The notes under the pieces: generated by a model | The model's input: the letters and a program-made list of their open reading frames with translations, nothing else | Databases searched by the model: none | Told to the model about the DNA's origin: nothing | Part shown: positions 1-64,000 of the stretch, piece after piece | How positions within the stretch are numbered: the first letter of the stretch is position 1 | How the letters are laid out: each line of letters starts with the position of its first letter | Origin: Clonostachys chloroleuca | Lineage: Eukaryota; Ascomycota; Sordariomycetes; Hypocreales; Bionectriaceae | Length of the DNA: 64,000 bases | Reading direction: 5' to 3' | NCBI GenBank assembly: GCA_037952775.1 | Contig: JBANAY010000004.1 | Span: forward strand, 9,114,001-9,178,000 | Program-made: the position numbers and the translations under genes

Positions 1-768
1 ATCCTATCCTTTCAGTCTATCATGTCACCTGACTTTCTCGCCCATGTGTGATACATGATTCGAGGGCTGCCACTCTCAGCGTATTTGCTGGGACGAAGAG
101 CTCAAGACGTGGATCGGACCCATATAATTGTTCTAGTACGATTCTATGAGGCAATTCACACCGAATTAGCCTCCAGAAACATGCATAACGGCGCATAATG
201 GACGCATTAGGAATGAGCTTATATTGAGCCGTCGATCAGGGGTACAAGTGACGTCAGCTCCAAGACCCTCGGGCTTTACTCCAGCCTGCAAGGATCCAAA
301 GAGTCTTTTACATGCATTGCCCATGGGGTCAGGATGCCATGCCATGTAATACTCCTCTTCCGTGTGGGTAATGGTGGATGATTCGACGGCACCAAACAGC
401 TGGTGAGGCAGGATTCTGGGGTGATGTGCATGAAAATCGCTCAGTTACGGAGTCGAAAACTCCCAAAATACGTCTTTCTTGGCCTTGGCCCGTGAGCTGG
501 AGTATTTGTCAGTCTTTAAAAGGAGACGCTATCCACTTGCCTTCTCCCTCGAGCTACTCCAGCTAAAGACGCTCTCGACAGTACCTCGCCTTTACTCACC
601 TAGTTCTTTACTCACCCAGTACTTTACTCACCCATTGCTCGCCCACTTGACCTGACCTTTGGTCTCTTCCAAAAAGATATGCAACACCGGAGTGAGATCC
701 AATGAGAACCGACTTTCCTTCCTTTCAACATCGACACTGGCGACCTCGTGCGACTCAATCCTTCCAAA
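1..768. other. Upstream region of the first permease gene; no gene seen
   Basis: I see no supportable coding region here. Only short open frames occur, without domain-like composition or splice structure. The last 250 bases contain a pyrimidine-rich stretch with a short repeated TTTACTCACC phrase around 590-632, followed by CT-rich sequence up to the ATG at 769, which is typical of a fungal promoter and 5' leader. Confidence 0.5.
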
Positions 769-2250
769 ATGGCATCTACTAGCGACGAGAAGAGCGTCGT
801 AAGCCCTCAAGCACCCGACAAGGCTGACCAAACGCTCAACAGCAAGAAGACCCAGGCTGGTACTGGTACCGTTGATGTCGAGACTGGCCAGCTCCACGCT
901 CTCGAAAAAGAACCTCTTCCGCCATTCACCGAGTCAGATGACCCATTTGGCGGCGAAGGAGGCAACAACTACCGTACAATGGGGCGCTGGGACACCGTCT
1001 TTGCCCTTGTCACGAACCAGATGGGGCTGGGAATCCTTTCCTTGCCTGGCACACTGAAGATCCTGGGTCTCGTTCCTGGCCTCATTGCCATTTTTGCCAT
1101 CGGCTCTTTGACGTGGTATGCTGGTTATGTCCTGTACGAGTTCTACGCAAGATACCCCTTTGTCATCAACCTTGTAGAGATGGTCAAGGTCATTGGTGGG
1201 AAGAGATGGGAGGCAGTAGCCTTTTCCATGTTCATCTTCCAGCTTGTTCTCACTGGTGCTTCTACCGCAGTGACGCTCTCCATCGTCTTCAACTCTATCA
1301 GTGAGCATGCCATGTGCACAGTCGGCTTTATCGGTATCGCCTGCTTGGTCATCTTTATCTTCTGCATCCCGCGTACCATGAAGTTTGTCTCTCAAAGCGG
1401 TATCCCCTGCTTTCTTAGCATCACCGTCGGAGCCTTGGTGACCATGATCGGTCTTGGAGTTGGGCATCCTGCCAAGGCTCCTGCGGACTGGAAGCTGGGC
1501 TCCGGTCTTACTATTGCTGGGCACCCGTCTTTTCAACAGGGATTAACTGCTTGTATCCGCATCTTCTTTGCATTCGCAGGTAACTTTGCCTTTTGCTCCT
1601 ACATGGCAGAGATGAAGGACCCAGTCAGAGACTTTCCTTTTGCTCTCCGGGGGCTCTTCATCGCCTCCATGAGCGTGTACGCGGCATTCGCTGCGATCCT
1701 CTATGTATTGGCTGGAGAGTACACAACCTCGCCTGCTCTGGGTTCCGCGCCTCTCGTCTATGCAAAGGCGGCCTATGGAATTGTCATTCCCGCGGTGCTC
1801 ACCTCTGGGCTCTCCAACGGACACATTGCCATCAAGCTCGTCCATGTCCAGGTGATGCGTGCGATGAACCTCACCAAGGAGATCACTGCCAACACTTTTC
1901 GCTCGTGGGCCATCTGGATCGGGATTGGAATTGCCTTCTGGGTTATTTCCTTCATCATTTCCAACGCGATTCCCATCTTTGACTCGATCGTTTCCATTAG
2001 TTCATGCGCCACGTATAGTTGGACAACATGGGGGATCGCCGGGTTCCTGTGGCTGCACCTGAACAAGGGGTCGTGGTTCAGTACCTGGAAGAAGAGGGGT
2101 TTGTTTTGTCTCAATGTCTCGCTTATTGTTCTTTCGCTTTTCATGAACAGTGCAGGTCTGTGGGCATCGATTTCGGAACTTCTCGATGCCTTCAAGACGG
2201 GATCTGGTGTGAGAGGATGCTTTGACTGCGGTGATAACAGTTCCCTCTAG
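769..2250 (+). CDS. Amino-acid permease, AAAP family (Aa_trans)
   Basis: Predicted 493-residue polytopic membrane protein of the amino acid/auxin permease family, which imports neutral amino acids by proton symport at the plasma membrane or vacuole. The first 70 residues are polar; the membrane core opens with a GRWDTVFALVTNQMGLGILSLP segment-type pattern (residues about 74-95), the family's TM1 signature, and about ten further hydrophobic spans follow to the C-terminus. The end, CFDCGDNSSL, resembles the C-A-D-N-S tail of the second permease in this window (57232-58937). The gene is intronless. The ATG at 769 (CCAAAATGG context) is the first in-frame ATG; the frame is open a little further upstream but only from GTG. 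Substrate is not deducible. Confidence 0.9.
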   Translation: MASTSDEKSVVSPQAPDKADQTLNSKKTQAGTGTVDVETGQLHALEKEPLPPFTESDDPFGGEGGNNYRTMGRWDTVFALVTNQMGLGILSLPGTLKILGLVPGLIAIFAIGSLTWYAGYVLYEFYARYPFVINLVEMVKVIGGKRWEAVAFSMFIFQLVLTGASTAVTLSIVFNSISEHAMCTVGFIGIACLVIFIFCIPRTMKFVSQSGIPCFLSITVGALVTMIGLGVGHPAKAPADWKLGSGLTIAGHPSFQQGLTACIRIFFAFAGNFAFCSYMAEMKDPVRDFPFALRGLFIASMSVYAAFAAILYVLAGEYTTSPALGSAPLVYAKAAYGIVIPAVLTSGLSNGHIAIKLVHVQVMRAMNLTKEITANTFRSWAIWIGIGIAFWVISFIISNAIPIFDSIVSISSCATYSWTTWGIAGFLWLHLNKGSWFSTWKKRGLFCLNVSLIVLSLFMNSAGLWASISELLDAFKTGSGVRGCFDCGDNSSL

Positions 2251-4173
2251 AGTGATTGAATTTTTTTCCTTTAATTTGCGCCCCGAAGGCCATATGGGAC
2301 TAGAGCAAGGATTGAAAGAGATGGGATGAACCCCGGGCATGGCTGTGCATTTTTCTTTCCGGAGTTGGCTTCTGGTCTTTCTTCTCTGTCTTTCTCACTC
2401 GATTCGTTGTTCCCTTCTGGCTCACATACGCATTTGACTATGTGATTTGATCAATTGAATGACTCAATGGTGCAGAAATCAAGATCGAATATCTGGATTG
2501 CCAGAGATCTTTGTGTGAATGAACGTCTTAGGAACCGGCAACTAACACATCAGTCAGTTATTACACATTCTTGCAAAGAAAAGAAAGGCATGTGTACAAG
2601 GATCTACCGGTAGGTCTAGTTGATTGAGACATCTCTGGATGGCAGGGATATATTGTGTCTTGTTCCGACGAATAGAACCATGGTAAGGTATGCGCGAGTG
2701 ACGGAATAACAGGAGCCCAAAGAGCCGAGACTTGACCACGGGATTGTTTCTTTCGTCCTAGACAATTATTAAAATGAAACTTGAGTCTCTTTCGATCCTA
2801 CCTTCTCTTACCTTCCTTCTTCATCGGCACAGTGACCATCTCTATGCCTGTTTCGGCTAATTGAAATCTCCAATGGGAGCACCGCGGTTGAGCAAGAGCT
2901 CAGAAGCTTCCTTTGTGTTGCCCGCTCGGATAAACGATGCGGATAAGAGCCATGTCATGTTGCTACTCGATTTGGGCAAAGCCTACTCCGTACATATAGT
3001 CACTGAATGCTCGAATTGATTCCTTCAAGATTCTAGAGTTAGTAGAGCGAAAGATTAAGGATGACGGAATATAATATTAACCCCCCGGCAAGACAGAGGT
3101 TATCCATGTTGACTTGCCACTTTGCCAATTGCTGAATTTGTACTCGGAAAATTCAGAATACTCTGTTGGGTCTAGCCGGCTTTGAGCGAGGGTTTCCTGA
3201 AATTGTTGGCCAGCGAAACCGTTTCGCCCCCTGCTTCGTTGTCGTTCTCGAGGCAGAATATGATTGGAGGGAGATCTTCTTTCGAACATCCATCGCGGCA
3301 GCACACGTCCGGATCTGCGTTCCTTTTACAAGTAGATATCGGTACGTTTGAGATTGGAGATTGGTCGCAGCAGTCTATTCAGGCTGTTAGCACTCCCGAG
3401 CTAGACATGGACCAGTTTCTACTTACCCAGATTGGGGGACTTCCCAAGGCATCATGATCTCTAAGTGACTCCTGACCGTCTCGCAGCAAGCCTATGCTCT
3501 TTGAAAGGGGTCTTCTCCGGCGAACTGGAAAAGCAATGAGTCTCGCGGGCGGATCAGCTTTTCTCCAAAGAAGTAGTTCGCGAAGCCGATTCTTCGGAAG
3601 ACAGGGATGAGGGCTTTGTAATGATGTCTGGTAATGTACTCTGAAAACTCCTTGTTTCGTCCCTTCGCAGTTTCACCACCAAGTGTGGAATCCTGCCGAG
3701 AGCATATGTTGATACGATGAGCTGCTTGCTTATAGGACGGTGTAAGTTAAAATCTTATTGGGGGTCTGAAGGCTAGGCTTCAAATCTGGTTGGAAGAATG
3801 TTGGTGCCTCAGGAAGCCACATCGTTATCTTCAACACCATCTCGTGATCTACATTTTTGAAGCGGATGGCAAGGTATTGGGAGTTACCCTCAAGGTCCCC
3901 GTGTCAAGAAAGGCTTGAGGTATTCGTGGCGGCGGAAAAGGAGGGATTTGGTTCTACAGTCACTTAGTGCGATGAGGAGGAAGCAGTGCACAAAATGCGG
4001 TGTTGGCCGGTTCGAAAGACTTTCTAGTTGAGAAGAGAAACAACCACGTGGTACAGATTATCGCAATAAAACAAAATAGTTATAGAGGTATCAGAATTGA
4101 ACTACAGATTTGTCTAGAAATTGGTAGCACGGGGGCCGATACCTATGACTACTGAGCGCTGCAATGTGTGACT
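2251..4173. other. Intergenic, 1.9 kb; no gene seen
   Basis: This holds the 3' flank of the permease and the 3' flank of the kinase-like gene. An open frame of about 90 codons near 3182-3457 (+) has no recognisable domain, no intron signals and no similarity to anything in the window, so I do not call it. Confidence 0.4.
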
Positions 4174-4981
4174 TTACATTCTGAGGGGCCGCTTGGGTAG
4201 AAGCACGCCATCATACTCCATGCAGTCTAGATGATTCTGATACTGCCGCATCAGCCAGTTTGTTTTGGTCTTTGATGTCCAGGCAAGATCTTCCTCGGAT
4301 AGCCCGAAATCTGCCGATTCCAAATCCACTATCATGACTTTATCCTTTCCCTCATCAGACACGAGGAGAAAATTGTCGAGTTTGGTGTCATCGTGGCAAA
4401 CGCCCAATTCAGTAAGGGTCGTCAGGGCATGGCACAAAAGGGGCTCAAGATCCTGCTTGTCCAGCACTGCGCCTTCCGGGGTTCCGAGAGAGAATCCGCC
4501 GACGTCTGAAAGAATCAGGGCGCGAGTGTGATTATATTCGATCAAGCCATGGAGTCGAGGGATGGCAATGCCTTGAAGGCGATGCAATTTGTTATATGCC
4601 GCCACTTCCTGGTCAAATTCGTCTTCCCAATGGTTCTTCTGAGACTTCAAGACGATCCTTTCTGGTAGGAACCACTCTGGGAATCTGTTCTGTAGCCAGG
4701 CACCACCTGCTCTCGAAACGATCCAGAACAACGACTGAATGACTCGTGCAAGTGTCGTTCGATGAATCTTCAGGCGTAGAACATGGGGATGATCAAAATC
4801 CGAGGCGGAACCGGTAGCTTGGATACTTCGACTGCCGAAGCGAAAGCGCTATAATAACTTTAGCGCCTGCACCGGATGAAATGAGAAGGATGGTATAGCT
4901 TACTATGCTTGCCGATGGTGGGAAGTTTGGCGAATGTGGATTTGGCTCTATGAAGCGAGGCTCCTTGTTCAATTCTTCCAT
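4174..4981 (-). CDS. Small protein-kinase-like protein (two exons)
   Basis: Predicted exons 4981-4904 and 4848-4174 (55-bp intron with GTAAGC donor and ATTATAG acceptor, phase 0) give about 250 residues. The protein has a compact kinase-like fold: an E-V-A-A-Y-N-K-L helix following a conserved lysine-containing strand (IVLKSQK), a catalytic-loop motif HDDTKLDNFLL (H-x-D-x-K-x-x-N pattern intact) and IVDLESA in place of the usual DFG. Such short lineage-specific kinase-like proteins are common in filamentous ascomycetes and their substrates are unknown. No glycine-rich P-loop is evident, so activity is uncertain. The start at 4981 (ACAAGATGG) is chosen because it is the ATG nearest the exon end; the frame is open further upstream. 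Confidence 0.75.
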
Positions 4982-5773
4982 CTTGTCATGAACGTGAGCG
5001 TGAACGTGAATGAAGAGGGAGTGACAACGGCGCGGCAACTTATTAGGCAACCCTTAAAACAATGGCAAAAAGTCACCTCCCAGTGAGTGCACGTGCCAGG
5101 CTGGAGAGGCCTGAGCTGCGTAGCGTTAGGGCAGTGACAGTGTGCGTTGGTAATGCCACATTTTATGATAAGAGAAGTAAAGACATCACGACCAATGGCC
5201 AGCATGGCAGGGTAATATCCTGCAATAATCGTAGCAGAATTACATGAATAGAGATGGACTGCTAGACTGCTGCATTCAAGGACTAGAACCAGGTTTTATC
5301 TGGCTCACCGATGGCCAACATCACGGCCGCTTGGGGTGATTTAACAAAATTGTAAGAGTTTCTAAACAAAGCCAGCATAGGTAAACTCAACTCTTTCCAG
5401 AGAATGCCTTTGTTAAGTTCTATTTACAAATCCAACTCTTTTAACTAGGTAAAAGATCCACTCAAACACTCGATCTAGGACAAAGGAGTTTTGGAGGAGC
5501 TTCCAGCTGATGACCTGCGATCCGGCCAGTGCGTGAAAGGGATGACTGTGCCAGCAGCATATGTCCGACGGACTAGCTAAGGAATTGTGGTTGTCTTGAG
5601 AGGTAAGCTGCTTCTAGACCCGATTACCAGGCTGCAGGTTGTCCTGGTGGTGTTTAGCATAGGATACGACGATGGAGCCTCGGGGGGATTAATCCATACT
5701 TGACTTCCACAGCACCAGGCTTAAAGGAATAGGAGAAATGACTTTCTGATGGGCATGAGGTTTGAAATGACAG

Positions 5774-5810
5774 GTTTGAAATGACGCTTAGATAGGCATT
5801 TGCCTCGAGG
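5774..5810 (+). repeat. Short direct repeat, copy 1 (TGAAATGACGCT phrase)
   Basis: About 30 of 37 bases match the copy at 6111-6147, including the core TTGAAATGACGCT and AGGCAT followed by CGAGG. The differences are mainly C/T changes. Confidence 0.6.
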
Positions 5811-6010
5811 AACTTGCTTCGAAGGTTGCTCCGCTGGAGAGATTGAATGCGTGACCTCATCATGTTTGAATCTTGATCGAGGGACAAGCTTGGATCGAGA
5901 AGATTTTGGTCGTCTCTTATCCTTTCTCTGCTTGTTGATATTCTTAACTGTACTATTAGCCAGTGACCAAGATGGGCGAAGAGGTAGGTGTAGAAGACTT
6001 ACATACCAAA

Positions 6011-6078
6011 GATCAGGTCTGCAGCGATCGCTCGTCTTGACGGCAGACAGGCACGGGGTTGGCTTTTTGCTGTTCTCC
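6011..6078 (+). repeat. CAGCGATCGCTCGTC repeat, copy 1
   Basis: This copy starts TCAGGTCTGCAGCGATCG and continues CTCGTC...GCAGACAG...GCTGTTCTC. The same order of blocks recurs at 6273-6340, 262 bases downstream. Core copies are also found at 53114-53139 (minus), 59778-59803, 59821-59846 and 60092-60115. Confidence 0.65.
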
Positions 6079-6110
6079 CCTACCTAAGCACCACGCTCCG
6101 GGGGTATGAG

Positions 6111-6147
6111 GATTGAAATGACGCTCAGACAGGCATGTGACCCGAGG
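6111..6147 (+). repeat. Short direct repeat, copy 2 (TGAAATGACGCT phrase)
   Basis: Partner of 5774-5810. It lies between the two CAGCGATCGCTCGTC repeat copies, so the two short families are interleaved here. Confidence 0.6.
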
Positions 6148-6272
6148 TGAGCCCACCCTGTTAGTCATCTTCTTCGAATCCCCTTTGGTAGAAGGGGAAA
6201 CGGAAACGAGCCGATGATCCTCGTTCTTTTGCTGTAGTATTTCGCTCGTTTCCGTTTCACCTTCTAAGCTGT

Positions 6273-6340
6273 AGGTCAGCTTTGCAGCGACCGCTCGTCT
6301 CGGGCAGACAGCCGGGGGGCCGTCTCCCGCTGTTCTCACG
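6273..6340 (+). repeat. CAGCGATCGCTCGTC repeat, copy 2
   Basis: Imperfect copy of 6011-6078: AGGTCAGCTTTGCAGCGACC, then GCTCGTC, GCAGACAG and GCTGTTCTC in the same order. Confidence 0.65.
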
Positions 6341-9300
6341 AGAATTAGTTACATCTCATCAAAGGATTCCCTGAGTCTGGTCTCCGTGCTGATGCTTGGG
6401 GTTTGCATAGTCACTTACCGGGCCCTCGTGCGAGGGAATGCTCCCACGTGTGGGTGTGAAAGGAGAGAAGTTGAGTGCCGTGGGGGGAAGTGGGAGCAAA
6501 GAAGGGGAGATTTCTCAGGGCCCGTTTCTGGAAACTTCCTTCTCTGTCTGCACGCCGCAGGAAATCAAGGCAGGTGCCACCAGGGGTTGCTCAGGCTGCA
6601 GGGACCCATCAGATCGCTGTGCTGTCATGGTACTACCACCTAGAAGGAGGTAGGAGGTGCCTAACGCACAGTGGCCGTGAGGACCCCCAGGGACTGAGGC
6701 ACTCTACTGTTGGGCAGGTAATGGATGCAAACAGCTCGGAAGAGTCTCCGGTTAAGGGAAATTGTACTCGTGATCACCAGGTCATCATCCAAGTATATGC
6801 ATACGGCAAGGCAAGTGATCGTGTAATGGTCACGAGTTCCCGTTGTTGGATTATAGATCTGTGGTAATATAAACGGGTGGTGGGAGTGTCGGACAGAAGA
6901 GTGTCTAATGGAATAGGCTACAGACAGGTAGGTACCTAGCCATGAACAAGCCACTCTGACTGCTTGGGTAGAGTGAATGGAATTTTGCACCCTGTTTTTA
7001 AGGGCAGGACCTTTTGTTCCCGCTGACATCCTTCAGATACTGCTCTTCTCTTCTTATCAATCTTGCCTGGTGAACTACCGTCCTGTGCATTACATCACGA
7101 TCGTAGTATCTCTACTAAGTTACATGAGCTCCAACGTAATCGTGTGAACGCCCCTGTAGTGGTTCTAGGGTAAGAAGAAACGAAGCCTTTTGCCATTGAC
7201 ACATAGCGAAGGCCTTGGATCAACCTAAGGCCTAGGTAACAGCACTGAGCATTTTTGGCTTGGCCTGGTACCATCATGGCCAGAAATAAAATTCACTAAA
7301 GACATCAAGGCGATACGGAGATTTGGAGTTTGTGGAGACTCAGCAGGGATCGACAGTCTAGTTACATAACATTAAAGGTTATTTCGACGACCCCGGTCGC
7401 ATGAATATTGTGCTGCATCTCCTTCGCATAATCTGCTAAAGAACAGGTAGCCAGATACTATCGATGGACTGTTGGACTGTAAGAGCACGGAGCATGAAAG
7501 GACTGCACCCACATGTCGCAGCCGTAACAACCATGGACTAGGTGGGTGGATTTCGCGGTTCAGCTCACATCCATCCACGCCTGGATACAGTCAGCTCGGT
7601 CCTCTATTCCCGCCAGCAGCTTGTAGCTTGAAGGAGGCCGAATCCATCAACTAAGCTTTGGCAAGAGCAGAGAATTACATTGTGACATGGATGCTCTATT
7701 GTATTGGGGTGGCACTTCTTTCGCCCCGACTTCAGAATACACTTGATCGAGCAGGGTATGCCGGTCGTATGGTCGACCAGCGGGGGGTAGCCTGGGGTTC
7801 GTCTTCGCGGGACTGGGGTTCGGATCGACTGGACTCGGGAACTTGGACGGAACCATACTGGACAGGGCTGTTCGTAGCAAGGCGGATCAGAACGAGGGCG
7901 AGAATCTCAACACACGGCGATATGTCTCATTGGTAAGGATGCGATGCTGCATGCAACGGGGCATCTCTTGAGCGAGCTGGCGTCGCGCAAGTCCTACATA
8001 GACAGGTGGTAAGCAGATTGCTCAGAGCAGCCCTTGTGGAACTTACAAATGCAGTTATAGTCATACTTTCGAGCATTTGGGAAAAGGCTGATGTGTTAGG
8101 GAGAGGATTGTAGGCGATTGGTGTAAGGAGGCCGGACCGGAAATACTGGGCTCCGCTTTCTTCCGTGGAGCTGGTGATTTCCCCAGTGCCTTTGGGAGCG
8201 AACTTCTCTCGTGATAGCCCGGAGAATCAAGAAGTATGCAGCCGACAAGTCAAACAGCCCACCCCAAGCTCTAGATGCCGTACCGCCCTTCGAGTTGTCG
8301 TTTGGTTACCTGCTACCCTAATACAGACCCTCATTTTCTGCCACACAAGAACCCACATTGTCTGACGCTGGAGAGGGTAGTCCTGGGCTGTTTGAATCCT
8401 GAGGGGAAGTTGAGTCAACTAGTACCATCTGGCCATGCTGATTTCGTCTCGAAGCAGGTACCAAGCTAATGCTGTCTGCCAGTCCCTTTCCCCACTGATG
8501 CCCCTATTTCCATGTATCAGCTAAGGTAACTCGGCTTCGACGATTTAATGTTCGACGATCGATGTCCTCGATATTCGGTCCTAGCGAAGATCACGCAATT
8601 TCACATGTGGGACTGCGAGGTGGCTTCATTTCCCACGAACCATCGCTTGCGGTTAGTGCGGCTTTTGCCAAACGTCAACACTCGGCAAGGCGTCGCGTGG
8701 AGATTTGCTCTGCAACAGGGATTCCGTCACCAAAATAACCCGACAAGACTTCTCGAGCAGCTACTAAATCCAATTCCAGTCGAGGCTATAGACATATATC
8801 TTACCTTGAGTTGTCGATTTTGTAGACGCGTCGTGGTACATCGACACAATGAAAGGGGTAAAAGATGAGATAACATGAATGCTGGGCTCTGCTGCAAGGA
8901 GCGTTGCTACGCGTTCTCAAAAGTAGAAAACGGTATTCGAATAAACCTGCGTGAGTTGGAGAAGATAATTTTGGAGTGATAATCCGACTCGCTCAATACA
9001 AATGCTGAACATTTTTTCCTCCTTCCTCCCCAGTTCATCAAAAGCACGAAAGCTAATATTGCGAGCAACTGGACAAGGATTGGAGCTACCGATCAGAAAA
9101 CACATATCTGAAGGGAAGTAGAAGTCCGGGGAGTAAGTTGTGACACCAAGAGGAGAAGAAAATAAAGGACAGATGACGCGTTTGGTGAATGTGGGGAGAA
9201 ACGGGGGACGAGCCTCGAGAGAAACTGGGTATTTACATATTTCCTCGTGGCTTAGGAAAATGTTCTCACGGACGATTGGCCAAAATAATACTAGTACCTA

Positions 9301-9465
9301 GTTTGAAAACTCCCAATATTTACATCAGATGCATGAGACACGAGTGTATCTGGAGCATAGACAGGAATAATAAGATCTGCTATGCACAAGGATAGACATC
9401 ACTGGGCTTGGTCAAAGATTGATGGCCCTGGGAAGGAAAAGAAGGCCAAAAAAGAAAAAAAGAAA

Positions 9466-9607
9466 GCCTCCGCTCGGGATTGAACCGAGGACCTCTCCCT
9501 GAGTGGAAACCACTCCCTGCGATGCACCTTTTGGGGGAAAGGGGCAGGGGAGGGTGCATCGGGGATGCAAGTAACTCGGGAGCGCGCTACCACTGCGCCA
9601 CGGGGGC
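9466..9607 (-). tRNA. tRNA-like gene with a 70-nt insertion in the anticodon loop (isotype unresolved; possible pseudogene)
   Basis: Read on the minus strand, the acceptor ends GCCCCCG (9607-9601) and CGGAGGC (9472-9466) pair with one C-A mismatch. A D-arm (GCGC, loop AGTGGTA, GCGC), an anticodon stem CTCCC/GGGAG, a variable loop AGGTC and a T-arm CTCGG-TTCAATC-CCGAG are all present. A T-rich Pol III terminator (TTTCTTTTTTTC) follows directly at 9465-9450. The anticodon loop is expanded by about 70 nt and contains two perfect hairpins (GATGCACC/GGTGCATC and GAGTGG/CCACTC), so it may hold an intron. Position 33, normally T, reads A with the simplest fold, and I cannot assign an anticodon with confidence. 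It is either an unusual intron-bearing tRNA or a tRNA-derived relic. Confidence 0.5.
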
Positions 9608-10575
9608 CTTTGTTGAATGAAAAGCCCGGGGAACTAATATATAAGGCTACCATGGATGCCTCTGCGCGCTGGGCGAGAACTCGCGGGCCGTTTTGGTCCG
9701 AGACGGACCTGGAGGCATGCGGAATCCCCTACCGTTTGCTCGCAGCATACCTGGATAACATCGCAGAGGACTAGAAGGGGATCTACCAAGGATCTGAGCT
9801 ACCATATTTATGAATCTTCTATTTGGTCATGCTGGCATTGTGCGAGTGTTTCAATCTAATGCACTTCTAGTGCTGAGGGTATGTTAACAAATGGGCACAC
9901 ACACTGTGAAAAGGTACTGGGACTACTGAAACCAAGGCTCTCGCTTTATGCCACTGCCAAACAAAGACTTCTGTTTCCCTAAGAGGACAAGAAATCCAGT
10001 TCGTTTATCTATCCGATGAAGAAGTTGTGGGTAGTACGCGAGTGCACCAAGCTACGGAAGCGACCTCGGGGTTGACTGGCTGCACACCCCAACTGCCTTA
10101 CCCTCCCCGTGTGCATATGGCATAGCAGCAAAAACATTGAGAACATTGAGAAGTAAAATCTGAAAATACTCTGAATATTGTGATATTATTTGGATTGATT
10201 TCTGGAGCAAATGTAGCTTTGGAATTATAGAGTGACAGGAAGATGATCCACACTGACCTATGGCGAGGAGGTATACAACCTGGGTACATGCATGTCTCAC
10301 TCTACAGGTGTAGGATGAATTCTCTGCCAGTGCACCATTCACGTGATGAAATTTGCGTGATAACGCAAATTGCCCACAGCTGGCGGAGTTCTTGCCTTTT
10401 CCCACCGGCACTTATCGCCCAGAGTACAACGCTCAACCTTTCACCGTCTCATGTTCCCCGCCTTGATTTTGTCTCATCTCTAGCTCTCCAGGATATCCAG
10501 TCATTTTATCACCCATTTCTTCCATATTCCGAATTCATCTCGTTTATAGCACAGTCCAACCATTCTGTCGGCACA
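9608..10575. other. Intergenic, promoter side of the PRISE reductase; no gene seen
   Basis: No coding evidence. The stretch directly upstream of the ATG at 10576 is CT-rich, as expected for a fungal 5' leader. Confidence 0.4.
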
Positions 10576-11973
10576 ATGAGCACCCCGAAATCTCAATACC
10601 TGGTTCACTCCAACGGTATCTACCACGGGCTCCCAGTGTTCCCTGACACGCTTCAAGGCTTGACAGCTATCGTGACTGGTGCCAATGGGATATCTGGAAC
10701 CTATATGGTGACTCCTCCTCTCCTATAAGCAATGCCATCAGCGAGCTTACTCTTTAACTTGGCAGATACGGGCCTTGTGCGAGAATCCAAAGTGTTGGAC
10801 GAAGATCTATGCTCTCTCCCGCCGAGAGCCATGGCACCAATATCCGCCCCAGGTTGAGCATGTATCGATGGATCTTCTTCAGAGCCCCAGTGCCATCGCT
10901 AAACAACTATCAGAGAAGAAAATAAAGGCTGACCATGTCTTTTTCTTCGCCTACATCCAGCCGAGCCCTGTTGCGGGAGGTACCATTTGGAGCGCCGCCG
11001 ATGAAATGGTCAGAGTGAATAGTGAGCCGCATCTAGACTTACTGGCTGTATTTGACACAATCACTAATTGCTTCGTGGCACAGAGAGTCTACTCGGCAAT
11101 TTCCTCCAAGGCCTGGCCGGCGCCGCCGCGATCCCTCAACGAATCTCGCTGCAGCTTGGATCCAAGTATTACGGTCTTCATCTCGGCCCTGCCGCTGTGC
11201 CCCAAGAGGAATCGGCGCCTCGTGTCAGCATTGAGGCCAATTTCTATTACGAGCAGGAGGAACTTCTCGGTGATTTTTGTAACAAATACAGTTGCCAGTT
11301 CGTCACCACCCGCCCTTCCTATCTCCTTGGCGCCGTCCCGGATGCTGCCATGAACCTCGTCTACCCCCTGATGGTGTACGCGGTTGTCCAGAAACACCTT
11401 GGCAAGCCCCTCATCTTTCCAGGAGATATAGCCTGCTGGGAGAACGTCTTCTCTTTCTCTTCGTCCATGATGAATGCCTACTTTACCGAATGGCTCGCAC
11501 TCACAGACATCGAGAGTGGAGAAGCCTTCAACTCAATTGATGACTCCCCCTTTACCTGGTCGATGTTCTGGCCCAAGTACGCCGCGTATTTCAAGATGCC
11601 CTGGGAAGGCCCGGAGCACTGCACGGACGAGGACTACATGGAAATGTCCCTCCCTTACGCCCCTCCACCAAGAGGCTGGGGCCCGCCCGGCAAGCGTCGA
11701 TTCCGCTACACGATGGTTGCGTGGGCTCAAAGATCCGTTGTCCAAAATGCATGGCGTGAGATCGCCGTAGAGCACGGGCTCCGGAACTCCAATCTAGGTG
11801 ATAAAAACCGCATCTTTGGCTTTGCAGATGCAGCTGTACTGACTGCCTGGCCTTGCGTGTCGACCAATACCAAGATCCGCGAGGCTGGGTTCTTCGGATC
11901 GGTAGACTCCACTCAATCAATTTTGAAGATATTCGGGGAGTACGTCGAGCTTAAGATGGCACCGAAGGTCTAG
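10576..11973 (+). CDS. NAD(P)-dependent reductase, PRISE type (progesterone 5-beta-reductase/iridoid-synthase-like SDR)
   Basis: Predicted exons 10576-10707, 10766-11021 and 11084-11973 (introns of 58 and 62 bp, phases 0 and 1) encode about 425 residues. The N-terminal Rossmann nucleotide-binding motif TGANGISG (residues about 36-43) is followed by an NFLQGL/KYYG region and NFYYEQE, the stretch that carries the catalytic tyrosine in PRISE enzymes, then a C-terminal half rich in aromatic residues as in that family. These enzymes reduce activated C=C bonds (enones) with NAD(P)H. It is the first of a run of metabolic genes extending to 37.8 kb, so a role in a secondary-metabolite or xenobiotic pathway is inferred. 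The start ATG is at 10576 (GCACAATGAG). Confidence 0.85.
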
Positions 11974-12947
11974 AATGGCCATGTCTCTTTGAATGCATGT
12001 TAAATGTAGATACTTTCTCTTTCATGTGCCCTTAGGTCGATCGCATAGAGCTGACATACACGTCTAGCCCTTGAGAAGCAGCGTCATATTCTTCATTATC
12101 AACTTGTGCTTGAACCGACTGCATCCTATGTTTTCCTCCCGAGACCAGATTTTGCAGGCTAAATTCGAATGCGTAACAGCTAATACCTTGATCATTTGCT
12201 ATGGGGCCAATATCTCACGGTTCTTCTTCCCGACCACATCCTTGCTAGGTTTCGCCTATTGATACTTGAGGGTGTCAGCAGCCGAGTTGGACGTAGGGCT
12301 GTGGGATTCCTTGACAAGTTTGGTTTCCTTCCGGGCGACTCCATAGCGGAAAGCCGTGTCGAAATATTCATGGCTCACTGTTTCGATTCCCTTTATTGTT
12401 CATGCTTTCAAATGGGTTGATATTTTGGGTCCTTGATGAGGGGTTGGGGGGCCTATCGTTTGTGACTGTCTTCATGTTGAGTAAAATTAGTTGGTACCGG
12501 TAACGTTAACTGTTTTTGCGTGCCCCCTTTTGTCTAGTCAATAGACACCGAAGCCTTGGAAGGGGAGGGAGTTTCAGACGTGATTCAGATTAGATCAGAA
12601 TTTATTCCTTCAGTATAGGTCAATTCCATTGAAATCCATCAACATATCCTGATCGCCTCGTTACGTTGATTGAACTCTACAATTCGTCCTCTTCCGACCT
12701 TGACATCCGTATTCGGCCATTCTCCGCCTCTTGCTTTTCACCCATCTGCACCAATTTGAAATCAAGAGTGAAATCTGCGTCGTTGCAATCAATCAAGTCT
12801 ACGAGTAGCCAGTTCGTTGAATAATTTTTTTTTCTTTATGAAATGTGTTTAAGGTATACATGGATTCTTCTTCTCTTCCTCCTCCTCTCCTCCCCCCAAG
12901 TAGACGGGCATCTATGCTGAATCTCATATCGTTTTCTTCGTCGTATG

Positions 12948-12980
12948 GGTCCTTGTTCTCAATGGTTGAGAACAAGGACC
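12948..12980. repeat. Perfect hairpin, 15-bp arms with 3-nt loop
   Basis: GGTCCTTGTTCTCAA and TTGAGAACAAGGACC are exact reverse complements separated by TGG. No T-run follows, so it is not a simple Pol III terminator. Confidence 0.9.
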
Positions 12981-13269
12981 AAACCGGAAACCTTGTACTT
13001 CGGCTCCTCATCTCCAGACCCCGGGTCCGACCTCGACTGCGGAGGTATTTGCGGTCGGCCCCCAGGGCCTGGCCAAATTGTCGCCACTCCATATTGAGTG
13101 TTGGTGAGTACTGTTAAGGTGTCAGCTTCGGGATGACTTACTTTCAGGCCGAAGTGCAAAAAAAAAAAAAAAAGCGAACTTACTCTCATGGCTGTAAAAC
13201 ATGTTGATTAAATATATATATAAATATATTCAAAGTGTTTAAAGCCCGTGGGCTCTCGTGGAGCAGGTT

Positions 13270-13378
13270 CCCATGGGGTGGTCGGTCTGAGGACTGGACA
13301 GACAGAAGGTTAGCGATGCATCCTAGGTCAAGAATTGAAGAGGCTTACTTTTGCGTAGATACCCAACCACCCCATGGG
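13270..13378. repeat. Inverted repeat, 13-bp arms (CCCATGGGGTGGT)
   Basis: The arms at 13270-13282 and 13366-13378 are exact reverse complements, 83 bases apart, with partial complementarity continuing outward (GGTT / GTAAC side). Confidence 0.8.
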
Positions 13379-13463
13379 GGTAACGAGCGAGTTGTCCTGG
13401 TTAGACCTGTCAGCGTCAGGTCGAATCTTCATGTGATAGTGTGCATTGCGGACGTACCTTGGC

Positions 13464-13488
13464 CCGCGGCCCCGGCGCGGGGCCGCGG
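13464..13488. repeat. GC-only palindrome CCGCGGCCCC...GGGGCCGCGG
   Basis: Perfect 10-bp arms with a 5-nt loop (GGCGC) in otherwise AT-balanced intergenic DNA. Confidence 0.9.
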
Positions 13489-13500
13489 ATGGGTTTATCA

Positions 13501-13522
13501 CCCTGAAATCGGTTTGTCCGGA
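13501..13522 (-). repeat. 22-bp dispersed repeat, inverted copy
   Basis: The reverse complement is identical over 22 bases to 19612-19633. No similarity was noticed beyond those limits. Confidence 0.8.
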
Positions 13523-13600
13523 AGAAGCATTGTAAGGATGCCGGATAAGAATATGGATATGGATATTGTAAGGATGGAGATGTAGTGAGAGCGTTGTGTG

Positions 13601-13715
13601 ATGGAAGAGGAAGAAGAAGAAGAGAGAGGGAGGGGAAGAAGAGGGAGTAATAAAGAGAGGGAGTGGACAGGAGAGAGTGGAGACAAGGGGCAGAGAAGAC
13701 AGGTGCCAATGGAGA
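13601..13715 (+). repeat. Purine-rich (GA) low-complexity tract
   Basis: Nearly all-purine on the plus strand (GAAGAGGAAGAAG-like), about 115 bases. Confidence 0.75.
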
Positions 13716-14246
13716 GAGGCGAGCGGAAAGAGCAGAGTGTGCAAGCGTGGACCGAAAGCAGGGAAGGGCCGTGAAGCAAGAGACTGAATCGAGAGAAAGT
13801 GACATTACAAACCCAGCACTTGAGGTAGGCATGTAAGCGAAGGGATACTGACCTGATGCTTTCCAAAGCAAGTGGCGGAGGTATAGGTACGCCACACACA
13901 CGTAACGATACGAGGAACTCAGGCTGACCGTGCATCGGTGACATAGGTACTTGGAACAAGTGCTCGGAGGGGATAGTTCTCGACATGGAGATCGATCCTC
14001 GCCACTTGCATTTTGCTGCTACTTCCTTACTCGCCATCATGTACCTTCTGGGATGAGGTCGAGATTTACTCATCCACGTCAGCCTGCTTCTTTGGGATGG
14101 TCTAGAACGAAGCGGTCCATGCGATCCTTCCCCACATTGAATGCACCATACCAGTATACAGCGCAACCTAAGTAGTGATCTTGATGGAGATAATATTCCA
14201 AGGGCGACTTTTTCCATGCCTTGCTTAAGTGATTAGGGTACAGTGT

Positions 14247-15677
14247 TTATATTAAATGTTGGTTCCGTAGAAAAGGAGATCCTAATTTGACCAGCTCGCC
14301 CCAAGACAGTATCCCAAACGAATCCATTCCAGCCCAAAATGACTCCAGCGTCTGCCTTACATGTTCACCAAACTGCGGTGAAAACCCTGTGAATTTGGTA
14401 ACATCACGCAGCCACTTCTGCCTCTCGGTTCCCCTGAGCTCCAAGCAAGCAACCAACAAGGCGAGGTCAACACACCGCACGATGCTTCTCGTGGCCGCCA
14501 GTGTCGTCTCCAGCTGCGACAATATGCTCATAGAAAGCATCTGGGCCGGTCCGTCGTTCACGCCAAACGGGAAGCGAAGGCGGTGGGCGATCAATAGGAG
14601 CGCTTGTCGCATGACCTGAACCTGGCACAGCATGTGGGTAACCTCGACGGTGTCGAACCGCTCTGTAAAGTCTTCTGGGGGTTCAGGCTGCCACGCGCGC
14701 ACATATTCCTCGATAGCCTCGAGCTCAGTATATATATCAGTCGTATCTACAGGTCCTTTGGACAGCGCATGGCTCAACTTGCAAACATCGTAGAAGCACG
14801 GTATCACAGAGGCACACAAGCCAACGTGACGATCGACGTAGCTCTTTTCGGGCGCCCTGAAACGTAAAGTTGGCAGCCCGCAGCTGAAGAGGCAGCCTCG
14901 TACCTCCCACATGACCATGCAGCTCATAAATACCAAGGGCTCTGGCTCTTTCGGGTCGCTCGTGTTATAAATGGGCTTGATCAGGGCGAGCGTCCGGGAA
15001 CATATAGCTAGCACGTCGTTAACGCGTAATTTGACAGCAAAGGATGAGACTAATGCGCCGAGCATGAGGGCCTCCATCATCGTCTCCGGGCTCGTCGCTT
15101 CAAGAGTCATGAGGGTAGCGATCGCAGAAGAAGCATGCCGGTAGCACGCAGTCAGGCGACGGAAATTGCCGGAATCATCAACGTCCCCTGCCCAAGAGAT
15201 AGCACACGCCAGCAGCCCATCCAGAAGGGTGGACTTGGATAATAGGAGCTGTGGAATAACCTGCCGGCGCACCGGCTCTGTGAACTTGTCGCTGACTGAG
15301 AAGAGGTCGAGCATTTCGCTCTGGAAAAGGATCCTCTGCACAAGCTGCAAAATCTGTCGGTCCACGCTCGGTACGCTGTCGAACTCCTGGATGCATCTGG
15401 GAATGACTGTGCCTCTCCGGGTCTGGGCTTGGAGCCTCGCGCAGTGCAAGCGGTCTTGATGCGTTGGGAGGTCTCGAGATCGCCGGCTGCCCCATCCCTC
15501 ACCTCGTCTCCGCCCTGGTTTCCCCTTTGGCCTTGTTGATTCGCAAGGAAATTGTAGGCGGATACAGCGCTCGCACTCTGACTTGTCGTCGAGCCATTGA
15601 CACCTTGCCTTCACAGCGTGGCATCTATCGCAAGCCCTAGGTGGCCCTAACTCACCGTGAATAATAAAGGATGTCAT
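14247..15677 (-). CDS. Zn2Cys6 transcription factor 1
   Basis: Single-exon gene of about 476 residues. The binuclear zinc cluster lies near the N-terminus: ACDRCHAVKARC then eight residues, CERCIRLQFPC (spacing C-x2-C-x6-C-x8-C-x2-C-x6-C). It is followed by a basic linker (KGKPGRRRGE). The rest is helical, as in fungal regulators with a divergent middle-homology region; no other domain is identified. The ATG at 15677 gives a 15-residue leader before the first cysteine; the frame is open upstream but lacks an earlier ATG. It sits between the PRISE reductase and the amidase, transcribed in the same direction as the amidase, so it may regulate this cluster (inference). Confidence 0.88.
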   Translation of the reverse strand: MTSFIIHGELGPPRACDRCHAVKARCQWLDDKSECERCIRLQFPCESTRPKGKPGRRRGEGWGSRRSRDLPTHQDRLHCARLQAQTRRGTVIPRCIQEFDSVPSVDRQILQLVQRILFQSEMLDLFSVSDKFTEPVRRQVIPQLLLSKSTLLDGLLACAISWAGDVDDSGNFRRLTACYRHASSAIATLMTLEATSPETMMEALMLGALVSSFAVKLRVNDVLAICSRTLALIKPIYNTSDPKEPEPLVFMSCMVMWEVRGCLFSCGLPTLRFRAPEKSYVDRHVGLCASVIPCFYDVCKLSHALSKGPVDTTDIYTELEAIEEYVRAWQPEPPEDFTERFDTVEVTHMLCQVQVMRQALLLIAHRLRFPFGVNDGPAQMLSMSILSQLETTLAATRSIVRCVDLALLVACLELRGTERQKWLRDVTKFTGFSPQFGEHVRQTLESFWAGMDSFGILSWGELVKLGSPFLRNQHLI

Positions 15678-16490
15678 GGCGAAGACCAGACACCAGGGGG
15701 TGTCCAGTTGTGAAAGAGATGCCGATTGTCTCGGAATTCCGTTCAACTGGAAGCTCTGATGCGGAGCCGAAGTGAGATCGGGGGATAGTTATTCCGGACC
15801 GTCGTGCCCCACAAGCCCGAAACCATCGCCGGACTTTGTCCAAGGGAAATACTTGATCAACTATTGGGACGACATACCCATTTGGCAATACAAAATACCA
15901 CAATTTTGGAACTACCTCAACACTTACAACGCCAAGTTTCTCCCCTCTTTATTCAAACGGTTCATTAACAGGCAAGGCAGATTGCTGAGCGTATCTAAAG
16001 CTTAAGAGTATCCGTGCGCGAAGCTCGAACCCTTGCACAAAATTTGGTCTGGAAATAACTAACAGAACGTTCTTCTACAGGGCCGATTGACGCAGTTTCT
16101 CTACAATGGATTGTTGTTAGTATCCCACCTCTGGAATCCCCCAGCAACAGAAAACAAGGCGCCGCTTTTGCAAAACTAATGACACAATGCCCAGGTCCTT
16201 GAAAGTCCATGTCCGTTAAGAAGAGTTTCTACTCCCAATTCAACACCGAAATACATCTGGGCTGTCCTTTGTTGGTTCAATAACGACTGCTTTGCAAGTT
16301 TACCATTCTTAGGATCCCGCCCATCAGACTCGTCGCCCTGAGCCTTCACCTAACTCGAACTCGCCGATAAGTCCCCGTTCCTCGAGGCTCGAATACTCAA
16401 ACACAGGTCATCGTCGCCGTTCAAACGTTTTGAAACAGTACTCCGCGCCCAATACCCTCACTACCGAACCCCGCACCGTCGATCTTGGAT
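15678..16490. other. Intergenic between amidase 3' end and regulator 1; no gene seen
   Basis: This is the promoter and 5' leader of regulator 1 plus the 3' flank of the amidase. No supportable coding region was found. Confidence 0.4.
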
Positions 16491-18459
16491 CTAAGCAACG
16501 GATTGCTTGAAGCAGTCGTCAATGACCTCTGCTGCGGCCAAGCACTCTTCGTCTCGCATGCGGCTAGTAAACACCTGAATCGAGGAGGGCGCTCCTGCAA
16601 CGGCTTCGGGATTATCTGCCATATCAAAGTTAGATTTTGCTGGGATGGAGTCAACATATGCGTGTGCTTACATAGAGGTGCGCCCTGCCCTGGTTTGGCA
16701 ACAAATTCGACATCAATCTTGGAAGCTTTGCCAAAAGGGATGATACAAGCGGGATACTGTGTTATGTTAGATGTATCTATGAACAGCATGTGCTCGCCAA
16801 AACTTACATCTAGAAGATTCAAGAATGCAGAATAGGCCGGCCAGCCAAAATTGTCGTGCTCCACGGCTGTATGCTGAGCAGAAGGTGAGATCACTGCATC
16901 CAGATTGTGCTTCACCCACAGCTTGCGCCACGCTTCCGCAATCTCGGCGCGGATGTACTCCAACATGCCATACTTGTCGAGCCGATCCTTGCCGCTCAGG
17001 TCGGGCAAAAAGTCCCAGCCAATGTTACTGACTTTCTCACTAAAGTTGCTCAAGCACGTCACGGGTGGCTCACCGCTGGCTGCCAGAATGCTGCCTGCTG
17101 TTGTGTCCAAGGTGACGAGTTGTGTCATGATTTGGTTTGCTTCTCCAACGCGGCATTCCGATGCATCCAAGGTCACAATTTCGTGTCCTTGCGATTGGAG
17201 AGCCTTGACTGCCTTGTTGATCGTCTCTTCCACTGTAGGGTGGAGCGGGAAGAACGGATCAGCTGGGAGAAGACCCAAACGCAACTTGGGCTTTTTCGCG
17301 AGCGATCGCCACGGCGCGTCGATAACCGCCCCATCATAAAGGGCGGGTTTGGCGTCGATCATCGTTTTCATGAACAGTTTTAGAGAGTCGATGTCGTTTG
17401 CGAGCGGGCCAGCTGTCGGTTTAACCGGCCAAATTCCAGCGCTGGAAGGCATTATCTGCTTTCCGAAGGGAAGCCTGTCTGCCGTAGCCCTTAAGCCGTA
17501 CACCCCGCAGCACAGGGAGGGAATCCGTATAGAACCTAGACTTAGTGAGCCATCGAGGTTGGAGTATTTGGGGCTGATTTGATTTTTTACCAGCAAGATC
17601 AGTCCCAACTCCCAGAGGAGTTCCTCGGAATGCAACCAGAGCACCTTCGCCTCCGCTGGATCCGCCAGCCGTGAGCATCGTGTTCCATGGATTCAGCGTG
17701 CGACCAAAAACATTGTTGTCAGATTCAACGGCCTTGCAGTTCATTAATAATATGTCCAAAATGGGCTGAGAATGCAGGCGGCACGTACCAGTAGGATTTG
17801 AGCCACGTTGGTCTTTACGTAGAGGACGGCTCCCAGCTCGAAGAGAACTTCCACCATGGAAGAATTCTCTTGCGAGGTGCGGTTGAGAAACGAAACGGCG
17901 CCGATTGTCGCTTGGGTTCCCTCGACCTGGTAGGTGTCCTTGAGGCTGATGGGCAGGCCGTGCAGAGGCCCAAGAAGTTTGCCCTTGCTGCGCAAATCGT
18001 CCAAATACTGTGCCCTCTCCAACGCCTCCTTGAAAAATGTCTCCGTCAAACAGCCCACCTTCAAATTTGTTAGTGGTCAAGGCATCTATCAGGGAAAGGG
18101 GCACTGCGTGATGGTCGACTCACCAGCTGCTGAACAATGGCTGCGCGTTTCGAAAAAGCCAAAGTCACTTCACAAGAAGTGAACTTTCCAGAGGCAAGGC
18201 CCTCCAAAAGCTGCGAGGTGCTGAAAGATTCTGTAATTTCAATCTCTCTCTCCGTAAGGATACCGGAGCGGCGCGGAATGTCCAAATCGATCAGGTTAAC
18301 CTTGGTCTTGGGAAGGTCAGATTTTGCTGGGAGTGTTTCAAGAATTGACTGAGGAAGAATCCAATCTTTTGGAATGGCTTCTTGACACGCGGCACGCTTT
18401 TCAGCTGCTTTGGTCTGCCAGCTGTCGACTGTTGGCGAAGTTGGTGGTTGCGGAGCCAT
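16491..18459 (-). CDS. Amidase signature family enzyme (acetamidase-like), six exons
   Basis: Predicted exons (transcription order) 18459-18124, 18058-17789, 17732-17591, 17535-16808, 16756-16672 and 16615-16491; all phases agree and yield about 561 residues, the usual size for fungal acetamidase-like proteins. The Ser-Ser-Lys machinery is visible: lysine in HGLPISLKDTY, the cis-serine in GGSSGGEGALVA and the nucleophile serine in DLAGSIRIPS. The codon for the glycine before the nucleophile serine is split by intron 3. The enzyme hydrolyses a C-N amide bond, cytosolic by lack of a signal peptide. Introns are 51-65 bp. The start at 18459 (GGACCATGG) is the first ATG. Substrate unknown; the context suggests a metabolite-processing step or nitrogen scavenging. 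Confidence 0.92.
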
Positions 18460-19147
18460 GGTCCCGTTTTGTGATCGTGCTGGTGGTTTTGGTGATGATG
18501 GAGGAGTGAGGTTTGCTGGACTTTTTCCTGGAAGGCAGAATGGCCTTATACTTATACTTTCCATACGCAGCCCATACCCGCAGATTTGATTTACAGTATT
18601 ACTATGATCTTCTATTGTTGATTGCTGTTTTGCACTCTTCTATCCCAATCTCCATCTCGATCAAACCTGGCAATATTCCGGCGGGTCAGCTCTAGGCAAG
18701 ATTAGGAAATACGCCGGTTGGGACAATTGGCCGGCGGCAGACCAGCAGGTCACTATCTCCACCTATCCATCCACTGTACCCGCATGGTTTCCTAGATCCT
18801 GTTGCCAGTCCGAAAACGCATCTTTTTTGGTAAATTCACAAATGCTCTGACCTGCCGATTCTCCAACAAGGCCAGTTCAACAAGCGTGCTCGATTATTCA
18901 TCGGATCAAAGGATCTATCTAAGGATATTGGGGGTCGATTTCTAAGCAGCCGCCCACAAGTTGCTCGTCTCCTCAGACCCACTTCCAGAACCGGAAGTCG
19001 CGACCGTTGCACGCACCAGCTGGGCAAGTGAGCCACCTTCACTCGCCCTTCCCCTACCCTCCAGGTATCACCCACACACTCGAACACGAACCTCTTTCAA
19101 CTTTTCCATCATCTGGTTCTGCTCTCTATCTTCTTTGGGAGAGGGGC

Positions 19148-19294
19148 GCGAGCGCTGAAGGCGAAAGCCTATGTTGTCTGTGTTTCAGAATTCCTCAGAA
19201 AATCTGAAACACAGACAATAGGAACTCAAGACGGAACTATTTTGACGAAGCTAAAGACTTTTTCGCTCACGGGCACTTGAATCATGAGTGACCG
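19148..19294 (+). repeat. Direct repeat block, unit 1
   Basis: It starts CGCGAGCGCTGAAGGCGAAA and ends CACTTGAATCATGAGTGACCGG. Unit 2 (19300-19518) has the same start and end blocks with a longer spacer between them. Confidence 0.8.
19175..19217. repeat. Perfect hairpin, 15-bp arms with 13-nt loop, inside repeat unit 1
   Basis: TGTCTGTGTTTCAGA (19175-19189) and TCTGAAACACAGACA (19203-19217) are exact reverse complements. In unit 2 only the right arm is kept. Confidence 0.9.
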
Positions 19295-19299
19295 GTCAG

Positions 19300-19518
19300 T
19301 CGCGAGCGCTGAAGGCGAAAGCTTGTCTTGCCTTCTCCCTGGCAGCTTTCATTGCTGTTGAATTTTATTTTATTTTTTCCTACGTATGTCTGGCTTTCTC
19401 AGAAAATGTTTGAGAAAATTTGAAACACAGACAGCTAAGGACTAGGAACCGAAGACAGGACTATTTTGACGAGGCGGAGGACTTTTTCGCCCACGGGCAC
19501 TTGAATCATGAGAGACCG
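19300..19518 (+). repeat. Direct repeat block, unit 2
   Basis: Diverged copy of unit 1. The strongest matching part is 19420-19518 against 19203-19293 (GAAACACAGACA, ACTATTTTGACGA, GACTTTTTCGC, CACGGGCACTTGAATCATGAG). Confidence 0.8.
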
Positions 19519-19611
19519 ATTAACGTGAACGACGCAATGGCAGCGCAAACATCGATTACAATCATTGGACCCAACAGAGATGCTGGGCTCTTCCGGCCAT
19601 TAAACCCTAGC

Positions 19612-19633
19612 TCCGGACAAACCGATTTCAGGG
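19612..19633 (+). repeat. 22-bp dispersed repeat, direct copy
   Basis: TCCGGACAAACCGATTTCAG followed by GG; identical in reverse complement to 13501-13522. Confidence 0.8.
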
Positions 19634-19862
19634 CGGTAGACCGTTAAGAAGAAAAGAGAACTCTGCTAGGGGTCGCCGCCGTCGTCTCCGCGTTCAGTTG
19701 CGTTGTCGCGCGAAACCCACATCCAAGTGCCGGAATATTGACTGGCGTGGAGGTCAGCCAAGGGGTCGCTGCTGGGGTTGAGCTCCTCTGGGCCTCCCTT
19801 TCGCCACACTAACAAGGACCGCAATGAGCCGGTCCTCCCACTTCTTGGAAAGTATCGTATTG

Positions 19863-19922
19863 ATTGTGTTGAGATGTCGGGTCTGTCATCTTCTATGACC
19901 ATTTACTTTATACTCGAAAACT
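19863..19922 (+). repeat. TTGAGATGTCGGGTCTG dispersed repeat, copy 1
   Basis: About 60 bases: GTGTTGAGATGTCGGGTCTG, then a variable middle, then TTTACTTTATACTCGAAA. Other copies lie at 51985-52052 (+), 53234-53297 (-) and 60281-60342 (-). Confidence 0.7.
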
Positions 19923-21144
19923 TTTTCTGGTATCGACTTTTATTTCTCGAACCAGAGAAAGTTCCGGCAAGGAAATTGTTTTAGGTAAGCAAGTGGCTTC
20001 AGATAGACATGAGCTTGCCTAGAAGCCTAGTGATCTCTAGCAATGATTTGTTTTTCCACATGCAGCAATTTAACCTCAATCCCATATCAGGACCCTTGGC
20101 TAACAAGCCAGAAAGGCGAACACGACAACTCCCACCTTTTCCCTCAACTGTCCACAAGAAATCGATCGCAACGATATCAGGAATCATCGGGATGCCCCGG
20201 TGCGCTCTCAATCAGATCGTGGTCGAGATCTACGAATGCTCCCTTTGGCTCCCCTTTCGACCCGCCACACACTTAAATACCTGATTTGCTTCCATCACGA
20301 GCCGCTTTGACGACTTTGATTCCACCTCGCTGTTCCCGCGTTCATATCAAGATGTTCACATATTCAAAGCACGTCCGACCCGTCGTACAGCTCCACACAT
20401 GACACGAAGGCCGATAGCTTCGCTAGACACGACAACATAGAAGCAAAGACTACAACTAATAGAGATTTAGATTTGATATAGAGTTCCCTTAAATTGTCAT
20501 CGGACGCATTCTTAGGGCAAATCGGTGAAGTCTTCAATCCTTCATCTTGGTTTCATCAGCAAATTCTGGATGTCGGATCTCTTTAGAAGATTACATACTC
20601 GCAGCGTATCTGGAGTGAACTTCACGGTCAGTCAATCCATTGAACTTCCTTACAAAATTCATTCGCCCCTTAGAGCCTAGTATTTGTTCAATCATTGATC
20701 AGCGTCACGCTAATAGTCAAATATCTCAGCCATACAGGATTCCCGAGACTCCTTTCGCCTGCGTTCAACCACAGGACTAAAGTATGCGGTGGATACGCCT
20801 ATTGACCAACTTAAACTAGGACGGTTGAGCATGGCAGGACTATGTTGTTGGCAGGTTTCGAAACTCGAGAGTTGGGATCCCCGGCCTTTGTATTAATCCA
20901 GACTAGGAGAGGCCACCTGATTTAGTTCGTGGCGAAGACTCTATACAACACCCTAGCATTGAATCAACAAGCAATGAGTATCGTGGCGCATACCCACGAG
21001 ACACTTCGGTCAGATGGATTTAAATTGGCTGGCCTTTGAAAGCCTTCAGAACCTATACTCTCCTAAGGGCACTATCTACCGGTTACAGTGGCTTGCCTAG
21101 CACCTTCTTCTCGTCTCTCTCTTGATTGAAGTTGCATCAGATAT

Positions 21145-22646
21145 TCAAAGCTGTACCCAGTGAATCTCTAAGATCGACAGCAAAGAATTCTCAGCCGCAA
21201 AGACTTGATGTAACCTGAATCGCTCATCCGCCGCTGCGAGGAGAGCTTTCCATTCACCCAGGTATCTTTCACGGCCGTTGGTGTAGCACTTCAGGGCCAA
21301 ATCTACTGACCTAATGATGTTTGTTAGAAAAGCTCTTCGGCAAAGTCCGTGCCAAATTTAGCAGCATACCTTTGAACTCGCTCTCTCCAGAGCGGGACAC
21401 TGTCATGCTCAGGCATGCAAGCATCTTGAATAAGGATCTTGGACCCAGGTCGGAGGGCTGGAATCTGTGCTTTTAGGATCTGGAGAGCGAACTTATCACC
21501 CCAGTTGCGGAAGACCATGCGGAAGAAATAGACATCGGCCTCCAGAGTCTGCGTCTCGAAAAGCTCATGCTTCATAAACTCCACCCGGCCTTTCAACTGA
21601 TCTGGAATATCTGACTCGGCGCCTTCGACCATCATTGCCATGTCTTGAACGGTGAGCTTGATATTTTCAAAGTTCTGAGCCAGTTCTATGGCGATTTGAC
21701 CTCGGCCTCCGCCAACATGAACGATTGAGGCAGTTCCAATTGAGGCCCAGTCATAGTCCTTAGAGATACGTTTAGGTGCGTAGCCTGGAACAAGGTCTAC
21801 GGCTTTCATTGAAGTCCCAAACCGCATCATCCGCTCAGGATGTGCTCCAATGAACTCAAAGACGGGCTTATCGGTATTGTTCGCTAGTGTGAAGCCCTTA
21901 CGAAGGTCAGCACAGGCTCTTGGCCATCAGGCTCCGGAACACTTAGACACTTACAGTTTGGTTGGGTTCCTCTGAGCCAGGCCATTTTTCGATCGCGTCC
22001 ACAACCTATGGCGAATAATATGGGTCAGAATACTGCTACATCGGAAAGCGGAGAAGAATATTGCACACTTACCCTTGTCGCGGCCGGCCACGTATCTCTC
22101 CCTTCGAAGCTCGCCCAGGCATTAATGTACGGAATAGACAGGAAGCGGGAAACCTTGGTGTGAGCCACCATCTCAGGCTCAGGCTCTTCGAAGATCCGCA
22201 TGGACATAGCCTGCCTAAGCAGGCGTCGAACAAGTCCCTTATCCAGGCCAGACCGCTCGGAAATCTCCGCAAAAGAGATCCTGCCACCATGAGGTACCAT
22301 GCCCGCGATATTGTATCGGCTGATTGCGTCAATACCAATCATGTTGGGGATCTGGAGGTATTAGCTGATGTGAGGGTCTCCCCTGGAGCACAAGGAAGGT
22401 ATATACCGAGGCGAACTTATACAGCAGTTGCAGAGGGTCCAAGAGCAGCTCATGCAGCTCGGCAGTTGCATCCAAGACGGCATCACGAAGAGAGTCCACA
22501 TCAGCGGGAAAGTCTTGCGGGTTGTCTTCGGCGAACGATGGGGAGGGTATACCCTGAGCTGATAGGCGCTCTTGCAGTTCGATGACCGAAGAACTGATCT
22601 GAGCAGCCAGCTCGACGATTCTGGGAGTGTTGCTGGAAGAAGCCAT
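21145..22646 (-). CDS. SAM-dependent O-methyltransferase (plant/fungal small-molecule OMT type), five exons
   Basis: Predicted exons 22646-22407, 22351-22073, 22005-21955, 21896-21370 and 21310-21145 give about 420 residues, with introns of 55-67 bp and consistent phases. An N-terminal dimerisation-type helical part contains a winged-helix stretch (ISFAEISERSGLDKGLVRRLLR). The SAM-binding motif is VHVGGGRGQIAIELA, then a second acidic strand (VQDM) and LRPGSKILIQDACMPE. The position that usually carries the catalytic histidine (xHxWxD) reads VFRNWGD, so the base is arginine. The C-terminal exon restores a typical ERYLGEWKALLAAADERF block. It would methylate a hydroxyl on a small molecule, but the missing histidine makes activity uncertain. 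It is transcribed divergently from the rhodopsin-like gene. Confidence 0.9.
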
Positions 22647-24312
22647 TGTCTCTACTGCCTAGAATACAGAGGGTAAGAGAATTGATATGGTTGGGTAGGC
22701 TTCTGCTGCTTTTACTGATTTGAATGCAAGAGAAGAATGATGAGATTGAAATGGTCAGTCTGTCGGGGCGACATGAGGAGATATATATACACTTCCTTTC
22801 GACCCCTGAACCAAACCCTTCACATCCCGATGGCATTGTGAACCAGATTTGGCTTAATACGCCGAAATGTTCGTTATAGTCTAAAGGACTGACTGTCTTG
22901 ATCACGTGAAAGGCGCAGAAAGTATCCCAATCGGGCGAAGAGTTGCAAGTCTCAACGGCTTATCCCGCTTAATATTGTTGCAGGGTTGTTCGGGTTTGGG
23001 TTGGCGGAGGGCCGATCGGGTCAACGCAAGCAGGGTCAGTCAATAAAGCAGGGTCAATAAAAGTTGAAGCAACCTCGCGCCTTCTTGGTCTGGTTTTCGG
23101 ACCAAAATCTGACCCAGATCAAACATTGGAGCTACTCCCCGCACAATAGCCACTGTTGGCTAGAGACTGACGCTTTTCGGGTCGAAGCGCCAAGGGGGTT
23201 TGTTGAGAGGTAGCCAGACAACACGCGCACCGTCAGCTTAGTAACGAGGATCATACAGAACCTTTATCACTCGCGGACTTTGATACATCTTCAAATCTAT
23301 TCGAGGAGAATGGTGTCATGAGGTGACTTCGGCACGTTTTACTTGGAGAGCGGACATACGAAAAGTAAAGAGGCCAACTTCGGCCATTAGAATGGTCACT
23401 GGAGTAGAGTTGCTACGTCAACAATTAGTTGATGTATCGATGCTGGGAAGGGTTGGATTCTTCACCTAATCGAAACCCATTGAAAATTCAACAAGTCATC
23501 AAGAGGAATATCACCACAAGGCCTCAACTCCTAAACAAGGGGCGCCATCACTATGTTCTCTGTCGGACGGCCTCCACACTAATACATTGCAACCAAAACT
23601 CGTTGTCAGAAGGACAAGTCTCGACCTCTCATTTAAAATGCCAATACTACGCATTAGGCAGGCAGTGGGGAATTGCCAACGGCTAAACATTCCATCAGAG
23701 CGGGGGCGATAGTTCTCGTGCTGCCAATTCGATTAGGTTTCAGATGTTTCCCGGATAAGGTCTTGTCAAATCCCTTCGTCATTTTCCATACAAGCATGTC
23801 GCCTTTTTGTTCGGTTTCTTCTTCGTCTGCCTCAAATAACTTTATAGCGCAGCAACCGAACAAGCTTTTCTCAGTCCATCAGTTAACCAATTAAAGCTCG
23901 TTGTTGCGACAGAATTCGATCGACCTCGCCGCGGGTTGTCCCCTGAGAAGTAATCAAAGCTACCTCTCGACTATCCATTCCTTATTTTATTAAACAACGA
24001 GCTCTATGGGAACGTTTTATCCATATTATCGGTACATCGGATGGAGTCTCATCTACTGGCGATGCGGTGCTTGGAGTCTACAAGCCACGCATTCCGCGAA
24101 ACCACCGGTACAAACTGTAATTCTGTTCTTCACGCCCGGATCGAGATTGGTCTGATTTAGGTTCAGCCTTCTTTGACGAATAGGCGCTGACATTGGCTCT
24201 TCCCACGTATAACAAATCTCGACGACCCTACTTCGACAGAATGTGTCATGGCTTTTCAATATATGTGCTGGAAGAAGGAGCCCACGGCACCCTCTTTCAC
24301 AAGTCGCACACC
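22647..24312. other. Divergent promoter region between OMT and the rhodopsin-like gene; no gene seen
   Basis: 1.7 kb with no supportable coding region. A GCAGGGTCA phrase is repeated around 23030-23060. Confidence 0.4.
22781..22789 (-). promoter_or_regulatory. Candidate TATA box of the methyltransferase gene
   Basis: An ATATATATA run lies about 135 bases upstream of the ATG at 22646. Position and sequence fit a TATA element; there is no independent support. Confidence 0.35.
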
Positions 24313-25638
24313 ATGAATTCATCCCAGTCCATTGGAAGCAGTGATGCTTGGGTTCCACCCCCGGACTCCCGTGCTTATATCCTCACTCCTCTTTTATTTA
24401 CGGTGATGGCGATTTCCAGCATGCTTGTCCTTCTACGGTTGATAACGAGATTATTCTTGACCAAAGCCCTAGGAATCGATGACCTGCTATCATTTGCGTC
24501 ACTGGTAAGTTCTTCATCCAACAGTCTAGGTATCAAAGGGTGGCGACTTAGACCTACTCAGGCCATTATAGGGGCTTTGACGGCATTGGGAATCATAAGT
24601 AGGTGTTATTCATCGGTCATCCATCGCCTAGTCGGCTAACATGAAGTTAGGCGTTCAATATGGGGCAGGAACACATGTATACAAAGTCCCCCCGGTCAAA
24701 CTTCCATATTTTCTCAGCGTATGTCACCAAGTTTTGGAACATACATCTCATAAATCTGACGATCTTCCACAGCTAATAACCACGACTGAGCTACTCTTCA
24801 CTTTCTCGCTCTGCATGGTGCGATTCTCCAATCTTGCATTTATCTTTCGATTGAGCAGCGACAGTGGGTTTTTACCTATCCCAGTCGAATGTAACTCACT
24901 GACCTGATCTCGAGAATGGTTTGTCAGGGGCATCTATGCTGTTGGATTCCTGGTGTTTTCGACCACGCTAATTGCGGTTGCCTTTGTCCTGTCCAAGTGC
25001 AAAGACGTGAGGTGTGAAAGAAAGGCTGCCTTGTCATATCTTTCTGGGAACTTACTAACCGCTCTTATTCTGTATTCAATTAGAGATCTGTGGAATATCG
25101 GCAACCTAAACCGAGACTGTAAGGGCTTCAACGCAGAATTTCCGGTCATGACCTTCCACGCCGGGATGGGGATCTTTATTGACGCGAGCATCTTGGCGCT
25201 ACCCATCTGGGTCGTCTTCCGAAAGATGAAATTCTCACCCAAGATGGTTCGGGTTGTTCTCATTTTTTGCGTTGGCGCTGTTTCTATCATTGCAGGGGTT
25301 CTGAGACTCATCTACTCCCTCCTCGATTTCGACGCTGATATGTACGTTTGCACCCTTCAGCTCTCCAGCGACCTCAATATAGAAACTATAAGGTAGCCTG
25401 GTTGAGAAATTGAACGATAAAATGACTAAATACTAATCTCTGTTTGGTCTATTGTAGCACTTACAATATGGGTGTGATGGCACAATGGGGTGGTATTGAG
25501 GCGCACCTTGGGCTCTGGACAGCGTGCTTCCCTGCTCTACAGCCCCTTTTCCGACTAGCTGGCACAAAATTAGGGATTTCGGGGAGAAATAAAACCTCGA
25601 AGGGAACATACAAGAGCTATGAGAGCCATAACGCCTAA
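24313..25638 (+). CDS. Rhodopsin-like integral membrane protein (fungal rhodopsin domain family), seven exons
   Basis: Predicted exons 24313-24504, 24562-24598, 24651-24718, 24773-24863, 24915-25011, 25084-25341 and 25458-25638 sum to 924 nt (about 307 residues) with matching phases. The protein shows the family's multi-span pattern: a first span after a short extracellular N-terminus, LGIDDLL, ELLFTFSLCMVRFSNLAFIF, a KCKD...DLWN...C segment, FIDASILALPIWVVFRKM and a C-terminal YNMGVMAQWGGIEAHLGLW. It contains no retinal-binding lysine that I can assign; function in this family is unknown. The intron at 25012-25083 is in frame if retained, so two isoforms are possible. Its stop codon overlaps that of the convergent transporter gene. 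Confidence 0.78.
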
Positions 25639-27271
25639 GCCTGTTCCACCATGAGACTTTGTTCCTTACCGGTCCCAGTTGAAATTCCGCTGTCGCTTGG
25701 GACGGTAAGATTCATGTTCTTTGACATCTGCCGCGCGATAGAGACCGGATTTCCTCCTTGTGAAAAGACAAGGTCGATATCCTCCAATTTGAAGTTGCTC
25801 GTCTCCGGGTAGAAAAAGTAGAACGTCGGCACGAAAAGAAGGTTGGTGACCATGAAAATCAGATACGCCTTCCACTGCAAGCGGTTGATGATGACTGGTG
25901 TGATCATGACCACGGTGAAATTCCAGAGCCAATTGGAGCTGACACCAATAGCTGTTCCTCGAGTGCGGGCCTCAAGAGGAAGAATCTCCGGGACATAGAC
26001 CCAAGGAACACAGTTGACGCTCATTCCGAAGATCAACATGTACAGGAAGAAAAAGGCTACTGCGGCAGAGGCACAAGCATGGCCATTGGGGTGCCCGACT
26101 TGTGATAGGAGTGCCGCAACCATGAGCATACAAATACCCAGGCCCGTGCAACCCCACAGCATGGTCTTCCGACGGCCCATTCGATCGAGAGCGAACGAAG
26201 GCAAGATGGAACCAAACATGAACATCATGTTGATACAGCCGCCGAGAATCTGGGCTGTTCGCTTGTCCATTCCAACATTCTGCACTAGGACAGAAGGAAT
26301 GTAATAGACGACGAGGTTGATGCCGCCCGCCTGGTTCATGAACTGGACACCCCAGGCAAGCAGTATACGATACCTGGTACCAATGCTGTCCTTCTTGAAG
26401 ATGCTGAAGAAGGAGTCACCCTTATTGGATGAAAGTTCGAGTTCGATGGCCTTTTGAATAGAAGAGGTTTCCGCGATGATGGAAGGGTCTGAGGGGTCCT
26501 TGTCGTGGAACTGACATAAGACATTGATAGCATCTTCGTCGCGACCCTTCATCAACAACCAGCGGGGGGACTCTGGGAGTGCGAAGACCAGGATAACAAC
26601 GCCAATGGCGAAAACCAGTTGAAAAGCAATCGGGAACCGCCAGGCTACCTCACCACCGACAAAGGACATGCCAAAATCAAACCAATAAGCAATTGTGATA
26701 CCGACTCCGACGAAAAGGACCTCGGTTGAAACCAGGCGACCACGGGCTCCAGGGCTGCAAAGCTCGGATTGATACCTTTATGCGAATCAGCCATTGCTAT
26801 CTGGTAGAGTTGAAAAGTTGCGGGAACTCACATAGGAACCGTTGAAGTCTTTATTCCTGTACCGAAACCAGTGATGACGCGTCCAATGACTAGATGAGCG
26901 ACCGAATACGCGCTGGCCTGGAGGGTCGCACCAACCAGAACAAAGCCCATGGCGAGCCAGATGGTTCTACGACGACCCAGCTTGTCTCCAAGGAAGAAGT
27001 TGACTAGCGAAAATTGTCAGCACGTGTGAGAAAGCTCTAAAACAAATGTGCACTCACTGACACAACCTGTAAGACAACCCAGATTGTAGCAAGATACTAT
27101 GATCCCAGTCTCTGTGTCATTCGGGTAGCCAAACTGACGTTGCCAGTCTTCGTTCTCCAGAATGCCGCCCAAGACCCCCTGGTCATAGCCAAAGAGCACG
27201 AATGCGACGAGACAACAGATCGTGACACCGACCTGGACGCTCTTGCCCCGTCCGAGAGAGAATAAAGCCAT
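25635..27271 (-). CDS. MFS sugar-type transporter (sugar porter family), three exons
   Basis: Exons 27271-27058, 27003-26832 and 26775-25635 (introns 54 and 55 bp) encode about 508 residues with twelve predicted spans. Sugar-porter signatures are visible: FGYDQGVLGG in TM1, GDKLGRRR in the first cytoplasmic loop, GRVITGFGTGIKTSTVPMYQ after TM4, PESPRWLL before the central loop, DRMGRRKTM in the second half and PETSNFKLEDID after TM12. It probably moves a hexose, polyol or related small molecule by proton symport at the plasma membrane; in cluster context it could also carry a pathway substrate (inference). Its stop (25635-25637) shares bases with the stop of the rhodopsin-like gene. Start ATG at 27271 gives the usual short N-terminus. 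Confidence 0.92.
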
Positions 27272-28435
27272 GGTTCGCGAAGGAGGTGGGTGAGGCTTCG
27301 AAGCTGAGATAGAACAAAGGGAGGAAAGGAGGATGCAAATTCGATACTAAATCTTGTTCCGATGAAGTCGATGGATAATCGAGAAAGTCTGTGGTTGTTA
27401 AATACCTTCTCACGCATCGCAGATTCCCCAAGCATTTCCCCAAACCTGAAGTTTCTCAAGTCTAAATCTGGGGCAAGGAGATTGCGGGGGAGACTAGAGG
27501 GGAGAGAGTCCAATCTCGACCAGGTTGGACTCACGCTAATTGTCTTGGCCAAGATGGCTGACATTCCAGCGCTTACGCCTACAGTTGCTGGATTAGATCA
27601 TTCCATGTCCATGGGAAGATGCGTATTGATGCAATTGTGGTCCATGTTGGTAGTACAGAACTGAGCGCTGTAGATCTCTCCATGATCTTTGACCCGAGGA
27701 CTCCGACATTGTGGCTATCGGGCATGCGCAATGGATGCTTGTGGGTTGCGCTAAACTCACCCGGTGGTCAATGATACACCACCGAAAGATCGCAGTCCTA
27801 TTGATCACAGGGTATCTGGAAGCGCCGCTTCCAGAACCAACGCCATGGTGAGCTAGGGGCGAAAAGCTCCAAGCTTTAGGCAGGCTGTGGCATTAACGAG
27901 GTACGAGTCAGATGTTGGAAAATGGGACTAGGATATATGGCAAAATTTTCGCCTGTTTTGAACAACTTGGCAAATTCATTATGTAAACAAGCAATTGGCT
28001 CATGATGATGCCCACTTCATTCCAAACCAATGTCTCCACGACCGGCGCTTCCACTTGCTTTTCTTCCACTCGCTAGGTACATACTTGAGGCTGGAACCAC
28101 TTTACTCACAGGACCGAGCTATGGTCGTGCGCAACAGGGAAATTAGTGGTGCAAGGCTCCATAGCTGGACCGTCGGTTGCAAAGTTCGGCCCGGCTTGGG
28201 TTCGACGGGGAGCGCTACCCAGGCATGGCATCATAACCGGAAAGCGCATGGATGCCGGTTCATGTTTGGATAGGTAGTTATGACAAATCCAAGCCGGAAG
28301 TAACGCAGGAAAATGACGTTGTCGATTCCGCCACGTCATGAATATATAATCGTCCAACTTGACCAAGGCTGACGTTTGGGATAGCGCCATTCTCTAATAG
28401 CATTTGCGCATAGCCGCGACTGCAAAACGATCACC
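27272..28435. other. Divergent promoter region between transporter and MDR reductase; no gene seen
   Basis: 1.16 kb with no supportable coding region; shared 5' region of two divergently transcribed genes. Confidence 0.4.
28341..28350 (+). promoter_or_regulatory. Candidate TATA box of the MDR reductase gene
   Basis: AATATATAAT ends 85 bases upstream of the ATG at 28436. This is a positional and sequence match only. Confidence 0.4.
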
Positions 28436-29759
28436 ATGTCTATACCAGCCACTTGTCCAGCCCTGGTTGTCAGGCTCGACAGCGACAGCACTCCAATTCT
28501 CACTAAGGAACCGGTGCCCGTGGCTAGACCCGGAAGCCACCAGCTTTTAGTCAAGGTGTCTCACGTTGCTCAGAACCCCACAGATGGTAAGCCCATTCTG
28601 CTTCGGTACTGGCTTCTCCCTAAGCCACGCATAGCTGATTAGGTTCCTGCAGTCCAGTCCTTTGATGGCAACGCGTTCGGTGATGGTGCCGTTCTCGGCT
28701 GCGACTTTGTTGGCGACGTCGAGGAAGTTGGTTCCAGTGCGACAAGAATCAAAAAGGGGACAACCATTGCTGGCTTGATCTGGGGAGGTAGAATCCTCTG
28801 CTCTCCGCAGTCGTCTGCATGTCAGAACACGGGCTGATTGGTGACTAGGTGAGACGAAGGGGATTGGCGGATATAGCAAGTATACTCTTGCCGACGAGCG
28901 CATTTCCTTTCCAGTTCCTCCGGGACTGAGCCGAGAAGCAGCATCTACTGTTCCACTTGCATCATGCACGGCTGTGCTTAGCTTGTTCTCCCAGGGCAGT
29001 CTGGCTATCGATGCGAGCGGCGCCGAAAAGCCGACAGTTCTTATCTGGGGTGGCAGCTGTATGTGTTCTACCCTTGAATTCCCCTCTCCCTTGTTCGTTC
29101 CGCCTTGAAATTGGGAAAAAAAGATCGATTGCTAACTCCACGTGAAGCAAGCGTTGGGCTGTATGCGGTTCAGATTGCAAATCTGCGTGGACTGCAAGTC
29201 ATCTCGACCTGCAGCCCAAAGCACCACGACCTGGTGAAGTCGTACGGAGCAAAGGAAGTATTCGACTATCGAGACCCAAAAGTAGTCGACAAGATCCGAG
29301 AGGCAGCTCCGGGTCTCCGATATGTGTTTGATACCATCGGAAACGAAACCTCTTCCAAGATCGCTTCCAGCACCATCACTGGTAGCGACGGCGTCCTGTG
29401 TACCGTCCGTCCTGGCAAAGCCAACACTGAAGGCGTGCCCAAGACCGTCAAAGTCACCGACGTTCTAGTCTGGACGGCCTTTCTCAAGGACCATCGTTAC
29501 GGGGACTTCTTCTGGCCTGTAAGTACTCGAATCTTTGAAACGTATAGAGCGGGGGAACTCATGTACGAGACAGGCCAATAAAGCGGACCATGAGCTCGCC
29601 GCTGGCTTCTTCCAAGAGTTGCCCGAGCTACTTGCCTCAGGCAAGATCAAACCCAACACATGTCAGCTAGACGAAAGCGGCCTAGATGGTGTGTCGAGAG
29701 GGTTTCAGGAATATCGCGATGGCAAGATCTCAAACTATAAGATCGTTTACCAACTCTGA
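28436..29759 (+). CDS. Medium-chain dehydrogenase/reductase, trans-enoyl-reductase-like, five exons
   Basis: Exons 28436-28586, 28653-28787, 28849-29058, 29148-29518 and 29574-29759 (introns 55-89 bp, phases consistent) give about 350 residues, the standard MDR length. Features: HVAQNPTDVQSFDG near the N-terminus, LGCDFVGDVEEVG, the NADPH-binding WGGSSSVGLYAVQ segment, then a second strand (GLQVISTCS) and FDTIG. Zinc-ligand cysteines of classical ADHs are absent, as in ToxD/LovC-type enoyl reductases, which reduce a C=C bond in polyketide assembly or act on small enones. No PKS lies in the window, so a free-standing role is equally possible. Start ATG at 28436 (ATCACCATGTC). Divergent from the transporter gene. 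Confidence 0.88.
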
Positions 29760-30569
29760 ACCTGTGCTTGAAGTGTACAGGCTACTGGTCAATTAATACA
29801 CATTCCATAAATTTTACATATAGATGGTAAGAGTTGGGGTATAAGTGTAGCACTTGGCTGGAACGTTTCAGAGTGATGAGGTACGCCGATATATTGCATC
29901 TCCCAAATCAAAGATGAATTGGGACTAGCTGAAATTCTATCTGATCATCGCACCAAAAGTCACAGAGTAGCGGTGAGTGGGGGAAGTATTTGAAGACTTA
30001 GCCCCCCTTATGGTGATTGTGGGAGATCTGATACTTGCATCTTAATCTTGCTCACGTAGAGTAACCTATACTTCTCCCCAGGTCAGCCAAGCCCGAATTA
30101 TTGATTTAACCAGTGGAGAAACCACTAAGGTTACCGCGCGGAGCCGGCTTTGAGTATGCCTAGGCCTATCAATTGTGACGTACTTCTGGTTCGTCCAGTA
30201 GTCACACAAATATCAGCGCTTCAGCTTGCTTCCTTCCTGCTACGCTTGGGGACGACACTACTCCAGAGCGAAAGCAAATACTCGCGCGAATTGGTATATA
30301 GTCAACTCAGGTCCATCCACTAGTGTGACTGCCACGCTCCCTCTCAGACATTCTCACTCACTGGAGGGCACTTAGCACCAGCCACATGCAGAGCACTCAT
30401 GAAGTGGCCGAAAACAAGCTTGGGAATGTGATGGCTGCCAAGCGTAGAAAAGAAACAGTGTCCACATGAATGCCGCTTATGTCTTGCAACTAATCAATCT
30501 AATGTAGTTTGAATACCTCTTGATGTATCGATTATTCCGATTACTCTAATGATGAATCGCATCAACCAC
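29760..30569. other. Convergent 3' flanks of MDR reductase and epoxide hydrolase; no gene seen
   Basis: 810 bases without coding support. Confidence 0.4.
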
Positions 30570-31973
30570 CTACGACCCACCTGACACCTTCTTGATGGAC
30601 GTTTTTACAGAGTTGGAAGAAAAGAATAGCCTCATGTCTTGAACAAACACTTCCGGGCACTCAAGGGACGAGAAATGTCCCCCAGTGCCGTACTCTCTCC
30701 AGTACTGGATATTGGCGGCTTGCTGAGCCCAATCCTTGGGACACTAGTGAGAAGAAACATAGACTGTCAGCATACCATGGTAGAACGGTCCATTCCACGG
30801 GGCTTACCTACATGTAGCTGCTCCTTGGCATACATGCTAACTCCAGTCGGGCAGTTTACGTACGCCTCAAAGGTCTTTTCCGCCTCGCGCCGGGTGCCAA
30901 AAGCCTCACGATAGAACCTCAGCGCGGGGGTTGCCCCTTGTATCCAATGCATAACCACGAGGGTTATCACAAGTTCGGGATCAAAGGCCTCTTCAACATG
31001 ACCCCAGTCATGGAACTTCTCAACGAACCAAGCCAGCAAACCGAGAGGTGAGTCGCCCAACGCGAAGCCTAGCGTTTGAGGCCTCGTCTTTTGTTGCTCC
31101 AGGTAGCCGCTCTGGTCTGTTTCGAAGTTGCGCCTGAAACGAACCGCTTCTTTCTCAAAGTCAGAGTAGAGAACTTTAGAGAGGCACCAACGAAGGTAGG
31201 CTAGGGGGCAGAGAACAGCGTCGGAGGTGGCACGGGAAACATGTTCAGGTGTTGAGCGCGAACGACCTGAGGGAACTGGAGGGCAATTGACCTGGTGATG
31301 AAAGACCCGAAGTCACCGCCTTGGGTCACGAACCACTTGTATCCGAGCACGTCGGTCATAAGAATCTTGAATGCCCGGGCCGTGACCTCTGGGCCCAGTC
31401 CTGACTTGGTTGGAGCGGGAGAGAAGCCGAAGCCTGGGATGGAGGGCGCGACGACGTGAAAGGATGGGTCGGTCGGGTTCTTGGGATTGCTGAGCTGGCC
31501 GACGACCTTTGATGCTTCGACGAAAGAGCCCGGCCACCCATGCGAGAAGAGGAGCGGGGTGGCATTCGGGCTAGACGATTTCGCATGCGTGAAATGCAAG
31601 ACTAGGGGTCCATAGCCAGGCACTCGAAGCTTCACGACGTAATGGTTAAACGTGGCGTTGAGGAATTTCTGCCGCTCGTAGCGTTAGACTCATCTCCCTA
31701 GAAAACGTGAATTGACCCGATACTAACCTCTTGTTTTTCCCAATCGTATTCATCACGCCAGTACTGAACCAGCCTTCGCACCTTGTCCACCTTTGCGCCT
31801 TGCGACCAGTCGTCGGCCCCAAAGTCGCTCTGCTCGAGCGGGTATCTAGCAAGCTCGAGCTTGTGTTTTGTAAGTCGAATGAGGTCTGGATCGAATCGAA
31901 CGGAGAAGGGCACAGGCTGGTTGAGCTGCAGCTCCTCCTCTGATGGCAGGCACAGAAATTGGGAAGTCATCAT
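30570..31973 (-). CDS. Epoxide hydrolase (microsomal EPHX1-like alpha/beta hydrolase), three exons, with a one-base frameshift
   Basis: Exons 31973-31728, 31674-30812 and 30743-30570 (introns 53 and 68 bp). The N-terminal epoxide-hydrolase domain (PFSVRFDPDLIRLTKHKL, YDWEKQE) precedes the alpha/beta core with oxyanion motif SHGWPGSF, nucleophile aspartate in GGDFGS and catalytic histidine in GTGGHFSS. Full length is about 427 residues if the frame is kept. Reading must shift at a C5 run (minus strand; plus-strand G5 at 31204-31208), after HLNMFPVPPPTLFSAP; one more C would join it to YLRWCLSKVLYSDFEKEA. No GT-AG intron with the right phase bridges the point. It converts an epoxide to a diol. 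Either a pseudogene or a homopolymer sequence error. Confidence 0.85.
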
Positions 31974-32840
31974 GCGACGGGGCAAATTGGGCCTGTCTCA
32001 ACAAGAAACGAAGCAGTAGAGAGCGAAGCATCAGGTCTTGAACTGGCACAAGCACCGTGTCTTAATTGCCTGAGGTGGGAACCATGTAAGCGCATTCGCA
32101 CTTGGCCAAGGTAGGTACATGATGGATGGAGCACACTCTTTGGGCGGCGTTTCCACATGCCATTTTCTGTTCCATTCTCAGTTACCTGTTCGGTCGCTCA
32201 ACTGTGGGGCAAGTCGAGCCCTGGTATACACCATGGCTTTGTGGCATCTAGACCCAGGACCCTCTTAATTATCCACCTGGGGACTCTCTGCACTGCCCCA
32301 AAGGTGGTTGTTCCGATCGTGGAGCATGGACCAGGGAGGCTACTACCCAAGTCTAGGTGCTAAGATCCTCGCTAATAAGGGTGAAGCAACACTGTAGCCA
32401 AGGCAGCATCTGATGCCATCCTGCATTCATGGACCTAGACAAAAAATTTGCATGATTCTGCGCGCGGAGGCCTGGGGGACATAATACGGAGAACACAACC
32501 CCCAGTGTCTATTATAGAAAAGCGCTGAAAACGCCATCGAGGCCAATAAAATTCAATGCGCAACTCAGGCAACCGGGCGTTAGAATCACACGGAGTGCAA
32601 AGGCACCTAAATCATGATTTTTTAATATAGGCCAAGGTATTGATACACAATAAGGTAATTATAATTAACGGTAACAACAATAATAACTATTGAGCAACCA
32701 TTGGGCAATTATTTTATTTACTTAATATTGCACATTGTGAAAAATAATGAGAAGCATTATAATGTGACTGACTGCCGCAATAATTCTATCGAGGTGACTT
32801 TGCAGTCCCTGTTTTCCCGACAGCCACTTGCCGGGCTAAA
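31974..32840. other. Intergenic between regulator 2 and epoxide hydrolase; AT-rich core, no gene seen
   Basis: Positions about 32610-32790 are strongly AT-rich. No coding region is supported. Confidence 0.4.
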
Positions 32841-35303
32841 TTAATTCTCCAACTCCCAAAGAACTCTCAGATCTCTTGCTCGTTCCTTCGTTTTCCAGCC
32901 CGTTTCGCGTTCAATCTTGGCCAAATGTCGCAAGAGAGCAATCTTTTCGGCAGCAAAGTAGTCCATGTCCGTAGGATTATCGGTGTCCTCGCCATTGTTC
33001 ATGCCCCCGGCCAGCCCAGCATCTTGCCGCAATTGCCCGGAGAATGTTTCCTTGGGTATGCCACCCAATGCCGTACCGGCGATATACAAGGGCTGGAGGT
33101 GATTTACCCAATTTGCACTGAATTCCGTATCCAAGTTGAGAAAAATGAGACCAAAACCTAAATATAAAGTCGACAGAGTAGACTTACTGGGACGAGTTGC
33201 TGATCGAGATTCCCCCTAGTTCCCGGCCATGCCATTGTGGACTGAGCTATTTAATATTAACACACGCCGTCGCGGTGGCTTGATTGAAAAGGATGCTCAC
33301 TGCTGTTGCCATTTCCGAGGAAGGGTCGGGATTGACTAATCCGCTTTGCAGGAGCAGTATTGAACCGGCGTGGTAGAAGGTATTTCCACATACTAGTATC
33401 GGATCAGCCCCGACCTGCAGCGGGCATCCCATACGGTTGTTGACTTACTGGACGAAGAGAGAGCAAACATGATTGTAGGAAAGGGACTCTTCTCCGACTG
33501 CTCTATTCTCATCAACGGCTTTACACTTGGGAGGCGCCAGCGTCGCCACAGCTGCAGCTCCTCCCACAAGTTCTGGGCGTTGTCTCTCAGCTTGGTCTGG
33601 GATTGGCGTCTAGCGCCACCTTTCTCGTTCAGAACGTTGATGATCCTTGCGAAGATCAGAATAGCCAGGTTGCAATAATCGTCGGTGTCTCCTGTCGCAG
33701 CAACCAAGACAAGAGAATCTTGATTCACCCACGAGTCTGTAGGGATCAACGTGGTCTGGTTAAGAATGAAAGCTGCCCAGACATCTGTCATACGTCAGCA
33801 GTTGTTGTGGGAGAGTTCCGGAAGAACTAATTGTCCGGCTAGGAGTACGGCGCACCTATCCTTGCGAAAGCCCAGAAGCAAGCCTTGACGATCCCCTGGC
33901 TGTTACCGTTCCACTTGCACATTCTTAATAACTCTGCGCAGCCCTATATCGGCATGTAAGGGTCAGCTACTATGACTTTGATATTGGCACGGGAGTATAG
34001 ATCAGCATACTCTTAGGTGACGCCTCCACTCCGAAACGCTCGATGCCATCATCTCGTAGGCACAAAGAATGGTACACGTCGCCAAAATCGACGCATCCGG
34101 TTTCGTAGGGTCCTGCCCCAGTAAGAGGCGAATAGTGTACTGATAAAGCTCGAGCGTGAGCTGTCGGTGGCGACCTTGCACGGCATCTCGTTGCCGAGAA
34201 GCGAGGGACATTGCTGCCGCGACGAAAGGTTTCGAACTCATCATGTCATGAACACTCCTCACCGAAAAATGCATGTCCGAGTCGGTGGTCTCGCACCATG
34301 TCGCAGTCTCTTGGAGGTATGCGGACATGATATCAGCCTTGACCTCCTGAGAGACAGGAAACCTAGGCTCAGGATCTGGAGAAGCGCCCCTCGAGATGGC
34401 ATGCCCCAGAAAGAATGGAGCGTTGGGTAAGTCATTATCCCAGAAGTCCGGGATCAATGACGGCGTTGTATTGTTTGGAGGTGACACGATAGGAGGTAGA
34501 GTGTTGAAAGGATCAAATACTCCGTTCTGAGCCCGCAGAGCTCCAGCGCTGGTGCTTAGGCTGGCAGGGCTGATAACCTCTGTTTGTCCTCCTTCCCTAC
34601 CCGATCCAACGGAAACTCCATATGGTATCACGTCGTCGAAGATAGCGGTTGAATCACACCCATCGGGCTCTGTTGGTTCAGGCCGGCTAGAAGTATCGCT
34701 ACAGGACTCTTCTGCTAAATACTCTCCATCATAATTCTTGCAAAAGGAACGGACAATTTCCTGGGTGTCGTCGATGATCTTAAAGTGGAGGTAACAGTTG
34801 GTTATTGCCCAGGGAAGAGGGGGAAGGATCATTACTTACAACGATGGGTGCTGCTTCATGCCGACCACAGCCAGACCCATCAATTTGGGTCTTGCCCCTC
34901 TGCTTATCCAGACGTGATAGGGCAGCAGTGTGCTCAGAGGAAAGCTGCAGGGTTCTCGATGGGTGAAAAGAGACCTTCAATCCCCAGGCACATTCAGCAC
35001 TGCGCCTCTTACATTCTCGACAGATGGGATGATGTCCATCGCCTAACGCGACCCAGTCAGAGCCTGTAATTGCTACAAAGAAAGGGCCGTGGAGAAAGCT
35101 ATTAAGATCTTCTAGAATGGGTTGGCTGCCTACATTTCCGCCTCCGTCGGCGACAAGGGAGGCTATCCTTACAAATCAGCAAGGTCCAAGGTTCGATTAA
35201 CTTGGGGGTTTCAGTACCATCCTGAGCGAGAGCGACAGTATTTCCTTTGTCTGGGCTCTTGAAATGCTGCCGGCGCGATTGCTTTGCGGGGCTGGATAGG
35301 CAT
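32841..35303 (-). CDS. Zn2Cys6 transcription factor 2 with C-terminal Fungal_trans_2-type domain, nine exons
   Basis: Predicted exons 35303-35218, 35162-35134, 35042-34840, 34778-34011, 33943-33856, 33784-33449, 33392-33301, 33246-33188 and 33117-32841 sum to 1938 nt (about 645 residues); every junction is in phase. The zinc cluster is assembled across two introns: the first cysteine codon is split by intron 1, exon 2 (only 29 nt) codes LPCRRRRRK, and the third cysteine codon is split by intron 2, giving C-LP-C-RRRRRK-C-DGHHPI-C-RE-C-KRRSAE-C. GLKVSFHPSR follows, typical of this subfamily. The C-terminus carries DVWAAFI, LQPLYIAG and IERETGWKTKERARDLRVLW, conserved in PF11951-type regulators. 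It is divergent from the flavin monooxygenase and may regulate it (inference). Confidence 0.88.
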
Positions 35304-36067
35304 TGTCACTGCGAGTCGCAAGATGAGAGCAGGCCAAGGGAGCGGGCGGTTGGAGTAGACATGCAAATTCTGCAGGGGGTAGGCCTGACGTTAAATGCGT
35401 TTGCAGTGACCTAAACTCGGCTAGCCTAAGAACCTTGCCTTGCCTATCACAGACAGACCTCAGTGGCTAGAATTGCCCTGACAGGCGACTGAGATAAAAC
35501 ATGGCACACCCAGCGCCTTCAGCTTTGAATGCCGACACAATATCATAACAATCAACGAGTAATCAACGCAGTTTATCCATCTAAATATTATGAAATAACT
35601 CATTATTAGCTTTTATAATTTTTTTGTATTATTAATACGACGATGAGGCCCCTTACTTGTGAACAAAGCTTTAGTGTGTCATGTTTCATGTCCGTCGTTT
35701 GCCTATCACTAGAAGCCCGCAACCACTAACTACATTGAGAATTTTGCAGCGGATCCACTGTAAGTAGCCTAGTCCGCCCCAGGGTCTGGAGCAAGTGCAG
35801 ACGCTGTCGCAAAATGATGCAAGTCGAAGCGCTGCCTCCCCAGACATTCCCCATGTGGGGATATCGCCGGTTCTAAACGTCTATGTGCTCTTGCGAACAA
35901 TTCTGATGAACAAGTACGTGAGTGGTAACCCAGGGCTTGTCGGATTTTCATAAAAGAGCCACGGCTACACCATTGGTAAACACAATCATTCTCATCAACA
36001 GAGTCAATTCTAAAGTACTGGAGCTCCTTCTTCCGTCTTAATCTTGTTATTTCTGTCTCAGTTAAAC
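35304..36067. other. Divergent promoter region between regulator 2 and BVMO; no gene seen
   Basis: 764 bases with an AT-rich segment at about 35575-35640. No coding support. Confidence 0.4.
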
Positions 36068-37782
36068 ATGTCTCGCTCAAAGGAGGTTATAATTATCGGG
36101 GGAGGCGTTTCAGGTCTTGGAATGGCCATCCAACTCAAACGTCTTCTCGGACACGACAACTTCACCATCTTCGAAAAGTCGGACAACATAGGTGGTACAT
36201 GGTGGCATAACCGATACCCCGCGTGTGCCTGCGACATTCCAAGTCACTTCTATTCATACAGTTTTGCCTTGAACCCTGACTGGACGTCCATGTACCCCGG
36301 TCGTGACGAGCTTCATCGCTACTTCATGTCTGTCGCTGAGAAGTTCAACATCCTTCCTCACTGCCAGTTCAACACCATGTGTTTGGATATGAGCTGGGAC
36401 TCGGCTCGCATGCTTTGGATTTGTACATTTGAGAACACGCAGACGGGAGAGCAATTTGTCCGTGAAGCGCCAATCGTCATTAGCGCGATTGGAACTCTGG
36501 ACCGCCCTTCTATTCCCGAGATTGAGGGTGCCGATTCCTTCCAAGGGAAAATGTTTCACAGTGCACGATGGGATGCCTCCATCGAGGTCAAGAACAAGAA
36601 CATTGTCGTCCTGGGCAACGGTGCATCGGCAACGCAGTTCGTCCCTGAACTGGTGAAACAAGCTGGTCCCAAAGGAAAGGTGACTCAGTTGGTGAGGAGC
36701 GCTCACTGGTGGACTAAGAGAGTAAGCTGCTTATAATCCTCTGTTTATTTATGACACTAACTGAAGATCCTCAGGGCAACCCAACCTATTCATCCGCATT
36801 CAAGTTTTCGATGAAGTATGTCCCACTAGCAGCTCGCATATACCGCATCCTGCTCGCTTGGGAACTGGAGAAGGTGTTTTATTCTTTCCTTATGACCAAG
36901 GATGGAGCACGAATGAGGCAACGGATCCGTGATACTACCTACTCGTACATCGAGAACGATGCTCCACCCGAGTACCGAGAAGTCTTGAGGCCCGACTACG
37001 AGCCTGGATGCAAGCGGAGGGTCAACACGGCCACGTACCTCGCCGCTTTGCACTCGCCAAACATGCACTTAGCCAAGGACAATGTCACCAAGATTGGCCC
37101 ACGCCATGTTGAGACCGCAAGTGGTGCCACCTACCCAGCAGATGCCATCATCTACGCCACTGGCTTCGCGACCCAGAAGTGGCTTTATCCCCTGGAGATC
37201 AAGGGCGAGAATGGTCTCGATTTGCATCAAGTTTGGGATGCCGCAGGTGGCGCTGAAGCCTACAAGGGCACTGTCGTCACAGGATTCCCCAACTTCTTCA
37301 TCCTGTATGGTCCCAATGCTGCCACGGGCCAGCACTCGGTCATCTTCCACTCCGAGTGCCAGATCAACTATACATGCCGTCTACTTGGCCCAGTTCTCAC
37401 AGGCCGTCGCCCTGCAGCCTCCATCATGGTCAGGCCGGAGGCTCAGCGCCGTGACCTTGCCTGGGTGCACGACAAGCTCAAGGACCTGGTCTTCAACAGC
37501 GGCTGTCAGAGCTGGTGGATGGACCCCAAGACGAAGAAGAACACGTTCATCTACCCGGATCCCATGTTTCTCTACTGGCTGCGGACCATCTTCCCCTGCT
37601 GGTCCGATTTTGAAGTCCGAAGGGTCGAGAACGCAAAGTCTTCGGTTCCCGGGATCTTCGTGAGCGCACTTGTGAGCCTTGGCCTTGGTTCTATTGCTGT
37701 GATGACGCTGAAGGGTTCTGAAAATTACTCGGAGTCCATTTCAAGCTATATCCAAAATGTTCTACCTTCACTAAAAATTTAG
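36068..37782 (+). CDS. Flavin-dependent monooxygenase, Baeyer-Villiger type, two exons
   Basis: Exons 36068-36721 and 36775-37782 (53-bp intron, phase 0) give about 553 residues. The FAD motif IIIGGGVSGLGMA is at residues 8-20; GGTWWHNRYP and CDIPSHFYSYSF follow as in cyclohexanone- and steroid-type BVMOs. The BVMO fingerprint F-x-G-x3-H-x3-W-D is present as FQGKMFHSARWD, and the NADPH Rossmann motif is VVLGNGASATQ. ATGF (in IIYATGFATQ) is also conserved. A hydrophobic C-terminal segment (FVSALVSLGLGSIAVMTL) may anchor it to a membrane. It inserts oxygen next to a ketone to make an ester or lactone. It lies at the end of the metabolic run, next to the divergent regulator 2. Confidence 0.93.
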
Positions 37783-37909
37783 ATAGAGATGGTTTGAATA
37801 CACCACCAAATATCGAGTAGTATCCATAGTTTCCACAGAATTTCAGAGCGCTGTTCCCTACATACAACTTACCCGGACATCAGCCCAGCCACCTATTCAT
37901 GCACCTCAG

Positions 37910-38652
37910 CTACTTCTGGTTTCCAATGTGCTGAGTGAAGGTGCTTCCTTTGGCAGCCATGACACCCACATTTCCGCCATACACAGTGTTGTCAATGCTT
38001 TCTTTCTATAGACTCGTCAGATCCAGTCATCACATGAGGAATACTTGAAGCAGGATATGACGTCTTTAAGAATTCGAAGACTCTCACTAAGCTCAAGAGC
38101 CTCCTTGTCAATAGTCGTCTTCTCCTGCGTTCGGGCGGCAGGGAACAGATCCTCAAGCTCCCTTGTTTTCTCGGCGATGCTATCGATCATCACTTTGAAG
38201 CGCTCCCGGTCCCGCAACACCCATGTAACCTTCTTGACCACAGACAGGTTGTTCTGCCTTTTGCGGATTATCCGCTGGTGTACTTCGTGAAGCGACAAAC
38301 CCGTGTAGCTTAGCGCTTCCTCGGCCTTGAGAATACTTGGATCATCTGCGTTATATTTTTGATCTATATCCTTGGCGGTTTCCAACGCTACCAGTATCGC
38401 GCCCAGCAGGTTGCTTGCTTTGGGTATATGCTCTGGGACTACTCTTGTGCCCCGGAGATTTCTGGTATTCTGGCTCACATTGCTAAGGCCAACGGCCTCG
38501 CCCCAGCGCGACAGGCGGAGGTTCACATTGTCGAGCTTGAGTATGGAGTCCTCATAGTCTCCACCAAAGGTTTCTGCAAAGTGGATGTACTCAAAGATCT
38601 TGATGACAGAGTCAAATGTGGATGCAAGATTGACGAGGCTTGTCCCTGCCAT
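37910..38652 (-). CDS. HeLo-domain protein (HET-S family) with a probable spliced amyloid-motif tail
   Basis: The first exon (38652 to about 38062-38045) encodes a HeLo domain of about 200 residues: MAGTSLVNLASTFDS, FEYIHFAETFGGDYE and LRLSRWGEAVGL match the HET-S pattern, and LEDLFPAARTQE and SESLRILKD its end. Unspliced, the frame stops at 38017. A minus-strand open stretch at about 37997-37912 in another frame codes NTVYGGNVGVMAAKGS and STFTQHIGNQK then stop; it is Gly/Asn/Gln-rich like HET-s-type amyloid motifs. Splicing can join the two in frame, for example intron 38044-37998 (GTATTC..AAAG, 47 nt, branch CTGAC; 231 residues) or 38061-38006 (GTCATA..TAG, 56 nt). Neither donor is strong, so the junction is unproven. 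HeLo proteins are pore-forming cell-death effectors. Confidence 0.8.
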
Positions 38653-39843
38653 AGTGCTGCTACAAGATGAATCAGAGTGCTTGATTGACTCTCAGCGGAA
38701 ACAGTTTATTTACCAGTGGAAACCAACCAGCTATTGATCAACGCATGTGAAGAAAGCGGGGGTTGTCCGCCTCACTTTCTGCCTTGCAGTGGTGCGAATA
38801 GGTGGCGGGACTGCATTGGCGTGGCTGTGGCTGTGGTTGTAAGCATCTCTAAGGCTCGGTGAGATCAGACCTACACAATTCAACCCGATAACTATGCCTT
38901 ATGTTTGAGGTCAGTTACCAAATCATAGCGAACGTGATCTCTCCATAGTCGCATCTACTAGCGAAAACCGAGAGCAGGCAAACAACGAACGCAACCAAGG
39001 CATATTTAGATGGGAGCTTACTAGCCACAGGCGGCTAGCTGCAGGGTAAGGAGAATTAAAGGTTATCGCGGACACAACCAGAGCGAATCCCTTGTCGCAG
39101 GTTTCGATCTTACCTACATCAGCGCCTAAACATCATACCTAGGTACCTCTCTAAAACTATGGAAGCTCCCTGTGAGGGCACACATAGCAACACTCGGGGG
39201 GGCTACACTTGTCCATTCTGTGACGTTCACAAACGATTCTGAAACAACTGTATGAGCTTCCCACGATGGGGTTGTAAAATAGTTTGTGTTCGCAAACGTG
39301 CCACTATGGTTGGAGATCAAGGCGTTAGGACTGCCGCTGCTTTTGACTCTTGGTTCACTAGTCTGTCTCATTCAACAGGACAGCAGGGAACCACGGCGTA
39401 ATGCCTTTCCACTGAATTCGGAGTTGCCTGCCACTCGGCTTGCCGATGGCAGAAAAGTTTGGAGTAGCTCCAGGGTAATTGTTGACCTCGCTGCACGGGT
39501 GGAAGTGATCTCCTTTTCCCTACCGCCTTAGAGAACATCTCGATCAAGATTCGAGATCCCTAATCCTATTACTTAATTAGATTTCAGTGCATACTTATTG
39601 TAAGTTCATCGATTATTTGTCAGGCGACCTGAGCTTTTCGAGTTCTTGTAGGTGCAGAAGGCGCAAGCCACACTCTAGACGGACAGTGGCTGGGGCTCCT
39701 GGTCAGCCACAGCAAGGCAACTGCAAGGCATTTGCGTGGCCCGCTCTTCTCCCCTGCCAGGCTCCTCTTTTCACCACCTTTATTGATCAAGCGATGACAC
39801 GGCACGGCCTGGAGGAGTTTTGTCGTTCTGTCATGTGCCCAAA
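38653..39843. other. Divergent region between HeLo and HET genes; no gene seen
   Basis: 1.2 kb with no supportable coding region; 5' regions of both death-island genes. Confidence 0.4.
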
Positions 39844-42570
39844 ATGGAGCAAATAATACACACATGGGAGGCACCTGCAACTGCTTATTTATTTTCGCCC
39901 ATTTTCTGCATAGATCTCACGATACGCAGAACAAAATACGCACGGCATTCAGAGAAACCAACCACCGATCCTATGACTTGGCACGGGGACTGCAGGAAGG
40001 CTGACATTACTGTCATTGACCTGGGACTTGGTGGACTAATACCGTGCTGCAACAGCTGTGGAGAAGTGTGCCCTTCGAACGACAACGATGCCACCAATGC
40101 CACCGATGCCGAGCGATCAGCCACCCATTCGACACTTGCGTTTGAGCCTCCATCACGTCATGAGAACCTCCACTGGCCCTCGTCTGTTCCATACTTTGAT
40201 GACAATGACTTTCTAATCAGTCGCGGAACAGATGCATCGCCCGACAGCCTCCCCCAGGAACGGAATGCCGGCACAGGAGCATCATCCCTCGTTCGCTCTA
40301 AGCCCTTTCCACGGATATCACGCTTCCAAGAATTAGGCGAAAGACAAATTCGCCTATTGCATCTGTCCAACGGAAATTTCAACGATCTAATCCACATTAA
40401 TCTCACAGTTGAGGACTTCGCATTCGGGGTGCAATATGAGGCACTTTCATACACCTGGGCCAACGATGCAGGCGATTCCCGAAAATCATACTCCGTTTAT
40501 TACGGCGAAGGTTGGGAGGTGATTAGGGTCACAGAAAATTGCGCCAACGCCCTCCGAAGGCTTCGCTACCGAAACAAGACAAGGACACTTTGGGTTGATG
40601 CCATCTGCATCAATCAAGAGGATGTCGACGAAAGAAGTCATCAAGTAGAAATGATGGCGGATATTTTCGCATGCGCAGAAAGGGTCATTGTCTACCTGGG
40701 CGAGAATGAACCTGGATCTTTTCATGATGAACCGCTCTACCGTTCGCGTCTCCGTCAGCAGGTCGAGGAACTCTGCGGCAGACCATACTTCTCCCGAATC
40801 TGGGTAGTGCAGGAATTGGTTTTTGCCGCGGACAAGACAGTCATATGTGGTTCTACAACGTGGGATTGGGATATGTTTGATACTATGGCGCGCAGCCTCT
40901 CAGACGCCACCCGGATATCCTGGATCGATTATTGCAACGATCGCAAGTACCGCGAGGGTCTAGATCTGTTTCAGTTAATTTGCAGCACCCTAAACTGCAA
41001 ATCCTCTGATCCACGAGATCGAGTGTTTGCTCTTCTCGGCCTAGTTGTTGGATCAAGAGCTATGGGTCTCACGCCAGACTATTCTTTACAACTTGCAGAT
41101 CTCATGATTGGAGTAACGGGCCACTTTCTCATTCATTGTTCCGCTCAGGATTGCAGGACAATTTTTTGCTTAGCCCGCACGAATGGTGTTTCAGCTTGGG
41201 CATCGTGGGTCCCGAACTGGGCGGATATTGGACAGCGGCAATGGTTTGAGGCTGCTTCTATCAGGGAGAGACAGGAATACGTGGGCACCGAGGAAAAGGG
41301 CTGGAGCCCACATCTACTTTTGAGGTGTGTCGAAACTGAACGGCCAGCCCTTGGGAAGGCAACTGGCTGCCTTAAACTGAAAGGATTCTTGGTCGCTTCT
41401 GGTCCCAACATGAACCAAATCACATTTTGCGGCGCCTCACCTTTTTGGGAAGCAAGTGCCGTGTATACATGTACATGGGATCAGCTTAAGGGAGTTGACA
41501 TCGTGGTTGTCTATATTCCCTGCTATGGTTCATATTTCCTTCTTCGCTCTGCAACCACTTCCACAGACCATGTGGCAGCGAAGTCGAGTGAAATTTGCGC
41601 CCTGGGCCCTAGTAGGCCAGACTTTGACGACATTACCTTTACAATAAATCCTTCTCATTTAGTCCATGACCACAACGTTTCAATTTTAGCCAACATCAAC
41701 TCATGGGTTAAAGCTCTTTTTCGATCAGGCATGTATACGGGTGCCGATCTAAGCGGCCTTGTGGAGCCTTGGACACAGCTCTTGGAAAACAAAGTTGACT
41801 ATCCGAAGGAAACATGGAAACGGAACAGACTCTGGGTGCGAATGCTGTTACGGAAGGCAGTGATTTACCAACAAACTTTATCCCTACTTCTGAAGAGGAG
41901 TAAAAACACAGGAGAGGGGCAGATCCTTCCGAGAACGCTTTCTTTGATTCGAAACATTAGCCTCTTCGCCCAAGACTTGACGCTGTTTGTGCGTACAGGT
42001 GCACTTCTTGATTCCGCTCTTACACTCGGCATCTTTTTATGGAAGATTGCTCCGATCCGTAAATCTTCGAAAGGTCCCATCCTGCAGTACGAGTCTCCAG
42101 TATCTTACCATACCGAAAACCAAATATTGTCTAATTCTTTCATCCATTTTCTAACGAATCATCTGATTGAAGATGACCCAGATGATGATTGGGGCTTCAC
42201 AAGACAAAACAAAACATTGGTGAAGCATTTCATTGAATTTCTCTCGGCCTATATCTCCCTGCCGCAAAACGCAAGTCTTTGCCCATTGAATCACGACAGC
42301 GAACATTGGAATTTCCTCTCAGAAATTTCGACGTCTGGAATGCCCATCAACAATGGCGAGTTAAGCCTCCTCCCCAGGCACACAATTTGGTGTCTGACGG
42401 GTCGACACTCGATCACATCCGCATATCGCACACAGAACAAGCGGTGGCTAAGTTGGAGGGACTATCCCGACCCTGGTGTCATACAATGTATGTGGGTGAT
42501 TGATGAAGCTCTTTGCACAAAAGGTTGGCATGTCTTTGTGCCGGACTTGATTGACGTGTATATCGCGTGA
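39844..42570 (+). CDS. HET-domain protein (heterokaryon incompatibility)
   Basis: Intronless gene of about 908 residues. The HET domain (PF06985 type) occupies roughly residues 168-350, with its hallmark strings YEALSYTWAN, TENCANALRRLR, LWVDAICINQED, RVIVYLGEN and YFSRIWVVQELVFA, then DPRDRVFALLGLV shortly after. The last 500 residues are unassigned and contain no transmembrane span or repeat that I can see. HET domains act in allorecognition and regulated cell death and resemble TIR domains in fold. The ATG at 39844 (CCAAAATGGAG) is the first in frame; a second Met at 39973 is possible. The stop is only 170 bases before the first NLR ATG, on the same strand, and the HeLo gene is divergent upstream. 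Confidence 0.9.
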   Translation: MEQIIHTWEAPATAYLFSPIFCIDLTIRRTKYARHSEKPTTDPMTWHGDCRKADITVIDLGLGGLIPCCNSCGEVCPSNDNDATNATDAERSATHSTLAFEPPSRHENLHWPSSVPYFDDNDFLISRGTDASPDSLPQERNAGTGASSLVRSKPFPRISRFQELGERQIRLLHLSNGNFNDLIHINLTVEDFAFGVQYEALSYTWANDAGDSRKSYSVYYGEGWEVIRVTENCANALRRLRYRNKTRTLWVDAICINQEDVDERSHQVEMMADIFACAERVIVYLGENEPGSFHDEPLYRSRLRQQVEELCGRPYFSRIWVVQELVFAADKTVICGSTTWDWDMFDTMARSLSDATRISWIDYCNDRKYREGLDLFQLICSTLNCKSSDPRDRVFALLGLVVGSRAMGLTPDYSLQLADLMIGVTGHFLIHCSAQDCRTIFCLARTNGVSAWASWVPNWADIGQRQWFEAASIRERQEYVGTEEKGWSPHLLLRCVETERPALGKATGCLKLKGFLVASGPNMNQITFCGASPFWEASAVYTCTWDQLKGVDIVVVYIPCYGSYFLLRSATTSTDHVAAKSSEICALGPSRPDFDDITFTINPSHLVHDHNVSILANINSWVKALFRSGMYTGADLSGLVEPWTQLLENKVDYPKETWKRNRLWVRMLLRKAVIYQQTLSLLLKRSKNTGEGQILPRTLSLIRNISLFAQDLTLFVRTGALLDSALTLGIFLWKIAPIRKSSKGPILQYESPVSYHTENQILSNSFIHFLTNHLIEDDPDDDWGFTRQNKTLVKHFIEFLSAYISLPQNASLCPLNHDSEHWNFLSEISTSGMPINNGELSLLPRHTIWCLTGRHSITSAYRTQNKRWLSWRDYPDPGVIQCMWVIDEALCTKGWHVFVPDLIDVYIA

Positions 42571-42740
42571 GAGGGGGAATATTGCCAGGCGGTGAGAGAC
42601 GTTCGAATATTCATTGTTGTTAGCGAAATATATCCCATTTTCCTCTTTCACATCCCCCTGCGCCTATCCCGGATGGCAGTTCGCAGTAGTCGTGATAGGT
42701 CAGCTCAACCGATCTAAAAAGGAAGCCATAGAGACCTGCG

Positions 42741-44453
42741 ATGATATACTGGGATAGAATATACTTGGTACGCGTCACACTCCAGGAAATATCAACCCAA
42801 GGCGCAGTGTTTGCCGGTGTGAGAAATGTAAGATCACATATAGTTAGTGCGCCCCCACTTAGCTTTGTCGATCAGTTGCCACGGGACTCAGCAACTGAAA
42901 CATTGGATTTTATTCAGCTCTGGTTGGCTGGAGGCGAGAAGAATTGGTAAGCATGGGAAGGACATGCATTTCCAGGCTCTGGCTAACGTATGGAAAATAT
43001 CCCAGCAATGTTACTCAGCACATTGGTCAGGGTATGTGTAGGAAAACAGCCTCGCCTTGGCTGACCTCTTGCAAACTGGAGCAAGTGGAGATGTTCGTCC
43101 GAAAGCTAATGCTATCAAATAGGTACACCACGAGAGAGTGACGAGGCAGAATTCATGAGATGCCTTTATACATCGCCATACCAGGATCGCAAAGACAGAA
43201 ATCCGAACAGAGTCCCCGGCACATGTGGCTGGTTTGTATCTCACCCTCTTTTTCAGGATTGGGAATCTGGAAAATCATCGCCAGTGCTTTTCTTGTCGGC
43301 TGATCCCGGCTGCGGAAAATCAGTGCTGGCCAAACACCTGGTTGAAGATGTGCTTCCGACGACGAATGCGAGAGTTGTCTGCTACTTCTTCTTCAAGGAT
43401 GACTTTGAGGACCAGCAGAACATTCTCAGCGCACTTTTTTGCATGCTGCATCAGCTCTTCAAGAAGAATCGGGTGCTCTTTACCGATGCCGTTCGTGACC
43501 AGTGGTTAACGGATGGGGAGATGCTTACAAAATCATTCAAAGGGCTTTGGAAAATTCTCACTGAGGTCGCTCAGCATGACGAAGCCGGGGAGACTGTGTG
43601 TCTACTCGATGCCATCGATGAATGCCAACAACCGGGACGGTCTATATTTATCAAAGAGTTATGCCGGCTAAACAGCACTGCAGGAGGCTCTAGGCTGAGA
43701 TTTATCATCACTGGTCGGCCCACAGATGAAATTAAGCTTGCTTTTCATCCATCGAATTACCACTCCGTGCCGGTTATTAATGTGTGTGGGGAAGATGCGG
43801 TGGAAGTCGACAAGATATCCATGGAGATCGAAATGTTTATCAGAGCTAGAGTCACCGAAATAGCAGAGAGGCGGATGCTGACGGATGAAGAGAGGGACAT
43901 CCTTCTCAAACAAGTTATGCGTGTTGATAACAGGACTTATTTATGGGTTCACCTGACACTGGAGTTGGTTGAGAGGGACATAAGGGTCAACAAACGTCAA
44001 ATAATTCAAACAACGTCCAACCTTCCCGATACGGTAGACAAGGCATACGACGCGATCCTTAACACCAGCGGCCAAATTGAGGAGGGAGAGAAAATACTGA
44101 ACATCATCGTTGCAGCTGCACGGCCCTTAAGTCTGGACGAGCTTCAAGTAGCTTTCGGTGCCGGAGACCAAGAATCACACTCTGACTTGGTCGTTGATCC
44201 TCGGGACCGTTTCAGAAACTATATCAGAAAAATCAGCGGCCTGATTTTGACGATTTCTGATGATTCGAATGTTTACCTGCTTCACCAAACAGTCAAAGAA
44301 TTCTTGGTCAGTAGAGGAGAAGGCAAGATGGAGGTCAACGAACGGAACGGTTTGGTCTGGAAACAGCGCCTACACTCGCACCAGTCACACTTCATCCTCG
44401 CCAAGGCGTGCATGAAATATCTTCTTTCCCCGGAAACTCAAAGCTTACTATAA
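42741..44453 (+). CDS. NLR-type protein, N-terminal and NACHT part (three exons), ending at an in-frame stop
   Basis: Predicted exons 42741-42946, 43006-43031 and 43123-44453; introns of 59 and 91 bp have GTAAGC/GTATGT donors, CTAAC and CTAAT branch points and CAG/TAG acceptors, with matching phases. Exon 2 (26 nt) codes the core of CNVTQHIGQG. The NACHT ATPase has Walker A SADPGCGKSVLA, Walker B CLLDAIDEC and a sensor-like FIITGRP; a winged-helix-like part ends with LLHQTVKEFLVSRG. The frame then meets TAA at 44451-44453 and, in the same frame, continues DNYISHPIYAYVFFDYSAKNW into the ankyrin part, so this is one gene broken by a nonsense codon. The family senses non-self and triggers cell death. 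The first ATG (42741) is a best guess. Confidence 0.82.
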
Positions 44454-45590
44454 GATAATTACATATCCCATCCCATTTACGCATATGTCTTCTTCGACTA
44501 CTCCGCAAAGAACTGGGCAGCTCATCTGCGCCAATCTCAAATCGAATCACAGCAGGCAATGGCAGAGTCGGTTGAAAATTTATGCCACCCCAAACTTAGC
44601 CAATATTGGTTCAAGAAATATTGGGACAGTACGAACGGTAAGGTCCCAGAAGAACTTACGCCACTGATGATTGGGTCGTACTTTGGCCTAACATCAACAG
44701 TAAGGGACTGTATCAATAAAGATCCTGACTCTCTGAACTGCGGCGATTCTATATATCAACGGACAGCGCTCTGTTGGGCTGCTAAAAATGGGTTTGCTGA
44801 CGTCGTCAGACTCTTGATCAAAGGAACAAAAATAAAGTTCGCCCTTCTCACATTTACGAGGCAAAAAGCTTCATTAAACTCAGTTGACAGGTTTGGTCGA
44901 ACAGCCTTGTTTTATGCTGTCATGGGCGGTCATATCGACATGGCCAAGGTTCTACTTGATGCTGGGGCATATGTGAACAATAAGGACAAAATGGGGGGGA
45001 CAGCATTCTCTTATGCTGTTTGTATCGGCGATGATCGATTGATCGACTTACTTCTCCGCATGTCTGCGAGAGCTATAGCGTCTAATTTGGGGGATCTCCT
45101 CATCTCAGCGGTAGATCACAAAGATGAAGAGACGGTAGCGCTTCTTCTTAACAATGGAGATGTCCAAGCCCAAGTCAATAAGATAAGTGCCTCGCGCATG
45201 ACATCCCTATCTTTGGCTGCCCGTTTGGGCTATGGACAGATAGTTGGGATGCTTCTTGGTAAAGGCCAAGCTGACCCCGATGCGAAGAATGGATTTGGGC
45301 ACACAGCTTTAATGATTGCTACCGAGTCTAGTCATCAACGGATTGTTGAGATTCTTCTTGATGAAGGCAAAGCTGACCCAGAGGCGAAGGAAAATGATGG
45401 ACAAACAGCGTTGATACGTGCTGCTCGATGGGGATGGATAGATGCTGTTGAGATTCTTCTTGATAAAGGCAAAGCCAATACACAGTCGAATGATAACGAT
45501 GGAAAGCCAGCTTTGATGTGGGCTACTGAGAACGGGCATGAGGGCGTTGCTTCCATACTTAGGAGTAGATTGTGGATATCCTTATCGTGA
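44454..45590 (+). pseudogene. Ankyrin-repeat C-terminal part of the same NLR, separated by one stop codon
   Basis: This stretch continues the NACHT frame exactly (44559 is in phase with 43155). DYSAKNWAAHLRQSQIESQQ is the conserved linker that follows NACHT in fungal NLRs; the first internal ATG (44559) begins MAESVENLCHP. It then encodes about eight ankyrin-type repeats (TALCWAAKNGFADVVRLLI, TALFYAVMGGHIDMAKVLL, TALMIATESSHQRIVEILL, TALIRAARWGWIDAVEILL and others). Without its own promoter this part is probably not translated unless the stop is read through or internal initiation occurs. Other strains may have an intact gene. The DNA of the last repeats is very similar from unit to unit. Confidence 0.8.
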
Positions 45591-46153
45591 TGGGAATCCA
45601 ACACCAGGGCTGGATAATTGAAAGACTCAATGGCTCTAGGCCAATTCATTGGAATCTGGCAGCAGGTTTATATAAGAAGCTCATCATTTCAATAGTTCTG
45701 TATACTGGGTCTAATATAAGTGCAGTACTTCAACGCTATGCGCGCGAATTACGACATTAGGGTCTCTCAGACGTGAAGATTCTCATGATAAGATTTCAAG
45801 AAGTTAGAAATGAGTTTAAGCTTGAGGAGGCCCTGGGCAGCTTGCGGACCCGAAATTACAACGTGAACGAATTAGCTAGGTTCACTCCTGGTTTTCTTGT
45901 TGAGTCTGTTCCAACGAGTTGGGACAATACCAATTCACAATGTCGGCTCGGGAAGCAATAGAACATAACATCATCTCATTCGTGAAAAGCAAAATCCCGT
46001 CATACAACCCAAACCGCTTGGAGTGATGGTAACAGACCAAGGCGAGTGGGGTCGTACTTCAGACTTGCTGATTTCGAAAACTAAGGATAATATATTTTAG
46101 ACAAAGATCCCACCCAATCTCAATAAATACTCATTATCTCATTTCCACATGGT
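45591..46153. other. Convergent 3' flanks of NLR and carboxypeptidase; no gene seen
   Basis: 560 bases; two 62-codon open frames (45572-45760 and 45773-45961) lack any recognisable feature. Confidence 0.4.
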
Positions 46154-47454
46154 TTAATCCCCAAGGCCGTACTCAACAGCAGCCAGGAGCAGTTCCATGA
46201 ACCCAGCACCGACAGCCTTCATGTTAGAGTTGTACTGGGAGACGGTAGGGTAAAAGGGGCAGGAGGCGGCGCTGTTGCCGAAGCCAAACTCGATGGTGTA
46301 GCCGTGGACGAGATTCTTGCTCGAGTCAGCAAAGTGGCGCGAGTAGGCGTAGTCGTCGCTGGCACCCGACGTGGGGTAGAGATCCGAGGCCTGGATGGCG
46401 TTGTAGGTGGCGCCGCCTCCGCCGGTCAGGCCGGCGGCGATGCGCTTGGCCGCGTTCTGGTTGATGGTGTTCTCGGCGGCGGGTGTGTACTCGCCGTAAC
46501 CCTTGCCGGAGCCCGGGGTGTCGCTGAGGATGCCGCGGACGCTGTTGTAGGAGCTGTTCTTGAAGTTCATGTAGGGGTAGTTGACCTGGTTGTCGTCGCT
46601 GCCCCAGCTGTAGAGGATGTCGCCGGTGTAGGAGTGGAGGTCAACGAACCAGCGGATCTTGGAGTAGGTGTCGAACACCCACTTGATGGCCTTGGTCTCG
46701 GGTTCGCTGAAGGCGGCTGTACCGTGGTAGGTCTCGGAGCTGGGGGTCGTGGACCCGACGCTGGACTGGACGCTGCTGGCGAAGAGGGTCTTGAAGTCCC
46801 AGAGGAAGTCGAAGTTGCGGTTCAGGTCCACGCCGACGGAGCCAGAGGCAGGGTTGCGGTTCTTGCGCCAGCAGCTGTTGGAGGACTGGTCGTACGCAGT
46901 GCCGTCAGGGTTGCTGTTGGGCACGATGACGATGCCCGCAGACAGAGCAGTCTTGACCTGAGCGGCCGTGTACGTCTTGGAGCCGTACGTAAGTCCGACA
47001 TTGTTCTTGTTGGCATAGAGCAAGTCGGAAACGAAGTAGAGGATGTTGTCCATGGATCCACGCTCGCGCGCATGGATGTTGCCGTTGAGGTAGACGCGGT
47101 AGGCGTCGTTGCCAGTTCCCGAGCCTCCAATCTTGGCTCCAACGATGGAGTTGCCGTTGTAGGTAGTGTAGGGGGCGGTGAAGGTGGTGATGCCGTAGGT
47201 GTTGACCAGACCTTTCAGACCGCTCTGGACCTCATTGACATTGAGCAGGGTGCTGAACGAGGTGGACTGGGACCCGAGTCCTCGGGGGCAACGGAACCGC
47301 CGCTGAATCGATCGCCCGTGCCGACAGGAGTGCCGGTCGATGACTGGCGGCGGACGATGGGCACGAAGCCGTCGTCGTTACGCTCTTCGGGGAGCAGACA
47401 CCCGGAGGCGAGCCCGTTGAGCGCAAGGAACGCCCAAGCGATGGAGGACTTCAT
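46154..47454 (-). CDS. Secreted M14 zinc carboxypeptidase (carboxypeptidase A-like), with a one-base frameshift near the N-terminus
   Basis: Intronless. Signal peptide MKSSIAWAFLALNGLASGC, then a short pro-region with a possible dibasic RR processing site. M14 residues: zinc ligands in HARE and VDLHSY, substrate-binding arginine in DLNRNFDF, catalytic glutamate in YTIEFGFG, and cysteine-containing NSCWRKNRNP. Total about 433 residues if in frame. Reading must shift at a C5 run on the minus strand (plus-strand G5, 47284-47288): one frame carries the signal peptide through GGSVAP, and the next frame starts LGSQSTSFSTLLNVNEVQ. No intron of workable size spans it. The enzyme removes C-terminal residues from peptides outside the cell. 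Either an inactive allele or a homopolymer error. GC-rich third positions create a long antisense open frame. Confidence 0.9.
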
Positions 47455-50084
47455 TGTGGACTAGGTTGATCTGGTTGCCAGCTACCTAGGGAAAGGGAGG
47501 TAAATGTCAGTGGCAATCGGCGAGAATGCACGCCCTGGATGGGCCTTTTATGTTATGTTTTCTGATAGGAACTTACGGCATTGATGCGTCCTCACTGCGG
47601 CAGCTGGCGATGTTCTGGATTGCGAGGCCTTTCTGCATTGCAGGTGTGTTGCCACAGGAAGCCATCTCGATTGGGAAGCTGTGAGGAGATAAGAGTTGAG
47701 CTGCTTGTCAACTGCCGAAAGGAGCCAAAATATGCCCCACGCCGAATGGCGACCTGGCACTTGCGACGCTGAGTGCTAACAAAGTACCGATTCGAATTGG
47801 AAGGTGAGGTAGCCTTAAGATGAAGGGATATCGAGCATCGCGGCGGAGGGCCCCGGACTGCTGGATAGAGGAGGAGGATCGTCGGTTGTGCAATACAGGT
47901 GCGGATGTCTTCATCGAACCACCACGGCGCTGAGTGATGGATTGGGAAGACGGGTCTGTTTCCTGTTCAATAATGAATTGAGTGACTTTCGTCCGACTGC
48001 GAGTGTTACTTGGGCCAGACTCCCGCTTTCCCCCGCACTTGGATGAACCCATAGCTGAGCCTGACCTTTAGGATCAGTCGCCTCTCTACGCTGGGCGATG
48101 ATAAGAGACAACCCAGGGGGCTTGGTGTTCTTGTGTGAGCTATTGAAAGCATTAATTATTACCAACCTAGGTGTCTCGTGCAGGTGATGCTTTAAACCGA
48201 GATCTGGCGATGGTGCTATACCGCGACAGTAGCTTCCAGAATTGGACTGGTCCGTATGAAACATCGCCATGTTTTTCCAAGCTTTCCTAGGCTTCAGATT
48301 CGTAGGCAAACAAAGTTACTGGTGACACTCTTGTTCGCTTTGAGATAAATAATAACTATTACTCTGAAGGTCTTCTCTCTGACTGAACAATTTTCTATGT
48401 CCAAAAATACCTACTAGTTGATCGACCTCATAGGAAGGGTGTCTATGTCCAAGTTATGTACAGATAAAAAGATTTAAGATTTTGTCTGAGTGCCGTCATC
48501 TCATGCCACGCCCTTTAGTATTAGCTCTACTACTATCTCTAAAGCTTTACTGGGATGCTAAGGTATGCAGAATAAGGTTTCAAGGTTACGATTTCGACAA
48601 ATGGAGTCTATGAAGTAGACTTCATCTCTTCAGCTCAGTGGAAAATCGACAACGGCGATATACTCTAGAAAAGGTGGTTAAAGAAGCTTGGTCCTGTGAC
48701 TGGATCTCTGCTAAGAGCTCCCTCTACTGCATAGAAGCCTTGTACAAATAGCAGCGAAACCACCTTTGGTCAAGTTTCAGACGGCCCAACTTCTTGCTCA
48801 AACCATTGGGGCAACAGAAGATGACACTCTATGTTCAAGATGTAACTCCACAAGCCCGCCTATGCTACTCGTGGCAAGCACCGAGAAGTCAGGGACGGAA
48901 GTATCGATTCAAGCTGTTACATCCAGAATAGTCCCTGATCATTATTATGGTTCTTACCGAGGCATGAAGATTTGTTGAACAACAACTGCGTGACACCCAC
49001 TTGCCTCTTGCAACTCAAAAACAGGTTTCCTAAGTACCTTGGCTCCGGTGACCACTGGAAACGCACAGTGCACTGCAACCCGCGCTGGATTTACCCAACC
49101 TTGATGCAAAACAAAAGGGCAAAACCTTTTCCTTTCTACCTACCTACTTACCTTTCATCCAACCTAAGCATCGTTGCCTAGGTTGGTAGGCGCCATCACC
49201 TCTTCCCGCACGATCGTCTCGTCTTTAGCTCCCCCATCGCCGTCACCTCCATCGCCATTACCTCCATCGCCGTCCCCGTCACCGCCCCCCATCGCCGTCC
49301 CGAATGGTTGAAGCAGGATGGCGCTGCTCCCTCCCAGAAAGTACAGAACGCTGTACGATCTACCACTACTCCATAAGTTGACGCCATCCTGAACAGGCGT
49401 CTCCAAGCAGCTCACACTGACGAGACCACTCTTAGCGAAGGTCTCTCGAGAAACCTAGAACTTGAGCGAATCATAAACCTTGATCATTCAACAGGGATTA
49501 CAATCGACCAACTCATCATTGACGCGCAGAGCGAGGATGTAGCAAGGGCCGAAGACGCGGCTTTGGTCAGGGATTACTCGACCCTTAAGATGATGCAATG
49601 GAAATAAAATAAAGGGCCAGTGCAACGAAGAAGGATCCGACAAAGAAGCCAGACATATCTTCCCGCGTGTTTTTGCTGATATAAAGGCCAAGGAAATGCG
49701 GCAGAAAATTAGATTGGTAATTAAGCAGGTAGGAGTGGAAGCCATATGTTATGGTCGATGGGGCTTCGTAACGGCACGGGTGAAGCGCCTGAGGGTTATC
49801 ACATGAAACACAGAAGGTTTTACCTTACGTAGGTAGGTACCTAAGCCACAATGAGGCAGCCTACCTAAGGTTAGCTAAAGAGAACTCAGCCGATTCAACA
49901 TCTATGATACCAACGCTGCCCTTGCTGCTTAGCCTACGTATCACACGATTATTGTGATTCGCTTGTCAATTTAACTCTTTTTTCTTTATTTACTGCGCAT
50001 CTCATCCAATGCGATCCGCCATATGGTAGCAATTCTACATTCTGCCTAGATCATCAAACCGCCTGCTCCCCTCACAGTTTGACG
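47455..50084. other. Gene-poor 2.6 kb; minisatellite; no gene seen
   Basis: 5' flank of the carboxypeptidase and unassigned sequence. A GC-rich minisatellite lies at 49231-49296. Confidence 0.4.
49231..49296. repeat. Minisatellite with CCATCGCCGTCACCT-like units
   Basis: About four imperfect 15-18 bp units (CCATCGCCGTCACCT, CCATCGCCATTACCT, CCATCGCCGTCCCCG...). The minus-strand translation would be Gly/Asp-rich, but no gene is supported around it. Confidence 0.75.
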
Positions 50085-50664
50085 CCTCACAAGATCGCCC
50101 AAATCCACAGTTCAACCGCTATACGCCATCATCAGCTACAAGCACCTAACTCGAAACCAGATTCGATATTCGCCCGAATTCCCCCGCGAAATCGCGAGCT
50201 ACGACACATCACTTCTGTCAGACGCGGGACCGTCACGAACGCTACCGCCAGAAGATCGAGACTGGCCTCTGCTTGTCGTTGAAGCTGGATACTCACAACC
50301 AATCGAAGCCTTGAGGCGAGAGACTCGGTGTTGGTTCAGTGAGTCAAACCATCAGGTCAAAATAGTTCTTCTTGTCAAGATGTATTCACGTACATGCAAC
50401 AACAAGGCAAAGATTCGGCCTGGCCCGGGTCCTGGCTACAGTCACACAGCCTCTCTCCCAGCAACTTCTTTCCCGCGTCTGGAAGCGCAGATGGTGCTCA
50501 GCGAAGCGTGCTTAGATGCTTACCTACCGAGCCTACAACCACTTGGTGAGGAGGATATCAAGTCCCTTCAGCCCGAAGCTGATGACGGCGCGGAAAATGA
50601 AGTACCTATCGCTCAATCCCAGGCCACAGCCACTAGCAAAAGGCGCGGCAGATACGAGACATAA
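50085..50664 (+). pseudogene. Fragment of a fungal nuclease-like/effector-type hypothetical protein
   Basis: The frame is open over about 190 codons with no ATG until 50379. The part at about 50250-50400 codes DWPLLVVEAGYSQPIEALR, then WFSESNHQVKIVLLV. This resembles a segment I recall from many uncharacterised ascomycete proteins (WP-x-LV-x-E-x-G-x-S...LR...W...S-x-G-x-VKIV-LL), where the acidic residues and lysine suggest a PD-(D/E)XK-like fold. The usual N-terminal half is not visible and no upstream exon is convincing, so I treat it as a decayed copy. It lies at the edge of the repeat-rich block, consistent with degeneration. Family assignment is from memory only. Confidence 0.4.
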
Positions 50665-51411
50665 CGTGGGGCGGCAACAACGTTATGTGGCGGCTGCTAC
50701 AAAGCACGCAATCTTCTTCGTGGACTTCTTCGTACACCCTAAATAATAAGACATCCAAGTTGAACACATCCACCACCCTAAATCAGAGCGCCGTCCCATT
50801 TTACCCACTCCTTTCTTCCACATTATATACACCCAAGGCCCAACAATCCCACTTACATTTGTCCTGAGGTCGCAATCAACTACAAGCAAGCACAAACAGA
50901 CACAACTGAAAACAAAGCTTTTCTTTACATATCTAGGACTCTCCACCAGTCGTGATGTTTGCAGCTTTGGAGCAAGAAACGGAACATCGCGGCAATGGTC
51001 ACAAGGATGACCACTCTCTGGCGTCACCGAACTGGAAGTCAGAAATCTAGACACAGCATCTCAATTCCCACAACTTCAAGTCGAGAGCACTTTGGGCCTC
51101 TTGAATCCAGTTATCTGGTGAATGAGGCATCTTGAATGATGCATGTATGAAACGATGAACAAAACAAGAAACAAGAAACGATATGCTAAAGGATGGACTT
51201 CAGGGATGAAGAGATACGTGACGAGAGTTCCCAGTTAGAACCACGACCGCAAGCCCGCCATTTTCAGGCCGACATAACTTGGCGCCACCATCCAGCAGCG
51301 GATGTGAGTTCCCACAACGGTGCACGCGCAGGCGCGCTTGTAGGAGTGGTTTGCTCGGAGGAGCTCTGTGTCAAGCGTTCGGGCCTCCATGTGTCTTTCA
51401 CACACATTGCT

Positions 51412-51538
51412 ATTGGTACTTTCGTCAACAATCAGCACACAGAACCCAAGGATTTTGCCCTCAGGAAGCCTTGCACATTCACACGTTTGTATTGGTACGT
51501 TCGTCGACAATCGGCACACAGAGCCCAAGAGTTTTCAC
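51412..51538 (+). repeat. Direct repeat, two 48-bp copies 79 bp apart
   Basis: 51412-51459 and 51491-51538 share ATTGGTAC(T/G)TTCGTC, CAATC(A/G)GCACACAGA and CCCAAG blocks, about 85 percent identical by eye. Confidence 0.75.
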
Positions 51539-51984
51539 CTATAGGAGGCATTTGTTACACGGGTACATCGGGAATATTCTCAAAGCGGCGCATGGGGCTC
51601 GAGAAAATGGAATTGGTATGGTCGAACAGACACTGTCATTGGTTGTAATTGAAAGGGCCAGGGTTCAAGAATCAAGAAGGCTCCGCCAGGCTTTGACACA
51701 AGCATACACAAACTATGCTTTTCTTTCCCTTTCTCCTCTTCTCAGCTGCTAACTCAGCCAATAACCAGGGCGGATTTAACCACGAGGCAAGCTACTGATT
51801 GACCATCACTTATTTGCCTCGCTTCGAACGTCTCTCGTGCCTTTCGATCCTTTATGCGGCAGCATTGCGGCCCCTGCTACGTCTTCTCGCCCTAAGAACC
51901 ACGCCCCTGTTGTCTCTCTCCCAGATGAAAAGGCTTGAAGAAGAGGGCATTTCAGTTGAAAATATCTACAACAAAGAGAGAAGT

Positions 51985-52052
51985 AATTGTTTTGAGATGT
52001 CGAGTCTGGCCGCTACCATTGCTGTTGTTTACTTTATATTCAAACTCTCTCG
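51985..52052 (+). repeat. TTGAGATGTCGGGTCTG dispersed repeat, copy 2
   Basis: TTTTGAGATGTCGAGTCTGG, CCATTGCTGTTGTTTACTTT and ATATTCAAA, in the same order as the other copies. Confidence 0.75.
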
Positions 52053-52538
52053 CAGTAGAGAACAGGACACAGCAACAAGCGGAGAAAGGATCAGAGGCGA
52101 CCAAGAACTTCTCGACCCAAATTGATTCTCAAACCAAGCTTCACCCATGGTAGCACCACGCAACCAATCCCTCCAGCGGAGACGACCCAGCGAGATCCGA
52201 ATAGCCATTGAAACACAGTTATTGCCTGGTAAAAACCTCACCCGCATCATGCTACTCAGCGGACCGGGACTAACAATCTTTGTGGGATCTAAAGACTACA
52301 AACACCTTACAGGAACCCAGGCACCACACAATCACTAACCAGCCAATAATGATATACAAAATCCACGGCTAAGCTAGGCCTAGATCCACGAGTACAATAG
52401 CCATCGCTGCCAAAGGGGTCCCCTTGCAAGGATTGCTCCAGCCTGGGTTCAGACCAGGAACCTCGGCTGAGCAGGTTTCCGCTCCAAGATTAGCTAAGTA
52501 GTAAGTGGGAGAGCTATACACTTATGCGGCAGGTGCTG

Positions 52539-52567
52539 AAAAAAAAAAGGGGGGGGAGAGGGGGGTG
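52539..52567 (+). repeat. A10-G8 low-complexity tract
   Basis: A run of ten A then a G-rich run (GGGGGGGGAGAGGGGGG). Confidence 0.85.
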
Positions 52568-53113
52568 GAATTCCTAAACACCAAGAATTCAAGAACTTGA
52601 CACCATACCCAGTACTATAACACTTTAACGAAAGGTTGAAAGCGAAAGGTTAAAAAGAAAGGCTTGCTAGCCTATACCTCTCCATATCGATGATCCATTT
52701 CCTGTCGGGACGAGCCGCTCGTTAGATCACTATTTCAACTACCCTCTTAGATCGACTTGAATATGAATCAAAGTCGAGCCCTCAATATCGGCGAAGCACG
52801 TAGTCCGGTACGCCTCAATTAAATTAAGCGCAAGCTAGCACACGGAACGCGTTCTGTGACCCAAGTGGCTTCGACCTCATGCTTTCAGATCGGCACAAGG
52901 GTGGTGCTCCAGAAAGCGATGGAGGCGAGGTTGAGCTGGCACCAGCCTGGTAGCTACCCTTCATGGCGTTTGATACCGCGACTTTGGCCCATGAGGGGGA
53001 GGGTTTGAGGGGCGGACCGAAGGTGAAGTAGGCGCGGTGACCGCCTTGGCGGAAAGCTTAGGATCGACGAAAGGCCAAGAAAGAATATGTCGATCTAGAG
53101 AGAAATCCGCTGT

Positions 53114-53139
53114 GACGAGCGATCGCTGCAGACCTGACC
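53114..53139 (-). repeat. CAGCGATCGCTCGTC repeat, copy 3 (inverted)
   Basis: On the minus strand AGGTCAGGTCTGCAGCGATC then GCTCGTC, nearly identical to 6011-6036. Confidence 0.75.
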
Positions 53140-53233
53140 TGGCTGTCCCTCGTCAAGACGAATGATCGGCCCCGAAGGGTATAGCGACAAATGCACTAAA
53201 CGTCATCGCGACAGATACACCAAAAGGATGAGA

Positions 53234-53297
53234 TTTCGAGTATAAAGTAGAAAACAGCAATGGAAGATGCCAAACCCAACATCTCAACACAATGATT
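53234..53297 (-). repeat. TTGAGATGTCGGGTCTG dispersed repeat, copy 3 (inverted)
   Basis: The minus strand reads TTGTGTTGAGATGTTGGGTT, then CCATTGCTGTTTTCTACTTT and ATACTCGAAA. It lies 95 bases from CAGCGATCGCTCGTC copy 3. Confidence 0.8.
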
Positions 53298-56200
53298 ACG
53301 CGGCCCGGTTGCTCAGGGCACCCACATGAGGTGGGCTGAAAATGTCTGGCAGATGTAAACCCACTCTGCATGTCGCATGCCATCCTCCTCTTTAACGATT
53401 TTATTTCCTCTATTTTCTTCTTTAAAGCAAAAATGGTATAAAATATTTTCGCTTCGCTCATTGTATTCGGTTCTTACGTTCAGTTATCGCATTCAATTAT
53501 CAGATTTAGTGATTGTATTCGGTTACTTCTTACGCTGTACTCGAATTATCTCATCTGTATTCGGTTACTGTACTTAGTGATTGTCTTTGATTATTGTTTT
53601 CTGATGATTCTCTTCGATATTTCCATATTTTCAGGCATCATGAGTTGGCCCTGGTAGATGAGTTCGTTTGCTCGTGTGTTTACGATGTCTAATGATCGTC
53701 TGGTGGATGAACATCTCTGGGCTTTTCTGACTGAGAGGGATGCTATCGATGCTCCGAAGCTTATTCCATCATATCTTATCTGTCTTTGAGGTCCCTCAGA
53801 AAATATCCAAGTGTCGGGGGATGGCTGTATCGCTTGAATTTGTCCTTGTTTCCGCTCGGAGGGTGAAGCCAAAATGGGCTCCATACATTGATTTCGTTCA
53901 GCACTATAGGTATAATCGGTATGCACAAGCCCTAAGCGTAACATATCGCGGCAGAGTCTTTAGTTCTTTGTATATATTTTGAGATTTTGTCATTTCTGAT
54001 GAATGTGCAAGGGTCAACAAAACAGAGAGACCCGAGCGTCATTCTTTGTGTCAATGCATGTAACATCTAACTCTATTCTTAGGGATATCCCACATACAGG
54101 ACCTAATTCTCCCACGTATGGACAAGGAGGGACTTTCTCATAGCTAGTCCGAGGTCCACCCCTACGCTTAGTTCCCTCGTACTTTCCCAGCCCATCATCG
54201 CGTTGTTCTCGGCTGTACCATGGCGGTTGGTTCGGGCGGTTGGTTCTAGCCACCATCGGCTAATCAGCATCTCTTTGAAGAGAGTGTTGTAGCTGTTGTT
54301 GGGACACATCTTATCAGCGTTAGAGACTTACGTCTCATCCCAGTCAAAGGCGCTACCCATTCAAGCATAAATCTCAGAATAACTAAGGCGACTTGGCAAA
54401 CACCTCCATGGTAGCCTTCCACTATACGTCATCAACATCATGCTTAAAATGATTTGATCGTCCACAGAGGGTCAACTCGCAGTTCTGTTGTCTACGTAAA
54501 CTTCTCAAGACCCGGGAATCAATTCTACTATCGAAAAATGAAGCCCTTGTCGCATAAGACGGGGAACATTCCTTACTTTGACTAGAAGCCAGGCTTGCCA
54601 ATGTGGGCTGATCATTCTGTTTCTGGATACGCGGCGAAACCCTTTCTTTCCATGGAAGATCTCAGGTGCTCAAGAAAACACCAAGTTGAAGCCGCGTCGG
54701 CTCTGCCGGTGCTCATGGACCCTTGCCTCCCAGACTTATTGGACGGTAGCGGCTTCTTGGTCTGCTTCGCTGAGAGATGTTGGTAGAGGTGGATTGGATC
54801 TCCCATCATCGTTATCATCACCGCCGGGGCTGTGGCGGGGCTAGGCCAAATCATGGCGTCTGAGATATTTTTGGGATCGCGTGCGGAGAGGAGAGATATA
54901 TTCGGCGAAGGGTTCTTTCGTTCTCGGTATTCGGGCGGCGGTAGGCACTGAGTAGCCCTGCAGTTAGGTCCACTCCGTCGGAAGGTTTGTTACCGGCAGC
55001 GATACTTTGCATCTTATGCAGCGTCAAAGTAGCGGAGTAAAACAGTTTGGATCACAAACATGTGACAAGGGCATAATCGCACGACCTATTCCCATAGGTG
55101 GAACCCGCGGTGTGCTTGATGTTGGAGTGACTTGCGCCGTCAGGCACCAAGACTGCTCAATCAACGGTAACAAGTACCCAGGAACATAGCAGGGTTATGT
55201 TGCAAATGGAGTCATTCTAGGAGAATGTTCGATCGTCGGGCTCTCGGTAGCACGTCGTGAAAAGGCATGAAGATAAAGGCCTCAGTTTTTCAAGCGAAAG
55301 CTAGAAAAGCACCGTGACGTGCTGTTGTGTGATAAGAAAAGCACTTGCTTGGCTCCAGTCAGGAAGAAAGGTTATGTGGTAAATTGCGACCAAGCATCGT
55401 GGGCCGACCTTGGCGTACAGGGTAGGCGCAGCCACCATATCTGAGGATCTGGGAGTGGTGATAAGCTGCACCTACCGAGCACAGCAGAGAACACACGTCT
55501 CCGTCAATCTGCGAACTTAGCCTGCCAGAAGGGGAAGCAGATGCATGCAAGATACAACATCATAACTTTAGAAAGAATACACATAGTAACCTGAGCTACA
55601 GTTGTTCTGCGCATTAGATATCTGTTTGAGGGCTGGTTTGGCGGCTCTGGCCAAACAAGCTTCACTCTTTCCCGCTCAGCGTTTGCAGACGGTTCGGCCT
55701 TATTCAGCGCGCTGTGGTGCTAGCGCCGTTGACAGCAGCCAATCATCACACGGCTGCCCGTCACTCCTCGTTTCAGAAGGGAAGTCGCAGGGGGCGCTCT
55801 CTAATCCGGCAAAGCAGCTGAGATTCTGCCCACAAAACTGCAACCGGAGGCGGCGGAGCGGTGGCAGCGGCGCTAAGTCAGCACACAACGTCACTGTGGA
55901 CTTCCCAGCCGCAATCCGTGACACATAGAATCGCCAATGTAATCACGTTGCATAACATTGAATACAGACGCCGCGCTGGTCAGGGGTCGACTCCCCAGCT
56001 ATTCTAGAACGTTTCTTGCATGATTCTCCTCGTTCCCTGCGTACCTGTTGACACGGAAGGTCTAGGCGAGCAGGGCGGGAGCACGGTAAGTCAGGGGTGC
56101 TCTCTTAGTGTTTTCCTCTTCTAATCAATACCGCCAGATAAAGACACGACGATCGACGAAACGCGTCATTATAATAGCGGCAAATGTTCTTTAATAATCT

Positions 56201-57231
56201 CGTCTCGGGAGTGGGCAAGTGTTGCGGCATTCTCGTTGCCTGGTTGAAGTGGCTTTTCACTGGCAAATCTACGCCAGAGCCGCACTGCACGAGCAGCCTG
56301 TTTAGGCGATCGAAGGCAACATACAAAATAACCGTAGAGACTACCTATGGAAGAACGAGGCATTTCAATGAACGCGACTCAAGGGTCACCGTCGATCCAA
56401 AACGCGGATTCGGCAATGCCGGCACGCCCACATGCGAGTGTGGACAGATTTTCCGCACCTAGTCGTACACGCTCCAAGACGGCGAATGTTATATCTGGCG
56501 TCATCAAACGAGTCAGCCTGGAAGAAAAGACCCTCTTTGCCTCGCCGGGGCCAACATACGGTCGGTGTCGTCACTTGCAACTCGCGAATTTGATTACATT
56601 CATCCAACCCCACACATGATATGGGTCGTCGGTCTGCCAGGGCCCTCCCAGAGCTAGACCAATTAGAAACTGCTGGCGGGTATTTTTTGGAGAAGTTTTG
56701 GGGTAAAAGCCTCATTCTTCTCCAAAATAACCAATGAGGCAAATGGGGAGCTGCTTCTCTCCATCTCGCGATAGCGATATTCTTACCATGTCTTGGTGAA
56801 AGATGGAGCCAATTACTCCTCATACGATTTTGGTAATGAGGTTATCGGGCACGTCTCGTTGCATCAACTAATATTTTCCTTGTTCTTCACGTCCGGAAAC
56901 GGCATGCTCCGTCGCATGACTTTCGCCTCTGGGCTTCTACGATGTGGGCCGTGGTGCCCGGACTTGCTGGCGGTCACACTAAGAGGACTGCGGAGCTGTG
57001 CCAGTTGTGATACGGGGTCATGATGGAGACGAATGTTGATCTAAAGTAACAGAAACTGAATTCTATAAGTATGTGGGCACAGTTTCCCCAGACCCAGATT
57101 TGGTCTCATGCTCATTCTCCACGCTCCTCTCTTTCTACCCCATTTGCTCTGGAGAGCCGTTGTTCTGCACTTCCTCAACTCTATTTTAATTTTACAAGTG
57201 ACTATTTTGCCTACCATATTGTGTCGCCGTC

Positions 57232-58937
57232 ATGGACTCACCAGCTCTCTCAAAGGGATCCAAAGAAAAGGACCTGGATCAAATCGCTCGGAGAGACTCC
57301 AAAGGCTCTAGCAACCCAAATGAACTCCCCAAATACGGCGACCTTGAAGACGCTGTCTTTGGTGAAGTAAGAGAGGGTGGTCCCAACTACCGCAACGTAT
57401 GTCACTGGAGTTTCTCTTCCGCTGTGCGATGACCGATTGCTGACCATGGTAATAGCTTGGATGGATCGCTACTGTCGCCCTCATGGCCAAGACGCAGATC
57501 GGTCTTGGTGTCTTGTCCATTCCTGACACATTCGACAAGCTGGGTATTGTTCCCGGCGTCCTCTGCCTGATTGCCGTGTCTGCCTCGACAACATGGTCGG
57601 GCTACATGGTCGGATCTTTCAAGCGCAACCACCCCGACGTCTACAGTTTGGATGAAGCTGGCTTCAAGATGTTCGGAGTTGTGGGCGTGAGGTCCTGTCT
57701 GTCGCCTTTATGCTTTGTAAGTTCCCCATTGGCTGCTCAATTATCAACAGTCGCAGGATGTGCCAATCTAACACTCTCCACCACAGACTGGATCTTTGTT
57801 GCTGGATCTGCTCATTTGGGTATCTCTATTGGCCTTAATTCAGTATCAAGCCACGCTGTCTGTACAGCTGTCTTCGTTGCCGTAGCCGCTGTTCTTGGCT
57901 TTGTCTTCTCCAGTATTCGTACTCTAGGGAAAATTGGCTGGCTCGCCTGGGTTGGGCTGTTCTGCATTCTGACTGCAAGTAAGTTCACAACCCGACACTG
58001 AAATGCTCTTTCAATGTGCGGTGGCTGACATCTCTCAAACAGTCTTCTGCGTCACCATTGCCGTCGGTGTTCAAGATCGGCCCGCCGCCGCCCCTGAAGG
58101 TCCATGGAAGTCGAACTACAAAATCATCGGCTCGCCTAACTTTGTCGACGGCATCTCCGCGGTTTCTTCCCACATCTTTGCCTTTGCCGGCACACCTGCC
58201 TTCTTCTCCATCGCGGCCGAGATGCGAGAGCCAAGACACTACACTCGATCTCTCCTTACTTGCCAGACGATTGTGACTGTTACATACATCACCATCGGAG
58301 TTGTAGTCTATTATTACTGCGGCTCGTATGTCGCATCGCCGGCTCTGGGGTCTGCTGGTGCTATTATGAAGAAAGTCTGCTACGGCCTGGCGCTTCCCGG
58401 CCTCATCGTCACCACCATGATCGTCACTCATGTAAGCTTTGACTCTACCTAGCAAGCCGCCACCTCCAACACAACTCATTTGGCTAACCGCACTTTGAAT
58501 CATAGGTCCCCGCCAAGTATCTTTTCCTCCGACTCCTTCGAGGCACACCCCATCTTAACTCCAACAGTCTTGTTCACTGGGGCACCTGGCTCGCCTGTAC
58601 CGGAGGCGTGACCCTCATCGCGTACATCATCGCCAGCGCAATCCCCATCTTTGGCAACCTGGTATCTTTGATCGGCGCTCTCCTCGGCACACTGATGTGC
58701 TTCCAGCCGTACGGGTGCATGTGGCTCTACGACAACTGGTCCGCCGGAAAGAACAACAGGACCACCAAGTGGACCCTCATGGTCGTCTGGAGCGTCTTCA
58801 TGATCGTTGTCGGTACCTTCCTCATGGTTGGCGGAACATACGGGTCAGTCATGGCGATTATTGAGTCCTACCAGGCTAGTGGAGGATCGTCAGCCTGGAG
58901 CTGCGCCGATAACTCCAACTCGGGCGGTGCCCACTGA
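57232..58937 (+). CDS. Second AAAP amino-acid permease, five exons, with a one-base frameshift in exon 2
   Basis: Predicted exons 57232-57396, 57456-57716, 57787-57978, 58043-58431 and 58506-58937 (introns 59-74 bp with good consensus). The N-terminus is polar; WIATVALMAKTQIGLGVLSIP is the TM1 signature, GFKMFG, SAHLGISIGLN, FAFAGTPAFFSIAAEM and AIPIFGNLVS mark later spans, and the tail CADNSN resembles the other permease at 769-2250. Exon 2 needs one extra G in a G3 run (57683-57685) to pass from GFKMFGVVG into the frame that reads REVLSVAFML and splices correctly into YWIFVAGSA; otherwise the spliced message stops early in exon 3. An unspliced 172-codon frame exists but destroys the protein. 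Either a pseudogene or a homopolymer error. Confidence 0.87.
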
Positions 58938-59777
58938 AGTCGTTTAAACTTGAGCAATGTATGTATTACTAGGAATTAAGAAGATTCGATTGGGTGCTGG
59001 CACCCGGAATTAAGTACAGCTCTCGCGTTTTTGCACTACTCATTCACGCACATTGAAGTCGATTGTATGTGGGATCCTCTGGGAGCTACGTCTACTTACC
59101 GAGGTGTCACAGGGTCAAGGGCTGGACAGGCTTAAGGCGACACTAGACGGCGATAGGCCAGCCAGCAGAAATGAAGAAGTTAGGTATCTTTGAGAAGACA
59201 CCGGAATAAACGAAGGATGGTGTAACTGGCGACGTAATATCATTATTTGATCCACCCGAGTTGATTTCTGCGGCGTGGTGATCCTTGATGCCGGTGAAAA
59301 CGGATCGCCTCTTGAAGCATGATACAGTACCAACCTCAAATCAAAGCGAACATTGGATTTGTCTATCGATGTCTCTTTGAACGAGCACCTTCGATCTAGC
59401 AAAAAGAAGACGGTGGACGGAAGTTGACACCGCTTGTCACAAGTTAACACTCTTTACACAACCTCCAATCCTTCCTTCCCAACTGGCGACAACTAGGACG
59501 AGGGGGTTGTTGCCTCAGAACACTACTCAAGGTGTGCCCCACTAATATTCCCCACCTTTCCTCCACTTTTTGACCGAGGTGCGGTACAGGAAATCAGAGG
59601 CAAGTTCGGGGGAGCAAACCATCTGGGCAACCACCCTCAGACAGCCACCCCTTGACGTACGAAACACTTCTTACTCTCCCCTTTCTTTCTCTCCATCAGG
59701 CTCAGCCCTTTATGAGAATATTCACCGATTTTATCATCGTGCACAACGCCGCCCCCCCATATGACGGCAGATAGGCT

Positions 59778-59803
59778 GGTCAGCTTCGCAGCTATCGCTC
59801 GTC
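59778..59803 (+). repeat. CAGCGATCGCTCGTC repeat, copy 4
   Basis: GGTCAGCTTCGCAGCTATCG then CTCGTC; 43 bases upstream of copy 5, with GCAGACAG between them as in the 6.0-kb copies. Confidence 0.75.
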
Positions 59804-59820
59804 ACAGCAGCAGACAGCTA

Positions 59821-59846
59821 GGTCAGCTTCGCAGCGATCGCTCGTC
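59821..59846 (+). repeat. CAGCGATCGCTCGTC repeat, copy 5
   Basis: GGTCAGCTTCGCAGCGATCG then CTCGTC; the best-preserved copy. Confidence 0.8.
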
Positions 59847-60091
59847 TTGTCCCCGTGCCCTCTGGCAATGGAACAGATCACTCAAACTCAGAAACTCCAA
59901 AGGAGAATGCGTACAGAAAGAGGCCAAGAGCCAGAACCCGACCAGAACGTTACGATTCGAAGAAAAGGACATCTCATACCCCTCGGAATGAGCACAGGTC
60001 TAGTAAAAAACGGAAGTCTGGAACAAAGTGGAGGAAACCACGAGCTAGAAGTGGGCGTCAGAATAACAGGGACTGCAAAGGTGCTTCCATC

Positions 60092-60115
60092 TGAGCTTCG
60101 CATCTATCGCCCGTC
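60092..60115 (+). repeat. CAGCGATCGCTCGTC repeat, copy 6 (diverged)
   Basis: TGAGCTTCGCATCTATCGCC then CGTC. Confidence 0.6.
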
Positions 60116-60280
60116 TTGAGAGCATTATTAGCTAATACGAAACTAGGTGCATGATATTGAATTTTCCAAAGCGAATGCCGCAATTGCCAAGGACAAGGTT
60201 ACCGCGGTACAGGAGGAGCGAAATGTACTACTCACGTCTATTCAGGAGGAGAAGGCGAAATGACATCTTTTATCCATATG

Positions 60281-60342
60281 AGAGTTCGAGTATATAAAAA
60301 ATAGTAATGAAAATTGCCAGACCCGACATCTCAACACAATGA
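60281..60342 (-). repeat. TTGAGATGTCGGGTCTG dispersed repeat, copy 4 (inverted)
   Basis: The minus strand reads TTGTGTTGAGATGTCGGGTC, then TTTCATTACTATTTTTTATA and TACTCGAA. Confidence 0.75.
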
Positions 60343-62512
60343 ATATTACTCTACCCATTTCGTACCGCCGCCAAGTCTCGCTTCGAACCAGTATGCCAAA
60401 TTTCCAGTCTAAAATGGACTGCCATATGCAAGAAAGCTTAGCTTTGACAAGATACTCGGAATTTGCGATTCCTTCGTCATCCGGGATCCAAATGGGTTCC
60501 ATGAGATTCTCATCACCAAGCTCGTGTTCCCCTTCTCTCTGTTCTGCCATCTCCAAAAATCGTCACCCAGACGTGCGGTTCACAAGCTGTTGACAGGTTT
60601 TGCATTTCTCCACAAAGAGCTTTGGAATAGATCCGCATAAGGGCGACTTTAGTATCGCAGTTCTGCAGCCTTGATCAGGTAGAGATCTCAGCCTTTTGAG
60701 AAACTCGCCTGTTATACCTGCTGTCTCATGAAACCATTTTATCGTAAGGAAAAAAAATGAAGATATACCTTACCGAAGCCGTGGATCTTAAATCATTTCT
60801 TTCTGGGAAGCAAGAGCGTTCTCCTTTGATCACCGCCATCACCAAAGTTGTTAAAACCACCGCTGAGTCACTAAGGAGTACCGGTATTCACTAGGCACAA
60901 AGCCCCAGATTCATTCGTCTGCTGCAAGATGTTATTGAAAGGACTGGCCAGGCCTCACACGGCAGGCCGCCTCAACCTCGAGCCATTCGCCAACGCGCTG
61001 AGAAGCTGCCTCGCTCTCCTCGACCTCATGTGTTCACGACATGCCCCTACCACCCACACCCAGCTAGCTTTCGAACACCTGCTGATAAGACCGCCGTTTC
61101 TGAGCGAGACGCATCTTGCAGTCGCTTTGGTGGGTGGCGTGGTTGAGGAATCCGTATGAGACCGCGTCAGTCAACGATGGCTCAAAGAAAGCATTGGGTT
61201 TCGCATTACTGCTCAAATCGAGCCGGGGACGCCGTGGAGAACGCTGTCACCGCCATCGCTACCGTTATTACCTGCCCTCCTCCTCTTGTTGGTTGACGTC
61301 CCTCTCATCAGCACTTGTTGTTCAAGCTGGGTAAATAGCGCTAGCAGCGGCACCAAACAGCTGGACTAACAGATCTGTTTAAAGAACACAAGTTCGTCAT
61401 GATCATTTGGTAGAGCCTACCTGGAAAATGACTTCTTCTAAGAGTTACCGGCTGTGCCTCTCTGTGACGACACGGGCATCCGAAGTCTCCATCTAATTCA
61501 TGTCTAATGGAATGGTGGGTTCTCTCTGAAGCAAAAGGCCGACATCTGGATGTTGAGGTGCAAGGTGAGCTTCCCCGCATGGATAACCCATCTTTCAACT
61601 CGTACTAATCAAACTGCAGCCTAAAGACCGCCCAAATCGTGAAAGTGAATCTCTTTCTACGACGACCGCACTCGATATATCAGACCCTACCTCCCCCGGA
61701 CAACTGGCTCGATCTTTTCTAACTTCAACGTGCCTTCGCGTATGTTGAACACAAGCCTGACTCTGGGAGCCTGCCCACCTCATTGAAGGGAATGTCCAGC
61801 AGCACCTGGACATCTGCATTTTCTTCCTGCAACATGTGGAAATTATTACATCGAACACGCATGACTGATAGCTGTCCTTTGAATTAACCACTCATAGTTT
61901 GCCATCTGTACAACTGGGATGCAGCTATAAATGGGGCGCGCGGTGAAGGTTGCACAAAGTGCAGAAACCGTTGGGTCTGACGATTCTGGGCTAAAAGAGT
62001 CTTACGAAAGGATTACATCCAGCCTCTCGAGGAAGTGATTACTGCATGAAAGTAACCCCGCTCTACTCCCACACGAGCGTTCATTATACGTCATCTCACG
62101 CGAGCTAAGGATCAGTGACCTCACGTTCCGCTCGCTTCTGATAGCTGTGGTGCACGAGTACGAGGGCGTCTATTGCACATTCCCTGGGCCCGTGTGACTT
62201 GGTGAGCTGACTTTGCCCATCGCATTCGATTAATTCTCTTCGTAGCTTTCGGGTGCTGACTTCACATGCTTGGTTTGTTATGATTTGACCTGGTTACTTG
62301 ATAATGCAACTCTGACCTCTACTCATTAGCCTCCATTTTTACTGCACGTTCTTTTTTGCATATTCTCCTACCGTTGCTAGGCTGTACGGGAATCAGTATA
62401 AGAAGAACGGATTTCCAAAAGATTGCGTGGCAGAAAATCTACAGCATTGCCCTTCATTGCAAACAAAACAGCACCAAACCAACCACTCACCTCTTCTACC
62501 TCATCCGTCAAG

Positions 62513-64000
62513 ATGGAGGTCGAAGATAAATATGCGGATTTTGACTTTGATAAATATGTGGCAGAAAGTCTTCAGGACGGATCTGCGGAGTCTATTGTGT
62601 ACACAGCGAACGTTTACGCCGTGTTAGATGAGAAATCTCGGATGGAAGGCAACGGCGGATGGGGATTCAGAGACGGCCTTTTAGAGTATGCTATACACCA
62701 CAATTTTGCCTTTGCCGAGTCCGAAGAAAAGATGAATCTCCTTCAACAGCTCGCTGTAATTCTCGTCGATGAATGCGACGATGAGACGGACGAGCTTTTA
62801 TGCCTTTCTCGCAGAACTAAACTCTCGACCATTTTGGGACATCAATACACGCAAAGTGGTGAACGCGAGCACCTCATCAACGCTCTCAGTGAGATTGATA
62901 GAGCAGTGTCGTTATCCCCTCAAGCCCAGAGAACTCTGAACACCCCGGCGGGAGGCGTGATGGTGGTGCACCGTCCCGCCTCGGTGCTGCATGCGTTGAA
63001 TACATTGGCTACCAGGCTTGATGAATATTTTCAAATTACCGGGGCCTTGAACGCCCTCGACCGTTGCATCAGTATCAGAGAGGCCTTGGCTGGCCTTGTG
63101 CTTGAACCAGTCGAAGAATGCTTGGAGGCTCAAATTGAACTCCTTATCAATGCCGCTGACAGTCTACACCGACGGTACGAGCAAAGTGAGGAGGCGAGTG
63201 ACTATCTGGATCGGGCTTACGCTTATGCCCAATCAGCTGTTCTCCTATCAGGAAACGAGCAACATGAACTGTCTGGGGCTTTAGCTCAGTCGTCTCTAGC
63301 GGATGTGCTTGGTCGACGAGCGCTTGACACCAACAGCATGGGTGACCTAGAGGAGGCTATCCGATTATCTCGAAGCGTACGGCCCTTGTTTTCGCACGAT
63401 CCCAGTCGCTTGATGGAAAACGGTGTGAACCTTACATTGCGTATCCTTCAGAGACATGACATGATACGAAAAGGCCAAGGGGATATCGATGAGCAATTAT
63501 TGCTCAGAGAGATTGATGAAGCTATCACAATTGCGGACTCGACTCTTCGCAGCATGCCTGATGATCACCCAATTCGCCCCCACCTCAACAACCTCCTCGG
63601 ACACTGTCATTATGCCCGATACCTAGGAACAAGAGTTGAGGAGCGTGATCCCACGGTTGCGCTGGGTCATCTCTGGACAGCGCTCAACAGTAATAGATAT
63701 ACCTCTCTGTTTCGCCGCATACAAGCCGGCCGACAGATTGTTCGTATCTGTTGTGACGCATCCCTGTGGTCAGCGGCTTACGAAGCAGCGATCGCTACCG
63801 TCGCTCTGATACCTAAACTCTCACCCCGCGCGATCCAGATTTCTGACAAGCAGCGCATCCTGAGCGCCGATGATATCGTGGGGTTCGGTGCCGAGGCTGT
63901 TGCTCTTGCTATCGAGGCGGGAAAGGGTGGATATGCAGCGCTCTCTCTCGTTGAGAGTGCTCGAGGCTCGCTTGCTGCGTCTATATCTAATCTGCGAGTG
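62513..64000 (+). CDS. TPR/CHAT-type protein, 5' part (runs off the window)
   Basis: The frame is open for 496 codons from the ATG at 62513 (TCAAGATGG) to the last base, with no stop. The translation is helical and repetitive, with TPR-like segments (LLEYAIHHNFAFAESEEKMN, HLINALSEIDRAVSLSP, GALNALDRCISIREAL, YLDRAYAYAQSAVLLSG, DLEEAIRLSRSV). The last part, GFGAEAVALAIEAGKGGYAA then LSLVESARGSLAASISNLR, matches the linker that in fungal proteins leads into a CHAT (caspase-like HetF-associated TPR) domain, so a CHAT protease domain is expected just beyond the window. Such proteins are candidate effectors of regulated proteolysis or cell death; substrate unknown. No intron is needed in the visible part. 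Confidence 0.82.
   Translation, partial: MEVEDKYADFDFDKYVAESLQDGSAESIVYTANVYAVLDEKSRMEGNGGWGFRDGLLEYAIHHNFAFAESEEKMNLLQQLAVILVDECDDETDELLCLSRRTKLSTILGHQYTQSGEREHLINALSEIDRAVSLSPQAQRTLNTPAGGVMVVHRPASVLHALNTLATRLDEYFQITGALNALDRCISIREALAGLVLEPVEECLEAQIELLINAADSLHRRYEQSEEASDYLDRAYAYAQSAVLLSGNEQHELSGALAQSSLADVLGRRALDTNSMGDLEEAIRLSRSVRPLFSHDPSRLMENGVNLTLRILQRHDMIRKGQGDIDEQLLLREIDEAITIADSTLRSMPDDHPIRPHLNNLLGHCHYARYLGTRVEERDPTVALGHLWTALNSNRYTSLFRRIQAGRQIVRICCDASLWSAAYEAAIATVALIPKLSPRAIQISDKQRILSADDIVGFGAEAVALAIEAGKGGYAALSLVESARGSLAASISNLRV

Follow-up and report, generated by a model that had tools for sequence, protein, structure and literature searches.

The locus considered here raises the question whether a fungal HeLo gene and a neighboring NLR gene form an amyloid-coupled cell-death pair, sharing a motif between the C-terminal HeLo tail and the stretch before the NACHT domain. 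Such a pair had been proposed in a preliminary description of the window, the whole 64,000-nucleotide stretch of Clonostachys chloroleuca DNA that was analyzed. All positions refer to this window.

The HeLo gene and its detached tail

The minus strand encodes a protein assigned to the HeLo family by Pfam (PF14479, E 3.4e-35; 122.2 bits vs. a cut-off of 23.2). Three features are arranged on this strand:

38017..38652, minus strand: HeLo-domain gene in its present frame, 211 aa, ending in ...ISCFKYSSCDDWI, stop at 38017-38019
38006..38061, minus strand: disrupted junction, last HeLo helix unrecognizable and frame lost (alignment with eight relatives, frameshift-tolerant alignment, splice enumeration)
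37910..38005, minus strand: detached tail KESIDNTVYGGNVGVMAAKGSTFTQHIGNQK with a candidate amyloid-type motif, open at 37913-38005, stop at 37910-37912, same tail in P0002

The gene product is identical to P0001 (211 aa) of this genome, which terminates at DDWI without the tail. The Gly/Asn/Gln-rich open stretch described beside the HeLo exon is present at 37913-38005. The ortholog P0002 from Clonostachys solani is 80% identical to the window HeLo protein. Its HeLo domain matches the HET small-s protein structure 2wvn by sequence (E 3.1e-21), a likeness to the HET-S system, and continues in one frame into NTVYGGNVGVMAAKGSTFTQHIGDQK. The window tail is identical to that of C. solani in 27 of 30 residues.

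The last HeLo helix (EQDxALASALDAILKP and variants) is recognizable in all eight aligned relatives and absent from the window copy; the junction was checked by frameshift-tolerant alignment against three of the eight. The damage comprises about 50 bases without recognizable similarity to the relatives, more than a single slip. No second copy or source of the disrupted stretch 38006-38061 was found in the genome. With the helix and the reading frame gone upstream of the tail, the gene most likely yields a product that stops at DDWI and lacks the switch, and the window copy appears to have lost its function.

The tail had been called reachable by splicing. Joins from the HeLo gene that retain the whole or part of the tail do exist, 26 in number, but in no case is a GTRNG donor paired with a YAG acceptor, and the last conserved HeLo helix stays missing in all of them. 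Judged from sequence, the tail is detached from its gene and reached by weak splices only. Two observations count against decay: a possible though weak intron (38061-38006; branch CTGAC, acceptor TATAG) would retain the tail, and the near-identical tail looks as if it had been constrained until recently. They fit an alternative in which the HeLo gene still yields the tail by unusual splicing, while some other gene supplies the NLR partner or the genome lacks one. The available splice options and the agreement with C. solani favor this alternative, as does the suspicion, voiced in PMC9815663, of amyloid signaling between non-adjacent genes. Every tail-keeping product would lack the last HeLo helix, however, and this explanation is regarded as unlikely.

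The tail motif in related HeLo proteins

Other Clonostachys HeLo proteins (P0003, P0004, and P0005) contain two to four copies of a [TN]xT[QR]H unit. Their self-repeat scores were reached by 0, 1, and 0 of 1000 shuffles, respectively. A half-motif, TVHGG[NI]VGVMSA, is present in Ilyonectria P0006 and Fusarium P0007, and no tail was seen in Penicillium P0008 and the fragment P0009. Among Clonostachys units, the TQH half was counted in 10 (window included) vs. 8 for TVxG; the commoner TQH half might on its own be what is essential. The motif alignment comprised seven hand-picked units from six proteins, excluding the irregular units of P0003, P0004, and P0005. Judged from these alignments, the tail represents a real motif conserved at the C-terminus of Clonostachys HeLo proteins, repeated in three of them, and these proteins probably bear a new amyloid-type motif.

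Searches of the genome with three different queries recovered the tail itself only; weak copies may be missed because few candidates passed the first look of the search. An NCBIfam scan of four relatives gave low-scoring matches alone, far under the cut-off of each family. The tail profile had one match among solved structures, meaningless at E 3.7. An AlphaFold model of P0003 (eight sequences) had a mean pLDDT of 36.6 and was unusable. In the open literature, with subscription papers and supplementary files outside the scope, nothing was recognized on this motif or on Clonostachys HeLo proteins.

Comparison with described amyloid motif classes

The locus resembles the HET-S system in its HeLo executor, its short C-terminal motif open to repetition, and the NLR nearby. 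The HRAM is described in PMC4518210 as spanning 21 residues, G19 among them, with positions 5, 8, 10, 16, and 18 hydrophobic. Unlike HET-S, the window tail has two of the five hydrophobic positions with G19, as does that of C. solani. P0003 reaches four of five in one register. This position test is not sharp because PP control tails reach two to three of five. A further difference from HET-S is the lack of any HET-s Pfam match at E 10 on the window tail or on P0002, P0003, and P0005, in a run without an HRAM positive control. The spacing of 17 residues between two Asn, taken initially as a HET-s-like trait, does occur in the window, but C. solani has Asp in place of the second Asn. A relationship of the tail to HRAM-like N-termini of NLR relatives was rejected (hhalign probability 0.5 on a scale of 0-100, 7 columns). 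Likewise, the region 5' of the window NLR showed no HRAM-like motif (rank 30 of 100).

The Pfam amyloid-motif models had no match on the window tail or on P0002, P0003, and P0005. As a control, a PP motif (Ses_B, PF17046) cluster of the same genome (G000:C4:8855035-8861824) passed the PF17046 cut-off in three of three genes. It resembles the window locus in that a HeLo-type protein and an NLR are divergently encoded close together, with the PP motif on the effector C-terminus and the NLR N-terminus. All three PP genes carry PF17046 and the NxGxQxGxN core, whereas the window tail has neither.

Short motifs common to fungal effectors and NLRs also include sigma (PF17106), PUASM, and the provisional GDQN, according to PMC9815663 and PMC12261475. 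PF17106 had no match at E 10 on the window tail, the NLR N-terminus, P0002, P0003, or P0005, in a run without a positive control; a sigma search of the genome gave no match, and its controls were unmatched too, so that it carries no weight on absence. The patterns of PUASM (FxGxGxQxxGxGxF) and GDQN (NxxxGxQYxxxGxGDQN) are absent from seven HeLo tails, the window tail among them, and from the NLR N-terminus, which sets the window tail apart from these three classes. These comparisons support the view that the tail fits none of the described fungal motif classes tested, and the earlier statement that the motif could not be placed in a described class agrees with the HET-s, PP, sigma, PUASM, and GDQN tests.

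The NLR gene and the TQHIG match

The plus strand encodes the NLR and, between it and the HeLo gene, a HET-domain gene:

39976..42567, plus strand: HET-domain gene, open frame of 864 aa (Pfam HET PF06985, E 2.1e-27)
42744..42946, plus strand: possible upstream NLR exon, uncertain, open frame with a canonical donor at 42947
43006..43031, plus strand: putative 26-nt micro-exon coding (C)NVTQHIGQ(G), with flanking splice signals and in frame with the NACHT exon
43123..44450, plus strand: NLR NACHT exon of the NPHP3_N type (PF24883, E 2.6e-35)
44451..44453, plus strand: in-frame TAA between the NACHT/winged-helix and DYSAKNWA/ankyrin parts, which share one frame
44454..45587, plus strand: NLR ankyrin-repeat part (Ank_2 PF12796, E 6.8e-47)

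The upstream exon has no Pfam match. Its codon score (0.01) is no better than those of open intergenic stretches (36 examined, maximum 0.09), a test that is uninformative because known exons score low too. The micro-exon is flanked by good splice signals (upstream donor GTAAGC at 42947, branch CTAAC, acceptor CAG at 43005; downstream donor GTATGT at 43032, acceptor TAG at 43122), and the joined product reads CNVTQHIGQG in frame, as predicted initially. The best relatives of the NACHT exon are fungal NACHT proteins with 56-57% identity. Through the TAA site, the best 15 of 120 compared NLR relatives align with gaps of at most five residues.

A nine-residue alignment between tail and micro-exon had been presented as five identities and four conservative pairs. 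The TQHIG identities stand; the flanking pairs have BLOSUM62 values of -1 (S/C), 0 (T/N), -1 (F/V), and 0 (N/Q) and are not conservative, so that the match is TQHIG alone. Both DNA segments have 14 identical bases in common (37923-37936 minus, 43013-43026 plus). For comparison, 100 of 150 NACHT matches of the genome were taken in top score order with a match start at or before profile position 19, and 50 were left out. By exact run, the window NLR ranks first among these 100 NLR 5' regions (5 aa vs. 4; 14 nt vs. 10), which is suggestive, but the criterion was picked after the fact. It ranks fourth by ungapped BLOSUM score and 17th with seven motif variants, and 10 of 300 shuffled tails scored as well on it. 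TQH[IMV]G occurs in the genome at chance frequency (41 sites vs. 36 for the reversed pattern); only the site in the window has one of the 150 NACHT matches within 5 kb downstream on its own strand.

NLR relatives may offer another origin of the peptide. A linker [NS]V[TI]N[NSH]Y[GD] occurs 41-46 residues before GTCxWF in 10 of 117, and the window NVTQHIG is situated 40 residues before GTCGWF. The linker form NVTNHYG is an equally good match to NVTQHIG (five of seven residues), and its distance from NACHT is almost the same. The linker likeness of the window NLR ranks fourth of 100 and is not stronger in rank than the tail likeness. TQHIG in the NLR is more likely a coincidence or a part of the pre-NACHT linker of the family than a counterpart of the HeLo switch.

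About as unlikely as unusual splicing is a working pair with a new motif, in which the HeLo gene is spliced to the tail and the TQHIG before the NACHT domain of the activated NLR templates it. The canonical micro-exon placing TQHIG immediately before NACHT, the 14-nt identity with its first rank by exact run, the singular position among the 41 sites, the conservation of the tail in relatives, and the divergent arrangement as in the PP cluster are in its favor. Against it, the NLR lacks TVxGG.VGV, the half retained across genera, and the ranks by BLOSUM score and by motif variants are lower. The HET gene intervenes, and no Clonostachys protein is among the named proteins in the best 120 of 3239 NLR matches. 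The PP control effector and NLR share seven consecutive identical residues and the same Pfam motif, exceeding the window match. Conservation in relatives holds for the HeLo tail in Clonostachys but was not seen to extend to NLRs: unlike in the HET-S system, no NLR-sized protein (422-1342 aa) with the full motif was found at E 10 among 472 candidates. With the HeLo frame and helix lost, an in-frame stop at 44451 in the NLR, and only TQHIG in common, the proposal of a working pair is not supported, and the NLR partner of the HeLo tail is unproven. Assembly or base-calling errors making intact genes appear broken would agree with damage to both genes inside 6.5 kb, but are very improbable, as the HeLo damage of about 50 bases is no single slip and the NLR damage is a stop within an otherwise alignable frame.

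Proposed mechanism and significance

A modest preference is given to a HeLo tail of a probable new amyloid-type motif, whose window copy has decayed and whose match in the NLR is coincidence or linker. The minus-strand gene would encode a HeLo cell-death executor. Its Clonostachys relatives bear at the C-terminus the Gly/Thr/Gln/His-rich motif TVxGGxVGVMAAxGGTFTQHxG, single or repeated. A short C-terminal HeLo motif of variable copy number is best read, by analogy to HET-S, as a self-templating amyloid switch, which once folded would push the HeLo domain into a pore-forming state. In the window copy, the frame leading into the tail is gone together with the last HeLo helix, and the NLR 5 kb away is likewise interrupted. 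A more far-reaching reading is tentative and rather unlikely: the motif, in one to four copies per protein, would constitute a new amyloid signaling class distinct from HRAM, PP, sigma, PUASM, and GDQN, and the window a recently decayed pair, the NLR micro-exon retaining the TQHIG half.

Only a handful of fungal amyloid signaling motifs have been described. A further HeLo motif, if true, in one to four copies among related species would provide a natural series relating repeat number to switch sensitivity, and the window copy would illustrate how such a switch gets lost.

The tail and its conservation

The genome around the window comprises 59.4 Mb in four contigs. The genes recognised in the window are listed below.

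Genes in the window (position, strand, description)
706-2247, plus: amino-acid transporter, ordinary gene
14250-15788, minus: Zn2Cys6 transcription factor, ordinary gene
16424-18119, minus: amidase, ordinary gene, two overlapping frames, probably an intron
25638-26777, minus: sugar transporter, ordinary gene
36 kb, plus: flavin monooxygenase
38 kb, minus: HeLo gene
39976-42567, plus: HET-domain gene, uninterrupted 864-aa frame, with the HeLo gene on one side and the NLR on the other
43-45.6 kb, plus: NLR with NACHT and ankyrin repeats
46-47 kb, minus: zinc carboxypeptidase

A 533-aa open frame (62402-64000, plus strand) runs off the window end and has no Pfam match at E 0.001.

The open tail stretch placed 3' of the HeLo exon by the preliminary description was recovered on the minus strand at 37913-38005, encoding KESIDNTVYGGNVGVMAAKGSTFTQHIGNQK and a stop. 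The NLR micro-exon reported with it (43006-43031, plus strand) is flanked by two well-formed introns, 42947-43005 and 43032-43122, and yields CNVTQHIGQG after splicing, in frame with NACHT.

A search of 5.8 billion proteins (490 candidates) returned nine proteins at E 0.001, the window's own included, and the closest relatives of the HeLo gene originate from Clonostachys. In the C. solani protein P0002 (80% identical), the HeLo domain continues unbroken into EQDQALASALDAILKPLKE and TVDNTVYGGNVGVMAAKGSTFTQHIGDQK. The protein of C. rhizophaga (P0003) contains four units of the form [TN]xT[QR]H, those of C. byssicola (P0004) and C. chloroleuca (P0005) two each; unit two of P0005 is GGNITQHFG. The internal-repeat scores of these three proteins were reached by 0, 1 and 0 of 1000 shuffles, respectively. 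Judging from these relatives, the window HeLo tail is real. Ilyonectria P0006 and Fusarium P0007 retain TVHGG[NI]VGVMSA, with SDI[QR]QSF as C-terminal ending instead. Inspection of the Penicillium protein P0008 and the fragment P0009 revealed no Clonostachys-type tail. In the aligned units (n = 7, hand-chosen), TVxG never varies in its T, V and G, while all units counted within Clonostachys comprise 10 TQH-type cores (window included) versus 8 TVxG. The first half of the motif is kept across genera and the second half within Clonostachys. Across all contigs of the genome, 15 HeLo matches were obtained.

Motif class

Patterns for HRAM, the PP core, PUASM and GDQN were taken from PMC4518210, PMC9815663 and PMC12261475. 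The window tail fits 2 of 5 HRAM positions and not the pattern as a whole, in a blunt test on which PP control tails score 2-3; one register of the P0003 tail reaches 4 of 5. In the pattern test, the tail fits none of the PP core, PUASM and GDQN patterns. The profile search suggested earlier gave no assignment to a described amyloid class: the Pfam amyloid-motif models were silent on the window tail, and also on P0002, P0003 and P0005, with a positive control (a cluster of the same genome) for PP alone among PP, HRAM and sigma. For each of the nine proteins, the precomputed Pfam annotation has HeLo as its sole entry. The PF17046 cut-off is exceeded in all three control genes (C4:8855035-8861824), which code for a HeLo-type protein, a second protein and an NLR, with the motif copies NSGFQIGNNSG, NSGLQLGQNVG and NHGLQIGNNSG. 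The surrounding locus (G000:C4:8852500-8862400), outside the window, represents a PP amyloid cluster with the Ses_B/PP motif in these three genes, the NLR being of the NACHT type; no other domain was recognised in the scanned piece of the second gene. Among the open-access papers listed for Clonostachys together with amyloids, HeLo domains, NLRs or heterokaryon incompatibility, none was recognisably on the tail motif.

The NLR as candidate partner

The nine-residue match between tail and NLR, on which a signalling pair had been proposed, holds for the identical TQHIG core; its other four pairs, described as conservative, are non-conservative by BLOSUM62. The same 14 bases encode TQHIG in both places. 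When the 5' regions of 100 NLRs from this genome are compared, each taken as 600 nt ahead of NACHT plus its first 60 nt, the exact match to the tail is longest in the window NLR, 5 residues/14 bases versus 4/10 for the next. Of the genome's 41 TQH[IMV]G sites, that of the window NLR is the only one followed by one of the 150 NACHT matches within 5 kb on the same strand; the distance is 205 bases. Assuming that the TQH[IMV]G frequency is typical, some exact pentamer of the 31-residue tail would turn up with a chance of about 0.2 within 5 kb on either strand, and of about 0.006 inside one 660-nt stretch.

Other measures speak against the partnership. Scored without gaps by BLOSUM62, the window NLR ranks fourth of 100 (31 versus 33, 33 and 32), its score being reached by 10 of 300 shuffled tails; with seven motif variants together it falls to 17th. 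TVxGGxVGV is absent from it, and TQH[IMV]G occurs genome-wide at chance frequency (41 versus 36 for the reversed control). Effector and NLR of the PP control pair in this genome share seven consecutive residues and differ in the third base of three of the seven codons. The NLR family itself offers a possible explanation for NVTQHIG in its pre-NACHT linkers: of 117 relatives whose NACHT start is clear, 10 have sequences like NVTNNYG, NVTNSYG and NVTNHYG that precede GTCxWF by 41-46 residues, and NVTQHIG of the window precedes GTCGWF by 40. Neither origin is proven, since the linker resemblance of the window NLR likewise ranks just fourth of 100.

The best NLR relatives are 56-57% identical, among 120 listed of 3239 matches. 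Of these 120, none contains TQH[IV]G and no named protein is from Clonostachys; an ortholog under a different annotation may have been missed because many are nameless and candidates were confined to about 495-1573 aa. Motif-bearing proteins of 422-1342 aa were not found at E 10 among 472 candidates. The best paralog in the genome shows 39% identity over the full match.

The 150 NACHT (NPHP3_N) matches were scored from 205 first-look candidates on all contigs; some are pieces of one gene, and several contain internal stops. At a locus outside the window (G000:C4:14671727-14672777, minus strand), NITQSTFGDSATI, which resembles HRAM, and a stretch reading VTNHIG stand just before another NACHT, preceded by AT-rich, stop-filled sequence.

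Damage to both genes

The helix EQDxALASALDAILKP, or a close variant, is kept in 8 of 8 aligned relatives and precedes the tail where one is present. The alignment to the HET small-s HeLo structure still takes in the beginning of this conserved helix. No frame of the roughly 50 bases at this site in the window matches it. The HeLo frame stops at 38017, the tail lies in a different frame, and P0001, the window HeLo protein as recorded for this genome, terminates at DDWI. All or part of the tail is reached by 26 listed joins, GC donors counted. Four of them pair a GT donor with a branch-like site, namely 38087-38002, 38081-38002, 38061-38006 and 38044-37998; three of the four have an AAAG acceptor, and 38061-38006 has acceptor TATAG and donor GTCATA. 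The join 38087-38006 is better-looking but out of the tail frame. The NLR frame is interrupted by a TAA at 44451-44453, in a stretch that relatives (15 printed of 120 compared) span with no gap longer than 5 residues. From these sequences we infer that the HeLo gene and the NLR of the window are both non-functional.

Proposed mechanism

HeLo homology and a conserved repeat tail, with frame loss and an NLR stop in the window, are established. The mode of action of HET-S was taken from PMC9815663, PMC4518210, PMC5485727 and PMC12261475. By analogy with HET-S/NWD2, species whose gene is intact would use the tail as a templated amyloid switch for the HeLo pore. The window copy would have such a switch uncoupled, and the remaining HeLo domain, lacking its last helix, is most likely inert.
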